IMG/VR virus record: IMGVR_UViG_3300032516_000070
Location: 1-39,541 of that record
From: a virus
Strand: one strand, 5' to 3'
DNA: 39,541 bases
Made by a program: the position numbers and the translations under genes. Positions 1-39,541 of this stretch are shown here, piece after piece (the first letter of the stretch is position 1; every line of letters starts with the position of its first letter). The notes under the pieces were generated by a model that was not told where the DNA came from, made no database searches, and saw only the letters and a list, made by a program, of their open reading frames with translations.

Positions 1-127
1 TCCTTCCGAAGACGAAGAGGATTCGCCCTATGCTGGCGTGGGCGCTGGTCGTGTAGCAGAGCGAGACGCACGTTCCATCGCACTTGTACGCGATGGGGAT
101 TATCGTTCCGTCCTCGCTCGAGGCCGC
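1..127. repeat. Terminal direct repeat, left copy (circular-assembly overlap)
   Basis: Identical to 39415-39541. The decoration-gene frame entering this repeat from the right runs straight through into the other copy, so the two ends are one locus. The length of exactly 127 equals a common largest assembler k-mer, which favours a circular or circularly permuted molecule over a biological terminal repeat. Confidence 0.95.
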
Positions 128-847
128 GGTGTCGGCTCCGTACTTGATGGTGTTGATGAGGATGCCGCCGGCGTAGTCGCCGGACTGCTTGATGTATACG
201 TTGTTGGAGCCGGTCGTCCATGTGAGCAGGTGGTCGATGAGGCCCGCAACGGAGGTCAGCTCTCCATCCACGAATCCATCCGCATCATAGCCGGATTCCG
301 TGCCCATGCCGATTCCGACATCGATGGTGCCGGAAGATACAGCGGTCTCCACGAGGATGAAGCAGTCGGTTATGACCTGGCCTGAGATGAGGTCGATGTT
401 CGTATTCACCTCGGTGGCGTTCTGCGAGAACGGAACGGCCATCGCGGGCTTTCCGTCGACGTAGCAGCCGGGAACGACTTTCCCCGCGGCTGCGGCGGAG
501 AACATCGTGTCTCCCTGCCTCGCGACGAATCCCTTGGGCATCGCGGCCTGGACGCAGAAGCCGCCGCCCCTCAGGCACGCGGCCTTGTTGTTGACTATCT
601 GGATGTCGGTGAGCGCGTCCTGCTGGAACTTCTCATCGGTCTGCTCGTGACCGAGCCAGCCGATTGGAACGAGATTCACGCCGTCGCATATCTTCATGGC
701 GTTGTCGTAAGTGTCCTTCGTGACGAGCCTTGCGGGATACATGTTCGCAACGGTCTTGACCTGCTTCTGGTAGACGAAGGGCTCCCTGTCGCCGGTCGTA
801 TCCACGCACTTCGCCACATTTGCCTTATGCCCTGTGTCAGCTGCCAT
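1..847 (-). CDS. Capsid decoration protein candidate (5' part; continues at 39541-39326)
   Basis: Starts at ATG 847 after a strong AGGAGGAATC ribosome site. It reads through position 1 and, on the circle, continues from 39414 to a TAG at 39328-39326, giving 311 residues. The protein begins MAADTGHKANVAKC, is rich in Gly, Ala and Thr in its middle part, and has no membrane segment or catalytic motif that I recognise. It sits between the protease/scaffold gene and the major capsid gene, where tailed viruses usually encode a decoration or cement protein (DUF2190-like proteins sit there). That role is inferred from position only. The window edge splits it artificially; it is not a broken gene. 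Confidence 0.8.
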   Translation of the reverse strand, partial: MAADTGHKANVAKCVDTTGDREPFVYQKQVKTVANMYPARLVTKDTYDNAMKICDGVNLVPIGWLGHEQTDEKFQQDALTDIQIVNNKAACLRGGGFCVQAAMPKGFVARQGDTMFSAAAAGKVVPGCYVDGKPAMAVPFSQNATEVNTNIDLISGQVITDCFILVETAVSSGTIDVGIGMGTESGYDADGFVDGELTSVAGLIDHLLTWTTGSNNVYIKQSGDYAGGILINTIKYGADTAASSEDGTIIPIAYKCDGTCVSLCYTTSAHASIGRILFVFGR

Positions 848-894
848 TTCCGATTCCTCCTGTGATTTTGATTTTCTCCTGTTTCTTGTGAACG

Positions 895-1905
895 TTACTT
901 CTCGTTGGCCCACTTGCCGCGCTTGGCGTCCCAGCCGCCTACGGAGACTTTCTCGGGTTCTGCGCCTCCGGTGTGCTCCTGTCCCTGTCCGGGTGCGGGT
1001 GTGCCTCCGGGCTGCTGGTCCTCGTTGAACTTCAGAAGCCTCTCATAGAGGGCTTTGGGGTCGGACTGGAACTCTTTCTGAAGGAGGACGGCCTTCTCAA
1101 TTTCAGTCTCGATTCCCTTTTCGTCCTTGACCTTCTCCTTGCCTTCCTTCCATCCCTTCGGGACGTGGCCCATGAAGGTCTTGAACTCGGAGTCGGCCTT
1201 GTCCTGTATGACTTTGTCCTGGAAGGCCTTGAGCTGCTTCTCCACTTCTGCCTTCTGCTCGAGCAGGGTCTTGTGTTCCGTCTCGGCCTCGGCCCGGAAC
1301 GCCTTGAGTTCGTCTTCCTTCGCCTTGAGAGCGGATGCGTTCTTCTCTGCATCGGCCTTGAACTGCTTTTCCTTCTGTTCGTCCATGTCTGAAGCCTCCT
1401 GTGAAGTGGTTTTTCCATCGGGTCCGAACATCATTGATGGAGCTCCGGGTTGTGCATCGGGTCCGGTGGGAAAAACGAGAATGTGGTCTGGGGTAACATC
1501 TCCGGTTAGGCGCTCGCCGTCATCATCGGCTGCATAGGCGGGAGAGGTTGCCAGCTTGCCGGTGTCGTGGAGCTTCTGCGCCTCGGGGTCGGAGAGTGGA
1601 ATGTTCGCCGTCAGTCTGGGAGTTCCGACTGTTTCGAGTTTCGCATCGGTGGGGTATCCGAGAAGCTTGCCGCCGATTTCAGCGAGCGTGGCATCGAGAT
1701 TTTCCCGGGCCTTATTTATTGTCGGGTGCTTGGTTGCCAGGATGACCGGGGTTTTATTCCAGGCATCGAGGTTCTTCACGAACTTTTCCTTGTCGAGAAA
1801 AAGATTGTATCTGTTCTGTTTGTGGTCGAGCGTCTGGAGAACCGTGAAAGTCCCCTTCTGAGGTGCGTTGTCGAAAGTCAGCAGTTCGCCCTTTACTCTT
1901 GCCAC
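895..1905 (-). CDS. Prohead protease fused to scaffold (DUF2213-like)
   Basis: 336 residues, GTG start. Residues 1-150 resemble DUF2213-type phage protease domains: a T-K-H-P segment (H60), the K-L-A-T-S-P-A-Y strand (S121) and T-P-D-H (D140-H141) in the expected order. Residues about 170-270 are a Lys/Glu-rich coiled coil typical of a scaffold, and the tail is Pro/Gly-rich. Such proteins direct shell assembly and then cleave the scaffold. The decoration and capsid genes follow directly, which supports the role. An in-frame TGA shortly before the GTG fixes the start. There is no ribosome site, and a TATA box lies about 25 bases upstream, so the message is probably leaderless. The catalytic residues are not proven. 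Confidence 0.8.
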   Translation of the reverse strand: MARVKGELLTFDNAPQKGTFTVLQTLDHKQNRYNLFLDKEKFVKNLDAWNKTPVILATKHPTINKARENLDATLAEIGGKLLGYPTDAKLETVGTPRLTANIPLSDPEAQKLHDTGKLATSPAYAADDDGERLTGDVTPDHILVFPTGPDAQPGAPSMMFGPDGKTTSQEASDMDEQKEKQFKADAEKNASALKAKEDELKAFRAEAETEHKTLLEQKAEVEKQLKAFQDKVIQDKADSEFKTFMGHVPKGWKEGKEKVKDEKGIETEIEKAVLLQKEFQSDPKALYERLLKFNEDQQPGGTPAPGQGQEHTGGAEPEKVSVGGWDAKRGKWANEK

Positions 1906-1926
1906 GAAGTCTCAATCCGCATCTTG

Positions 1927-1938
1927 GGCTTATATGCA
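1927..1938 (-). promoter_or_regulatory. TATA-like promoter for protease/capsid genes
   Basis: Minus-strand GATGCATATAAGCC places an archaeal-style TATA element about 25 bases before the GTG at 1905, so transcription would start at or within a few bases of that codon. The 85-base gap 1906-1990 holds no gene. This would give an extra internal promoter for the highly expressed capsid proteins. Called by eye. Confidence 0.5.
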
Positions 1939-1990
1939 TCATGCCGTTTTAATCATCTGAGAGATTTCCTATCTGAAAATAAACCCCGAT

Positions 1991-2281
1991 TTAAAGACTT
2001 AAATAAATCGTGGTTGCCGGCTCCCAGAACTCAAACCCCTTTGGTGCCTTCCCTCGAGGGCGCCGTCGAAGGAATTGAACTGGAGATTGTCTCAGTGCAT
2101 TAACCGTTTCTTCGGTAGGAACGAGGAGAACTCCATGTCCCCTCCTGCATTCCTTCTCCTTCTGTGCAATATATTGAGCGCATGATTTACAGAATGGAAG
2201 TCCTTTCATACTCTGGGGGAAGAACGCACCGTCAGGCCCGACATCCTGACCGCATCTCTGACAGCATCGATTATCTATCAT
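1991..2281 (-). CDS. Small zinc-ribbon protein, head region
   Basis: 96 residues. The N-terminal half carries C-C-x2-C at residues 6-10 and a second F-C-x2-C about 20 residues later, a likely four-Cys zinc site. The C-terminal half is basic (RRRPRGKAPKG). The ATG overlaps the stop of the upstream CxxCxxCC gene by one base (TAATG), so the two are translationally coupled. The function is unknown. Its place inside the head-gene block is unusual for a zinc ribbon and could mean a nucleic-acid or protein-binding accessory. Confidence 0.75.
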   Translation of the reverse strand: MIDNRCCQRCGQDVGPDGAFFPQSMKGLPFCKSCAQYIAQKEKECRRGHGVLLVPTEETVNALRQSPVQFLRRRPRGKAPKGFEFWEPATTIYLSL

Positions 2282-2817
2282 TACCCCAACTCCAGAACTC
2301 TCATGTTCACGACCGGGTCCTCACCATCTCTGAGAAGGAGGTGGGGTCGATTCCTCTTCATGTATTCCGTGACATCTTCAAAGCGGTAGGTGCATTTCGT
2401 ACCGAGTGGCTTATACCCGATTATTTTGAAGTCGTCGTCGGTGACATCGCTCTCATTGATGGCGGCTTTGATTTCTCCATTTTCTTCGATGATGGTGGTG
2501 GTGAGATAGCGTCCGCTCTTATAGATGGGGATTCTGGGGAGGTCCTCAAAATCCGTATTGGAGAGCTGGAGAGGGTGCCAGGGAAAGCGCCTGCATCCGC
2601 TCGGCCTGACCTGATATTCACGACATCCGCATATCCCGAGCCCCACACGGATCATTCTCTTGCATCCGGCAAGGAGCTTCTTATTGAAGCGCCTCATCGA
2701 TTCCTGGTCCATCTCCCTATACTGAGAGTAATTAATATAATCTGGACGGCAACAGAATCCGCAGCGGATACAGTGCCCCTTCCTCTCCCAGACCTTATTA
2801 TCGAAGCGGACTAACAT
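2281..2817 (-). CDS. CxxCxxCC (YkgJ-like) zinc/iron-chelating domain protein
   Basis: 178 residues. Near the N terminus it has G-H-C-I-R-C-G-F-C-C, and later C-G-C-R-E-Y-x4-P-S-G-C-R-R-F-P-W-H-P. This spacing matches the metal-binding family typified by YkgJ (PF03692). Members occur in bacteria, archaea and some phages, and their biochemical role is poorly known. The C-terminal half (about residues 90-178) matches nothing I know. The start overlaps the preceding stop by a few bases, and the gene ends in a TAATG junction with the next zinc-ribbon gene. A second, 72-residue member lies at 8987-9205. Confidence 0.8.
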   Translation of the reverse strand: MLVRFDNKVWERKGHCIRCGFCCRPDYINYSQYREMDQESMRRFNKKLLAGCKRMIRVGLGICGCREYQVRPSGCRRFPWHPLQLSNTDFEDLPRIPIYKSGRYLTTTIIEENGEIKAAINESDVTDDDFKIIGYKPLGTKCTYRFEDVTEYMKRNRPHLLLRDGEDPVVNMRVLELG

Positions 2818-3110
2818 TGTGGCATGCCTTCCTTTAGGAGTTGGACCTCTCCGGGGGGAACTGATTCATCTATGACAACTCTGAGCCCGTAGATTGTTTT
2901 CGCAATGAGAGGAGGGGGTTGGCGGCGCCGGATGAATCCGATGAACTCCATCCATCGTGTTGGTACATGCGAGACGATGTTCGTGTCGACTCCCAGAGCT
3001 GATATTGCGAAGTCGACCATGGTACTAGTTTGCATCTTCACGATGTCGGGCTCCGTATTGTTGTTTCGCTTGAAGACCTCAATTAAAACCGGAAACCTCT
3101 TTGTGTCCAT
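2811..3110 (-). CDS. Hypothetical protein, head region
   Basis: 99 residues beginning MDTKRFPVLIEVFKRNN. The ATG overlaps the stop of the upstream gene by one base (TGATG), which is why this start was chosen over a much longer upstream reading. The protein looks like a small mixed alpha/beta domain with no cysteine cluster and no membrane helix. I do not recognise a family. It lies in the run of seven unknown genes between the Mu-F-like protein and the protease, so a minor virion or head-assembly role is plausible but not shown. Confidence 0.75.
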   Translation of the reverse strand: MDTKRFPVLIEVFKRNNNTEPDIVKMQTSTMVDFAISALGVDTNIVSHVPTRWMEFIGFIRRRQPPPLIAKTIYGLRVVIDESVPPGEVQLLKEGMPQC

Positions 3111-3463
3111 CAAAACACCCACGTCCCTGATTGAAGCGATTCGGTCTTTGTCTTTGCGTATTGAATGGGGTTGTAGGGGACCTTGAAATGAGATGAGACA
3201 ATTCCGGAGACCCTCACATCGAGGTCTATCATATATCCCCGGGGGAGCTTGACCTCCCCCCATGTGGTCCCCTCCGGGACGCGGACGCATTGCTTTTCGT
3301 CTTTGATTCCGAAGCGCGTCCCGACAGGGCAATCCTGGAGAAACTCATCCACATACACCCTAGTTACAGTGGCGTGGAGGAGGTTCTTTTCTGTATCTAT
3401 GTAGTAGACCTCCTCACCCACTCTCGGGAGCCTTGGCAGATGCAAGGCCGGATTATCTCCCAT
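3110..3463 (-). CDS. Hypothetical protein, head region
   Basis: 117 residues, beginning MGDNPALHLPRLPRVGEE. The ATG lies five bases after the upstream stop. A TTG 12 codons earlier could also serve. The protein is beta-rich (VYYIDTEKNLLHATVTRVYVDEF) with two Cys residues that do not form a CxxC pair, and resembles a small SH3-like or OB-like barrel in its hydrophobic pattern only. Family unknown. Stop and next start overlap. Confidence 0.75.
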   Translation of the reverse strand: MGDNPALHLPRLPRVGEEVYYIDTEKNLLHATVTRVYVDEFLQDCPVGTRFGIKDEKQCVRVPEGTTWGEVKLPRGYMIDLDVRVSGIVSSHFKVPYNPIQYAKTKTESLQSGTWVF

Positions 3464-3467
3464 GGAA

Positions 3468-3905
3468 TCACTTCTTCGGTTCTGGAATGGAGGTGACAAG
3501 TGCGCCCTTCTCGTCCACTACCTCTATCCACTTCCCAAGGGCTCCCGGGTCCGGGACTATTTTCTGGATCTTCTCCCCGATGTGGTGCTTGTCGGGCAGT
3601 TCTATCGTCTTCATCTTCATCGTGGTCTCATTGATGAGGCTCCTTACCTGCTTGAGTATTTCCGGATTCCGGAAGTCCTCATCGGTGAATGTGTGCTGGA
3701 CCACTTCGCCCTTCGCCGGGTTGGAACCGAGATGGATGGTGTCAAACTCATAGTGTGAGTTCTTCGTGACCTCATCCCTCACGATTCGCCGGATGGAGAT
3801 AGCAACCGTGTGCTTCCCCTCTTCGACCAGCATTGCCGGGGTCATTTTGTCTTCGGGCACGTCCTTATAGTTCGGGTTTCTTTTTATCCTTACTATCACT
3901 GACAT
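3468..3905 (-). CDS. Hypothetical protein, head region
   Basis: 145 residues, MSVIVRIKRNPNYKDV at the N terminus, start preceded by GGGAGAGTGGAAT. The sequence alternates short strands with charged loops, including VAISIRRIVRDEV and TMKMKTIELPDKHH. There is no known catalytic motif and no cysteine. Its position and the lack of host-like features suggest a structural or chaperone role, but I cannot assign a family. Confidence 0.75.
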   Translation of the reverse strand: MSVIVRIKRNPNYKDVPEDKMTPAMLVEEGKHTVAISIRRIVRDEVTKNSHYEFDTIHLGSNPAKGEVVQHTFTDEDFRNPEILKQVRSLINETTMKMKTIELPDKHHIGEKIQKIVPDPGALGKWIEVVDEKGALVTSIPEPKK

Positions 3906-3933
3906 ATTCCACTCTCCCTATTGTCCTGTTGGA

Positions 3934-4287
3934 CTATGAATTTCTGGATGTTGCAGTCATCGCTGCGAGCTTTGCGTTCTTGGCTCTCTGGAGTTTTCTT
4001 TCGAACTCCGGGTCCGTCGACCTTCTCAGGTCCAAAGCTTCATCGAGTATCCTTTCGGATTCCTTGCAGAGGTCATTGGTCTTGAATAGGATTCCAGGCA
4101 TCGGGCCCATCTGCATTATGATTCCGCTTCCATCCTTCAAGACGAGTATTGTGAATGGTACTGATTTACCACCCTTCCTGTAATATGTCCCTGTGACGAG
4201 GGTTATTGGCATTCCCCTTCTATCCGCTGCGACAGCGACTGTTTTCCCTTCGACCATCTTTCCTTTGACGCCTATTTCTTCGGACAT
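3934..4287 (-). CDS. Hypothetical protein, head region
   Basis: 117 residues beginning MSEEIGVKGKMVEGKTV. Residues about 1-65 form repeated beta strands, and residues about 70-110 are a basic amphipathic helix (ERKLQRAKNAKLAAM). The ATG follows the previous stop by a single base. There are no membrane segments. Family not recognised; the gene is co-transcribed with portal and Mu-F-like genes. Confidence 0.75.
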   Translation of the reverse strand: MSEEIGVKGKMVEGKTVAVAADRRGMPITLVTGTYYRKGGKSVPFTILVLKDGSGIIMQMGPMPGILFKTNDLCKESERILDEALDLRRSTDPEFERKLQRAKNAKLAAMTATSRNS

Positions 4288-4288
4288 A

Positions 4289-4636
4289 TTAGCATCTCCT
4301 CGGCCGGCCCGTCATCCAGGACCGTAAATCGCTTCCTTTCTTTTCTGTTTTATTTTTGTGGGTGACCACCTTTTTCCGGTTTTGGAGGAGGATGGGGTCA
4401 CCTGCCTTGAACGTTAATTTCTCGATTACCTTCCCTATTTTATTCAGATGAGTATATTGGAGCCAGTGTGCGTCCGTCGGTCGAAGACCTTGAAACCTGT
4501 GAGCCATACCGATGGTCTCAAGAGGGCTGATTGGGAATATCGGGTCGGACCATAACATGCTAATTGATGTCGAATAATAACTATATGGGCTGATGGTGGT
4601 GTCTGTGGTGGAGAGAGGGGTGGGACCGGGGCTCAT
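4289..4636 (-). CDS. Hypothetical protein coupled to Mu-F-like gene
   Basis: 115 residues, MSPGPTPLSTTDTTIS at the start. The ATG overlaps the stop of the Mu-F-like gene by four bases (ATGA). That fixes the start and discards a longer upstream reading that merely shadows that gene. The N-terminal 40 residues are low-complexity Ser/Thr/Pro. The rest contains a strand-rich segment and a strongly basic tail (KKVVTHKNKTEKKG, then RPRRC). Function unknown. Confidence 0.65.
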   Translation of the reverse strand: MSPGPTPLSTTDTTISPYSYYSTSISMLWSDPIFPISPLETIGMAHRFQGLRPTDAHWLQYTHLNKIGKVIEKLTFKAGDPILLQNRKKVVTHKNKTEKKGSDLRSWMTGRPRRC

Positions 4637-5307
4637 TCGTTTTCCCCCGTTGGCGCCGCTTCCGGCGCTTGTTCTCCCCCTTCGTCGGGCGTTCCCTCTC
4701 GTACCGGGACCGCCGTGCGCACACATTGGGGGTGCTCTAATTCGTGTTCCGCGAAGTAATCCAGCGTCCAGATTTGACCGTTTACGCGGGCGCATTCTTC
4801 GCAACTGTTGGGACCTTCATCGTCGATTATCTTGACCATGGTATAGCCGCGGTCCTTCCATCTTCCCGCCTTGGCTATGTTCTGTATTCGGCCTAGCTCC
4901 GTTCGTGCGACCATGCGCGCGTGTGCGCGGTCTCCGTCGAAATGTTCCTGCAATTCTTTGGAGAGTGCGGGAATGGATTTACCCTCTTTGAGCCCGGTAT
5001 CTATTATGCTTCCGACCTTCTCCCTGGTCGCGGCGCTGTAGTCTTCCATCCACGGAATCTTCTTTCCGCCGATTATGCTCGCGCCTTCTTTGTCCAACAG
5101 GTTGGTGTATTTTACGGAATAGTCGAGAGCGGATTTGTTGATTACCATCCAGTCTTTTGGACTGAGCTTGCCCTCACCTATCAGGCGCATGGCTTCCGCC
5201 TGGGATGCGATGTGTTCCTTGAGTGCCTTCTTGCCCAGGGCTAGGATATATGCCTTACGGCGGGCCTCGAGGGCTGCTTGTATCTCGGCTTGGGTTTCGG
5301 GCTTCAT
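4633..5307 (-). CDS. Mu-F-like minor head protein
   Basis: 224 residues. The central part has A-R-T-E-L-G-R-I-Q-N and the C-terminal part D-D-E-G-P-N-S-C-E-E-C-A-R-V-N-G-Q, then H-P-Q-C. These are the hallmarks of the phage Mu gpF / SPP1 gp7 head morphogenesis domain. It is shorter than many members. These minor head proteins associate with the portal or are packed in the procapsid, and may be ejected with DNA. It lies two small genes downstream of portal, the usual place. The Glu/Ala/Pro-rich last 25 residues are probably disordered. Confidence 0.88.
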   Translation of the reverse strand: MKPETQAEIQAALEARRKAYILALGKKALKEHIASQAEAMRLIGEGKLSPKDWMVINKSALDYSVKYTNLLDKEGASIIGGKKIPWMEDYSAATREKVGSIIDTGLKEGKSIPALSKELQEHFDGDRAHARMVARTELGRIQNIAKAGRWKDRGYTMVKIIDDEGPNSCEECARVNGQIWTLDYFAEHELEHPQCVRTAVPVREGTPDEGGEQAPEAAPTGENE

Positions 5308-5310
5308 ACC

Positions 5311-5451
5311 TCACCCTTTCGGCCATTCGTTTGCCGGATGGAAGCACAAATAGCAGAGCTTCTTCTTTCCGTCTTTGAAGAACCTGACCTCGGAGGGTGT
5401 GAACTCATGACCGCACCTGTCGCACCGTTCATCGACTGCGGTTGTGGTCAC
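5311..5451 (-). CDS. 46-residue zinc-ribbon protein
   Basis: This gene is too short for a standard gene call. A GTG overlaps the upstream stop by four bases (GTGA), and the 46-residue product has C-D-R-C-G at residues 10-14 and L-C-Y-L-C about 20 residues later, a complete four-Cys zinc site. The stop lies three bases before the Mu-F-like ATG, with AGGGTGAGGT acting as its ribosome site. Function unknown. Tight coupling on both sides argues that it is expressed. Confidence 0.75.
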   Translation of the reverse strand: MTTTAVDERCDRCGHEFTPSEVRFFKDGKKKLCYLCFHPANEWPKG

Positions 5452-5705
5452 GCCGGTTCCCTCCCCACGCATGAATCGCAATATAGTTTAGGTCTGCCTC
5501 TGCCTATTACCTCTCCTATTGTTTCCCCGCAGATTTGACATTTACTGGTTCTGATACGGGTGGAGAGGAGGTTGGCATTCCAATGTTCATATCCTTTTGA
5601 ATCTATGAGATACGCGCCGCAATGATGACAGTATCCACACTGGCACCACGGGCCTATGTTGCAGTTGCAGAGACCTATTCCTACGCAGTGGCACATTGTT
5701 TTCAC
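5448..5705 (-). CDS. Double zinc-ribbon protein
   Basis: 85 residues with about twelve cysteines. There are clustered Cys/His near the N terminus (M-C-H-C-V-G-I-G-L-C-N-C) followed by C-Q-C-G-Y-C-H-H-C-G. A separate C-terminal ribbon has S-K-C-Q-I-C-G and L-Y-C-D-S-C. The GTG start overlaps the portal stop by four bases; an ATG three codons later is the alternative. Likely binds two or more zinc ions. It lies directly behind portal, an odd place for a ribbon protein. Confidence 0.75.
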   Translation of the reverse strand: MKTMCHCVGIGLCNCNIGPWCQCGYCHHCGAYLIDSKGYEHWNANLLSTRIRTSKCQICGETIGEVIGRGRPKLYCDSCVGREPA

Positions 5706-7213
5706 TTCTCGTTGTTGAGTGCTGCTTCTATCTTTTTCTGAGCCGCCTTGTCTGCCGCGTCGAGTTCCGCCGCTAGTGCGAGTTCCGTCTCCGTTGGTTC
5801 GTGCTCTTTATCGTGCACGACCTTGAATGACTTGTTGAGGCCTTTCTCGGTCGCTTCATTGGCGGCTTCGTCGAAGGCTCTTGTTGCCTCATCGGTTCCT
5901 TGGGTGGGTGGGAAGGTGGTCGGCATCTGGCTTGGAGCTCCGAAAGAGTTCGGCGCGGACGCTATCTTGTTCTTGCGCTCCGTCTCTATCTCGGCCAGGA
6001 TTTCCGGCGTCGCTTCCGGGAGCTCGAGCAATTCCCGCTTTTCGTTGAGCGTCATGGTTCCCGTTTCGTGTCCGACCTTTACTTTTTCCAGATTGATTTG
6101 CGTTCTGTCGGCTTCCGGGACCGGGAGTGTGAGTTCGACTCTGCCCCCCGCATATCCGTTCCGTCTCAAAAGTTCCTTGATTAACGGGACCCAGAGCTTT
6201 GCGATCCATTTGAGGTACGATTGAACGGTTGTCGATACTAGCCCGGCTTTTCCCGCGTCGTTGCCGCCTATCGTAGCGCCTTCCTTTTCCATCATTGCCG
6301 CTGGGTTGAAGTATCTTTTTATGAACATGTCGATCAGTATTATGCCGTCCCTTGCGGTGCTGGAACTCGGGTTCTTGAGTTCGACTATGTCCATATTATC
6401 AGTGAGCATGTAGGAGTTGTCCTTTCCCCAGTTCTGGAGGATTAGCTTTGCCAGTGCTATTTCATCCGTGCCGCCGAGTACCTTTGGCGCCGACTTGAAC
6501 TTGATGAAGATGGCCGGGGCTCCGGTTCTGTTTATGTTCTGATGATACGCCTTGATGAAAAAGGAGATGAGCGTCACCATCGGGATTACCGGGATGAGGC
6601 GGGACTTTCCGGCCAGTTCCGGAGAAGTCGGGTTCTTGAGCATGACCACATCTTTGAGCAGGTGCGACTTTCCATCCGTTTGAAGCTGCCAGAACTCCGT
6701 TTCGCCTTTTGCGTTCTTGCAGATGCCTTTGAGAATCTCGGAGTAGATGTAACCCTCGACCCCCTCGGGCGGATTGATGAACGACTCCGGAGGCAGACGC
6801 TTGATGTTCGTCGGCGCGTACCAGCCGTCTTCGGTTCTGCCCCACGTCGGTTGATACAGATACGGACCCCAGTTGAAAGTATCGTTGAAGGATTGCCTTA
6901 TCCGCGCATCGAGTTCGCAATCGGACATTATCCTTTCGAGCTCGCGGTTGAGCTTTGCGTCCTCTTTGTCGTTGGCGTCATAGTAGTGAATCTGGGGGTC
7001 CGCCGTGAAAAGCTTTTCCGCAAGGTCCTGTAATCCCTGGGCGACGAAGAAGTTGTCTTGCACGTCTTTTATCTTTTTGCCGTCTATCTTCGGCTTGAGA
7101 TAATAGTCAGCCGTCGCGCCGATGTATTCTTCACCGTTGGTATCGCGACCTATCAGGGTTCCGCCCGCGGCCATGAAATTGAACAGTTCCGTGTCGTCCA
7201 CTTGTTTTACCAT
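5702..7213 (-). CDS. Portal protein
   Basis: 503 residues, within the normal range for phage portals. It lies directly downstream of the large terminase, overlapping it by seven bases. The N-terminal wing-like region includes the F-N-W-G-P-Y-L-Y segment. The middle contains the long helix region (ISFFIKAYHQNINRTGAP), and the C-terminal 90 residues are acidic and coiled, like a crown or extension. Portals form the dodecameric DNA gate at one capsid vertex. The assignment comes from position, size and general pattern; I did not identify the subfamily. Confidence 0.85.
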   Translation of the reverse strand: MVKQVDDTELFNFMAAGGTLIGRDTNGEEYIGATADYYLKPKIDGKKIKDVQDNFFVAQGLQDLAEKLFTADPQIHYYDANDKEDAKLNRELERIMSDCELDARIRQSFNDTFNWGPYLYQPTWGRTEDGWYAPTNIKRLPPESFINPPEGVEGYIYSEILKGICKNAKGETEFWQLQTDGKSHLLKDVVMLKNPTSPELAGKSRLIPVIPMVTLISFFIKAYHQNINRTGAPAIFIKFKSAPKVLGGTDEIALAKLILQNWGKDNSYMLTDNMDIVELKNPSSSTARDGIILIDMFIKRYFNPAAMMEKEGATIGGNDAGKAGLVSTTVQSYLKWIAKLWVPLIKELLRRNGYAGGRVELTLPVPEADRTQINLEKVKVGHETGTMTLNEKRELLELPEATPEILAEIETERKNKIASAPNSFGAPSQMPTTFPPTQGTDEATRAFDEAANEATEKGLNKSFKVVHDKEHEPTETELALAAELDAADKAAQKKIEAALNNEK

Positions 7214-8472
7214 TGGTCTAGCTTTTGCGGATATAATACTCCCTCCATTTCTGCTACGAGGTCCACACCATTTCCGGAACCTCTATCTCTCATTGAATAT
7301 CGATTATAGCGTTGAACGTCACAGAGATGGTCCCGTATCTTGACGGGTTCGTCCAATACTCTTACTTCGCCCTGAAATTTGATTTCCTTATATTTGTATG
7401 AACGCGTCTCGGCGATTCCGTTTATGGATTCGGGAGTCCAGTAGAACTTCCGGCTCTTACAGTAGTCGATGCCGTCTTTAACTGAATTATCTGCGGGTGT
7501 CGCCGCGTAGCCTTCTCTTTGGATTTCCACAATCCGGTTCTTCTCCGCCGGGTCACAGAAAATAGGGATGCTCTTCGAGATATTGTTCGAGTTCAAGAAC
7601 GCTATCAAATCCTGATTGGTCATTCCTGTTTGATATAATATCTCATGAAGATAGTCCTCTTTTTCGTATCTCCAATAAGCAGCCATAGCTGTTTGATTAT
7701 TCATTCCGAAGTCGATTGAATAAGAGTGAGGTGGAGATTCCTTGATGGAGGCGGGCCACGCACTTCTCTCCATGATGCCCCAATTGGAATAGATTAATCC
7801 TTTTAGGACGCCGGGAAGACCCAATGTATAAACGCGATAGAAGTTCTCATCCTCTTTTTCGTAGCCTTCGAGTTCCCGAATATATTCGAGAGGGAGGTGG
7901 GTTAGATTGTCCTTGTACGTGCTATGCATTATTGCGGCGTCGGGATTGTCTCCCTGGACGAATTTGCGTATCGTCCAATGGAACTGGTCGATTGGATTGA
8001 AACTCATGTAGACCTGATTCAGAACGGGGCCTTTATGACGGGTGACGTTTCGTATTGTCCTGAATTCGGCTTCCGTGATTTCCGTTGTCTCTTCGACCCA
8101 GGAAACGTCCGATTCGAAGCTCTTGAACTTTTCGGCTTCGTCCATGCTGATGAAAAATATCTTGGACTTCCCTATTGTAATCGTATGGTCTACTTGGTTC
8201 TCTATGTGTGATATTTCGAGTTCCTTGATTATGCTGAGGATAAGAGGCAAGCACGTTCGTTTCAGTTCCGGCATCGTCTTGCGGACTACCAGGATGATGA
8301 TGCCGGCACTGGAATATTTCAGCGCTAGTGTTACTATTCGCTGGGCCGTTGAGTGCGACTTCCCCGACCCGGACCCACCGTAACAGACCGGGAAGCGTTT
8401 GGTTGCCGCTTCGCCCCATAGGAATGGCCGGAACCTCGGCCTTACCCTGATGCGGCCGGCGGCTTCAGGCAT
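7207..8472 (-). CDS. terL: Terminase large subunit
   Basis: 421 residues. Walker A G-G-S-G-S-G-K-S at residues 32-39, a Walker-B-like segment D-V-S-W-V-E-E-T-T near 125-135, and a C-terminal RNase-H-like nuclease domain beginning S-I-D-F-G-M-N-N with a later F-C-D-P-A-E-K. This is the ATP-driven DNA packaging motor and headful or end-cleaving nuclease, closest in layout to the PBSX/T4-like TerL proteins. The start overlaps the small terminase stop by eight bases. Confidence 0.95.
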   Translation of the reverse strand: MPEAAGRIRVRPRFRPFLWGEAATKRFPVCYGGSGSGKSHSTAQRIVTLALKYSSAGIIILVVRKTMPELKRTCLPLILSIIKELEISHIENQVDHTITIGKSKIFFISMDEAEKFKSFESDVSWVEETTEITEAEFRTIRNVTRHKGPVLNQVYMSFNPIDQFHWTIRKFVQGDNPDAAIMHSTYKDNLTHLPLEYIRELEGYEKEDENFYRVYTLGLPGVLKGLIYSNWGIMERSAWPASIKESPPHSYSIDFGMNNQTAMAAYWRYEKEDYLHEILYQTGMTNQDLIAFLNSNNISKSIPIFCDPAEKNRIVEIQREGYAATPADNSVKDGIDYCKSRKFYWTPESINGIAETRSYKYKEIKFQGEVRVLDEPVKIRDHLCDVQRYNRYSMRDRGSGNGVDLVAEMEGVLYPQKLDQW

Positions 8473-8911
8473 CGTCCTCCACGATTATCCTTCGTTCCTC
8501 GCGCAACGAGCAACATTGACACGCTTCCATGGTCCCGGGCTCGGACCCGGCGCCGCCCAGGTGCGCGGCGATGACCTGGGCGCGGTCCATGCCGTCCAAT
8601 GCTTTGAGTGCCGCGGTGATGACGAACGCTTTCTCTTTCGGTGAGAGCTTGCCGTTGAGTAACTTGTCGAGCTCGTCGATGTATCTGCGCCTGTCCATGT
8701 TGGTATCGTTTGATAGTTTCTCTAGTTTGATTGCAGTTTCCTTCTTCTGTATAGCTATGATAGGAGCCCCAAGTTTCAGAAGTTTCTTTCGGAGGAGATA
8801 GATGTTCCCCTCACTACAACCGTATGCTCCGGCCAATTCCTTTGCTGTCTTGTTGTCTGTTAATATAGCCACTCTGAGCTCTTGGAATCTTTCTTTTGAG
8901 AGGCGTGGCAT
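8465..8911 (-). CDS. terS: Terminase small subunit
   Basis: 148 residues. A helix-turn-helix lies at about residues 18-46 (TAKELAGAYGCSEGNIYLLR), followed by a Lys-rich helical region and an oligomerisation-like helix. It would recognise viral DNA and load TerL. This is the first gene of the late unit. The ATG has no ribosome site (TTAGATTATCA before it), and a TATA box lies about 25-32 bases upstream, so the mRNA is probably leaderless. A C-x-C pair near the C terminus is unusual but probably incidental. Confidence 0.85.
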   Translation of the reverse strand: MPRLSKERFQELRVAILTDNKTAKELAGAYGCSEGNIYLLRKKLLKLGAPIIAIQKKETAIKLEKLSNDTNMDRRRYIDELDKLLNGKLSPKEKAFVITAALKALDGMDRAQVIAAHLGGAGSEPGTMEACQCCSLREERRIIVEDDA

Positions 8912-8934
8912 TGATAATCTAAATTGGATGTTGA

Positions 8935-8950
8935 GTATTTATATTTTTTT
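8935..8950 (-). promoter_or_regulatory. TATA-box promoter of the late unit
   Basis: Minus-strand AAAAAAATATAAATAC sits so that transcription would start at about 8911-8916, right at the terS start codon. The upstream flank contains T-T-T-A-A-A and a 12-base word (CACGAACAGCCA, 8979-8968) also present upstream of the promoter near 18620. The 75-base gap 8912-8986 otherwise holds nothing. Confidence 0.65.
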
Positions 8951-8986
8951 AAAGAGATGGAGGAGGTTGGCTGTTCGTGCAATTGG

Positions 8987-9205
8987 TTATGTCTCGAATC
9001 TGTAACCGCATTCTGGAATGTCCTGGATGTCGGATGGATGGATTGGATATTGCCGGCAGAATGATGGCCTCTTATTGTAGATCGAACAGAGAGATTTCTC
9101 GCCCTCTTTTATTAGGTAGCGACAGATTATCGAGCTCTGGAAACCTGTCAGTCCCGCCATCGTGCAGCATTTCCCGCAGTTGTTGCATTGACCTGTTCGC
9201 TTCAT
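8987..9205 (-). CDS. Short CxxCxxCC (YkgJ-like) protein
   Basis: 72 residues with G-Q-C-N-N-C-G-K-C-C at the N terminus and L-C-S-I-Y-x3-R-P-S-F-C-R-Q-Y-P-I-H-P towards the C terminus. This is the minimal pattern of the YkgJ-type metal-chelating domain (PF03692). It is the last gene before the late promoter. It resembles the domain in the 178-residue protein at 2281-2817 but lacks that protein's C-terminal half. Role unknown. Confidence 0.8.
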   Translation of the reverse strand: MKRTGQCNNCGKCCTMAGLTGFQSSIICRYLIKEGEKSLCSIYNKRPSFCRQYPIHPSDIQDIPECGYRFET

Positions 9206-9206
9206 T

Positions 9207-9329
9207 TCATGATTCCTCTTTCACATCGGGAACGATTGTATGACACGCGGGACACCGCGAGAGATTGCCCGCGAATGCCGTTCTGCAGTCTTGCCTGATG
9301 CAATGCTTGATGTCTTTTGCTGTTGACAT
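9207..9329 (-). CDS. 40-residue zinc-knuckle protein
   Basis: Begins MSTAKDIKHCIRQDC after an AAGGAGATAA ribosome site. Four cysteines (10, 15, 26, 29) form C-x4-C and C-x2-C pairs, and His30 follows the last. The stop is one base before the start of the CxxCxxCC gene. Too short for standard gene calling, but the strong ribosome site and spacing support expression. Function unknown. Confidence 0.7.
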   Translation of the reverse strand: MSTAKDIKHCIRQDCRTAFAGNLSRCPACHTIVPDVKEES

Positions 9330-9345
9330 TTATCTCCTTATTACG

Positions 9346-9373
9346 GGAGGGCGGATGACCGACGCCGCCCTCC
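9346..9373 (-). terminator. Intercistronic hairpin
   Basis: A perfect 9-bp inverted repeat (GGAGGGCGG / CCGCCCTCC) with a 10-base loop fills most of the gap between the 120-residue gene and the 40-residue zinc gene. No T-run follows, so it is more likely a pause, processing or mRNA-stability element than a full terminator. Confidence 0.5.
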
Positions 9374-9381
9374 GAAGCGCC

Positions 9382-9744
9382 TCATGATTTGTGTTCCTTG
9401 TCGTATGCTTCTTTCCACTCTTTCTTTTTCTGTCTTACTAGTTCTAGTGCCCTGTTGCACATTTCCTCCATCTTCTCGTGCTCTTGGAGGAGAGGGTTGA
9501 TTCTGTCGCTGTAGAAGGCGTCCGTGATGCGCTTCAAGCGAATGTAGATGGCTCGCGCCTCTTCGACGGCTTCTTTTGTTCCGTGTTCCGCTCTCAGTTT
9601 CATGGCGCCTGCCGGGTGCTTCATCGCCGTTTTCACCGGGCCGCGCTTGTCGTCGAGGCACTCCGCGCACTTCCGCCCCGGCGTCGGGCACTCGATTGCA
9701 TGGACGCCGGTCGTGTTGTACCGGGCTATGTGTGGGCAGTCCAT
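9382..9744 (-). CDS. Cys-containing coiled-coil protein
   Basis: 120 residues starting MDCPHIARYNTTGVHA. The N-terminal 35 residues hold C3, C20, C28 and C31 (E-C-P-T-P-G-R-K-C-A-E-C), a possible zinc site. Residues about 50-118 are a charged alpha-helical region ending KKKEWKEAYDKEHKS. The ATG overlaps the upstream stop (TGATG), which fixes the start. Family unknown. Confidence 0.7.
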   Translation of the reverse strand: MDCPHIARYNTTGVHAIECPTPGRKCAECLDDKRGPVKTAMKHPAGAMKLRAEHGTKEAVEEARAIYIRLKRITDAFYSDRINPLLQEHEKMEEMCNRALELVRQKKKEWKEAYDKEHKS

Positions 9745-9938
9745 CAGTATCCCTCCGATGCGCTGTGCTCCCTGGCCGCGTCGTGCCTCCGCTCCGCGTC
9801 CTGTCTCCGTTCCCGTTCGGCCTCTCCGTGTTCCGCTTCTTTGTCCGGCGCGTGATAGATCGCTCCCTTGTCGCACATCGAACAGTCGCTGCTCGTTGCT
9901 TTCCTCCCGCTCACCGGGCAACCCTTGCATGTAGCCAT
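9744..9938 (-). CDS. Small zinc-knuckle protein
   Basis: 64 residues, MATCKGCPVSGRKATSS at the start. Two CxxC pairs (C-K-G-C and C-S-M-C about 11 residues apart) are followed by a very charged helical tail rich in Glu, Arg, Asp and His. The start overlaps the upstream stop (TAATG) and its own stop overlaps the next ATG, so it is coupled on both sides. Function unknown. Confidence 0.7.
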   Translation of the reverse strand: MATCKGCPVSGRKATSSDCSMCDKGAIYHAPDKEAEHGEAERERRQDAERRHDAAREHSASEGY

Positions 9939-10195
9939 TAGTATCCCATCCCTGTTATCCATTTCCTAGTATCGTTTATTGCTCGTTCTAGTTCGATTCC
10001 GTGTCCGGTGCACAGATAGAGGCGGCCATGGAGAGGGAGGCGGCAAACGGGGCATAGTTCGTGCTCCAGATTGCGCCAGTCAACGTCCCGAGCCAGTGAG
10101 CCCCCGGGCGTGAACACGGTCGCGCAGGTTCCGCACAGGACCGCTTCCAGTTCTTGGAGCTCAAGGTTGGCTCCGGAATCGTTCGTGGGCTTCAA
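9938..10195 (-). CDS. Zinc-ribbon protein
   Basis: 85 residues. V-L-C-G-T-C at about residues 19-24 and L-C-P-V-C at 47-51 form a treble-clef-like or ribbon site; one more Cys-Thr-Gly-His follows. The start is TTG two bases after the preceding gene, within GGGAGGCGTAG that can act as ribosome site. The pattern is like C4 zinc ribbons of transcription or nuclease accessory proteins, but I cannot name a family. Confidence 0.7.
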   Translation of the reverse strand: MKPTNDSGANLELQELEAVLCGTCATVFTPGGSLARDVDWRNLEHELCPVCRLPLHGRLYLCTGHGIELERAINDTRKWITGMGY

Positions 10196-10196
10196 A

Positions 10197-10400
10197 CTAC
10201 GCCTCCCTGAGCAATCTGATTGCGTCTTCCAGGTCTACGGACGCCGAAATAGCATGCGCCTCTGCGAGCCTGTAATTGCCCTTGGACGCTGTCCTGTAGG
10301 CTAGTGATAGGTTATCATGGGCCTTCTGGAGCTTGGATACTATGTTCTTTTTCACGATCCTCACCTGATGGTCGGTGGAGGGGATGACCCTCCGAGCCAC
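10197..10400 (-). CDS. Small alpha-helical protein
   Basis: 67 residues, GTG start, MARRVIPSTDHQVRIVKKN. Almost entirely helical (KNIVSKLQKAHDNLSLAYRTA, then EAHAISASVDLEDAIRLL), resembling a small two-helix hairpin. It is one of the few genes in this block without cysteines. Family unknown. It follows the 44-residue CxxC gene by eleven bases. Confidence 0.65.
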   Translation of the reverse strand: MARRVIPSTDHQVRIVKKNIVSKLQKAHDNLSLAYRTASKGNYRLAEAHAISASVDLEDAIRLLREA

Positions 10401-10411
10401 TGGGCGCCGGC

Positions 10412-10546
10412 CTACTTCCCCAACAGACTGCCCCAGACCATTGCCGTCCCGGTATCAGGTACGACGTCCTCATGTTCATGCATCATCGGGAAGTTCAGAT
10501 TATCGCTTGCAGATCTCTTACCACATGTTTTACATATCCATCCCAT
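10412..10546 (-). CDS. 44-residue CxxC protein
   Basis: Begins MGWICKTCGKRSASDN. A single CxxC knuckle at residues 5-8 is followed by His and acidic residues, perhaps half of a zinc site or a dimer-forming knuckle. It is the first open frame downstream of the TATA box near 10646. The ribosome site is weak (GTGAGGCGACTGAT). Moderately supported because of its position and cysteine pattern shared with neighbours. Confidence 0.55.
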   Translation of the reverse strand: MGWICKTCGKRSASDNLNFPMMHEHEDVVPDTGTAMVWGSLLGK

Positions 10547-10617
10547 ATCAGTCGCCTCACCTGTTATTCGACTCCTGGGACTATTAATTCTCCGTCAGTA
10601 GTTACCTTACATTTTTG

Positions 10618-10633
10618 AAATCTATATAGATTT
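10618..10633 (-). promoter_or_regulatory. Palindromic operator candidate
   Basis: Perfect 16-bp palindrome AAATCTATATAGATTT. It lies about 25 bases downstream of the TATA box at 10641-10653, thus across the expected transcription start, where a dimeric repressor would block initiation. Confidence 0.5.
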
Positions 10634-10640
10634 GAGGGAG

Positions 10641-10653
10641 GGTATATATACTA
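10641..10653 (-). promoter_or_regulatory. TATA-box promoter within end of HNH gene
   Basis: Minus-strand TTAGTATATATAC, an archaeal-type TATA box. It lies at and just beyond the 3' end of the HNH gene and would drive the genes from 10546 to 8987. The stretch 10547-10650 has no other gene. Confidence 0.55.
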
Positions 10654-10995
10654 AGGTCCCGGAGGTAGTCCGTGCTTGGACTTCTCCACGCCGCAGTATT
10701 CACACTCGGTCGTGCCCATCGAGGTCCGGACCCAACGCGGCAACCCGCAGAAACCTATATCCATACCGTAGAGGAGGAGGAGCTTACGTCGTATGGCCCA
10801 TTTCCGCCGGCCGGTCGAATGGTGCAATTCCTGATGGCATTTTCGGCAGAGGACTATGAGCAGGTCGGGTATCTCCGTCTCGTACGCGTCACCGATGATG
10901 TCCCGGATGTGATGCACATCGAGGCGGCGCACGGAGTCGCAGAGCCGGCACTTGCCGTCGCGGGCGAGTATTTCCTTTCTGAGTTTTTCGTTCAT
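10651..10995 (-). CDS. HNH endonuclease
   Basis: 114 residues from ATG 10995, which has AGGTGG upstream. Zinc cysteines C16 and C19 (K-C-R-L-C), the nuclease D-V-H-H-I at 26-30, and C50, C53, H54, H58 (L-C-R-K-C-H-x3-H) form a complete HNH motif. A further E-C-E-Y-C-G near residue 100 is probably an extra knuckle. Small HNH proteins near the terminase genes of many tailed phages assist packaging cleavage. Here the terminase is 2 kb downstream, so either that role or a free-standing homing-type nuclease is possible. Confidence 0.85.
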   Translation of the reverse strand: MNEKLRKEILARDGKCRLCDSVRRLDVHHIRDIIGDAYETEIPDLLIVLCRKCHQELHHSTGRRKWAIRRKLLLLYGMDIGFCGLPRWVRTSMGTTECEYCGVEKSKHGLPPGP

Positions 10996-11002
10996 GGTCC
11001 AC

Positions 11003-11185
11003 CTATGATAATTGTTCCCACCCACATCTCTTACAGTAAGTATAGTGGATACCGCCATCTTTCAGAAGGGGGGAGTTATCGTGTCCTTCGGATAGGAATT
11101 GACCGCACTCGGGACACGGTTGGCCGGACCAGAGCATCTTATCTATCCTTGCTCGGACCTCTGCCATTGTATCGGGATACGACAT
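11003..11185 (-). CDS. Zinc-ribbon protein
   Basis: 60 residues starting MSYPDTMAEVRARIDKML. P-C-P-E-C-G in the middle and Y-C-K-R-C-G-W at the C terminus form a classic zinc ribbon. The AAGGAGG site eight bases before this ATG selects it over an ATG eight codons upstream that overlaps the methyltransferase end. It lies between the methyltransferase and the HNH nuclease. Function unknown. Confidence 0.75.
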   Translation of the reverse strand: MSYPDTMAEVRARIDKMLWSGQPCPECGQFLSEGHDNSPLLKDGGIHYTYCKRCGWEQLS

Positions 11186-11201
11186 CTTGATAGCCTCCTT
11201 T

Positions 11202-11885
11202 TCAGACATCTACTCCGAACCCCTCTATGTTCGGTACATTCGCCATATATCGTTTCCTTATTATTGCCTCATAATTGGGGTTTATCTCAAACCCCAATAC
11301 CATTCTGTTGGTTTTACGACCAGCGATGAGGGTTGTACCAGAACCGAGGAAGGGGTCGAGAATGATGGCATCGGTTGTGCTAAACCTTTCCAATATCCAC
11401 TCGAACAGCGCAATCGGCTTCTGAGTTGGGTGCACCCTATCCTCCTTTTTCCGCATGTTCTCCTGTAGCATTCCCGCCCACCTATATTTGAAACGTCGAA
11501 CGGCACGTCGCTCCGAGCCCCATGCGAGTTCACAATCCGCAAAATCGTTCTCGAAATTATCCTTGTCCCACACTATCCAGAACGATGATGGGGGGAGATA
11601 GTCGGTATAATAATTACCACCGAATATAATCTGATTCTTGCTTATGCGAAACATCTCTTTAAAAACCTCGCCGCTTATACGCGTCTTATCCCAATCATAA
11701 TGCCCAAAGTCGGTACACTTTGCGAGTTTTTCCCGCGATTGGTTCTTTTCGTTTGTTTCTCCTATCCCATACGGCGGGTCCGTCAATATCAAATCCACAC
11801 TCTTATCCGGTATCTTCTTCATGCCCTCTAAGCAGTCCCCAATTATGTAGGGCTTCTTTGACGGCCACCACGCTGGAATGTCCAT
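11202..11885 (-). CDS. DNA methyltransferase, beta class (N4-cytosine or N6-adenine)
   Basis: 227 residues. Catalytic D-P-P-Y at 36-39 precedes the SAM-binding D-P-F-L-G-S-G-T-T at 177-185, the motif order of beta-class amino-methyltransferases. H-P-T-Q-K-P at 152-157 is the usual signature before motif I. No restriction nuclease is paired with it, so it is an orphan enzyme. It could protect viral DNA from host restriction, or mark DNA for replication or packaging control. Target sequence and base cannot be told from the sequence. Confidence 0.92.
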   Translation of the reverse strand: MDIPAWWPSKKPYIIGDCLEGMKKIPDKSVDLILTDPPYGIGETNEKNQSREKLAKCTDFGHYDWDKTRISGEVFKEMFRISKNQIIFGGNYYTDYLPPSSFWIVWDKDNFENDFADCELAWGSERRAVRRFKYRWAGMLQENMRKKEDRVHPTQKPIALFEWILERFSTTDAIILDPFLGSGTTLIAGRKTNRMVLGFEINPNYEAIIRKRYMANVPNIEGFGVDV

Positions 11886-11895
11886 ATAGTCCCCT

Positions 11896-12060
11896 TTATG
11901 GAGCTATGCCCGGTTCATAATCCACATGCTTCTGTATCTCGGCCTTTGTCATCCCGAGGGCAAATAACATTTGCTCGATGTACCATTGCTTATGGTGTGC
12001 CCCATCGGTAATCAAGGCATCTTCCCCCAACCGCTTTGCCGCCCCTACGTCTATTGGCAT
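11896..12060 (-). CDS. Hypothetical 54-residue protein
   Basis: MPIDVGAAKRLGEDALITDG, preceded by GAGGGGATGGGAA. The rest is helical (HHKQWYIEQMLFALGMTKAE) and ends DYEPGIAP. The pattern G-A-H-H-K-Q-W-Y-I-E-Q is common among small phage proteins of unknown role. Stop and methyltransferase start are about ten bases apart. Confidence 0.7.
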   Translation of the reverse strand: MPIDVGAAKRLGEDALITDGAHHKQWYIEQMLFALGMTKAEIQKHVDYEPGIAP

Positions 12061-12074
12061 TTCCCATCCCCTCG

Positions 12075-12338
12075 CTAATCTGACTTATGTTCGCAAATGA
12101 ACTTGCCGCACTTTTTACAGGGCACAGCGGGCTCAAAGCTTTTCAGTTCGGCCTTTAATTTCATTATCATTTCTGACGCTTCCAATCGAATGCGCCCACA
12201 GGTATTATCCAAGCAATCGTGGTCCAGCTTATCCCCGCATTCCCCGCACCCGTCAAATAGGATTAGGTCTTTCATATTTACCTTCCGATGTGTCAGAGCG
12301 TCTAAATATTCTTCGCTGAGTTTTGGATGTTCGACCAT
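12075..12338 (-). CDS. Double CxxC zinc protein
   Basis: 87 residues from ATG 12338, beginning MVEHPKLSEEYLDALT. G-C-G-E-C-G in the first half is followed by D-C-L-D-N-T-C, then a helix. P-C-K-K-C-G-K-F-I-C-E-H lies at the C terminus: two separate zinc sites on either side of a helix. The longer upstream frame overlaps the preceding gene and was rejected. Function unknown. Confidence 0.7.
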   Translation of the reverse strand: MVEHPKLSEEYLDALTHRKVNMKDLILFDGCGECGDKLDHDCLDNTCGRIRLEASEMIMKLKAELKSFEPAVPCKKCGKFICEHKSD

Positions 12339-12345
12339 ATTCCCC

Positions 12346-12498
12346 TCAATTCTCCTTTTCGACCCGGCACACCAATCTACCATTCACGATGTCATGATTG
12401 AGGTACTCTACCCGCGCTCCTGGGGGGAGTCGTCTGGGGGGGATTACCGGCTCCCTGCTCCGTCCACATTTCTCACATCGATATGCTTTGGATTTCAT
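12346..12498 (-). CDS. 50-residue zinc-knuckle protein
   Basis: MKSKAYRCEKCGRSREP after GAGGGGAGGCGAGAAATC. A single C-E-K-C-G knuckle at residues 8-12 and one more Cys near the C terminus. Basic and beta-rich. The ATG after a strong ribosome site was chosen over a longer frame shadowing the previous gene. Confidence 0.65.
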   Translation of the reverse strand: MKSKAYRCEKCGRSREPVIPPRRLPPGARVEYLNHDIVNGRLVCRVEKEN

Positions 12499-12515
12499 GA
12501 TTTCTCGCCTCCCCT

Positions 12516-12740
12516 CTAAACGGCCCTCGACCTTTTGATGCATTCTGCGATATGCTTTAGCCGCTCGTCCAAGGTCATTGTCTCTCCGAGCGTCGTCTTG
12601 CACTCGGGGCAGAGAGGGACGTATTTAGTATCCTCTCCCACAGGCTCATAACATGGCGGGCCTGTGGGAGGTTGCCAGGTATAATGAGACTTGCATTCAT
12701 TCCGCATTTTGCATATAGTACATTCCCTCGCTTCGCCCAT
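12516..12740 (-). CDS. Zinc-binding small protein
   Basis: 74 residues, MGEARECTICKMRNECK. It has C-T-I-C-x4-C near the start, a single Cys in the middle and L-C-P-E-C about 28 residues later, enough for one or two zinc sites, then a helical tail containing H and C (HIAECIKRS). Preceded by AGAGGGGAAAAAT. Function unknown. Confidence 0.7.
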   Translation of the reverse strand: MGEARECTICKMRNECKSHYTWQPPTGPPCYEPVGEDTKYVPLCPECKTTLGETMTLDERLKHIAECIKRSRAV

Positions 12741-12751
12741 ATTTTTCCCCT

Positions 12752-12886
12752 CTAAACTGACTTCTTCTCATAGAAGTCTAAAGTCCTCTCTCTACAGCAC
12801 GAATCACATGGCGAACCGCGTCCGGGGAAATGTCCCTTGGACGTGTTCTCGCAACCCTTACATTTCAGTGGATTATCTCTCACCAT
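12752..12886 (-). CDS. 44-residue zinc-ribbon protein
   Basis: MVRDNPLKCKGCENTSKG with C9/C12 and then C27, C30, C31 (P-C-D-S-C-C). It matches the layout of minimal C4 ribbons. A GGAG lies about ten bases upstream. Eleven bases separate its stop from the next start. Confidence 0.65.
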   Translation of the reverse strand: MVRDNPLKCKGCENTSKGHFPGRGSPCDSCCRERTLDFYEKKSV

Positions 12887-12914
12887 CTACATCATCTCCG
12901 TTTGCTCGGTCTTA

Positions 12915-13400
12915 TCAGACATCGCTCTCCTTGACCATCTCGATTATCATCCCGGCGGCGTCTGCGAGTTTCTTCGATAGCTCGAAGTTATAGGCCGTCG
13001 GAGTCTTGCGATTGAATTTGTCGTCATCGAGGCATACGATTCTCTTTACCCCTGCCGCTATCAATTCAATCATGCAGTCCTTGCAGGGGAGCCCGCAGAA
13101 GGCATAGAGGGTGCTGCCATTCGTCTTTATGCCAGCTCGGGCGGCGGCGAGAAGGGGGCGGCGTTCGGCATGGACAGCGATGCATAGGTCCATCCGTTCC
13201 CCGCTTCCAGCGCCCACGGCCTTGCGCGGGCAACATCCGGACAGGGTAAGGCAACTCACATCCCCCGGGCCTCCGTTCCATCCTCGGATGATATGGTCAT
13301 CCCTCGTGACCAATAATACCCCGATGGGGTGAGAGAGACAGGTGGACATTCGAGATAGGGGCCTCGCCATCATCATGTAAGTTTTATCCGCTTCGTTCAT
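12915..13400 (-). CDS. dCMP/cytidine-type deaminase
   Basis: 161 residues. H-A-E at 77-79 and P-C-K-D-C at 105-109 are the zinc ligands and catalytic Glu of the cytidine/deoxycytidylate deaminase superfamily. N42 and the inserted Cys pair (near residues 50-57, S-G-C-C-P-R) match the second zinc site common in phage dCMP deaminases of the ComEB type. It would convert dCMP to dUMP, feeding dTMP synthesis in infected cells. GGGAGGATTTTGA precedes the ATG. Confidence 0.9.
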   Translation of the reverse strand: MNEADKTYMMMARPLSRMSTCLSHPIGVLLVTRDDHIIRGWNGGPGDVSCLTLSGCCPRKAVGAGSGERMDLCIAVHAERRPLLAAARAGIKTNGSTLYAFCGLPCKDCMIELIAAGVKRIVCLDDDKFNRKTPTAYNFELSKKLADAAGMIIEMVKESDV

Positions 13401-13438
13401 TCAAAATCCTCCCATCATCTTCTGTATGTCCGTCACGT

Positions 13439-13900
13439 CTATTCTGACGCTGAGGCGTTATCCTCTTCGTCCCCTTCATCATCATCCGGGTCCGGTGGGT
13501 GATGTTCGTTCCCAACCGTGGCCTCGTATTCTGCGCTCCCTGGTTGCGGTAGCTCCTGCTTGTTCTTCCCCCTGCAACCTGTAGTGCATCCGACGCAGCT
13601 ATTCGCCTTCTTCTTCCCCTTCTCCAGTGGGAATAACGTGCACGGTCCGAGTACGATAGGTGGCCTTCCAACGGCATCTGCGTATCCAGTAATGCTCGGG
13701 TCTACGGGGGGCATCTCGGCGGGGGGAGAGGTGGCAGGCGAGAATATACGTGGCGGTGGATATTCGATGACCCAACGGAGAGCATCTAAATATCCAGTGA
13801 GATATTGTTTTGGTTCGGGGCAATCCGTCCCTCTCAGTAGTTCCCTAATCGCTCCCTGTTTCCTCAATATTTCCTGTAACCACATTTCCATTTCATCCAT
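13439..13900 (-). CDS. Cys-cluster protein with acidic tail
   Basis: 153 residues from ATG 13900 (GAAGGTGA upstream; a TTG six codons earlier is possible). An N-terminal helical part (EMWLQEILRKQGAIRELL) precedes Y-L-T-G-Y-L-D-A-L-R-W. A Pro-rich linker follows, then C-V-G-C-T-T-G-C near residue 110, then a very acidic tail (DPDDDEGDEEDN). Family unknown. The acidic tail suggests binding to basic proteins or mimicry of nucleic acid, but that is speculation. Confidence 0.7.
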   Translation of the reverse strand: MDEMEMWLQEILRKQGAIRELLRGTDCPEPKQYLTGYLDALRWVIEYPPPRIFSPATSPPAEMPPVDPSITGYADAVGRPPIVLGPCTLFPLEKGKKKANSCVGCTTGCRGKNKQELPQPGSAEYEATVGNEHHPPDPDDDEGDEEDNASASE

Positions 13901-13930
13901 GTTATTCACCTTCACCAAAGATTCTGACGT

Positions 13931-14359
13931 TCACTCGCATCCTCCGGGGAAGGCGCACGCCTCGCCGGTGCTTGGAGCCATGAATCCTTTGCCCCCCCTA
14001 TCCTTTGCCGCCTTCTTCCCCGCTATTTGGCCCGGGAAAAGGGGTCGCCATTCGTCGTGTTCTTTCTCAGACATACGGATGTAAACCTCCCTAATAAGTG
14101 AGCCCATACGTACCCCCGGAGTGTTGCCCAGCGCGGGAAGTTCGATAAGCGATGCCGTTACCACCCCACAGAACATATAAGCGGTCTCTGAACCGAGGAC
14201 CATCTTTTGCATCTCGCAGAATGCGCGCTTCTCCTCCGGTATCGGTGAGCCGTCGTCGTTGCATAGCATAGTATAGGAGAAACCCGTTTCCCATTTCTGA
14301 CGGTTCATCCTCGCCTTCATCAAGCACTCAAACTCTTCCTTTGTCTTTGGCATTTCCAT
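13931..14359 (-). CDS. Paralogue A: MEMPKTKEEFEC family protein
   Basis: 142 residues. It shares its N terminus (MEMPKTKEEFEC) and C terminus (C-A-F-P-G-G-C-E) with the protein at 15377-15811; the middle is more diverged but keeps spaced blocks such as G-(F/L)-x-Y-x2-(S/D)-x-D-G-(S/T)-P and (C/M)-x-C-G. The two are therefore duplicated genes. The Cys at the extreme C terminus and C-G in the middle are conserved. A GTG/ATG three or two codons earlier could be the start. Family and function unknown. Confidence 0.75.
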   Translation of the reverse strand: MEMPKTKEEFECLMKARMNRQKWETGFSYTMLCNDDGSPIPEEKRAFCEMQKMVLGSETAYMFCGVVTASLIELPALGNTPGVRMGSLIREVYIRMSEKEHDEWRPLFPGQIAGKKAAKDRGGKGFMAPSTGEACAFPGGCE

Positions 14360-14384
14360 CGTCATCACCTACATACGTCCATTT

Positions 14385-14828
14385 TCACCCAGATTGTGCC
14401 TTGGCTCTGAGTTGTTCCGCCAAATGCTCCGTCTCCTCAATGACCATCTCAATGGTCCAATGAATCTCTGTCTCAGGATTGTTAAATCCGAGAGGCATCC
14501 CCGGTATGAAATCGCCCGCATGGGCAGTATCGAATCCCACCCATAATCCCCCCTCCGTATCCCTTTGGGCGAAGGTCAGCCCGCCGTGAACACGGACATC
14601 AATCTCATCATATCCATTCTTTGCATCTGGATGGTCTTTGGGGAGAAGGACATAGCCGTTGATGTTCCCCATTCGCGGGTTCTTGCGGATGGCGCATTTA
14701 AAGCCGTGGGCCTCGAATATCTTAAGGGTCATATCTTTGGGGGGCCATTCCATCGGTGCGGCCATCATGTCCTTATACTTCTTTCCTATTGTCTCTGCGC
14801 GCTCCGCCAATCCCTTGTCATCTTCCAT
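14385..14828 (-). CDS. Conserved phage hypothetical protein (HGGLTF / GFDTAHAGD type)
   Basis: 147 residues. Its core N-G-Y-V-L-L-P-K-D-H-P, D-E-I-D-V-R-V-H-G-G-L-T-F and W-V-G-F-D-T-A-H-A-G-D is a pattern I recognise from unannotated proteins in many bacterial and archaeal phages. I know of no assigned activity. Conserved Asp/His residues hint at a metal-dependent enzyme. Its start follows GGAGGAATAGGT. Confidence 0.8.
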   Translation of the reverse strand: MEDDKGLAERAETIGKKYKDMMAAPMEWPPKDMTLKIFEAHGFKCAIRKNPRMGNINGYVLLPKDHPDAKNGYDEIDVRVHGGLTFAQRDTEGGLWVGFDTAHAGDFIPGMPLGFNNPETEIHWTIEMVIEETEHLAEQLRAKAQSG

Positions 14829-14858
14829 ACCTATTCCTCCATGTTTGTCTATTTTGCA

Positions 14859-15113
14859 TCATTTTAGGCGGTGATAGACCATCATCGCCATGTTCGCAAT
14901 GTCCAGCAGTTCCTTCTTTTCGATTGTGATGTAGTTCTGTCGGGCGGCTCCCCATTCCATTATTTCCCTATCGAGAAGGGTTCGCAGTGTCGCCAGTGGC
15001 ATCGCTTTCCACGAGTCACCCTTCTCCTCATCATTCGCCAGGAGTACGCGCTCCATTGCATTGGCAAAGTCCTTAACCTCATCCCTTAGTATTGGCGGTT
15101 TTGCTGATACCAT
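14859..15113 (-). CDS. MazG-like small protein
   Basis: 84 residues with K-G-D-S-W-K-A-M-P-L, then a helix containing R-E-I-M-E-W and later K-E-L-L-D-I-A-N-M-A-M-M. The ExxE ... ExxD helix arrangement resembles small MazG-type nucleotide pyrophosphohydrolases and the related uncharacterised phage proteins. Together with the deaminase it could tune nucleotide pools. ATG 15119 and GTG 15125 are alternative starts. Confidence 0.65.
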   Translation of the reverse strand: MVSAKPPILRDEVKDFANAMERVLLANDEEKGDSWKAMPLATLRTLLDREIMEWGAARQNYITIEKKELLDIANMAMMVYHRLK

Positions 15114-15333
15114 ACTCATCACCACGTCCGTTTCTTTTCAGATTATCTCGCGGCATCTTGAGGCTCTTTCGTACCGGCCTCGTTGTGAATGTCGCGGTGG
15201 TTTCTGTCTCTACCTCAAAGTCCTTCCCGCACTGGGCACAGTTATGAATCCCATCATCAAACTCGAAGTAGTTGTCATGCATATTCCCACAGTGGGGGCA
15301 CGTCGGTAGTCGCTGATTCTCAAATTCAACCAT
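15079..15333 (-). CDS. Zinc-ribbon protein
   Basis: 84 residues. T-C-P-H-C-G at about residues 11-16 and N-C-A-Q-C-G about 19 residues later make a clear four-Cys ribbon. The C-terminal half is basic (TTRPVRKSLKMPRDNLKRNG), suggesting nucleic-acid contact. The start ATG follows GGGTGATAAGC. Its 3' end overlaps the next gene start by about 35 bases. Confidence 0.7.
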   Translation of the reverse strand: MVEFENQRLPTCPHCGNMHDNYFEFDDGIHNCAQCGKDFEVETETTATFTTRPVRKSLKMPRDNLKRNGRGDEYGISKTANTKG

Positions 15334-15376
15334 GCTTATCACCCATGTTTTTCCGTTTCTTTCCGCTATCTGATAT

Positions 15377-15811
15377 TCACTCGCACCCTCCGGGGTACGC
15401 ACACGAAGTCCCCTCATCTCCACAGGGCGAGCCCCCCTCATCTGTATATATCAAGTCTGCGCCCACCAGCTTTGAGAATAACTTGTCCATCTCGTTTCGC
15501 TCGCTCTGCGTCGGGAAGAATAGACGCACTTCCCTGACAAAATTCACTCCATTGACTTCCGGCCAATGGCGTTCTAGCATAGCCCATAGCAAGGGGGTCA
15601 TCTGTTCTACGGGTCCGCACTCCATCCAAGTCTTATCGCCCCCGAGCGCAAGCTTCTGGATTTCGCAAATGGCTTTCATGTCCCTCTTCCTGAGAGGGGT
15701 TCCATCCTTATCGACGGATATATAGTACCGAAGCCCACCGCTCCAGCCGTACTCCTCCTTCCTGCGTCTCATCTCACACTCGAACTCTTCCTTCGTCTTT
15801 GGCATTTCCAT
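15377..15811 (-). CDS. Paralogue B: MEMPKTKEEFEC family protein
   Basis: 144 residues, paired by duplication with the protein at 13931-14359. The shared ends (MEMPKTKEEFEC and C-A-Y-P-G-G-C-E) are nearly identical even at DNA level, while the core has diverged (Y-G-W-S-G-G-L-R-Y-Y-I-S here). A GGAGGG six bases before ATG 15811 supports this start; ATG 15817 is two codons earlier. The C-terminal Cys residues may bind metal. Unknown function. Confidence 0.75.
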   Translation of the reverse strand: MEMPKTKEEFECEMRRRKEEYGWSGGLRYYISVDKDGTPLRKRDMKAICEIQKLALGGDKTWMECGPVEQMTPLLWAMLERHWPEVNGVNFVREVRLFFPTQSERNEMDKLFSKLVGADLIYTDEGGSPCGDEGTSCAYPGGCE

Positions 15812-15844
15812 CTTCATCCCTCCATAGTGTTTGTCACTTTTTCT

Positions 15845-16180
15845 TTAACTTATCTCTTCCTTCCCGAGCGTTATTTCTATCGGCACTGTTTTTCCTCTGA
15901 GACTGCAATAATATTTATTTTTTGATTCTCCGGAGCGCCTTACGGTTGTCCATAGTACTGGTTTTCGTGGGGGTGAGAACCGGGTTAAAAGCAACAGAAC
16001 GATGAGAGGTCCGTCGGGGAGCTCGTAGTATCCCCCTTCTCCGTCCTCAAATTCCGTGTCGTATACTAGGAAGCGTTCGCTCAATTCCGCCTTTATCGTA
16101 TTGAGGACCTCGAGCAAGATCGTATCCCCGTCGTTGAGACCCGGCGGGAACTTGCGATATTCATGGGAGAATTTCACCAC
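15845..16180 (-). CDS. Hypothetical protein
   Basis: 111 residues, GTG start overlapping the stop of the winged-helix gene by one base (TAGTG). An ATG five codons upstream inside that gene is an alternative. Contents are beta-rich (ERFLVYDTEFEDGEGGYYEL, then GPLIVLLLLTRF), with no cysteine pairs. Co-expressed with a DNA-binding protein; family unknown. Confidence 0.65.
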   Translation of the reverse strand: MVKFSHEYRKFPPGLNDGDTILLEVLNTIKAELSERFLVYDTEFEDGEGGYYELPDGPLIVLLLLTRFSPPRKPVLWTTVRRSGESKNKYYCSLRGKTVPIEITLGKEEIS

Positions 16181-16449
16181 TATGCCACCTTCCATTTGTG
16201 TACTGCTATTTTCGATAGCGGGTCTTTTACTTTTCCGGCGTCCACCAACAGACCTTTCTTTCTGAGCGAGTTGGTGCGTCCCGTTATTCTGTTTATTTTC
16301 CAGCCCAGCGCGTCGGACAGTTCCCTGTTCGTTAAGGGTCCGAGGTCCTGGAGTACGCGAAGCACTTCCTCTTCGTTGGCCTGCAATTTTGCAGCCTTGG
16401 AATAGTACGCATCCAGGCTCGAGTTCATCATCCGCGTCTTGGTCATCAT
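16180..16449 (-). CDS. Winged helix-turn-helix DNA-binding protein
   Basis: 89 residues. E-E-E-V-L-R-V-L-Q-D-L-G-P-L-T-N-R-E-L-S-D-A-L-G-W followed by R-I-T-G-R-T-N-S-L-R-K-K-G-L-L-V-D forms a complete winged-helix domain of the MarR/ArsR-like type. It is a candidate regulator of viral or host promoters. The ATG overlaps the previous stop by four bases (ATGA). No effector domain is present. Confidence 0.82.
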   Translation of the reverse strand: MMTKTRMMNSSLDAYYSKAAKLQANEEEVLRVLQDLGPLTNRELSDALGWKINRITGRTNSLRKKGLLVDAGKVKDPLSKIAVHKWKVA

Positions 16450-16670
16450 TTCTTTTCCCCGGCCGCTATCATCGCTTCCCACTGCTCCTGTCTTCCCGAG
16501 AGATACGCCCTTATCGAGAGCGCACGGTCTATCCGCTTCATGGCCTGTTCGGGCTCTCCGGCGTTGAAATACACCTTGAGCGCCCCGCCCTTTCCTGCGG
16601 TCCCGATCTCACATGAGTCCTTTCGTTCTTCCATTTCCAATACGGCTTTTATCAAGTCTACCTGTTCCAT
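16446..16670 (-). CDS. Hypothetical helical protein
   Basis: 74 residues, MEQVDLIKAVLEMEERK. Mostly helical, with a short strand pair (ALKVYFNAGEPEQ). It couples by ATGA to the winged-helix gene downstream and starts two bases after the previous gene. No family recognised; perhaps a partner of the regulator. Confidence 0.7.
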   Translation of the reverse strand: MEQVDLIKAVLEMEERKDSCEIGTAGKGGALKVYFNAGEPEQAMKRIDRALSIRAYLSGRQEQWEAMIAAGEKK

Positions 16671-16672
16671 GA

Positions 16673-16879
16673 CTACACCTTCTTTATTTTGAACCTGGTT
16701 ATATTGTCTTCTAGTTCGTCGTTATCTAGTGCGTCCATTAATATTTCGTTCGCTTCTTCTTTTGTTATTTTTAATTCGGTTTGAAGGGAGGATAGCAGGT
16801 CATTAAGGTGGACGCCGGAAGGATTGTCGCACGGCCTCGCGACTATTTCTTTGAGCTTCTCGATCTGTTCCTGCGTCAT
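16673..16879 (-). CDS. Hypothetical helical protein
   Basis: 68 residues, MTQEQIEKLKEIVARPC at the start. Three amphipathic helices separated by D-N-P-S-G and K-I-T-K-E-E turns, and a basic tail. The ATG overlaps the upstream stop by four bases (ATGA), so the long upstream extension was rejected. It could be a small HTH-like fold (ITKEEANEILMDAL), but the evidence is weak. Confidence 0.7.
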   Translation of the reverse strand: MTQEQIEKLKEIVARPCDNPSGVHLNDLLSSLQTELKITKEEANEILMDALDNDELEDNITRFKIKKV

Positions 16880-17079
16880 GGTCCCGCCCCGTTTTTCCAG
16901 TATGCCGTATGTTTCGCCTTCCGGTCCCAGTGATGGTGCATTCCGGCGTGACCTAGTATGTCCTCGCATTGTGTCTCCGATGTGCAGATCGAGCACCGTT
17001 CCGGGCACCGCCGGATTATGCCTTTTATGTGTTGGTGACAGGTCGGGCACCTTCCGGGCATGTGACTTTTCGGTCTCAT
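16876..17079 (-). CDS. Zinc-binding protein with Cys/His clusters
   Basis: 67 residues. R-C-P-T-C-H-Q-H near the start, then R-C-P-E-R-C-S-I-C-T and a terminal C-x10-H-H-H-W segment: about two zinc sites. Its ATG overlaps the stop of an 18-residue CxxC frame (ATGA) and is preceded by GGAAGG. No match to a named family. Confidence 0.7.
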   Translation of the reverse strand: MRPKSHMPGRCPTCHQHIKGIIRRCPERCSICTSETQCEDILGHAGMHHHWDRKAKHTAYWKNGAGP

Positions 17080-17132
17080 TGTTTCGCCTTCCCGCAGTGT
17101 GGACATTTGCCATTCTCGTATTGATCCTTCAC
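17076..17132 (-). CDS. 18-residue CxxC micropeptide
   Basis: GTG AAG GAT ... TGA encodes MKDQYENGKCPHCGKAKQ, a lone CPHC knuckle. The GTG lies two bases after the stop of the upstream 27-codon frame, and its stop shares ATGA with the next gene. It may be a real peptide, a zinc-knuckle remnant, or a coupling leader. Confidence 0.4.
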   Translation of the reverse strand: MKDQYENGKCPHCGKAKQ

Positions 17133-17133
17133 A

Positions 17134-17217
17134 TCATCCCGCCTGGTTCAATGCCCAGGGTGAGTACTCACGCGCACGGCCTCCGGGCTCATAGACCATT
17201 TGCAGTTTCTTTGTCAT
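17134..17217 (-). pseudogene. 27-residue remnant resembling radical-SAM protein N terminus
   Basis: MTKKLQMVYEPGGRAREYSP, then W-A-L-N and a stop after 27 codons. The Y-E-P-x-G-x-A-R-E-Y-S-P-x-A-L-N string is what I recall from the N terminus of phage radical-SAM proteins, where the CxxxCxxC cluster motif follows at once; here a stop intervenes. The ribosome site GGAGGAGAACGA and ATGA overlap with the upstream gene are intact, so the peptide is probably still translated. Confidence 0.5.
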
Positions 17218-18032
17218 TCGTTCTCCTCCGGGTTTCTTTCTTCTTTTTCTGTTTCGGTGGATATGGAGGTTGGCCTGTGCGTACCGCTTGTCCTGCGTTT
17301 CACCATGCATTTGACTTCGTGCCCTGGTATGCACTCACACGATACTTCGCAGCCGCAAGAGGGACACATCCAGTTGCATGCGAGGTCGGGTTCGTTCAGG
17401 GCCATCTCCTTGAATTTCTCCAATAATAGACCGGGATACGCTTTTTCAATTGCCCTGACATTTACGGATTGCATAGCTAAGTTGAAAGCTTTCCTTACAT
17501 CTTCTATTGTAGCTATTATTTTCGAGGGTGGAAGAGGGGGCATCGGGCGCATGGAGCAGTTGCCCTTCGTGCAACCGTCCTTCGTATCGGTGTAGAGAGG
17601 CCACCCGCAGCGCTCGCACACCCCATCGCCCTGGTATGTGTCCTTCGGTTCCGTCAGCCGCTTGACTGCGCGCTCTGCGTCCACGGCCCGCATGAGTAGC
17701 ATGGCGTTCATATCAGCGCGGCGCTCGCACTCGGCCTCGAGCGAGACGATGCGCGCCCTGAGAGGGGGGATTGCCTCGAGCGCTTTCGTCCCCCATTCGA
17801 CGGCCTGGTTCCGGTGGTCCTCGAGCTCGATTATGCGAACATGGTCCTCGATTGAACCGTTATGATATTCACGAACCTTATCCTCGAGCGAGGCGATGCG
17901 CGCGGCATATCGGATATTCTCGTCTTTGATGCCTTCCCAATATTTTGCGTTGTACTTAGCTTCTGACGCCGCGAGCTTCGCCTCCATTTCGCCAAACTTG
18001 CAGCGGCATTCCTTACAGTCCTTTTCGGTCAT
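17214..18032 (-). CDS. Coiled-coil protein with multiple zinc knuckles
   Basis: 272 residues. An N-terminal C-K-E-C-R-C is followed by a long coiled coil (about residues 15-125), then G-V-C-E-R-C-G-W-P-L-Y with a partner C-T-K-G-N-C, another helical segment, and near the C terminus W-M-C-P-S-C-G-C-E-V-S-C-E-C-I-P-G-H. The last 35 residues are charged and disordered. It looks like a rod carrying several zinc sites, perhaps a scaffold for protein or nucleic-acid assembly in the early phase. No family recognised. ATGA overlaps exist at both ends. Confidence 0.75.
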   Translation of the reverse strand: MTEKDCKECRCKFGEMEAKLAASEAKYNAKYWEGIKDENIRYAARIASLEDKVREYHNGSIEDHVRIIELEDHRNQAVEWGTKALEAIPPLRARIVSLEAECERRADMNAMLLMRAVDAERAVKRLTEPKDTYQGDGVCERCGWPLYTDTKDGCTKGNCSMRPMPPLPPSKIIATIEDVRKAFNLAMQSVNVRAIEKAYPGLLLEKFKEMALNEPDLACNWMCPSCGCEVSCECIPGHEVKCMVKRRTSGTHRPTSISTETEKEERNPEENE

Positions 18033-18187
18033 TTCCCTCTCTCCCTTTTTCTTTTCTTGTCTCTACCGCATGTAGACGCTTCTATCGGTTTACCGTCCTC
18101 CCCTCTCTGTACGCAGATTATTGTATTATTGATACCTAGTTTAGTCGCGGTGGGGAGGAGGATGCATTCCGGACAGAGCCCTTGCAT
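18029..18187 (-). CDS. 52-residue zinc-knuckle protein with basic tail
   Basis: MQGLCPECILLPTATKLG; C5/C8, C25 and C40 could bind one zinc, and the end is highly basic (RDKKRKRERGK). Too short for standard calling, but coupled at both ends: its ATG overlaps the upstream stop (TAATG) and its stop overlaps the next start (ATGA). Likely nucleic-acid binding. Confidence 0.7.
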   Translation of the reverse strand: MQGLCPECILLPTATKLGINNTIICVQRGEDGKPIEASTCGRDKKRKRERGK

Positions 18188-18585
18188 TATCTCGCCGGCA
18201 GTTGTTTCAGTGCGGAGATTACCACGCTGGCTTCGTCCGCGTTGAGTTCTTCCGGTTGTGACTTCTTGGATTTCTCCAATGTCAACTTAAGGCAATTCTG
18301 TCCCGGTGTTCCCTTCTGCGTTACTAGGTCCTTTATGAAGTTGACCTGCGCCAGACTTGCAGGTCGATTCTTTTCCGCGTCCTGGATTTTGCCAGTCCGG
18401 CAATCACGCTTGAACGATTCGAAGAGTTCGATTATGTTCTCTTCCTGATACCCGCGCCCGAGAACCTTCAGGACTTCCACCCGGAAGAATGCGTAGTCCC
18501 GGATGAGCGTTATCATTAACTCGTTGTTCTTGTCGCACTCTTCCTTTTTCTCTTCTGGCTTTTCCTCAACCTTTTTCTGTTCCAT
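18187..18585 (-). CDS. Cassette protein 1 (MEQKKVEE N terminus)
   Basis: 132 residues from ATG 18585 (CGGTGAGGAAC upstream; a GTG three codons earlier is possible). Acidic/basic N-terminal linker, then helical segments (FFRVEVLKVLGRGYQEENI) and a C-terminal S-L-A-Q-V-N-F-I-K-D-L-V that looks like a small helical DNA/protein-binding repeat. The first eight residues and 35 bp around the start are identical to those of the gene at 18949-19146, but the rest is unrelated. Function unknown. Confidence 0.75.
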   Translation of the reverse strand: MEQKKVEEKPEEKKEECDKNNELMITLIRDYAFFRVEVLKVLGRGYQEENIIELFESFKRDCRTGKIQDAEKNRPASLAQVNFIKDLVTQKGTPGQNCLKLTLEKSKKSQPEELNADEASVVISALKQLPAR

Positions 18586-18596
18586 GTTCCTCACCG
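18562..18596 (-). repeat. 35-bp direct repeat, copy 1 (leader plus first codons)
   Basis: Identical to 19123-19157. It covers the ribosome site CGGTGAGGAAC, the ATG and eight codons (MEQKKVEE). Partial similarity continues upstream into the leader and the CACTTTCAC region above the TATA box, so promoter and N-terminal coding part appear copied together. Confidence 0.9.
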
Positions 18597-18615
18597 ATTT
18601 ACCATCGACGATGAC

Positions 18616-18626
18616 CTATTTATAGT
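18616..18626 (-). promoter_or_regulatory. TATA-box promoter of cassette 1
   Basis: Minus-strand AACTATAAATAGG about 32 bases before ATG 18585. Upstream is GCACTTTCACCTTTTCAC, related to the sequence above the other cassette. The region 18597-18688 has no gene. Confidence 0.65.
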
Positions 18627-18688
18627 TTTTAGGGACGTGAGTGAAAAGGTGAAAGTGCGTGGCTGTTCGTGATATTGATTATTACCCT

Positions 18689-18946
18689 TTACCACATACC
18701 CTCCAATTCGGCAGATATTGTGGTCTCGTTTAGATTTGGGTCTTCTTTGCTCGACCCCGTCTTCACAACTACTCTGACATTTAATTCGAACTTAGAGGGG
18801 ATTGAGCCATCCGGTCTCCCATATGGGTCGTGATAGGTAAGTCTGTCATGGATGGCTACAGCTAGTCTTTCCTCGATTGCGAGCTTTTTCAATCCCCGCA
18901 TTATCGTCTTCCCGATTTCAGATATAGCCCAATCATCTTCGGCCAT
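18689..18946 (-). CDS. Hypothetical protein
   Basis: 85 residues, MAEDDWAISEIGKTIMRG, ATG two bases after the upstream stop with GGGGGTTGAAC as ribosome site. The second half has beta strands (FELNVRVVVKTGSS, TTISAELEGMW) that could form a small alpha/beta domain. No family recognised. It ends just upstream of the cassette 1 promoter. Confidence 0.7.
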   Translation of the reverse strand: MAEDDWAISEIGKTIMRGLKKLAIEERLAVAIHDRLTYHDPYGRPDGSIPSKFELNVRVVVKTGSSKEDPNLNETTISAELEGMW

Positions 18947-18948
18947 GT

Positions 18949-19146
18949 TCAACCCCCCTGCGAGTAATCCACTTGGACATCTGTTAGATTTTTGAATATC
19001 ACTAGGACAGCCACCGCACAATCGTTACATAAACAGGAGCCCTCTTTTTTTGGATGATTGCATCTGTAAGATACTTGTCCATCGCCACAGTTCACTATAC
19101 ATATTATTCCGCTGGATTCTGATTCCTCAACCTTTTTCTGTTCCAT
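18949..19146 (-). CDS. Cassette protein 2 (MEQKKVEE N terminus, Cys-rich)
   Basis: 65 residues from ATG 19146. After the eight residues shared with cassette protein 1 it has I-V-N-C-G-D-G-Q, Y-R-C-N-H and S-C-L-C-N-D-C, enough Cys/His for one zinc site, then a hydrophobic stretch (AVAVLVIFKNL) too short for a sure membrane helix. It is unrelated to cassette protein 1 beyond the start. Function unknown. Confidence 0.7.
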   Translation of the reverse strand: MEQKKVEESESSGIICIVNCGDGQVSYRCNHPKKEGSCLCNDCAVAVLVIFKNLTDVQVDYSQGG

Positions 19147-19157
19147 GTTCCTCACCG
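19123..19157 (-). repeat. 35-bp direct repeat, copy 2 (leader plus first codons)
   Basis: Identical to 18562-18596; see that entry. The two copies are 561 bp apart, in the same orientation, and each starts a different gene. Confidence 0.9.
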
Positions 19158-19176
19158 TTTATCTTATCGACGGGCC

Positions 19177-19188
19177 AGTATATATACT
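19177..19188 (-). promoter_or_regulatory. Palindromic TATA promoter of cassette 2
   Basis: AGTATATATACT is a perfect 12-bp palindrome about 31 bases before ATG 19146. The gap 19158-19300 further holds a run of GGTGA-like words (minus: AAGGTGATGTAAGGTGAGG) without any open frame. Confidence 0.65.
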
Positions 19189-19300
19189 CGGGGGGGAGGT
19201 GAGTGAAAGTGGATTTTAGCCTCACCGCACCTTACCAGACCAGACCTCACCTTACATCACCTTGCCGTGCCATGCGTTCACGACCGTTGCGGCACCGACA

Positions 19301-20191
19301 TTATTTTAGCACCACAATATTCTTTGAGCGACCAGAATTACAGATGTCGAGTAACTTTCTCGCTATTTCTTTCCTATCCGCGAGGGTGCATCTTTGTCCC
19401 CAATCACCTATAATATGTGCCCTTGGCCGCAGTTTATTCTTCCACATGGTTTTAATCTCCGACCTGCCGATAGTGTCTTTATTCTGAGCCCATATTGCTA
19501 TCAGGGTTTTGAGTACTAGCGCAGAATAGAACGGGTTATCGGCTGTGGGTGTTCCGAGGACTTCTTGTATGTCCGTGCAGGCTTGGATAATTTCGTCCGC
19601 TTCACTGACATCCATCCCATATAGTCTCTCTTTCAGGTATTGTACATTTGCATATGACCCGGATTGACAGTGAGGTGGTGACTTTCTATCAAACCAGGCT
19701 GAAAAGAGAACCTTGAGATTTATTGCTGTTTTGCATGAGTTATATGCAAAGGCCACCTCTTTCTGGGAGAGCAGTCTTTTCAATACCGGAATTGTGTCTG
19801 CATACATCTTGAAAAGGTCCTTGGCCCTCTGCGCCTTTTGCTTTGTGAAATAGCTCCACATTTCCTTAAGCAATATCTTGTCACCTGTTTTAGGGAATGC
19901 TGTAAGATGGATGGCGATCTTGGATTCTGGATGGGCTTCCAAATATTCCTTACTGGCTATGAATCTGTGCTGACCGTCGATGATGAGATATTTTGCATCA
20001 GATATTGCCATCACCACGATATGATACAGGGTTAATATCCCAGACTCTAACATCTTACGTATACTCTTTACCTGGTCATGCGATATGTCCCGGCCTTCAC
20101 TCATCCCCACGTAATTCTTTATTGTATTTCGGTCCCATACCGCTTTCCGTTCCACACCTAGCTTCAGCCAATTTGTTATATCTTCACCCAT
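19301..20191 (-). CDS. ParB/DGQHR-domain protein
   Basis: 296 residues. L-I-I-D-G-Q-H-R-F-I-A-S at about residues 69-80 is the core motif of the ParB/Sulfiredoxin-like and DGQHR fold. Residues before it (M-A-I-S-D-A-K-Y) form the usual preceding strand. The C-terminal 200 residues are helical and unfamiliar. ParB-fold proteins bind or hydrolyse CTP and load on DNA in partition systems; DGQHR proteins also occur in DNA-modification islands. The gene directly upstream encodes a ParB-type HTH, suggesting a two-protein partition or replication control unit. The start was chosen 13 bases after the upstream stop. Confidence 0.75.
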   Translation of the reverse strand: MGEDITNWLKLGVERKAVWDRNTIKNYVGMSEGRDISHDQVKSIRKMLESGILTLYHIVVMAISDAKYLIIDGQHRFIASKEYLEAHPESKIAIHLTAFPKTGDKILLKEMWSYFTKQKAQRAKDLFKMYADTIPVLKRLLSQKEVAFAYNSCKTAINLKVLFSAWFDRKSPPHCQSGSYANVQYLKERLYGMDVSEADEIIQACTDIQEVLGTPTADNPFYSALVLKTLIAIWAQNKDTIGRSEIKTMWKNKLRPRAHIIGDWGQRCTLADRKEIARKLLDICNSGRSKNIVVLK

Positions 20192-20204
20192 ACAAATACC
20201 TCCA

Positions 20205-20834
20205 TCATAGCGTTTCGATAATATGTGATAGTGATTCGATAATTCCATTCAGCTCTTCTTTTAACATCTTTCTTTGATCTGCATTATTCTTTCCGAGTTT
20301 CCGGACATACATCAGTGCGTCATTGGCGTTTGTTCGCAGATTATCAATCGCCGCTTTGATGTTGAACATATACGCGTCCCTTTGAGGGCTCTTTGATTTC
20401 CCAATATCGTCCGATGGGATTCTATTCATCATCGCTTCGTGCTTAGCGCAAACGTCTTTGTGTCGGGAGTGATGCGCACCCACGACCTTCTCGGCTGCTT
20501 TCTCTAACTTCTTCGCCGTGATACGGCCGGGCTCCTTCTTCGCTTCGGCGATGACGGCCTTCCGCTTCTCGGGAGGGACCTTGGCGAGGACGTGGTCCTT
20601 GTCGCATCCTGCCGTTGTGAACTGCAAGGAATCCTTGCTATTTTCTATATTTAATAGCTTCCCCATTTCCTGTCGATAGATGGCGACAGTCCTATGAGAG
20701 AGCCCTGTCTTCTCCGCTATCCTCTTGTTAATCTCACCCTTCGGCAAATCCGGAAGTGATTCCTCCAGGAACTTGACCAATTCCCAGATAGCCTTCCTCT
20801 GCGACAGCTTGCATTCCTCCAGTTCGTTCGACAT
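20205..20834 (-). CDS. ParB-type helix-turn-helix protein
   Basis: 209 residues. K-G-E-I-N-K-R-I-A-E-K-T-G-L-S-H-R-T-V-A-I-Y-R-Q-E-M at about 32-57 is a well-formed HTH of the kind found in the central domain of ParB/KorB. A K-V-P-P-E-K-R-K-A-V-I-A-E-A-K helix block follows, as in ParB proteins. The C-terminal helices may dimerise. AAGGTGGTCAAA before ATG 20834 selects this start. It would bind palindromic or iterated sites, possibly in the control region 21421-22100. Confidence 0.75.
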   Translation of the reverse strand: MSNELEECKLSQRKAIWELVKFLEESLPDLPKGEINKRIAEKTGLSHRTVAIYRQEMGKLLNIENSKDSLQFTTAGCDKDHVLAKVPPEKRKAVIAEAKKEPGRITAKKLEKAAEKVVGAHHSRHKDVCAKHEAMMNRIPSDDIGKSKSPQRDAYMFNIKAAIDNLRTNANDALMYVRKLGKNNADQRKMLKEELNGIIESLSHIIETL

Positions 20835-20860
20835 TTTGACCACCTTACATATATCGACAC

Positions 20861-21214
20861 TCATTCCATGCATTCGCCTTTGACCGGCTCTTTCCTCATC
20901 TCGGTTTGGACTTTTCCTTCCATACGCGAGTTTAATTTATCCAAACCGGCCGGGCTTTCGTAATTGTTAAGGAAAAGAACCCTCATCAATTCAAAGAATG
21001 TTTGTAAGCGATCTTTATTTTCTATCGGTCTTATCGAAATGATTGTTTCTTTAAGGTCCCTGAAAGCCTTGGTGATGATTTCCTTTTCCGACAATGGACA
21101 GCCTTTTTCCATCATCTTGATTGCTTCGGACATGCTCTTGAGTTTATGGACCTCTTTAATACGCGTCAGGACTGAATACGCGTATCGGTCAAGATTGACC
21201 TGATGGTGCGGCAT
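20861..21214 (-). CDS. Ribbon-helix-helix-like regulator
   Basis: 117 residues. H-Q-V-N-L-D-R-Y-A-Y-S-V-L-T-R-I-K and L-K-S-M-S-E-A-I-K-M-M match the strand-helix-helix pattern of MetJ/Arc-type regulators. The C-terminal 75 residues are helical and unfamiliar. The gene is in the first operon and is a likely repressor of the nearby AT-rich promoters. Start preceded by CGGTGAGCCG. Confidence 0.6.
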   Translation of the reverse strand: MPHHQVNLDRYAYSVLTRIKEVHKLKSMSEAIKMMEKGCPLSEKEIITKAFRDLKETIISIRPIENKDRLQTFFELMRVLFLNNYESPAGLDKLNSRMEGKVQTEMRKEPVKGECME

Positions 21215-21218
21215 CGGC

Positions 21219-21371
21219 TCACCGGTTGTTTTTCCGTAAGGTTCTGAGTTCGCGAATGAGACGATTTATTCCATCATCCCAAGTTTCTCCCTTGGAAATT
21301 TCCTCTTCCAGAAGGTCTTTAGTCGATGGCTTTATCGGTATCATCTTCGTGGCCTTTTCGTCTTCGTCCAT
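21219..21371 (-). CDS. 50-residue RHH / VapB-like small protein
   Basis: MDEDEKATKMIPIKPSTKDL, then L-E-E-E-I-S-K-G-E-T-W-D-D-G-I-N-R-L-I-R-E-L. The pattern (strand, T-K-D-x-L, K-G-E-T-W-D-D-x-I-x-R-L-I) is the one seen in archaeal VapB-type and DUF7557-like small proteins. It is the first gene after the early promoter. GAGGGCAAC precedes the ATG. No toxin partner is seen, so a regulator is more likely than an antitoxin. Confidence 0.7.
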   Translation of the reverse strand: MDEDEKATKMIPIKPSTKDLLEEEISKGETWDDGINRLIRELRTLRKNNR

Positions 21372-21400
21372 GTTGCCCTCATAATCCTAATAGCCTTTGG

Positions 21401-21420
21401 GATATTTATAGCCTTTTATA
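21401..21420 (-). promoter_or_regulatory. Early promoter (tandem TATA words)
   Basis: Minus-strand TATAAAAGGCTATAAATATC: two TATA words in a row. The inner one lies about 30 bases before ATG 21371. It drives the four regulatory and ParB-like genes. Confidence 0.7.
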
Positions 21421-21673
21421 CCCTCAAATACAGAATTGAATACAGAATGAATACAAATCTGAATACAGGAATACAGAATTGAATATATATATTCGGAATA
21501 TATTTGCCCGAAAAAGGAAGATGGGGGGTTGGACCGTAATTGATTCCCGATTGATTGAATACAGAACTAAATACACTGTATTTCATTCTAAATATATTTA
21601 GAACTGAATATATTCAATTCCGTATTCACTTGACTATATTGGTTACTAGATAACAATAACAATGCTATTGTTA
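21421..21673. other. Candidate replication origin: iteron-like repeats and palindromes
   Basis: Between 21426 and 21480 the word GAATACAG or a one-base variant occurs five times in direct orientation, with a further GAATACAGAA at 21557. Palindromes follow: AATATATATATT-type near 21482, AAATACACTGTATTT (one mismatch), CTAAATATATTTAG (perfect), TGAATATATTCA (perfect), and TAACAAT/ATTGTTA around a 3-base spacer at 21657-21673. The stretch is very AT-rich and has no credible gene. It lies next to ParB-like and RHH genes. An origin or partition site is inferred. Confidence 0.55.
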
Positions 21674-21686
21674 ACTACGCAACTAG

Positions 21687-21715
21687 TGGTGGTGGGGTGG
21701 TGATGGGGTGGTGGA
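21687..21715 (+). other. GT/GA-rich tract with G-quadruplex potential
   Basis: The plus strand has repeated GGTGG and GGGG runs (five or more G-tracts within about 29 bases), with the matching C-rich strand in the direction of transcription. It lies between AT-rich palindromes. It could form a quadruplex or pause replication. Confidence 0.35.
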
Positions 21716-21742
21716 CGGATAAGGAGGGGGTATCTTTTTTAG

Positions 21743-21790
21743 ACTTGTATTCGAAATATATTTTGAATATATTCAGAATCAAATACAAGT
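21743..21790. repeat. Inverted repeat in control region
   Basis: ACTTGTATT at 21743-21751 and AATACAAGT at 21782-21790 are perfect 9-bp arms around a 30-base AT-rich centre that itself has a GAATATATTC palindrome. Possible binding site for a dimeric initiator or partition protein. Confidence 0.6.
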
Positions 21791-21891
21791 GGCCGAAAGG
21801 AACGGAGAATCGGTGAGGAACCCGTCCCAATCAGCAACCCTAGATAGTTTCCTGCGTATTTGATATATCGCACAGGAGCCTCAGAAACGGT

Positions 21892-22026
21892 TCAGGCTGT
21901 AAAAGTGTGGTATTCCACCCTTCTCCTCCCCCGAACCCAGCCACGGTGCCAATATTGGCCCAGGAACGAAAATAACGGCATATCGTCTTAAGCCCTCCCC
22001 AAATTCAGCAAAACATTTATATTCAC
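21892..22026 (-). ncRNA. Possible small transcript or 29-codon ORF in control region
   Basis: Minus-strand GAATATAAATG (about 22016-22024) is TATA-like. About 30-40 bases downstream is a 29-codon frame (ATG 21981 to TGA 21892; MPLFSFLGQYWHRGWVRGRR...) with GGGGAGGG eleven bases ahead. A weak AGCCT/AGGCT hairpin follows. It may be a short regulatory RNA or a tiny peptide. The remaining gap 21791-22045 shows nothing else. Confidence 0.25.
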
Positions 22027-22065
22027 AGGTTCATATAATATTCAGCACGGCGGTACTTCCCGTCG

Positions 22066-22103
22066 GGGAGGGGATACCCGGCCTAGGTGTGTATCCACCT
22101 CCC
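22066..22103. other. Strong bulged hairpin next to late terminator
   Basis: GGGAGGGGATAC pairs with GTATCC-A-CCTCCC: 12 base pairs with a single bulge and a 13-base loop containing CCTAGG. It is six bases beyond the T-run of the late terminator, and a smaller CCCGTCGGG hairpin adjoins it. Could be a second, bidirectional stop, an RNA-processing site or a DNA structure of the origin. Confidence 0.5.
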
Positions 22104-22108
22104 ATCCC

Positions 22109-22141
22109 AAAAAAAGCCTCCACCTCAAGCAGAAGCGGAGG
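22109..22141 (-). terminator. Late-unit terminator
   Basis: On the minus strand CCTCCGCTTC and GAGGTGGAGG form a 10-bp stem (two G-T pairs) around loop TGCTT, followed directly by CTTTTTTT. It is about 20 bases past the tail hub stop, the last late gene. Confidence 0.85.
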
Positions 22142-22159
22142 TATGGGGGAAACGAGCGA

Positions 22160-24517
22160 TTATGAGGCTTTGTGGGTTACCTCGATGACCAGGCGATTGG
22201 TCTTGAACTTGTCGACCTTCTCATCTATATCGATGGAGCTCACCGTTCTCTGGAGGTCTATCGTGGTCCTGAGCGAGCCGCCGGTCAATTTCGTGTAGAG
22301 CTTGATGTATCTGACCTGCTTCGCCGAGTACCCGTTCTGCCTCTCGAACTCGGCGTGATAGGTGTTCGCATTGAGGTTAGCGTTATTCGCGAACCGCGTA
22401 CAGAGCACACGGTGCATGTTGCTCAGGTCCGTTCCATCCTCATCCTCGAGCTCCATATATAGAGCAGCGTCGGTGACCACGGTTGCGTCATAGGTCTCGA
22501 GGAATACATTCTCCGCGCTGCCCGTCGGAGCGACAAAGGCGTCTATCTTTTCCATCGTCCCCATCGAGCGGGATAATTTATTTAGTATCAATGTGTCGAT
22601 GTTATTGACGTATATCTCCGTGGAGTTCTTTCTGAGAATGAGCCGCGTGACCTTCATTTTCACGGCGGAGATGCCCAGCGGACTCCAGTACATCTTGAGT
22701 ATCTTTCCAGACCCATAAGAATCGGATGTGGTATCCGTGTCCCACAACCCTAGATGCTGACCTGATAGTTGTATGGCGCCCTCCCAGACGTCTCTTGTGA
22801 CTGCGTCCATGAGGCGGATAGCCTCGGCGTCCAATTGCGTCAGGTCCCTGATATTTTCGTCGGTCACCTTCAGCGTTTCCGTCAGGCCGGATAAAGCCGT
22901 CCAGAACGAGGTCGACTTCGCCTTGTCATGTCTCATAGTAATGAGAGGCTCGCCGGTCTGGGATTGGCCTATCAGCATCACCGCGGCGTATTTCAGCTTC
23001 GTGGTCTTTTTTATTTCCGGGTCTCCTATTATGACCCACTCGTCGGAGTTGCTCGGCCGGTCCGCGGGTAATGATATTGTCACCGCTTCGGAATCGTCCG
23101 TAACATTGAGCCGCTTTCCGACCTTGAGGCGCTGTATCGAGCTGCCATCCTCGTAGTGCCCCATGACATGCTGCTTCCCGGACCAGGTTCCGCCCGTCTC
23201 GTAGGGGTCCATGCACTCCCTCAGGCACTCGGCGATGGTCTTGCCCTTCGTGTAATAGGTCTTGAAAGTGCGATCGAGATTGGTTGAGACATCCCCGAGA
23301 AGTCCGGTATTCTGCTTTATGAGTTTCAGAACGATTTCCTCGAGAGTTCTGGTTCCATAATAATATGAGAACATGGCACGATAATTCGCACCAAATTCCG
23401 TGCTCGCGGTGATGGCGGCGGAAACTCCATAGAGGTCCATGTCCTTGGCGGCGTCATCGAAATAATATGTGTCCGGTGTCTGCTCGGTGAACCCCAGTTG
23501 ATAGACTATTATCTGGAGTTGCTCACCGGTTACCTTGGACCAAGCGCTCCCGTTGTAGCTAGCGTAATCCCCCAGCACCGTCGCGGAGGTATACTCGCTG
23601 TCTACCATGACCGAGGCCCCGCCCCCGGGCGCCGTATTGCACTTCACGACTACCCAGTACCGCGAACCCTTCGCGAGTGGCGTATCCGCCATCATCGGCG
23701 CCGAACCGGCGACCTTGAGGTCGAACAGGTAAGAGACGCCCGCGCCGTCCGTAATCGTGATGTTGTTGTTGGTGTAAATCACCACGCCCGATGGCTGACC
23801 GTCGTTGTCGGTCTCTATCGTGAGGGTGATTTTATTGGGGTTGTAGCTCGAGGCGTTGATATACAGCACGAGGTAGACCAGCGCGCTTCCGTCCGCCACG
23901 AACGGTTGCGCGACCTTTTTTGTGGTATCGTCTGCGAGTTCGTATTCTGATGTCCCGATCCCATTCCCGAAATGCCGGGTGATTTCCTGATCCGACCATC
24001 CGACGAACGACATTGGGACCTGTATGTCCGAGTCGTTGGGGACGGTGGCGTTATAGGGCCATCCCGCGGTGAAGTCGCAAATGACCGAATCCCTGTAGCT
24101 CTTGTAGTAGACGAAAGATTTCTTGACGTACTCGAGGCGCTTGGAAAAGTCATAGGCAATTATCGTCAGTTCCCCGGATCCGTTCTGAACCAGGTCCGTA
24201 ATCACTCCTTTGAAATGATAATCGACGGTGGAAGTGCCCCTGCGGAAAAGGCCGAACTTCAGATAGTCTCCGAGCCGAAGCGCTCCGGTGACGGAGCCAG
24301 ACCATTGCGCGCAGGATGAGTTGAGGAGGTTGATGGTCGATGTGTAATTTCTGTTGTCGAGCCGGATGGTAGCCTTCTTTGGGTAGTTCTCGTTGAACTC
24401 GAACTCGTAATCTATGAGTTTGGAATTGGTGTCCTCATCATAGGTAATGGTCCCGGCCGTGCCTCTCCGATATAATATTACCCTCGAAAGGAGAGGATAC
24501 GAATCCGGATTCACCAT
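22160..24517 (-). CDS. Tail hub / baseplate-like protein with inserted beta-sandwich
   Basis: 785 residues. The N-terminal 170 residues (SRVILYRRGTAGTITYDEDT ... GVITDLVQNGSGELTIIAYD) and the region after about 370 (GTRTLEEIVLKLIKQNTGLLG) follow the pattern of gp27-like hub proteins (Gp37-like tail proteins). Residues about 195-345 (FVADGSALVYLVLYINASSY and what follows) look like an inserted jelly-roll or C2-like beta-sandwich of the kind used for carbohydrate binding. Hubs close the tail tube and carry receptor-binding parts. Last gene of the late unit; ATG 24517 lies one base after the previous stop. Confidence 0.8.
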   Translation of the reverse strand: MVNPDSYPLLSRVILYRRGTAGTITYDEDTNSKLIDYEFEFNENYPKKATIRLDNRNYTSTINLLNSSCAQWSGSVTGALRLGDYLKFGLFRRGTSTVDYHFKGVITDLVQNGSGELTIIAYDFSKRLEYVKKSFVYYKSYRDSVICDFTAGWPYNATVPNDSDIQVPMSFVGWSDQEITRHFGNGIGTSEYELADDTTKKVAQPFVADGSALVYLVLYINASSYNPNKITLTIETDNDGQPSGVVIYTNNNITITDGAGVSYLFDLKVAGSAPMMADTPLAKGSRYWVVVKCNTAPGGGASVMVDSEYTSATVLGDYASYNGSAWSKVTGEQLQIIVYQLGFTEQTPDTYYFDDAAKDMDLYGVSAAITASTEFGANYRAMFSYYYGTRTLEEIVLKLIKQNTGLLGDVSTNLDRTFKTYYTKGKTIAECLRECMDPYETGGTWSGKQHVMGHYEDGSSIQRLKVGKRLNVTDDSEAVTISLPADRPSNSDEWVIIGDPEIKKTTKLKYAAVMLIGQSQTGEPLITMRHDKAKSTSFWTALSGLTETLKVTDENIRDLTQLDAEAIRLMDAVTRDVWEGAIQLSGQHLGLWDTDTTSDSYGSGKILKMYWSPLGISAVKMKVTRLILRKNSTEIYVNNIDTLILNKLSRSMGTMEKIDAFVAPTGSAENVFLETYDATVVTDAALYMELEDEDGTDLSNMHRVLCTRFANNANLNANTYHAEFERQNGYSAKQVRYIKLYTKLTGGSLRTTIDLQRTVSSIDIDEKVDKFKTNRLVIEVTHKAS

Positions 24518-24518
24518 C

Positions 24519-25274
24519 CTATATATCCTCCCTCAGAGTAATCGAGAAGTCGATGTATTGACCACCGCGGGGCCGGAACCTGTATGTTTCTATCCTGCAT
24601 TTCGGCATGTGAACCCAGTGCGAGAAAAAGGCCAGTCGCTGGTCGGACGCGTCCATATTGAGCAACATCTGCCACATCTGGGACGCAAGGGTGCAGCATC
24701 CGGTAATCGTGACGGCCCCCGCTCCGTGGTAGCCGGGATAGACGCGGCCGTAGGGGCGACCGCGTATCTTGTGCTCCTCGAGTATGACATCCCGGGTTAT
24801 TGGTGCGAGGGGGAGGCATATCGGGTCGTCAACGGCGCCGCCGTTGAAGGTGATATTATATGTGTCGTTGCCGAGGAAGAACTTGCTCCCCCGCATTTCC
24901 ACATAATCGAAGTTCATGACCCTCGCGTCGAGACCGGCGTAGTCCTCGGCGGACATCTGCCATGGATAGGTAGGTGTCGTGCTTGCGCTCTTGAGTATTC
25001 TTGGAGACGACGCGGTTCCGTTCGTGGTAACCGAGCCGGTCTGATCACTCTGTATCGAGAAGCCCGCACCGACCCCGTCCGTGAATGTGAAGTCCGCGTT
25101 GATAATCAGGCTCCCGCCCGCTATCTCTATTCCCAGCGCCTGCGCCGCGGCCGTAATCGTGATTGTGACGCCGGTTGGAATCGAGCCTGTGTCGTTGTTG
25201 CCGGGGGGCGACCCTCCATTCCATTTCGTCCCATCGTTCCAGTTCCCGGTTGCGAGAGCGACCACGGTTCCCAT
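24519..25274 (-). CDS. Tail-tip protein with N-terminal beta-solenoid module
   Basis: 251 residues from ATG 25274. Residues 1-60 (GNWNDGTKWNGGSPPGNNDT ... ITAAAQALGIEIAGGSLIIN) repeat the W-N-x2-x-W / P-G-x-x-D module also found at both ends of the 1769-residue protein. Residues about 165-251 (G-A-V-T-I-T-G-C-C, H-M-P-K-C-R-I, F-S-I-T-L-R-E-D-I) resemble a tail-tip or distal-tail domain. It is placed between tape-measure-like genes and the hub, the distal-tail position. The fusion suggests a receptor-binding decoration. Confidence 0.7.
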   Translation of the reverse strand: MGTVVALATGNWNDGTKWNGGSPPGNNDTGSIPTGVTITITAAAQALGIEIAGGSLIINADFTFTDGVGAGFSIQSDQTGSVTTNGTASSPRILKSASTTPTYPWQMSAEDYAGLDARVMNFDYVEMRGSKFFLGNDTYNITFNGGAVDDPICLPLAPITRDVILEEHKIRGRPYGRVYPGYHGAGAVTITGCCTLASQMWQMLLNMDASDQRLAFFSHWVHMPKCRIETYRFRPRGGQYIDFSITLREDI

Positions 25275-25275
25275 A

Positions 25276-25884
25276 TTAGCCCCCCATGGATTCAAGCGCG
25301 TCGCGGGCTACGGTCCTGGACTCGTACCCCGGAGCCCCGCCTCCGGAAAACGAAATGTTCTGGGTGACATTGGGGCCCGAGGACATGTTATTCTGTTTTC
25401 CCGAAGCATCCGCGGCGCCGGTCATATATCCGACCGCTGCACCGGCGATGCCCACACCCGCCATCACGACACCGATAGTCGCGGGGTTCTTCAGCACGGC
25501 CCGGAACGCCTCCACACCAGCGAGCGAGGCCGTCGCGTTCCTCAACATCGTTACGATACCGACGACGCCTTTGAGGGCCTGGGCGATTCCCACGAACAAC
25601 TGTATTCCGCCAACGAGCTGGTAGAGACCTTTATTGTTCTCACGATTGACGATGCCGAGTTCCTCCATTCCGCTCACGGTCGCGGTGATGCCCTGCCGGA
25701 ATCCGGAAAGCGCCTGCATCGACTTGATATAATTCGTGTTGGTTTTTATTATCTCCTCGTTCGTCTCGCCCATTTTCTTATTGAGGCCGTCTGTGGAGTC
25801 CTTGGCCTGGGTGGTAACTGGGGTGATGTTGTCGACCATGTCGAAAGTGTATTGAACCGTTCTCTCGAGGCCCTCATCTCCCAT
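25276..25884 (-). CDS. Short tape-measure-like protein 2
   Basis: 202 residues. A helical N-terminal half is followed by hydrophobic helices at about 90-110 and 130-155 (GVVMAGVGIAGAAVGYMTGA), then V-T-Q-N-I-S-F-S-G-G-G and an R-D-A-L-E-S end like the C termini of tape measures. Real tape measures are usually 600-2000 residues, so this is very short. It shares the G-Y-M-(A/T)-G / Q-N-I arrangement and a hydrophobic (I/M)-Q-L-x2-G-(I/L) helix with the gene upstream, suggesting a tandem duplication. Position between chaperone and tail-tip genes supports the role. Confidence 0.65.
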   Translation of the reverse strand: MGDEGLERTVQYTFDMVDNITPVTTQAKDSTDGLNKKMGETNEEIIKTNTNYIKSMQALSGFRQGITATVSGMEELGIVNRENNKGLYQLVGGIQLFVGIAQALKGVVGIVTMLRNATASLAGVEAFRAVLKNPATIGVVMAGVGIAGAAVGYMTGAADASGKQNNMSSGPNVTQNISFSGGGAPGYESRTVARDALESMGG

Positions 25885-25888
25885 TCAA

Positions 25889-26440
25889 TCACCAAGCCTG
25901 ATTTTCTTTCATCGTTTGCGACACTCGACGCCGCCCCTCGGCGTTTTTCCAATCGGCCTTGACCCGGATATTTTGCTCCACGGAGGCTTGTCCGGCCATA
26001 TATCCGACCCCAAACGCCGCGGCGACGATTACCGCGGCCGAGGCCGCGATGGCGATTCCGACGTAGTTCTGGGCCACGACAGCGACGCCGGTCTCCACGG
26101 CAGCCGCCGTGGTCTGCCTTACGAGGTCCATCGAAACAGCCTGATGAACGGACTGATAAATTTCATAGAGGCCCATTGCGAGCTGCATCGCTCCCGCGGC
26201 GCCCATGACTGCTTTGAAGGTCTGGTCGTTTATCTTTCCCATGTCTTTGAGAATGCCGGCTATCCATTTTATCTTGTTCGCTCCCCTGAGCATCGTATTC
26301 CCGGCCTGCTTGATTCCCATGGCGCGGACCCCGAGGTCGTCATTCTCGTTCTTGTGATTATTGTAGGCGTTCTGGAGATGCACGACGTTCATGTTTATCG
26401 CCGTGACGGTTTCGGGGCTGAGGCGTTCAAGTTCCATCAT
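25889..26440 (-). CDS. Short tape-measure-like protein 1
   Basis: 183 residues, ATG overlapping the chaperone stop by four bases. Helices with a hydrophobic block at 75-95 (MGAAGAMQLAMGLYEIYQ) and a probable membrane helix at about 127-149 (YVGIAIAASAAVIVAAAFGV), then Y-M-A-G-Q-A-S-V-E-Q-N-I. The order of these parts is the same as in the next gene. It probably sits in the tail lumen and may insert into the host membrane during DNA entry. Confidence 0.65.
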   Translation of the reverse strand: MMELERLSPETVTAINMNVVHLQNAYNNHKNENDDLGVRAMGIKQAGNTMLRGANKIKWIAGILKDMGKINDQTFKAVMGAAGAMQLAMGLYEIYQSVHQAVSMDLVRQTTAAAVETGVAVVAQNYVGIAIAASAAVIVAAAFGVGYMAGQASVEQNIRVKADWKNAEGRRRVSQTMKENQAW

Positions 26441-27012
26441 TGCGCTCCTTTCATCGCGGCTCTGATTTCCTCGATGTCTCTCTTCCCGGCCTTTATCATG
26501 GCGTCCGCCTGCGCGAGCGTTGCGTTCTCAGCGGTGAGGTCGTTGGCAATCGGGATGTTTGCGCGCCTGCAGGCTATGAGGAACTGTATGTTGGATTCTT
26601 TCGGGGGGATCGGCTGGGTGAGGATTATCAAGAGGTCCTGGACCTTTTTCCACTCTTCGGGGGGTAGCGCGGTTGCTATTACGTCGACGTCCTCGATGGT
26701 GTTGCATTTGGGATCCGCAAAGCACGGCACCCAATACGCTTCGTTATAGGGCTCCAGCGCTTTCATCACCCTCAGAAAATCAGGCAACATCTCAGGCGGT
26801 ATTCCGTCCGGCTGCTCCGAGATTTCACAGAAATACGCAGCGGACTTCATCAGGTCCCCGTAGCCAGCGACTTCCCTTATCAGGCGTTCATAGACCCTCT
26901 GCATCTCCAGCCTGGTCAGGTGCTTGAGGGTTATCGACATGCTGGGGAAGTTCAACTTGAATCTCTGCCTGTGCTGGGTTATCAAGTCCGAGTTATCTAT
27001 CTGTTCCGCCAT
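26437..27012 (-). CDS. Tail assembly chaperone candidate
   Basis: 191 residues, helical (LKHLTRLEMQRVYERLIREV ... EEWKKVQDLLIIL). It sits exactly between the tail tube and tape-measure-like genes, where siphovirus chaperones G and GT lie. The usual translational frameshift product is not evident: no slippery heptamer at the end followed by a long second frame was seen, and the next gene starts normally by ATGA. The call rests on position. Confidence 0.6.
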   Translation of the reverse strand: MAEQIDNSDLITQHRQRFKLNFPSMSITLKHLTRLEMQRVYERLIREVAGYGDLMKSAAYFCEISEQPDGIPPEMLPDFLRVMKALEPYNEAYWVPCFADPKCNTIEDVDVIATALPPEEWKKVQDLLIILTQPIPPKESNIQFLIACRRANIPIANDLTAENATLAQADAMIKAGKRDIEEIRAAMKGAQ

Positions 27013-27018
27013 ATTACC

Positions 27019-27936
27019 TCACGCTATCGCGAGCGTCTTGAACCTGATTCGTATCGGCTCCCTATTTACCTTCTGCTCATATTTGGCATACGAAGGCTCA
27101 AACTCTCCGTTCGAGAGGGTGACGGTTTCGTTGTCGATGACTATCGTCAGGGCCGTGACAACGGACCCGGCGCGCATCGCGTCCTGATATGTCTGGTCTT
27201 TCGAGATTGCATTGCACTCGAAGATTATATCCCTCTCATTTTCATGGATGCCTATCGCGGTCGGGTAGTGCACGGAGTCGTCTCCGACCTTGTCCCCGTC
27301 TTCCCTCTCGAGGTGCTGCTCTATCGTGAGTTTTGCATTCTCGGCGTAGAGGTTCGCCAGTCCGCCCGCGGCGATATTTATCTGGGGGTTGGACGCCATG
27401 AAGAGGATAGCGCCCGCGGGGGTCGACGCGTCCGCTGCGATAGTCACATTCTGGAGGCCTGTTATGGCCTTGGCATTCGCGGTCTGGTGCCACTGGGCCC
27501 AGATGTCCGCCTCGAACTCTATCACTTTTCCGACCTTCTCCCATGATATGGTCAACTTGTTTATCTTGCATCCGGAGTATATCTGGTAGACGTGGGTTGT
27601 TCCGTTGTAGAGGTCGCACGTGAATGTGAATGAGCTTAGGTGGTCCAAAAGACCGGTCGTTGCACCCATCCCGTATTTCGCCCAGAAGTCCTTCCACTCG
27701 GCCGCCACTCTTGAATAGGCCTTGTAGGTGCACGCTTTCTTGTACGGGCCGTGTGTGTGCGCCCCGTAACTTCTCGAGCCCGGAAGGTTGAGAAATTGTA
27801 TTCCGTCGTCGGATGTGTTGTAGAGCGCGGTGGTGTCTCCCGCGTACGCGAGGGCGCCCGTGGGTATCGTTCCGAAGACGGATTCCAGAACATAATTCCC
27901 TGTCTTCAATTCTCCTGCAGTGTACGCGTCGGTCAT
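27019..27936 (-). CDS. Major tail tube protein
   Basis: 305 residues from ATG 27936 (AGTAGGTGA upstream; GTG 27945 alternative). Beta-rich throughout (SSFTFTCDLYNGTTHVYQIY, CKINKLTISWEKVGKVIEFE, ENERDIIFECNAI), with strand patterns of the phage tail tube/Hcp fold. The gene follows the tail terminator as usual. Longer than minimal tube proteins (about 170-200), so an extra domain is likely, perhaps at 160-230. Confidence 0.8.
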   Translation of the reverse strand: MTDAYTAGELKTGNYVLESVFGTIPTGALAYAGDTTALYNTSDDGIQFLNLPGSRSYGAHTHGPYKKACTYKAYSRVAAEWKDFWAKYGMGATTGLLDHLSSFTFTCDLYNGTTHVYQIYSGCKINKLTISWEKVGKVIEFEADIWAQWHQTANAKAITGLQNVTIAADASTPAGAILFMASNPQINIAAGGLANLYAENAKLTIEQHLEREDGDKVGDDSVHYPTAIGIHENERDIIFECNAISKDQTYQDAMRAGSVVTALTIVIDNETVTLSNGEFEPSYAKYEQKVNREPIRIRFKTLAIA

Positions 27937-27945
27937 GGTGTTCAC

Positions 27946-28326
27946 CTACTCTATTTCTTTTATCACGATAAAGCTTGTGGAAAATAAGCACCGGTTCTTT
28001 TCATCCGTTCCGAGAGGTGCGACCGAGCCCTGGCCGTCAATGCGATGATAGAGACGGGTTTCCATTGTGGTGTTCGTGAGTTTGTGAAGGAGTTTAAGTA
28101 TGGCATTTGCCAAATCCCGCCCTGTCGCATAGACCGTGTTCCTCACGAGGATGGTGATTCCGACCTGTTCGAAATCCGAAACCGGGTCCAGACCGAGCCC
28201 TGCGCTTTGCTGGACGCAGATGGAGTTGTCCGGGGAATCGGGATGGTTGCCATAGAACAGATTGGTTCCGACCGTACCTTTGGACTGGTCCTCGAGGTAC
28301 TCTGCGATGTCTGCATCGGCCGGCAA
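27946..28326 (-). CDS. Tail terminator / completion protein
   Basis: 126 residues, TTG start directly after the previous stop with GGTGAG just before. L-F-Y-G-N-H-P-D-S-P-D-N-S-I-C-V and V-G-I-T-I-L-V-R-N-T-V-Y-A-T-G-R-D-L-A-N-A-I match the minor-capsid/tail-terminator family known from SPP1- and HK97-type phages. It caps the tail tube and joins the neck. Confidence 0.82.
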   Translation of the reverse strand: MPADADIAEYLEDQSKGTVGTNLFYGNHPDSPDNSICVQQSAGLGLDPVSDFEQVGITILVRNTVYATGRDLANAILKLLHKLTNTTMETRLYHRIDGQGSVAPLGTDEKNRCLFSTSFIVIKEIE

Positions 28327-28746
28327 TTACTCACCCCAGTTGGCATATTCCTGTTCCTGAGCCGTGGTCGCTAATAGCTTGGCATCGATGCGGTCTGCGA
28401 GGAGAATGGGGAAATCATCGATATGTCTGAGAACGGGGTCCTCGAGGAACTTGGCCTTGGTCGGGGGCTTGTGATAGTTCCCGGTGACTTCGTGCACGGC
28501 GGCGGCGTAATCCGTGCCGTAGCCAAAAGCGACCGAGAGCCCTCTTGAGTTGACCTTCGGGTCCTCCACGGTCGCGGAGCGGCGCAGGGTCCCGGTATCG
28601 TGCGGACACTCCAAGACGGATTCCGTCATGATGGTTTCTTCGATGACCTCGACCATTGCGTTTCCGGCCATGAGAAGAAGGTTGGTCCTGAGCGTCTCCA
28701 TGTCCCCGGCAATCTCGCTGAGGTCGTCTATCTTTTTCGTGACCAT
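28327..28746 (-). CDS. HK97-gp10-like neck protein
   Basis: 139 residues. E-C-P-H-D-T-G-T-L-R-R-S-A-T and F-G-Y-G-T-D-Y-A-A-A-V-H-E are hallmark strings of the HK97 gp10 / SPP1 gp16.1 family involved in tail completion. It lies between stopper and terminator as expected. ATG overlaps the stopper-gene stop (TAATG). Confidence 0.88.
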   Translation of the reverse strand: MVTKKIDDLSEIAGDMETLRTNLLLMAGNAMVEVIEETIMTESVLECPHDTGTLRRSATVEDPKVNSRGLSVAFGYGTDYAAAVHEVTGNYHKPPTKAKFLEDPVLRHIDDFPILLADRIDAKLLATTAQEQEYANWGE

Positions 28747-29945
28747 TAGGTATAGACCTCCTTCAGCCAGATTGTCGTATCCGGAGCCGGCTTGCTTGCG
28801 ACCTTCAGGACCAGGGCGGTTTCTCCGGTGGATAACGTGACCTTGTCTGTCTCATCGATGTCCACGCTGCCATCTACAGTTATTTTCGTCGATGCTATCA
28901 GGACCTCTCCTTTTGCGCTCTTTATCCTGATGTTCACGGTTTCGACGTTTCCGTAGATGGTTCTGGCGTCCCTGTATGTGGGCAATCCGTCGTCTCCGAC
29001 GCCTAATTTATGATACAGGCTGAAAGTGGAAATGAGGTGGTTCGCGGCCAGTCCTCTTGGAGCGTTGCAGTCGGGAGTGGAGGATGTCTCCGTGCAATAG
29101 GCCGAATCCCCACTTGCGTTCGTGGCCTTGACCCGGTAATAGTAGAGCGTCCCGTTCGTTCCATTGTGGCAATAGGTCACGGTCGGGGCCGTGACTGTTG
29201 CGAGGAGGGTCGTGGGGCCCGTGGCGGTCCCGTAGTAGACCTTGTAGCCTGTGACCGAACTGGCGCCCTCATAGACAGGCTTGGTCCATGATAGAACGAC
29301 ATGGCGGTCTCCGTAGGCGTCCACGGTCAACGCTGTTGGCGGGTCGGGGACATCGACCGCACTGGTATCCTCCACGTCATCATACCAGGCATTCAGGGCG
29401 CCGCCCGAGCCCAATGCGCCCAGCATGACCCAAGCCACATCACCCCCGCTATTATAATCATATAGAGTTGGAGATGTCGGGTATCTCGTCCCATTGACTT
29501 TCACATAAAATTTATGGGTGTCATTGTTGTAGATGACATCTACGCGGTACTGGGTATTTTCGACTATCGTTACGAGGTCTGTATATGTTCCCGGGCTCGT
29601 ATCATACAGGGCCAGTTTTTTAACTCCGCTTCCGTTTTTGTACGTGACGATTTCTATCTCGGCGTTCCCGGAACTGTCCGCCAGATATGCATCTCCGAGT
29701 TTGGTGGTATCTACCGTATCGACGCAGATGTAGAATGTAAATCTCCTTTCCCCTGTTGCGGCCAGAAGGGAGGTGTGTTTCATGTATGCATATTCGCCCG
29801 CATTTGCGGCGCATTTTACCGAGTTGGGGCTGGAATGGTATTGAGCCGCGTTGACTAGAACCGTACTGGTCCCGGATTTAACTACACTCCAAGGTGAAGC
29901 CGGCGCGTCGCCCACTCTTTGCGAATCGAAGTTGTAGACGGTCAT
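28746..29945 (-). CDS. Head-tail stopper fused to LamG-like and FN3 domains
   Basis: 399 residues. Residues 1-198 form a concanavalin/LamG-like beta-sandwich (RRFTFYICVDTVDT, YRVDVIYNNDTHKFYVKVNG, W-Y-D-D-V at 187-191). Residues 200-292 are a fibronectin type III domain (P-P-T-A-L-T-V, V-V-L-S-W, Y-K-V-Y-Y-G, Y-Y-Y-R-V-K-A-T-N). Residues about 303-399 (G-L-P-T-Y-R-D-A-R-T-I-Y-G-N-V, S-T-K-I-T-V-D-G, D-K-V-T-L-S-T-G) resemble the small head-closure/minor capsid proteins. The gene sits precisely between adaptor and gp10-like genes, where a stopper of about 100 residues is expected. The N-terminal additions would decorate the neck and may bind sugars. Confidence 0.75.
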   Translation of the reverse strand: MTVYNFDSQRVGDAPASPWSVVKSGTSTVLVNAAQYHSSPNSVKCAANAGEYAYMKHTSLLAATGERRFTFYICVDTVDTTKLGDAYLADSSGNAEIEIVTYKNGSGVKKLALYDTSPGTYTDLVTIVENTQYRVDVIYNNDTHKFYVKVNGTRYPTSPTLYDYNSGGDVAWVMLGALGSGGALNAWYDDVEDTSAVDVPDPPTALTVDAYGDRHVVLSWTKPVYEGASSVTGYKVYYGTATGPTTLLATVTAPTVTYCHNGTNGTLYYYRVKATNASGDSAYCTETSSTPDCNAPRGLAANHLISTFSLYHKLGVGDDGLPTYRDARTIYGNVETVNIRIKSAKGEVLIASTKITVDGSVDIDETDKVTLSTGETALVLKVASKPAPDTTIWLKEVYT

Positions 29946-30439
29946 TAATCCGTATCACCGTTGTCTGTGTCTTCGTTGCCCGTATCTGTCGCTTTATCGT
30001 GGTACTCTTTTATTTTGGACTGGTCTAGATTGCCGTCTGGCATCTCGTGGTCTTCACGGACTATCGTTTCATCGATAGCGGTATCTGATGTGTCCCAGAT
30101 TCCGCCGGACTTGGTCAGGAATAGGTCTATCTTTTTCTGCGCCATATCCCGGAGGTCCTCGACCTTCATGCCGGAGGACATCAGGTTCTTGAAAGTGATT
30201 CCGCCAATGGAGTCGACGTAAGTTCCATCGAATATCCCGCGCTCGAGCAGCGCGGCCATGACCGTGAACTTCACCGCGGCCTTAAGCAGCTTCGACGTGG
30301 TATCGGCGCTTCCGCCGCGGGCGACTACTTCATCGTCGACCTCGTCTTCCGCGTCGTCGATTATCGCGTTGATGTCCGCGGTCGATACCTTGGAGTTGGT
30401 GAAGACTACGACTTCCGCCGCGGTGATGTAGGAGCCCAT
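29945..30439 (-). CDS. Head-tail adaptor (gp6-like)
   Basis: 164 residues from ATG 30439, one base after the upstream stop and behind AAAGAGGAA. A longer upstream frame only shadows the Lys/Glu tail of the preceding gene. N-terminal M-G-S-Y-I-T-A-A-E-V followed by helices (ISTADINAIIDDAEDEVDDE-like; K-F-T-V-M-A-A-L-L-E-R) fits the all-helical adaptor family. The acidic C-terminal 45 residues (DTGNEDTDNGDTD) are disordered. Confidence 0.7.
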   Translation of the reverse strand: MGSYITAAEVVVFTNSKVSTADINAIIDDAEDEVDDEVVARGGSADTTSKLLKAAVKFTVMAALLERGIFDGTYVDSIGGITFKNLMSSGMKVEDLRDMAQKKIDLFLTKSGGIWDTSDTAIDETIVREDHEMPDGNLDQSKIKEYHDKATDTGNEDTDNGDTD

Positions 30440-30440
30440 G

Positions 30441-30815
30441 TTATTCCTCTTTCTTTTCTTCCTTCGGTTCTTCCTTCTTTTCTTCCGGCTTCTTCTCATC
30501 GAGAGGGAAAGGGAGAAGGGGGATTTCCTTCCCCATCTGATATTGCCCCATGGCCTTTCCGAGTATCGTCTCCCCTCCGAAGCCGGCTATGAACGCCATT
30601 CCAATATAGGCGACATGGTAGATGAGGTCGCCGCCCGAGTTCTGGACCCAGAGTAGCACGGATGCGCCGGCGCCGACCAGGGCTGCCTTGAGGGCGCCCT
30701 GCTTGGTCATGTTCTCATCCTTCTGTTTCTTCATCCAGGCGTAGTTCACGACCGCTCCAAATCCGCCTGCGACCAACCCTACAATCAATAATGCCAACTG
30801 TCGATATTCTTCCAT
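30441..30815 (-). CDS. Small membrane protein, holin candidate
   Basis: 124 residues. Three hydrophobic segments, at about 5-24 (YRQLALLIVGLVAGGFGAVV), 42-58 and 66-88 (IYHVAYIGMAFIAGFGGETI), and a Lys/Glu-rich soluble tail. Size and layout fit class I/III holins. No endolysin is near or elsewhere, so lysis may use another mechanism, or this may be a virion membrane protein. CGGAGGAATCTGAA precedes the ATG. Confidence 0.65.
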   Translation of the reverse strand: MEEYRQLALLIVGLVAGGFGAVVNYAWMKKQKDENMTKQGALKAALVGAGASVLLWVQNSGGDLIYHVAYIGMAFIAGFGGETILGKAMGQYQMGKEIPLLPFPLDEKKPEEKKEEPKEEKKEE

Positions 30816-30816
30816 T

Positions 30817-31179
30817 TCAGATTCCTCCGAAGCGAGTGAGACACGCAGCCGCCACTGTTCCCCCAGTCATTATGAGGGCGATGACGATGCCTGCGATGAT
30901 TTTCCAGGTGAGCTTCCCGCGACCGTGGACCTGGTCGAAGGTCTTCTCCCCCTTCGTGCATGGGCATCTATCCGTCCTTGTCTTCATTGCGAGTTTCAAT
31001 GCGTCCATCCTCTTATCAAGGGAATTGAAACGGAGATTGCCGGCCTTGATTCGTTCGTCGTTCCAGTAGACTTTGACGAATATGGCCTCAACGGTCTTTT
31101 CGATGTCGATTGAGCCGCCTGACGAACGATATGAATTGAGGGCTTCCAATGCCTCGGCCTTCTCTTTTTCGGTCGTCAT
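30817..31179 (-). CDS. Coiled-coil protein with C-terminal membrane anchor
   Basis: 120 residues from ATG 31179, overlapping the giant gene's stop by four bases (ATGA). Helical N-terminal 85 residues with R-C-P-C-T near 86-90, then a hydrophobic helix at about 99-116 (IIAGIVIALIMTGGTVAAA). Layout resembles holin-associated anchors such as XhlA. It probably works with the membrane protein encoded next. Confidence 0.65.
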   Translation of the reverse strand: MTTEKEKAEALEALNSYRSSGGSIDIEKTVEAIFVKVYWNDERIKAGNLRFNSLDKRMDALKLAMKTRTDRCPCTKGEKTFDQVHGRGKLTWKIIAGIVIALIMTGGTVAAACLTRFGGI

Positions 31180-34100
31180 ATCCCGGACCACCTCATCGCC
31201 CCATATCCCGCTTTTGGAATTGCCTGTGGCCTCGCAATTGGGAGCGGTGTGTTGCCTTCGTCGTAGATTGCCGCATTGTTCCCGAGCATGATTAAACCGT
31301 ATCCTGACATGACGTTGCTGTGCCTGAGCTCGGACACCGTGCCTATCTGGATGGTTCCATTGTTGACCGTGATTCCGCTTCTCACTATCTTCCCGTTGAT
31401 ATTTATTATGGTCGAGGCTCCGATGGTGGAGGTTGAGAACACGCTATTGGCCGTAAACGTGATTGTAGAGGCGTAATCGTCTCCGGTGTAGAACGACCCG
31501 GACGTGTTAGCTATGTCGTATGTACATGCCTTGCTTGATGCCGCTGAGCCGAAATAGACGGAACTGGTAACCCCGGGTGCTACGTCTCCTTCCCAATTAC
31601 CCGCTGTGCTGGCTAACGCGTCCGCTCCTCCTCCGTCCCAGACGTAATAACCTGTTATTCCGAAGTCCCAATTATGGTCATTCCCTAAATCTGTTGAGAA
31701 CGCCGCTTCGCATTCTAGTCCGCCACTTGCGTCGCAGTCATGTACTGCTACGTTGGCGAAGTCCTGAGTGCACCCAACAGATAATGTTAGGTTCCAGTGA
31801 CTGGTATGTATAGTGGAGGAGAGGGTGAGAAGTTGTCCTGTGGCTCCGTTCAAATGCGCGTAGGTCCCAATCGTTTGGGTCTTTGTCGCTTCGAACTGAT
31901 ATTCACATGCGGCTGTAACGGTGATGGTCAACGTTGCCCATGAATTATCTCCGAGTATCGAATAAGGAGACGTTTGGCCGGTGAAATCTACGATAGATGT
32001 GTTCTTGTTAAATGTCCCTGAATTGCTCCATGCCACATTACCGGCTGTCTCACCTGTAATTGTAATCGTACTCGTTCCACCGTTAAAGGTTCCGCCTGTG
32101 GATATTGTCAAATCTTTTAGCGTTCCTGCCCAACTTGTATTTCCACCGAGGGTTCCAGCGGTTGTAACGTCTCCCGTCGCGGTGAATGCGTAAGTAGATG
32201 GGGTGAGGGAGGTTGAGGCACTCACGGTTAATGCCGTGCATTGTTCGGCTTGGTCTAGAGTGAGTACGGAATTAAACGGTGTGGAGTAAGAGGTTGCATT
32301 GGAGATAGTCAGGTTATCAGTATTGGCTACCTCGTAAGCCGCGTCGGGAGCAGAGGCTGACATGATTCCCCTGAAAACAGTTGCGTTGGCTACGCCTTGG
32401 TCTATTTTCGACATCATCCAACCCGATGTTGCTTGTTCGCTTACTGTCGAATAAGTACATCCGCTGAACTGGCCCTGTGACGCGGTTCTCAGATTAATAT
32501 CCTCTTGGAGATATGTGTTGGTTCTCGAACCCGTGAATGTGGAATTGGTGACAGTGAGTATCGAGCCTACGGGTAGTCTTATTCCGCCGTGAGCGGCTCC
32601 GGCTTGAGTGACTGTTATATTATCTATTGTTGCCGTGCATCCAGTCGTTACGTCCCCGAAATCGAATGCACTTATGTTTGAAGCTGTACTGGTCGCGAGG
32701 ATGGTTGTGTAGGTAACATTCAATGTCGCTCCGTTATAGATTTGGATTCTCGAAATATTAACGGTGTGTCCCCAGATTACATTATGGCTCGCCGTCCCTG
32801 TCGAAGTGAAGATTCCGTATATTGATATTTTATTGGTGGCCACCCCCTCGATTTGGGTATCGGCGATTATGCACGTAAGGGTATCTGTTGCCGAAATTAC
32901 AAGAGAGTCGGTTTTGATATTGCCAGCGATTGTGATTGTTATCCCTGTGCCGGGGGTTGTCATTTGGGCGGAATATAGATTTAGATAAATCATATTGAGC
33001 GAAACCGTTGCCCAGTTAAATGCCAATCCGGATGAGCTGGTTAGAATGCTCGTTGTCCTGCTCGTACCTACTAGGCTTCCGCCGTTTACGTTAACCGTGC
33101 CCGTTGCTCCGCCGTCTATTGTTACGGATGCCGCGACTGTCTTGGTCCCGGTTCCGAGATTGATAGTTCCTCCCGAGTTGGTTATCCCAGCGTTTATCGT
33201 TCCGGTCCATGCGGTGTTGCTTCCGAATGTTCCCGTATTGGTAAGTACTCCTCCGTTTTGGAAGGTTCCTGTTGTCATGGATACGATTCCGGCATTCGTT
33301 ATTATCCCGGTGGTGGAGAAGGCTTGGGCTACTAGTGCTAAAGTTGTGGAGGCGGAGGTAGCCAACGTTGCGCAGGCTTCGGTTTGATTTAATGTGAAAA
33401 CCGAATCAAAGCTGGTCGAATACGCGTTTGCGTTCTTAATCGAGAAGTTGTCAGTTGCGAGCATCTGATAAGAAGCATCCATGCTATTAGCGTTCGCAAT
33501 CCCGTAAAAGACATGCGCGTTCGCAACTCCCTGGTCCGCTATACTGGAGAGCCAACCGCTCGTAGCCTGCATTCCTATTTTATTATTGGTCGTGGTGCAG
33601 GAGGATAGCTCACCGGCACATCCGGTGTTTACCGTGAGGTCCATTCCATTATTCCATGTTGCCCCGTTCGTTCCTGTGAAGGTCGTTCCTGTAATTATCT
33701 GAGCGGTCGCGTTGTTGAACTGGAAGGAACGATACCCGGTCCAAGTACCTCCGGTTATGGCGGATGTGCCCGACAGAATTACGTCCTTCGCTGAATTGCA
33801 GGTAACGATATTTGCGGCCATTGTTATCGTGTCTGTCAGAGCTATTGTTACTCCGTCAACCCCTATATTCCCCGCTACTGTAAGGTTCTTTGAAGTACCC
33901 GGGAAGACAATATCGAATTGAACATCTACTAGATTGAGAGAGCAAGTATTCCACGTCCACGTCCCCGTACTGGCTATTATACTGGTTGTTGCACTGGCTC
34001 CGTTCCATACTGTGGATGCGCCTAATGTGGTGGTTCCCGCGTTGGTATAACTTTTGGAGGCGGATTGGGTTACAGTTACAGATGCGGAGGTGGTGAGGGT

Positions 34101-36485
34101 GTCATTTGCAGTTGTGGTCCATGCCCCGATTGAGCAATTGCCTGTTAGGTTTACCGTGCATCCTCCGCCGCCGGTAGCTCCGGTTATCGCGGAGTAATTA
34201 ATCCACTTGATATTCCATATTCCAGCGGTGTTGTCCCAATTCCAATCTGTGCCCGTTGCGACAATGAGTTTATCCGTGGCCGTTCCGAAAACCGAGGCCG
34301 CATTGACCGTATTCCCGTATGCTTGGAATATCCCATTGTTCGTGATTGCTCCGGCTACGCTGACCGTCCCGACCGTGAGGGTGATGTTTCCGTTGGTTTG
34401 AAGAGTATTGGTGGCATTGGTCGTGATTGTGCTCTTTACCGTCAGGGCTTCCGCATTCGAGACTACGCAGGATGCTCCACCATTTAGGGTAAGGTTTGTA
34501 ATGGATGCACCGTTCATTTGTAGGGATTGCACTCCATTCAAATCGCAGGTAAGGGTTGCTCCGTTATCAGTGTAGGTTGCGTTGTTATCGAAGATTGCGC
34601 CTGAGAATGTAAGGGTCGCTCCGGTTGGACTTGAAATGGTTCCGCCTACGTCGTTCGTTACGTTCGCATTGAAATCTCCGGTCCACGCCGTATTCCTGCC
34701 CAACACGCCCCCGCTGTTTACCGTGACTGCGCCGTTGAAGGTGATGGTCGCGGTTGAAACATTACTCAACCCGTTAGCGTCTGATATTGAAGTCGCTCCA
34801 GTCACGGTTAGATTTTGAACTGTGCCGTAGACGTTGTGCAAACCCCCAAGCGTTATGGTAAGGTTGTTGTCTATCGTTAACCCCGTAGTAATGATGTAAA
34901 CATATCTCGCCGTCGTAGTCTTATTGATAACTACATTGTACAAGTTGCCCGTTCCCGATATACCAAGGTCTTGTTCGCTCCCACTTCCAGTAAAATTAAC
35001 AGTACCGGAATCTGCGTTTAGAGTGCTCCCCGCCTGAGTTCTTAGGGTGATATAAGACGACGCCCCCGCGAATGTGGAGCTTCCCGTCGCATTCGGTAAG
35101 TTGAGAGTTCCGCCGCTTGTCACATCTATATTGGCAGCACCCCCAACAGAGCAAGTCCACGCAGTATTCCCGCCCAGAACACCTAAATTATTTATCGTGA
35201 CAGCGCCGTTGAAGGTGCATACACTTGTGTTCGGGGTTAAGGTTCCGGTGATTGAGTTTGCTCCCGCGCACGTGTACGCGTAATTCGTTCCGGTGTCGAT
35301 GGTAGCGCCCGTATTGATTGTGACTGCCTTGAATTGTATCGAGGCGTTTCCGAGTGTCGTGGTCCCCGCAAGGTCGAATACTATGGTTCCAGAACTGTGT
35401 GTAAGTACAGTGGGGGAGGTAAAGGTTGCACCCGAGTAAGTCCATGAACCGCTGACGTTCGGCGCGATTAAGGTTCCAGCACTTGCTATGAGATTGCCGT
35501 CCATGTTCAACGTGTAAGCGGTGGCTGCAGTTCCCATCGAGGCTCCGGCTCCAATCGTTGTAGTGCCATCGATATGAAGGGTTCCGGCTCCTGTTGTCAA
35601 CCCCCCTGAAACTCCTGCTCCAACAATTAGATTGCCAGTAATATTAGAAGTTCCTGTTCCATTCGCATACGTTCCGCCATCATTGATTGTTATAGCCGCG
35701 GCGGTGTGGGTAACGGCATTGAGAGTAAGAGTATCGGTAACAGAACAAGTAGTCGTTCCGAGCGCGTAGGTAGAGCAATCAAACGCACCGGCTGTAATCG
35801 CCAGAGCAGAACAAGTAAAAGCCGCTCCTAGTGTAATAGTTTTCGTAGTTGCGTTGATTGTTAGTTTGGGGAGATTGGTCTGGTCACTACTGAAAGTGCC
35901 AGTATCTGTACAGACAAAGCCTTCCGTGCCTGCGTACGTGCCACTTCCGCCAAAATCAACCGCTACGTTTCCAGCAACATTGATACTATTGCTGATTGTA
36001 AGGTTTCCTGTATATCCCGTTGTGAGGGTGAACGATAAGAGGGATGCTGTTGCTTCGTCTACGGTGCATCCGAATACTGACGTTGCGTCAAGAACTATAT
36101 CTTCTCCAGCGGCGGGCTTGTGGGCTAGGGACCAATTGTTATCGAGGCCCCACGTTGACGCTCCCGCGGCAGACCATGTATTAGTCGCACACGCCTTTGC
36201 ATTCAGGGCCGACCTTAGCCCCTCTACGCCGTGTTCATGTATCCAGTCACGGTCGTAGACCCCGTTGCCTACTTCGTAGCCGCTTGTGTCCTCTCTTGGG
36301 CCTTCCCAGCTATCCGAGTAGAGTATGGTGGTGATTTCAGGGGGAGAGAGCCCGCATGTCTCCATGCGCCGGATAATATCCCGTACCTCAAGCCCAAGTT
36401 CCTCCGCTATATCTTCGGGAGTGTAGCCACCCTCGATTAGCTCCTCGATTAGAGCCACGAAGTCCACTTGGGAGAGGTCAAACAT
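31176..36485 (-). CDS. Giant beta-solenoid surface protein (1769 residues)
   Basis: The largest gene. Residues 1-60 are a helical module (G-Y-T-P-E-D-I-A-E-E-L-G-L-E-V-R-D-I-I-R-R-M). From about 100 onward it is Thr/Gly/Asn/Ala-rich short strands (repeated G-T-x-T, T-I-x-G, N-x-G-T-F), typical of parallel beta-helix adhesins. The module N-W-x7-P-A-x-G-E-D near 115-130 recurs near residue 1620 (G-N-W-E-G-D-V-A-P-G-V) and in the tail-tip protein. A block of about 100 residues is duplicated internally (A-T-S-G-W-L-S-S-I-A-D-Q-G-V-A-N-A and A-T-S-G-W-M-M-S-K-I-D-Q-G-V-A-N-A). No enzyme motif. Placed between head and neck genes, it may be a capsid or neck fibre for host attachment. Confidence 0.85.
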   Translation of the reverse strand: MFDLSQVDFVALIEELIEGGYTPEDIAEELGLEVRDIIRRMETCGLSPPEITTILYSDSWEGPREDTSGYEVGNGVYDRDWIHEHGVEGLRSALNAKACATNTWSAAGASTWGLDNNWSLAHKPAAGEDIVLDATSVFGCTVDEATASLLSFTLTTGYTGNLTISNSINVAGNVAVDFGGSGTYAGTEGFVCTDTGTFSSDQTNLPKLTINATTKTITLGAAFTCSALAITAGAFDCSTYALGTTTCSVTDTLTLNAVTHTAAAITINDGGTYANGTGTSNITGNLIVGAGVSGGLTTGAGTLHIDGTTTIGAGASMGTAATAYTLNMDGNLIASAGTLIAPNVSGSWTYSGATFTSPTVLTHSSGTIVFDLAGTTTLGNASIQFKAVTINTGATIDTGTNYAYTCAGANSITGTLTPNTSVCTFNGAVTINNLGVLGGNTAWTCSVGGAANIDVTSGGTLNLPNATGSSTFAGASSYITLRTQAGSTLNADSGTVNFTGSGSEQDLGISGTGNLYNVVINKTTTARYVYIITTGLTIDNNLTITLGGLHNVYGTVQNLTVTGATSISDANGLSNVSTATITFNGAVTVNSGGVLGRNTAWTGDFNANVTNDVGGTISSPTGATLTFSGAIFDNNATYTDNGATLTCDLNGVQSLQMNGASITNLTLNGGASCVVSNAEALTVKSTITTNATNTLQTNGNITLTVGTVSVAGAITNNGIFQAYGNTVNAASVFGTATDKLIVATGTDWNWDNTAGIWNIKWINYSAITGATGGGGCTVNLTGNCSIGAWTTTANDTLTTSASVTVTQSASKSYTNAGTTTLGASTVWNGASATTSIIASTGTWTWNTCSLNLVDVQFDIVFPGTSKNLTVAGNIGVDGVTIALTDTITMAANIVTCNSAKDVILSGTSAITGGTWTGYRSFQFNNATAQIITGTTFTGTNGATWNNGMDLTVNTGCAGELSSCTTTNNKIGMQATSGWLSSIADQGVANAHVFYGIANANSMDASYQMLATDNFSIKNANAYSTSFDSVFTLNQTEACATLATSASTTLALVAQAFSTTGIITNAGIVSMTTGTFQNGGVLTNTGTFGSNTAWTGTINAGITNSGGTINLGTGTKTVAASVTIDGGATGTVNVNGGSLVGTSRTTSILTSSSGLAFNWATVSLNMIYLNLYSAQMTTPGTGITITIAGNIKTDSLVISATDTLTCIIADTQIEGVATNKISIYGIFTSTGTASHNVIWGHTVNISRIQIYNGATLNVTYTTILATSTASNISAFDFGDVTTGCTATIDNITVTQAGAAHGGIRLPVGSILTVTNSTFTGSRTNTYLQEDINLRTASQGQFSGCTYSTVSEQATSGWMMSKIDQGVANATVFRGIMSASAPDAAYEVANTDNLTISNATSYSTPFNSVLTLDQAEQCTALTVSASTSLTPSTYAFTATGDVTTAGTLGGNTSWAGTLKDLTISTGGTFNGGTSTITITGETAGNVAWSNSGTFNKNTSIVDFTGQTSPYSILGDNSWATLTITVTAACEYQFEATKTQTIGTYAHLNGATGQLLTLSSTIHTSHWNLTLSVGCTQDFANVAVHDCDASGGLECEAAFSTDLGNDHNWDFGITGYYVWDGGGADALASTAGNWEGDVAPGVTSSVYFGSAASSKACTYDIANTSGSFYTGDDYASTITFTANSVFSTSTIGASTIININGKIVRSGITVNNGTIQIGTVSELRHSNVMSGYGLIMLGNNAAIYDEGNTPLPIARPQAIPKAGYGAMRWSGI

Positions 36486-36489
36486 GTGT

Positions 36490-36888
36490 TCACGCTTCGT
36501 CTGTCTTTTCCTTCTTGAAGTCGGTGAAGTATGCGAGAGGTATCTGGTTCTTGCCTTCCAGTTCCTTTCGTCTGGCCTCGGACTGCTTCCGTCCCGCGCC
36601 TATTCCGAAGTGCTTCTGGAGCTGAGTAAGGATATTATAGACCGCCTTCTCCTGCTCCACGCCCGCGCTGCCGTACTTGTAGAACCTCGGGGTAGTCCTG
36701 ACCTTGCAGGTCACGACATCGTCCTTGACCTCGAAGCCGAACACCGCCTTGAATGCCTGCTCGTTGTTCTCATCTTTGAAGTTGAGCAGTTTCTCGGTGA
36801 TGCCCCAGCGTTCTCCGGCGTAGTCGAAGCCCTCCATGGGCTTGTCGGCCAACTTCATCGCCAGTTCCCAGTTGTTTTCGTTTCCCAT
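36490..36888 (-). CDS. Hypothetical head-region protein
   Basis: 132 residues, MGNENNWELAMKLADKP. Mixed helix/strand; the middle has F-G-F-E-V-K-D-D-V-V-T-C-K-V-R-T-T-P-R. The tail is helical and charged. Starts two bases after the upstream stop region and ends four bases before the giant gene. Family unknown; might be a chaperone or anchor for the fibre, as such genes often precede fibres. Confidence 0.72.
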   Translation of the reverse strand: MGNENNWELAMKLADKPMEGFDYAGERWGITEKLLNFKDENNEQAFKAVFGFEVKDDVVTCKVRTTPRFYKYGSAGVEQEKAVYNILTQLQKHFGIGAGRKQSEARRKELEGKNQIPLAYFTDFKKEKTDEA

Positions 36889-36889
36889 A

Positions 36890-37192
36890 TTATTTCCGTC
36901 CTATTAGTTTGAGGCCCTGTTTCTGAGCCTCCTTTTCCAATTCTGGTATCTTTATCCTCTTTCCAACCAAACGGTTTCGGAGACGCCGCTCATCGAAGCG
37001 GTCTGATATTCCATCCCGCATTATCCGCTTGATTTCCGTATGGTCCGGTTCGAACCACTGTCTCTGTTTTCCTTTGCCACCTCCTTTCATGGGCAACTCC
37101 ACTTGCACCTCTATCCTATCCTTTCGGAATGGGTGCGCCCGCACGTCCGTGACGAGTGCCCTGATTTCACGACGTACGAGGAATGGCTTCAT
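36890..37192 (-). CDS. Hypothetical basic protein
   Basis: 100 residues, 25-30% Lys/Arg, MKPFLVRREIRALVTDV. A beta half (D-R-I-E-V-Q-V-E-L-P-M) precedes helices (H-T-E-I-K-R-I-M-R-D-G-I). The ATG overlaps the upstream stop by four bases. Possibly DNA- or head-binding; not recognised. Confidence 0.7.
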   Translation of the reverse strand: MKPFLVRREIRALVTDVRAHPFRKDRIEVQVELPMKGGGKGKQRQWFEPDHTEIKRIMRDGISDRFDERRLRNRLVGKRIKIPELEKEAQKQGLKLIGRK

Positions 37193-37407
37193 TTTCCGAC
37201 CATCTTTATGAACGTCGCAAGGTGTTCGCTCGCGGCGGTCAACTGTCCTTTTAGACTTTGCCGATTCTTAACCCCCAGATTCTTAGTATCTGAAATTGCC
37301 AAATCATCTTTATCAACCTGAGAGATTAGAACCTCAATATCGGCTAGTAACGCTTTAGCCGAATCCTGACGTTCCAGTATTGCTATTTTAGTGAGGATGA
37401 AAACCAC
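37189..37407 (-). CDS. Small helical head-region protein
   Basis: 72 residues, GTG start just after the preceding stop. Helical throughout (ILERQDSAKALLADIEVLIS ... LKGQLTAASEHLATFIKMVG). No cysteine. The next gene is coupled by ATGA. Function unknown. Confidence 0.65.
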   Translation of the reverse strand: MVFILTKIAILERQDSAKALLADIEVLISQVDKDDLAISDTKNLGVKNRQSLKGQLTAASEHLATFIKMVGK

Positions 37408-37408
37408 C

Positions 37409-38323
37409 TCACTTGATTCCGCTTGCGGTCGCGTAACAGAATTCGGTCGTTACCATCGCGGCGGTTGCAGTCGTAAGACGGAACTTGATATGAGTGAGTC
37501 CTTTGACGTTCACTGGTTTCGTCTGGTTCGTGCTCTTCGCCTGCGTCACGTGGGAGGTAACCAGTGGGAGAGTGGTCGTATCGTAGTTGAGCCCGCCATC
37601 GACGCTGCCTAGTATCGTGAGGGTAAAGGTTGCTGCTCCCGCGGCTACTGAGCCCGGGCGGAGGGTGATTGCCACTGTCTCCAGTCCCTCGACGTCCATT
37701 GCGGTATCGGTATCCGGTGCCGCGAGGGTGAGAGTCGAGTTGGTTCCGGTCCAGGTGTAGTCTTCTCTCCGTGCATCAGCTTCGGCTTCCTCGTACATCA
37801 CATGGAGATTGCACTCATTCACGATTACGAAGGTTGTGTCGGTGCTCAGAGCGACGGCCCACGGCTTGTCGACGGTTATTACCGTTGCGCTGTTGTCTAT
37901 TATCTTCCGGACCTGACCTGCTCCGGTTCCTCCGGTGCATATTACCCATGAGCCTATGAGGTCATCCGCGGTCCATCCGGCCGCGGTCTTGGTTCCGGTG
38001 GTGGAGGTTGAGGAAGCGAAGGTTCCCGAGCCGGTGCCCAACGTCGGGGTCATTGTCGCGGGCGCCGGACCTGTCGCTGCTGCGATTATGTAGAGGAATC
38101 TTCCCTTGACGTAGAACAGATTGGGGGCGAGCTTCGAGTAATTCTTGTTCGCGTCCCTTACTGCGACGTACAATAAGGGTTGCTTCGGGAGCTTGCTGAG
38201 CCTGTATGCCTGTGCAGCGATGCCCGTCATTGGAAAATAATCGTCCTCAACGGGGTTCGATGATTGCGGATATACCAGTCCTGGTGAGTTCTCTCTGCCT
38301 TGGTCTATGTTCGTGCCTGACAT
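37409..38323 (-). CDS. Virion structural protein candidate after capsid gene
   Basis: 304 residues from ATG 38323, behind CGGAGGAACAGAC (upstream frame MHKGAIR is in the hairpin region and was rejected). The middle holds Gly/Thr-rich strands (T-L-G-T-G-S-G-T-F-A-S-S-T-S-T-T-G-T) and a V-I-C-T-G-G-T-G-A-G-Q-V-R-K-I-I-D strand pattern. The C-terminal 100 residues resemble an Ig-like beta-sandwich (VETVAITLRPGS-like, FTLTILGSVDGGLNYD). Direct position behind the capsid gene suggests a capsid fibre or decoration protein. Confidence 0.7.
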   Translation of the reverse strand: MSGTNIDQGRENSPGLVYPQSSNPVEDDYFPMTGIAAQAYRLSKLPKQPLLYVAVRDANKNYSKLAPNLFYVKGRFLYIIAAATGPAPATMTPTLGTGSGTFASSTSTTGTKTAAGWTADDLIGSWVICTGGTGAGQVRKIIDNSATVITVDKPWAVALSTDTTFVIVNECNLHVMYEEAEADARREDYTWTGTNSTLTLAAPDTDTAMDVEGLETVAITLRPGSVAAGAATFTLTILGSVDGGLNYDTTTLPLVTSHVTQAKSTNQTKPVNVKGLTHIKFRLTTATAAMVTTEFCYATASGIK

Positions 38324-38353
38324 GTCTGTTCCTCCGGTATAGTATAGAGAGGA

Positions 38354-38374
38354 AAGGGGGCGTATAGCCCCCTT
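38354..38374 (-). terminator. Hairpin behind the capsid gene
   Basis: On the minus strand AAGGGGGC and GCCCCCTT pair perfectly around TATAC, followed by TCCTCTCTAT. It is 20 bases past the capsid stop. Likely a partial terminator or RNA stabiliser that raises capsid protein relative to downstream genes. Confidence 0.6.
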
Positions 38375-38392
38375 ATGCACTTCCCAGCCCGA

Positions 38393-39265
38393 TTACAGGC
38401 CGGTCAGGGTGCAGATGGAATCGGTCTGCTTGATTCTGGGGACTATCTCCTCGAAGACGAGGAACTCCGGGTCATCGACGCCGTTGTATTCCGGATTCCG
38501 TGGAACGGTCTGGACATCCCTGGCTATTACCAGGTCGATGCATTCTCCATTTGGGTCCACAGGGGTGAGCATCCCGGTGTTCGCCGTGATGTCCGCAGAC
38601 TTCAGTATCGCCGCCTGTCCGGTCCCGCCCGCATTGAGGATCTTGAGCACTGCGTCGTACTCGCTCACTCCAGTTGTGGAGAACGAGTTCACGACTTCGT
38701 GGAAGTTCCCGGGAGCGAGGGTCAGGTTGAAGCTCCAGTCCGCAGCGCTGTCTGTCTCCAGGACAGCCATCGCCAGGTTGAGCTTGATTATCATGTTCCC
38801 GTAGGTGCTCGTTACCGAGCTCGTGCCTTCCGTGTTGCCGGCCGATTCGTAAAGTCCGTTGATGTCAGCCGTGACACCGTCCTGGGCCCAGTACCGGATG
38901 AGGAGGTCATCCTCGAGCTTGGCGAGGGTGTGATATGCGCTGTCTCTTGCAGCGCTCTCGAAGTCCTTGCCCTTGGCGGCATAGGCATCGATGGTGCGCC
39001 TCGGGACCGTGAACTTCTGGGCGAGCGTGGGGACCTTGAGGGTCGACGCAGCGACCTTGATGTTGTCCGCAGGGATGGTCTTCGGCTTCAGACCGAAGGA
39101 GATGCCGGCGGGGCCCATCTCGGTTATCTTGTCGTAGTTGAGCTCGGTCTCTCCAGACTCCAGAACGGTCGTCTTTGCGAAGAGCCTGCGTCCCATTATC
39201 CGCTGCCGGAATGGGGGGACCATCTGCTTGTCGAACTGCTTTGCCGCATCCTCGTACACTGTCAT
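38393..39265 (-). CDS. Major capsid protein, encapsulin-like HK97 fold
   Basis: 290 residues. The order of parts parallels encapsulins: G-R-R-L-F near 26-30, a strand-rich segment to about 85, L-A-Q-K-F-T-V-P-R-R-T-I-D-A-Y-A-A-K-G (spine helix start), A-R-D-S-A-Y-H-T-L-A-K-L-E-D-D-L-L-I-R-Y, then F-N-L-T-L-A-P-G-N-F-H-E-V-V-N-S with I-L-N-A-G-G, and a terminal beta part E-F-L-V-F-E-E-I-V. Encapsulins and this phage capsid group share ancestry. The ribosome site AGGAGGAATAG is among the strongest in the genome. It is flanked by protease/scaffold and decoration genes as expected. Confidence 0.88.
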   Translation of the reverse strand: MTVYEDAAKQFDKQMVPPFRQRIMGRRLFAKTTVLESGETELNYDKITEMGPAGISFGLKPKTIPADNIKVAASTLKVPTLAQKFTVPRRTIDAYAAKGKDFESAARDSAYHTLAKLEDDLLIRYWAQDGVTADINGLYESAGNTEGTSSVTSTYGNMIIKLNLAMAVLETDSAADWSFNLTLAPGNFHEVVNSFSTTGVSEYDAVLKILNAGGTGQAAILKSADITANTGMLTPVDPNGECIDLVIARDVQTVPRNPEYNGVDDPEFLVFEEIVPRIKQTDSICTLTGL

Positions 39266-39325
39266 CGTCTATTCCTCCTAGTATCTTTTGACTGGTTCTC
39301 CTTGATTTGTTGAGCTTGAGCGGTC

Positions 39326-39541
39326 CTACAGCTTTGAGAGGACCCAGATGTTCGCTGCCGCCGATGTCGTGTCCACGGTTTCTTCGGCGGTTCCGACCTC
39401 TATGATTCCCGGGTTCCTTCCGAAGACGAAGAGGATTCGCCCTATGCTGGCGTGGGCGCTGGTCGTGTAGCAGAGCGAGACGCACGTTCCATCGCACTTG
39501 TACGCGATGGGGATTATCGTTCCGTCCTCGCTCGAGGCCGC
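39326..39541 (-). CDS. Capsid decoration protein candidate (3' part; begins at 847)
   Basis: This is the C-terminal end of the gene that enters from position 847 through the circle junction; 39415-39541 duplicates 1-127. Stop TAG at 39328-39326. The unique part of this fragment encodes the last 29 residues, ending A-A-A-N-I-W-V-L-S-K-L. AGGAGAACC and AGGAGGAATAG follow before the capsid gene. Confidence 0.8.
   Translation of the reverse strand, partial: AASSEDGTIIPIAYKCDGTCVSLCYTTSAHASIGRILFVFGRNPGIIEVGTAEETVDTTSAAANIWVLSKL
39415..39541. repeat. Terminal direct repeat, right copy
   Basis: Identical to 1-127; see that entry. Unique genome length is therefore about 39,414 bp. Confidence 0.95.

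Follow-up and report, generated by a model that had tools for sequence, protein, structure and literature searches.

The head-tail stopper is among the most constrained proteins of tailed viruses: six copies of it seal the DNA in and dock the tail. Known members, SPP1 gp16, lambda gpFII and the stoppers of phages T1 and Douge (the PHROG_3881 / PF05521 class), are single-domain proteins of about 105–125 residues. Known stoppers form hexamers, and their N-terminal segment points towards the adaptor in R4C and lambda (PMC10276861, PMC10721106).

Additional domains at or near the stopper have been described in several systems. The stopper of Staphylococcus phage 812 carries an extra beta-sandwich that lies externally on the neck (PMC12886913). 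Gp12 of Mycobacterium phage Giles (L042:8435-9118), an annotated virion protein and head closure protein (Hc1) of 227 residues, is an extended stopper. In R4C, the neck ring protein that is fused to an Ig-like domain is the adaptor (PMC10276861), and in the lactococcal 936 phages host-binding modules belong to the neck passage structure (PMC6669499). In the structural paper on the archaeal tailed virus HFTV1, passages dealing with the tail and with the head-tail connector name no such neck domains, and the words ‘neck’ and ‘stopper’ do not occur; the glycan binders proposed there are turrets on the capsid and the baseplate (PMC12494034).

Here we describe a virus genome in which the only stopper forms the C-terminal domain of a 399-residue protein. 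This protein shares the barrel, the gene slot and the profile match with the single-domain stoppers, but has about 290 additional N-terminal residues. It differs from the 812 stopper in that phage 812 is a myophage of another lineage with one sandwich, and a LamG plus FN3 arm has not been described for it. The extension of Giles gp12 occupies the same slot but is C-terminal and matches head closure and adaptor-like families, not an adhesin module. The R4C domain is on the 12-fold adaptor rather than the stopper and contacts the capsid, and the 936 modules are on a separate collar protein. A stopper with a LamG plus FN3 arm was found neither in the phage collection (tblastn) nor in the literature searched. 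Stoppers with extensions (812, Giles gp12), an adaptor that bears an Ig-like domain (R4C) and adhesins at the neck (the lactococcal structure) are already known, and the LamG plus FN3 stopper arm adds a further variant. The original prediction, that such neck decoration is not known to have been described for archaeal viruses, needs narrowing in view of the lactococcal CBMs, the 812 sandwich and the R4C domain.

Results

The window is a complete virus genome with a conserved neck order

The window is the whole stretch analysed, 39,541 nucleotides of IMG/VR record IMGVR_UViG_3300032516_000070. Its first and last 127 bases (positions 1-127 and 39415-39541) are identical, and this direct terminal repeat indicates that the contig is circularly complete. 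Read around the circle on the minus strand, the genes begin with the small terminase, the large terminase (TerL), the portal, a MuF-like gene, a scaffold-like gene and the major capsid protein (MCP). Several decoration-like genes, the adaptor, the fusion gene, a gp10-like gene, the terminator and the tube follow. Chaperone-like and tape-measure-like ORFs and then tail proteins lie 3' of the tube. The genes used below are as follows.

7207-8472, minus strand: large terminase (Terminase_3, E 1.5e-32)
5702-7213, minus strand: portal (Portal_Mu, E 8e-7)
38393-39265, minus strand: major capsid protein, HK97/encapsulin type (PF04454, E 1e-11; PHROG_264 major head protein, E 1.3e-5)
31176-36485, minus strand: 1769-residue beta-repeat protein, 5' of the neck genes (residues 1614-1698 resemble a gene of the relative L015, E 3e-7)
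29945-30439, minus strand: head-tail adaptor (phmmer E 1e-9 to 2e-5 against the adaptors of the relatives L028, L015, L009 and L008)
28746-29945, minus strand: fusion gene, probable LamG/ConA-like domain, FN3 and head-tail stopper, 399 residues (ORF, Pfam, model and profile)
28327-28746, minus strand: HK97-gp10-like / Neck1 tail completion protein (PHROG_5, E 9.6e-10; Pfam HK97-gp10_like, E 0.005)
27946-28326, minus strand: tail terminator (PF12691, E 6.1e-13; PHROG_2595, E 2.8e-13)
27019-27945, minus strand: tail tube protein (PF18906, E 4e-12; 38% identity with the L028 tube)
24519-25295, minus strand: tail protein, distal-tail-like by position (N-terminal beta-rich module; 42% identical to L028 13507-14265)

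The expectation that the ordered neck genes leave a single slot for the stopper was borne out, as the adaptor, gp10-like protein, terminator and tube were each identified by homology. The same order of adaptor, stopper, gp10-like protein, terminator and tube is found in annotated Gordonia phages. The listed start of the adaptor ORF (30499) is probably wrong. A likelier start is M21 at 30439, which is preceded by an RBS-like AGAGG, and the first 20 residues of the listed ORF are a lysine/arginine-rich read of the end of the upstream gene. The 1769-residue protein, whose gene lies between those of the MCP and the neck and is larger than any other in the genome, is a probable virion adhesin or decoration.

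The position expected for the tape measure (25276-26440) holds just two short ORFs of 183 and 202 residues, and the same is seen in L028. The virus may therefore have a very short tail or an unusual tape measure.

The nearest TerL relatives come from phages of bacteria and from a contig that was binned as Bacillota, and no provirus or host match was found. AGA and AGG make up 45% of arginine codons and ATA 44% of isoleucine codons. Such codon use is compatible with some archaea, but it is only suggestive and proves nothing.

The stopper is the C-terminal domain of one uninterrupted protein

The fusion gene was predicted at 28746-29945 with a product of 399 residues; both are correct and the gene is read from the minus strand (29945..28746), the plus strand having seven stops across the interval. 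It is a single uninterrupted ORF whose ATG overlaps the adaptor stop codon and whose stop overlaps the gp10-like start. Its domains are the following.

29352-29945, minus strand: probable LamG/concanavalin-like jelly roll, residues 1-198 (low-confidence model and FN3-anchored alignment to L003)
29076-29351, minus strand: fibronectin type III domain, residues 199-290 (Pfam PF00041, E 3.1e-8)
28749-29039, minus strand: head-tail stopper barrel, residues 303-399 (pLDDT about 88; Foldseek; profile E 6.9e-13)

Residues ~303-399 are a head-tail stopper, the only one in the genome. When only the L007, L008 and L009 proteins were used to make a profile, the window being left out, a search of the 405 window ORFs returned the fusion at E 6.9e-13 over residues ~300-399, and the next-best ORF at 0.03. 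The real domain scored 48.1 bits, compared with a maximum of 10.9 among 1936 scored shuffles. PHROG_3881 (head-tail connector) matched the isolated C-terminal domain (E 1.3e-4), and PDB 2kz4, a ‘putative head-tail adaptor’, matched the C-terminus (E 1.7e-4). Pfam PF05521 did not match the fusion in the Pfam search, and a PDB search with our first, six-sequence stopper profile gave nothing significant. The nearest annotated phage matches, which were weak, were ‘head-to-tail stopper’ proteins of Gordonia phages in the same gene order.

AlphaFold2 modelled residues 305-399 with a pLDDT of about 88 in the anti-parallel beta-barrel fold of known stoppers. Foldseek matched this barrel to PDB structures with probability 1.00, including those of T1 (9l0e), Douge (8zdl), SPP1 gp16 (7z4w) and lambda gpFII (8xow), as well as XkdH (3f3b) and the FCWL1 stopper, and viral stopper models matched it with TM up to 0.81. 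These results agree with the prediction that the last 100 residues resemble a stopper. The two findings that would have spoken against it, a C-terminus that is not a barrel and another stopper nearby, were looked for; the C-terminus is a barrel and stopper profiles detected no second stopper among the 405 ORFs of the complete genome.

Could the stopper be made separately, or the fusion be an artefact? No in-frame ATG, GTG or TTG lies at residues 270-320, which rules out a separate stopper from such a start; an in-frame CTG at residue 299 may serve as one. The same fusion is present in another contig, L006, which matches the window with 99.35% identity along 11.1 kb that include the whole region. 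Thus, the fusion is not an assembly chimera. Third-position GC is 0.56 in the LamG part, 0.75 in the FN3 part and 0.66 in the stopper part, values that would weakly fit separate origins for the parts.

An FN3 domain and a probable jelly roll precede the stopper

The original prediction placed a jelly roll and an FN3 domain in front of the stopper. The FN3 domain is secure: PF00041 matches residues 201-283 with 34.1 bits against a curated cut-off of 25, and the domain shares 42% identity with its counterpart in L003, a phage protein with Laminin_G_3 and FN3 domains. The jelly roll is only probable. Residues 1-198 matched no significant Pfam family and no Laminin_G, the best hit being SO2946-like_C (E 0.026). 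AlphaFold2 gave a poor model for the N-terminal 292 residues, with strands in residues ~66-155 only at a pLDDT of 50-75. When this low-confidence model was compared with known folds, as had been suggested for LamG domains, its Foldseek neighbours were consistently ConA-like (pentraxins, galectins and ConA-like lyases) with weak E-values. A MAFFT alignment of the jelly rolls of the window, L028 and L003 was unreliable. From the model, we consider it quite probable that residues 1-198 form a LamG/ConA-like jelly roll, which is possibly a sugar binder.

Most relatives have plain stoppers, but L028 has two extended ones

When the full fusion, its N-terminal domain, single stoppers or the tube served as query, the scans yielded nothing beyond the near-identical contig and matches confined to FN3. 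Tblastn of the fusion, tube and MCP against phages gave no match, nor did the MCP in genome contigs. A terminator-based search yielded relatives L007-L011, and the gp10-like protein was a productive bait that added 14 further relatives. The stopper slot holds a plain protein of 101-135 residues in L007, L008, L009, L010, L011, L015, L017, L020, L022, L024 and L026; for most of the relatives found with the gp10-like bait its length is 104-135 residues. Across 300 Bacillota genomes, PF05521 detected 55 stoppers above its cut-off, none of them in an open frame of more than 180 codons, and with our own stopper profile none of 11 stoppers in 399 genomes lay in a frame of more than 188 codons. The same fusion was recovered in L006, most relatives have plain stoppers, and extension by different domains was seen in L028.

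L028 (IMGVR_UViG_3300032516_000091) is syntenic with the window; identity is 32% for the MCP, 38% for the tube, 42% for the distal-tail-like protein and 31% for the large tail protein. By a profile count over the whole record it has two stoppers, of 439 residues (stopper at 341-439; PHROG_3881 E 4.7e-12) and 350 residues (251-350; E 5.1e-10). The N-terminal extension of one is homologous to that of the other (27% over 243 residues), and they are Ig-like by weak family matches, obtained with the first (FlgD_ig, Wzt_C). Sequence comparison detected no relation between these extensions and the N-terminus of the window protein. Each stopper gene directly follows a LamG-type gene.

L028 5253-6425: LamG-type gene of pair 1
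L028 6422-7741: Ig-stopper gene of pair 1
L028 7738-8853: LamG-type gene of pair 2
L028 8850-9902: Ig-stopper gene of pair 2

The first LamG-type gene matches Laminin_G_3 (E 5.5e-21), and its C-terminal part is common to the second. Because the extensions are homologous to each other and each follows a LamG-type gene, the pair of LamG-type and Ig-stopper genes has apparently been duplicated. LamG, FN3 and stopper are joined in one chain in the window, whereas LamG-type protein and Ig-stopper are encoded by separate genes in L028.

Other relatives carry additional domains elsewhere in the neck region. In L007 (3932-4669) and L008 (18-764) the stopper is plain and the adaptor has an N-terminal beta-rich extension of about 125 residues. 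This extension is homologous to the N-terminus of the tail protein at 24519-25295 of the window and of its L028 counterpart (phmmer E 1.7e-5 to 2e-3; for the window protein, phmmer E 5e-5 to 2e-3 and BLASTP E 5e-4). The occurrence of one beta-rich module on a neck adaptor and on a tail protein amounts to an exchange of modules between the neck and the tail. A 340-residue beta-repeat gene lies between adaptor and stopper in L015 and L017; it is related to the final part of the 1769-residue protein of the window.

Discussion

We propose a model for the fusion protein in which its barrel would plug the portal-adaptor channel after DNA packaging and would dock the tail by way of the terminator. 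In the window fusion and in both L028 fusions, the extension joins immediately ahead of the native start of the stopper and leaves the whole barrel in place. Stopper function is therefore probably intact.

The second part of the model concerns the N-terminal domains. By analogy with all solved stoppers the protein would be a hexamer, and the N-terminal side of each subunit would bear FN3 as a spacer followed outwards by the LamG/ConA-like jelly roll. As known stoppers are hexameric, their N-terminus faces the adaptor in R4C and lambda, and the beta-sandwich of phage 812 is external, we infer that the neck bears six outward N-terminal arms. These would most likely be auxiliary adhesins that hold the particle reversibly on glycans or protein of the host surface before the tail tip engages. 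Domains of these types commonly serve for attachment to cell surfaces. Surface binding of this kind has analogies in phage Douge, whose capsid and tail bear Ig-like domains that label host cells (PMC13033339), and in the neck CBMs of 936 phages (PMC6669499).

FN3 domains of phages are often dispensable and without established benefit, which counts against adhesin arms, as do the poor model of the jelly roll and its lack of a significant Pfam match. Nevertheless, we favour as reasonably likely a sole stopper with six outward FN3 and jelly-roll arms that would act as auxiliary adhesins.

It is possible, but in our judgement unlikely, that the additional domains are structural, a clamp or reinforcement that steadies the neck against neighbouring rings or the floor of the capsid, with no role in host binding. 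The arms could contact the capsid, as proposed for the Ig-like domain of the R4C adaptor, which makes a symmetry-mismatched contact there (PMC10276861). The neck decorations of phage 812 have been proposed to reinforce ring junctions, and their loss accompanies broken necks (PMC12886913). Moreover, the additional residues precede the barrel on its N-terminal side, which in R4C and in stoppers of the lambda type is turned towards the adaptor. Against this, LamG-type jelly rolls are typical ligand binders, and the modules differ (LamG and FN3 in the window, Ig-like in L028, none on the L007, L008 and L015 stoppers), unlike a conserved brace and like host-facing parts.

Another, rather improbable, explanation is that the N-terminal part is a docking platform, in which the FN3 or Ig-like domain of the stopper holds separate LamG-type or beta-helix adhesins, one of which has become fused here. 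The direct succession of LamG-type and Ig-stopper genes in L028 and the single chain in the window make a Rosetta-stone pattern, and the stopper decoration proteins of phage 812 probably attach its neck whiskers (PMC12886913). However, gene adjacency alone is no proof of contact, and the jelly roll of the window has no detectable sequence homology with the L028 LamG proteins. That the fusion is an ordinary tail or neck adhesin with a stopper-like barrel and that the real stopper lies elsewhere is very improbable and largely refuted: RIFT/stopper-like barrels are indeed known from several proteins of the tail and neck (PMC10684548), but the fusion is the one ORF in the complete genome that stopper profiles match, and it fills the conserved slot between identified neighbours.

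If the fusion protein is indeed a stopper with adhesin arms, then a stopper has become an anchor for exchangeable adhesin-like arms once in the window and twice in L028. The duplicated Ig-stoppers of L028 and the adaptor module of L007 and L008 suggest that the neck of this virus group is a site at which adhesin-like modules are swapped. Neck ring proteins may therefore share in the domain shuffling that is usually ascribed to tail tips and fibres. A bolder proposal, which we regard as speculative and unlikely, is that the neck rings are a modular adhesion device with covalent, exchangeable modules on the adaptor or stopper, and that L028-like viruses, having two different decorated stoppers, build mixed or alternative rings, so that a single particle or a single genome would have more than one neck specificity.

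The two L028 stopper paralogues raise the question of whether the hexameric ring can be heteromeric. Both stoppers encoded within L028 5253-9902 are intact, and mixed or alternative neck rings are possible in that virus.

Outside the neck region of the window, positions 2281-2817 encode a cysteine-rich protein with spaced CxxC motifs. By eye it resembles YkgJ-type proteins, an unusual cargo for a virus.
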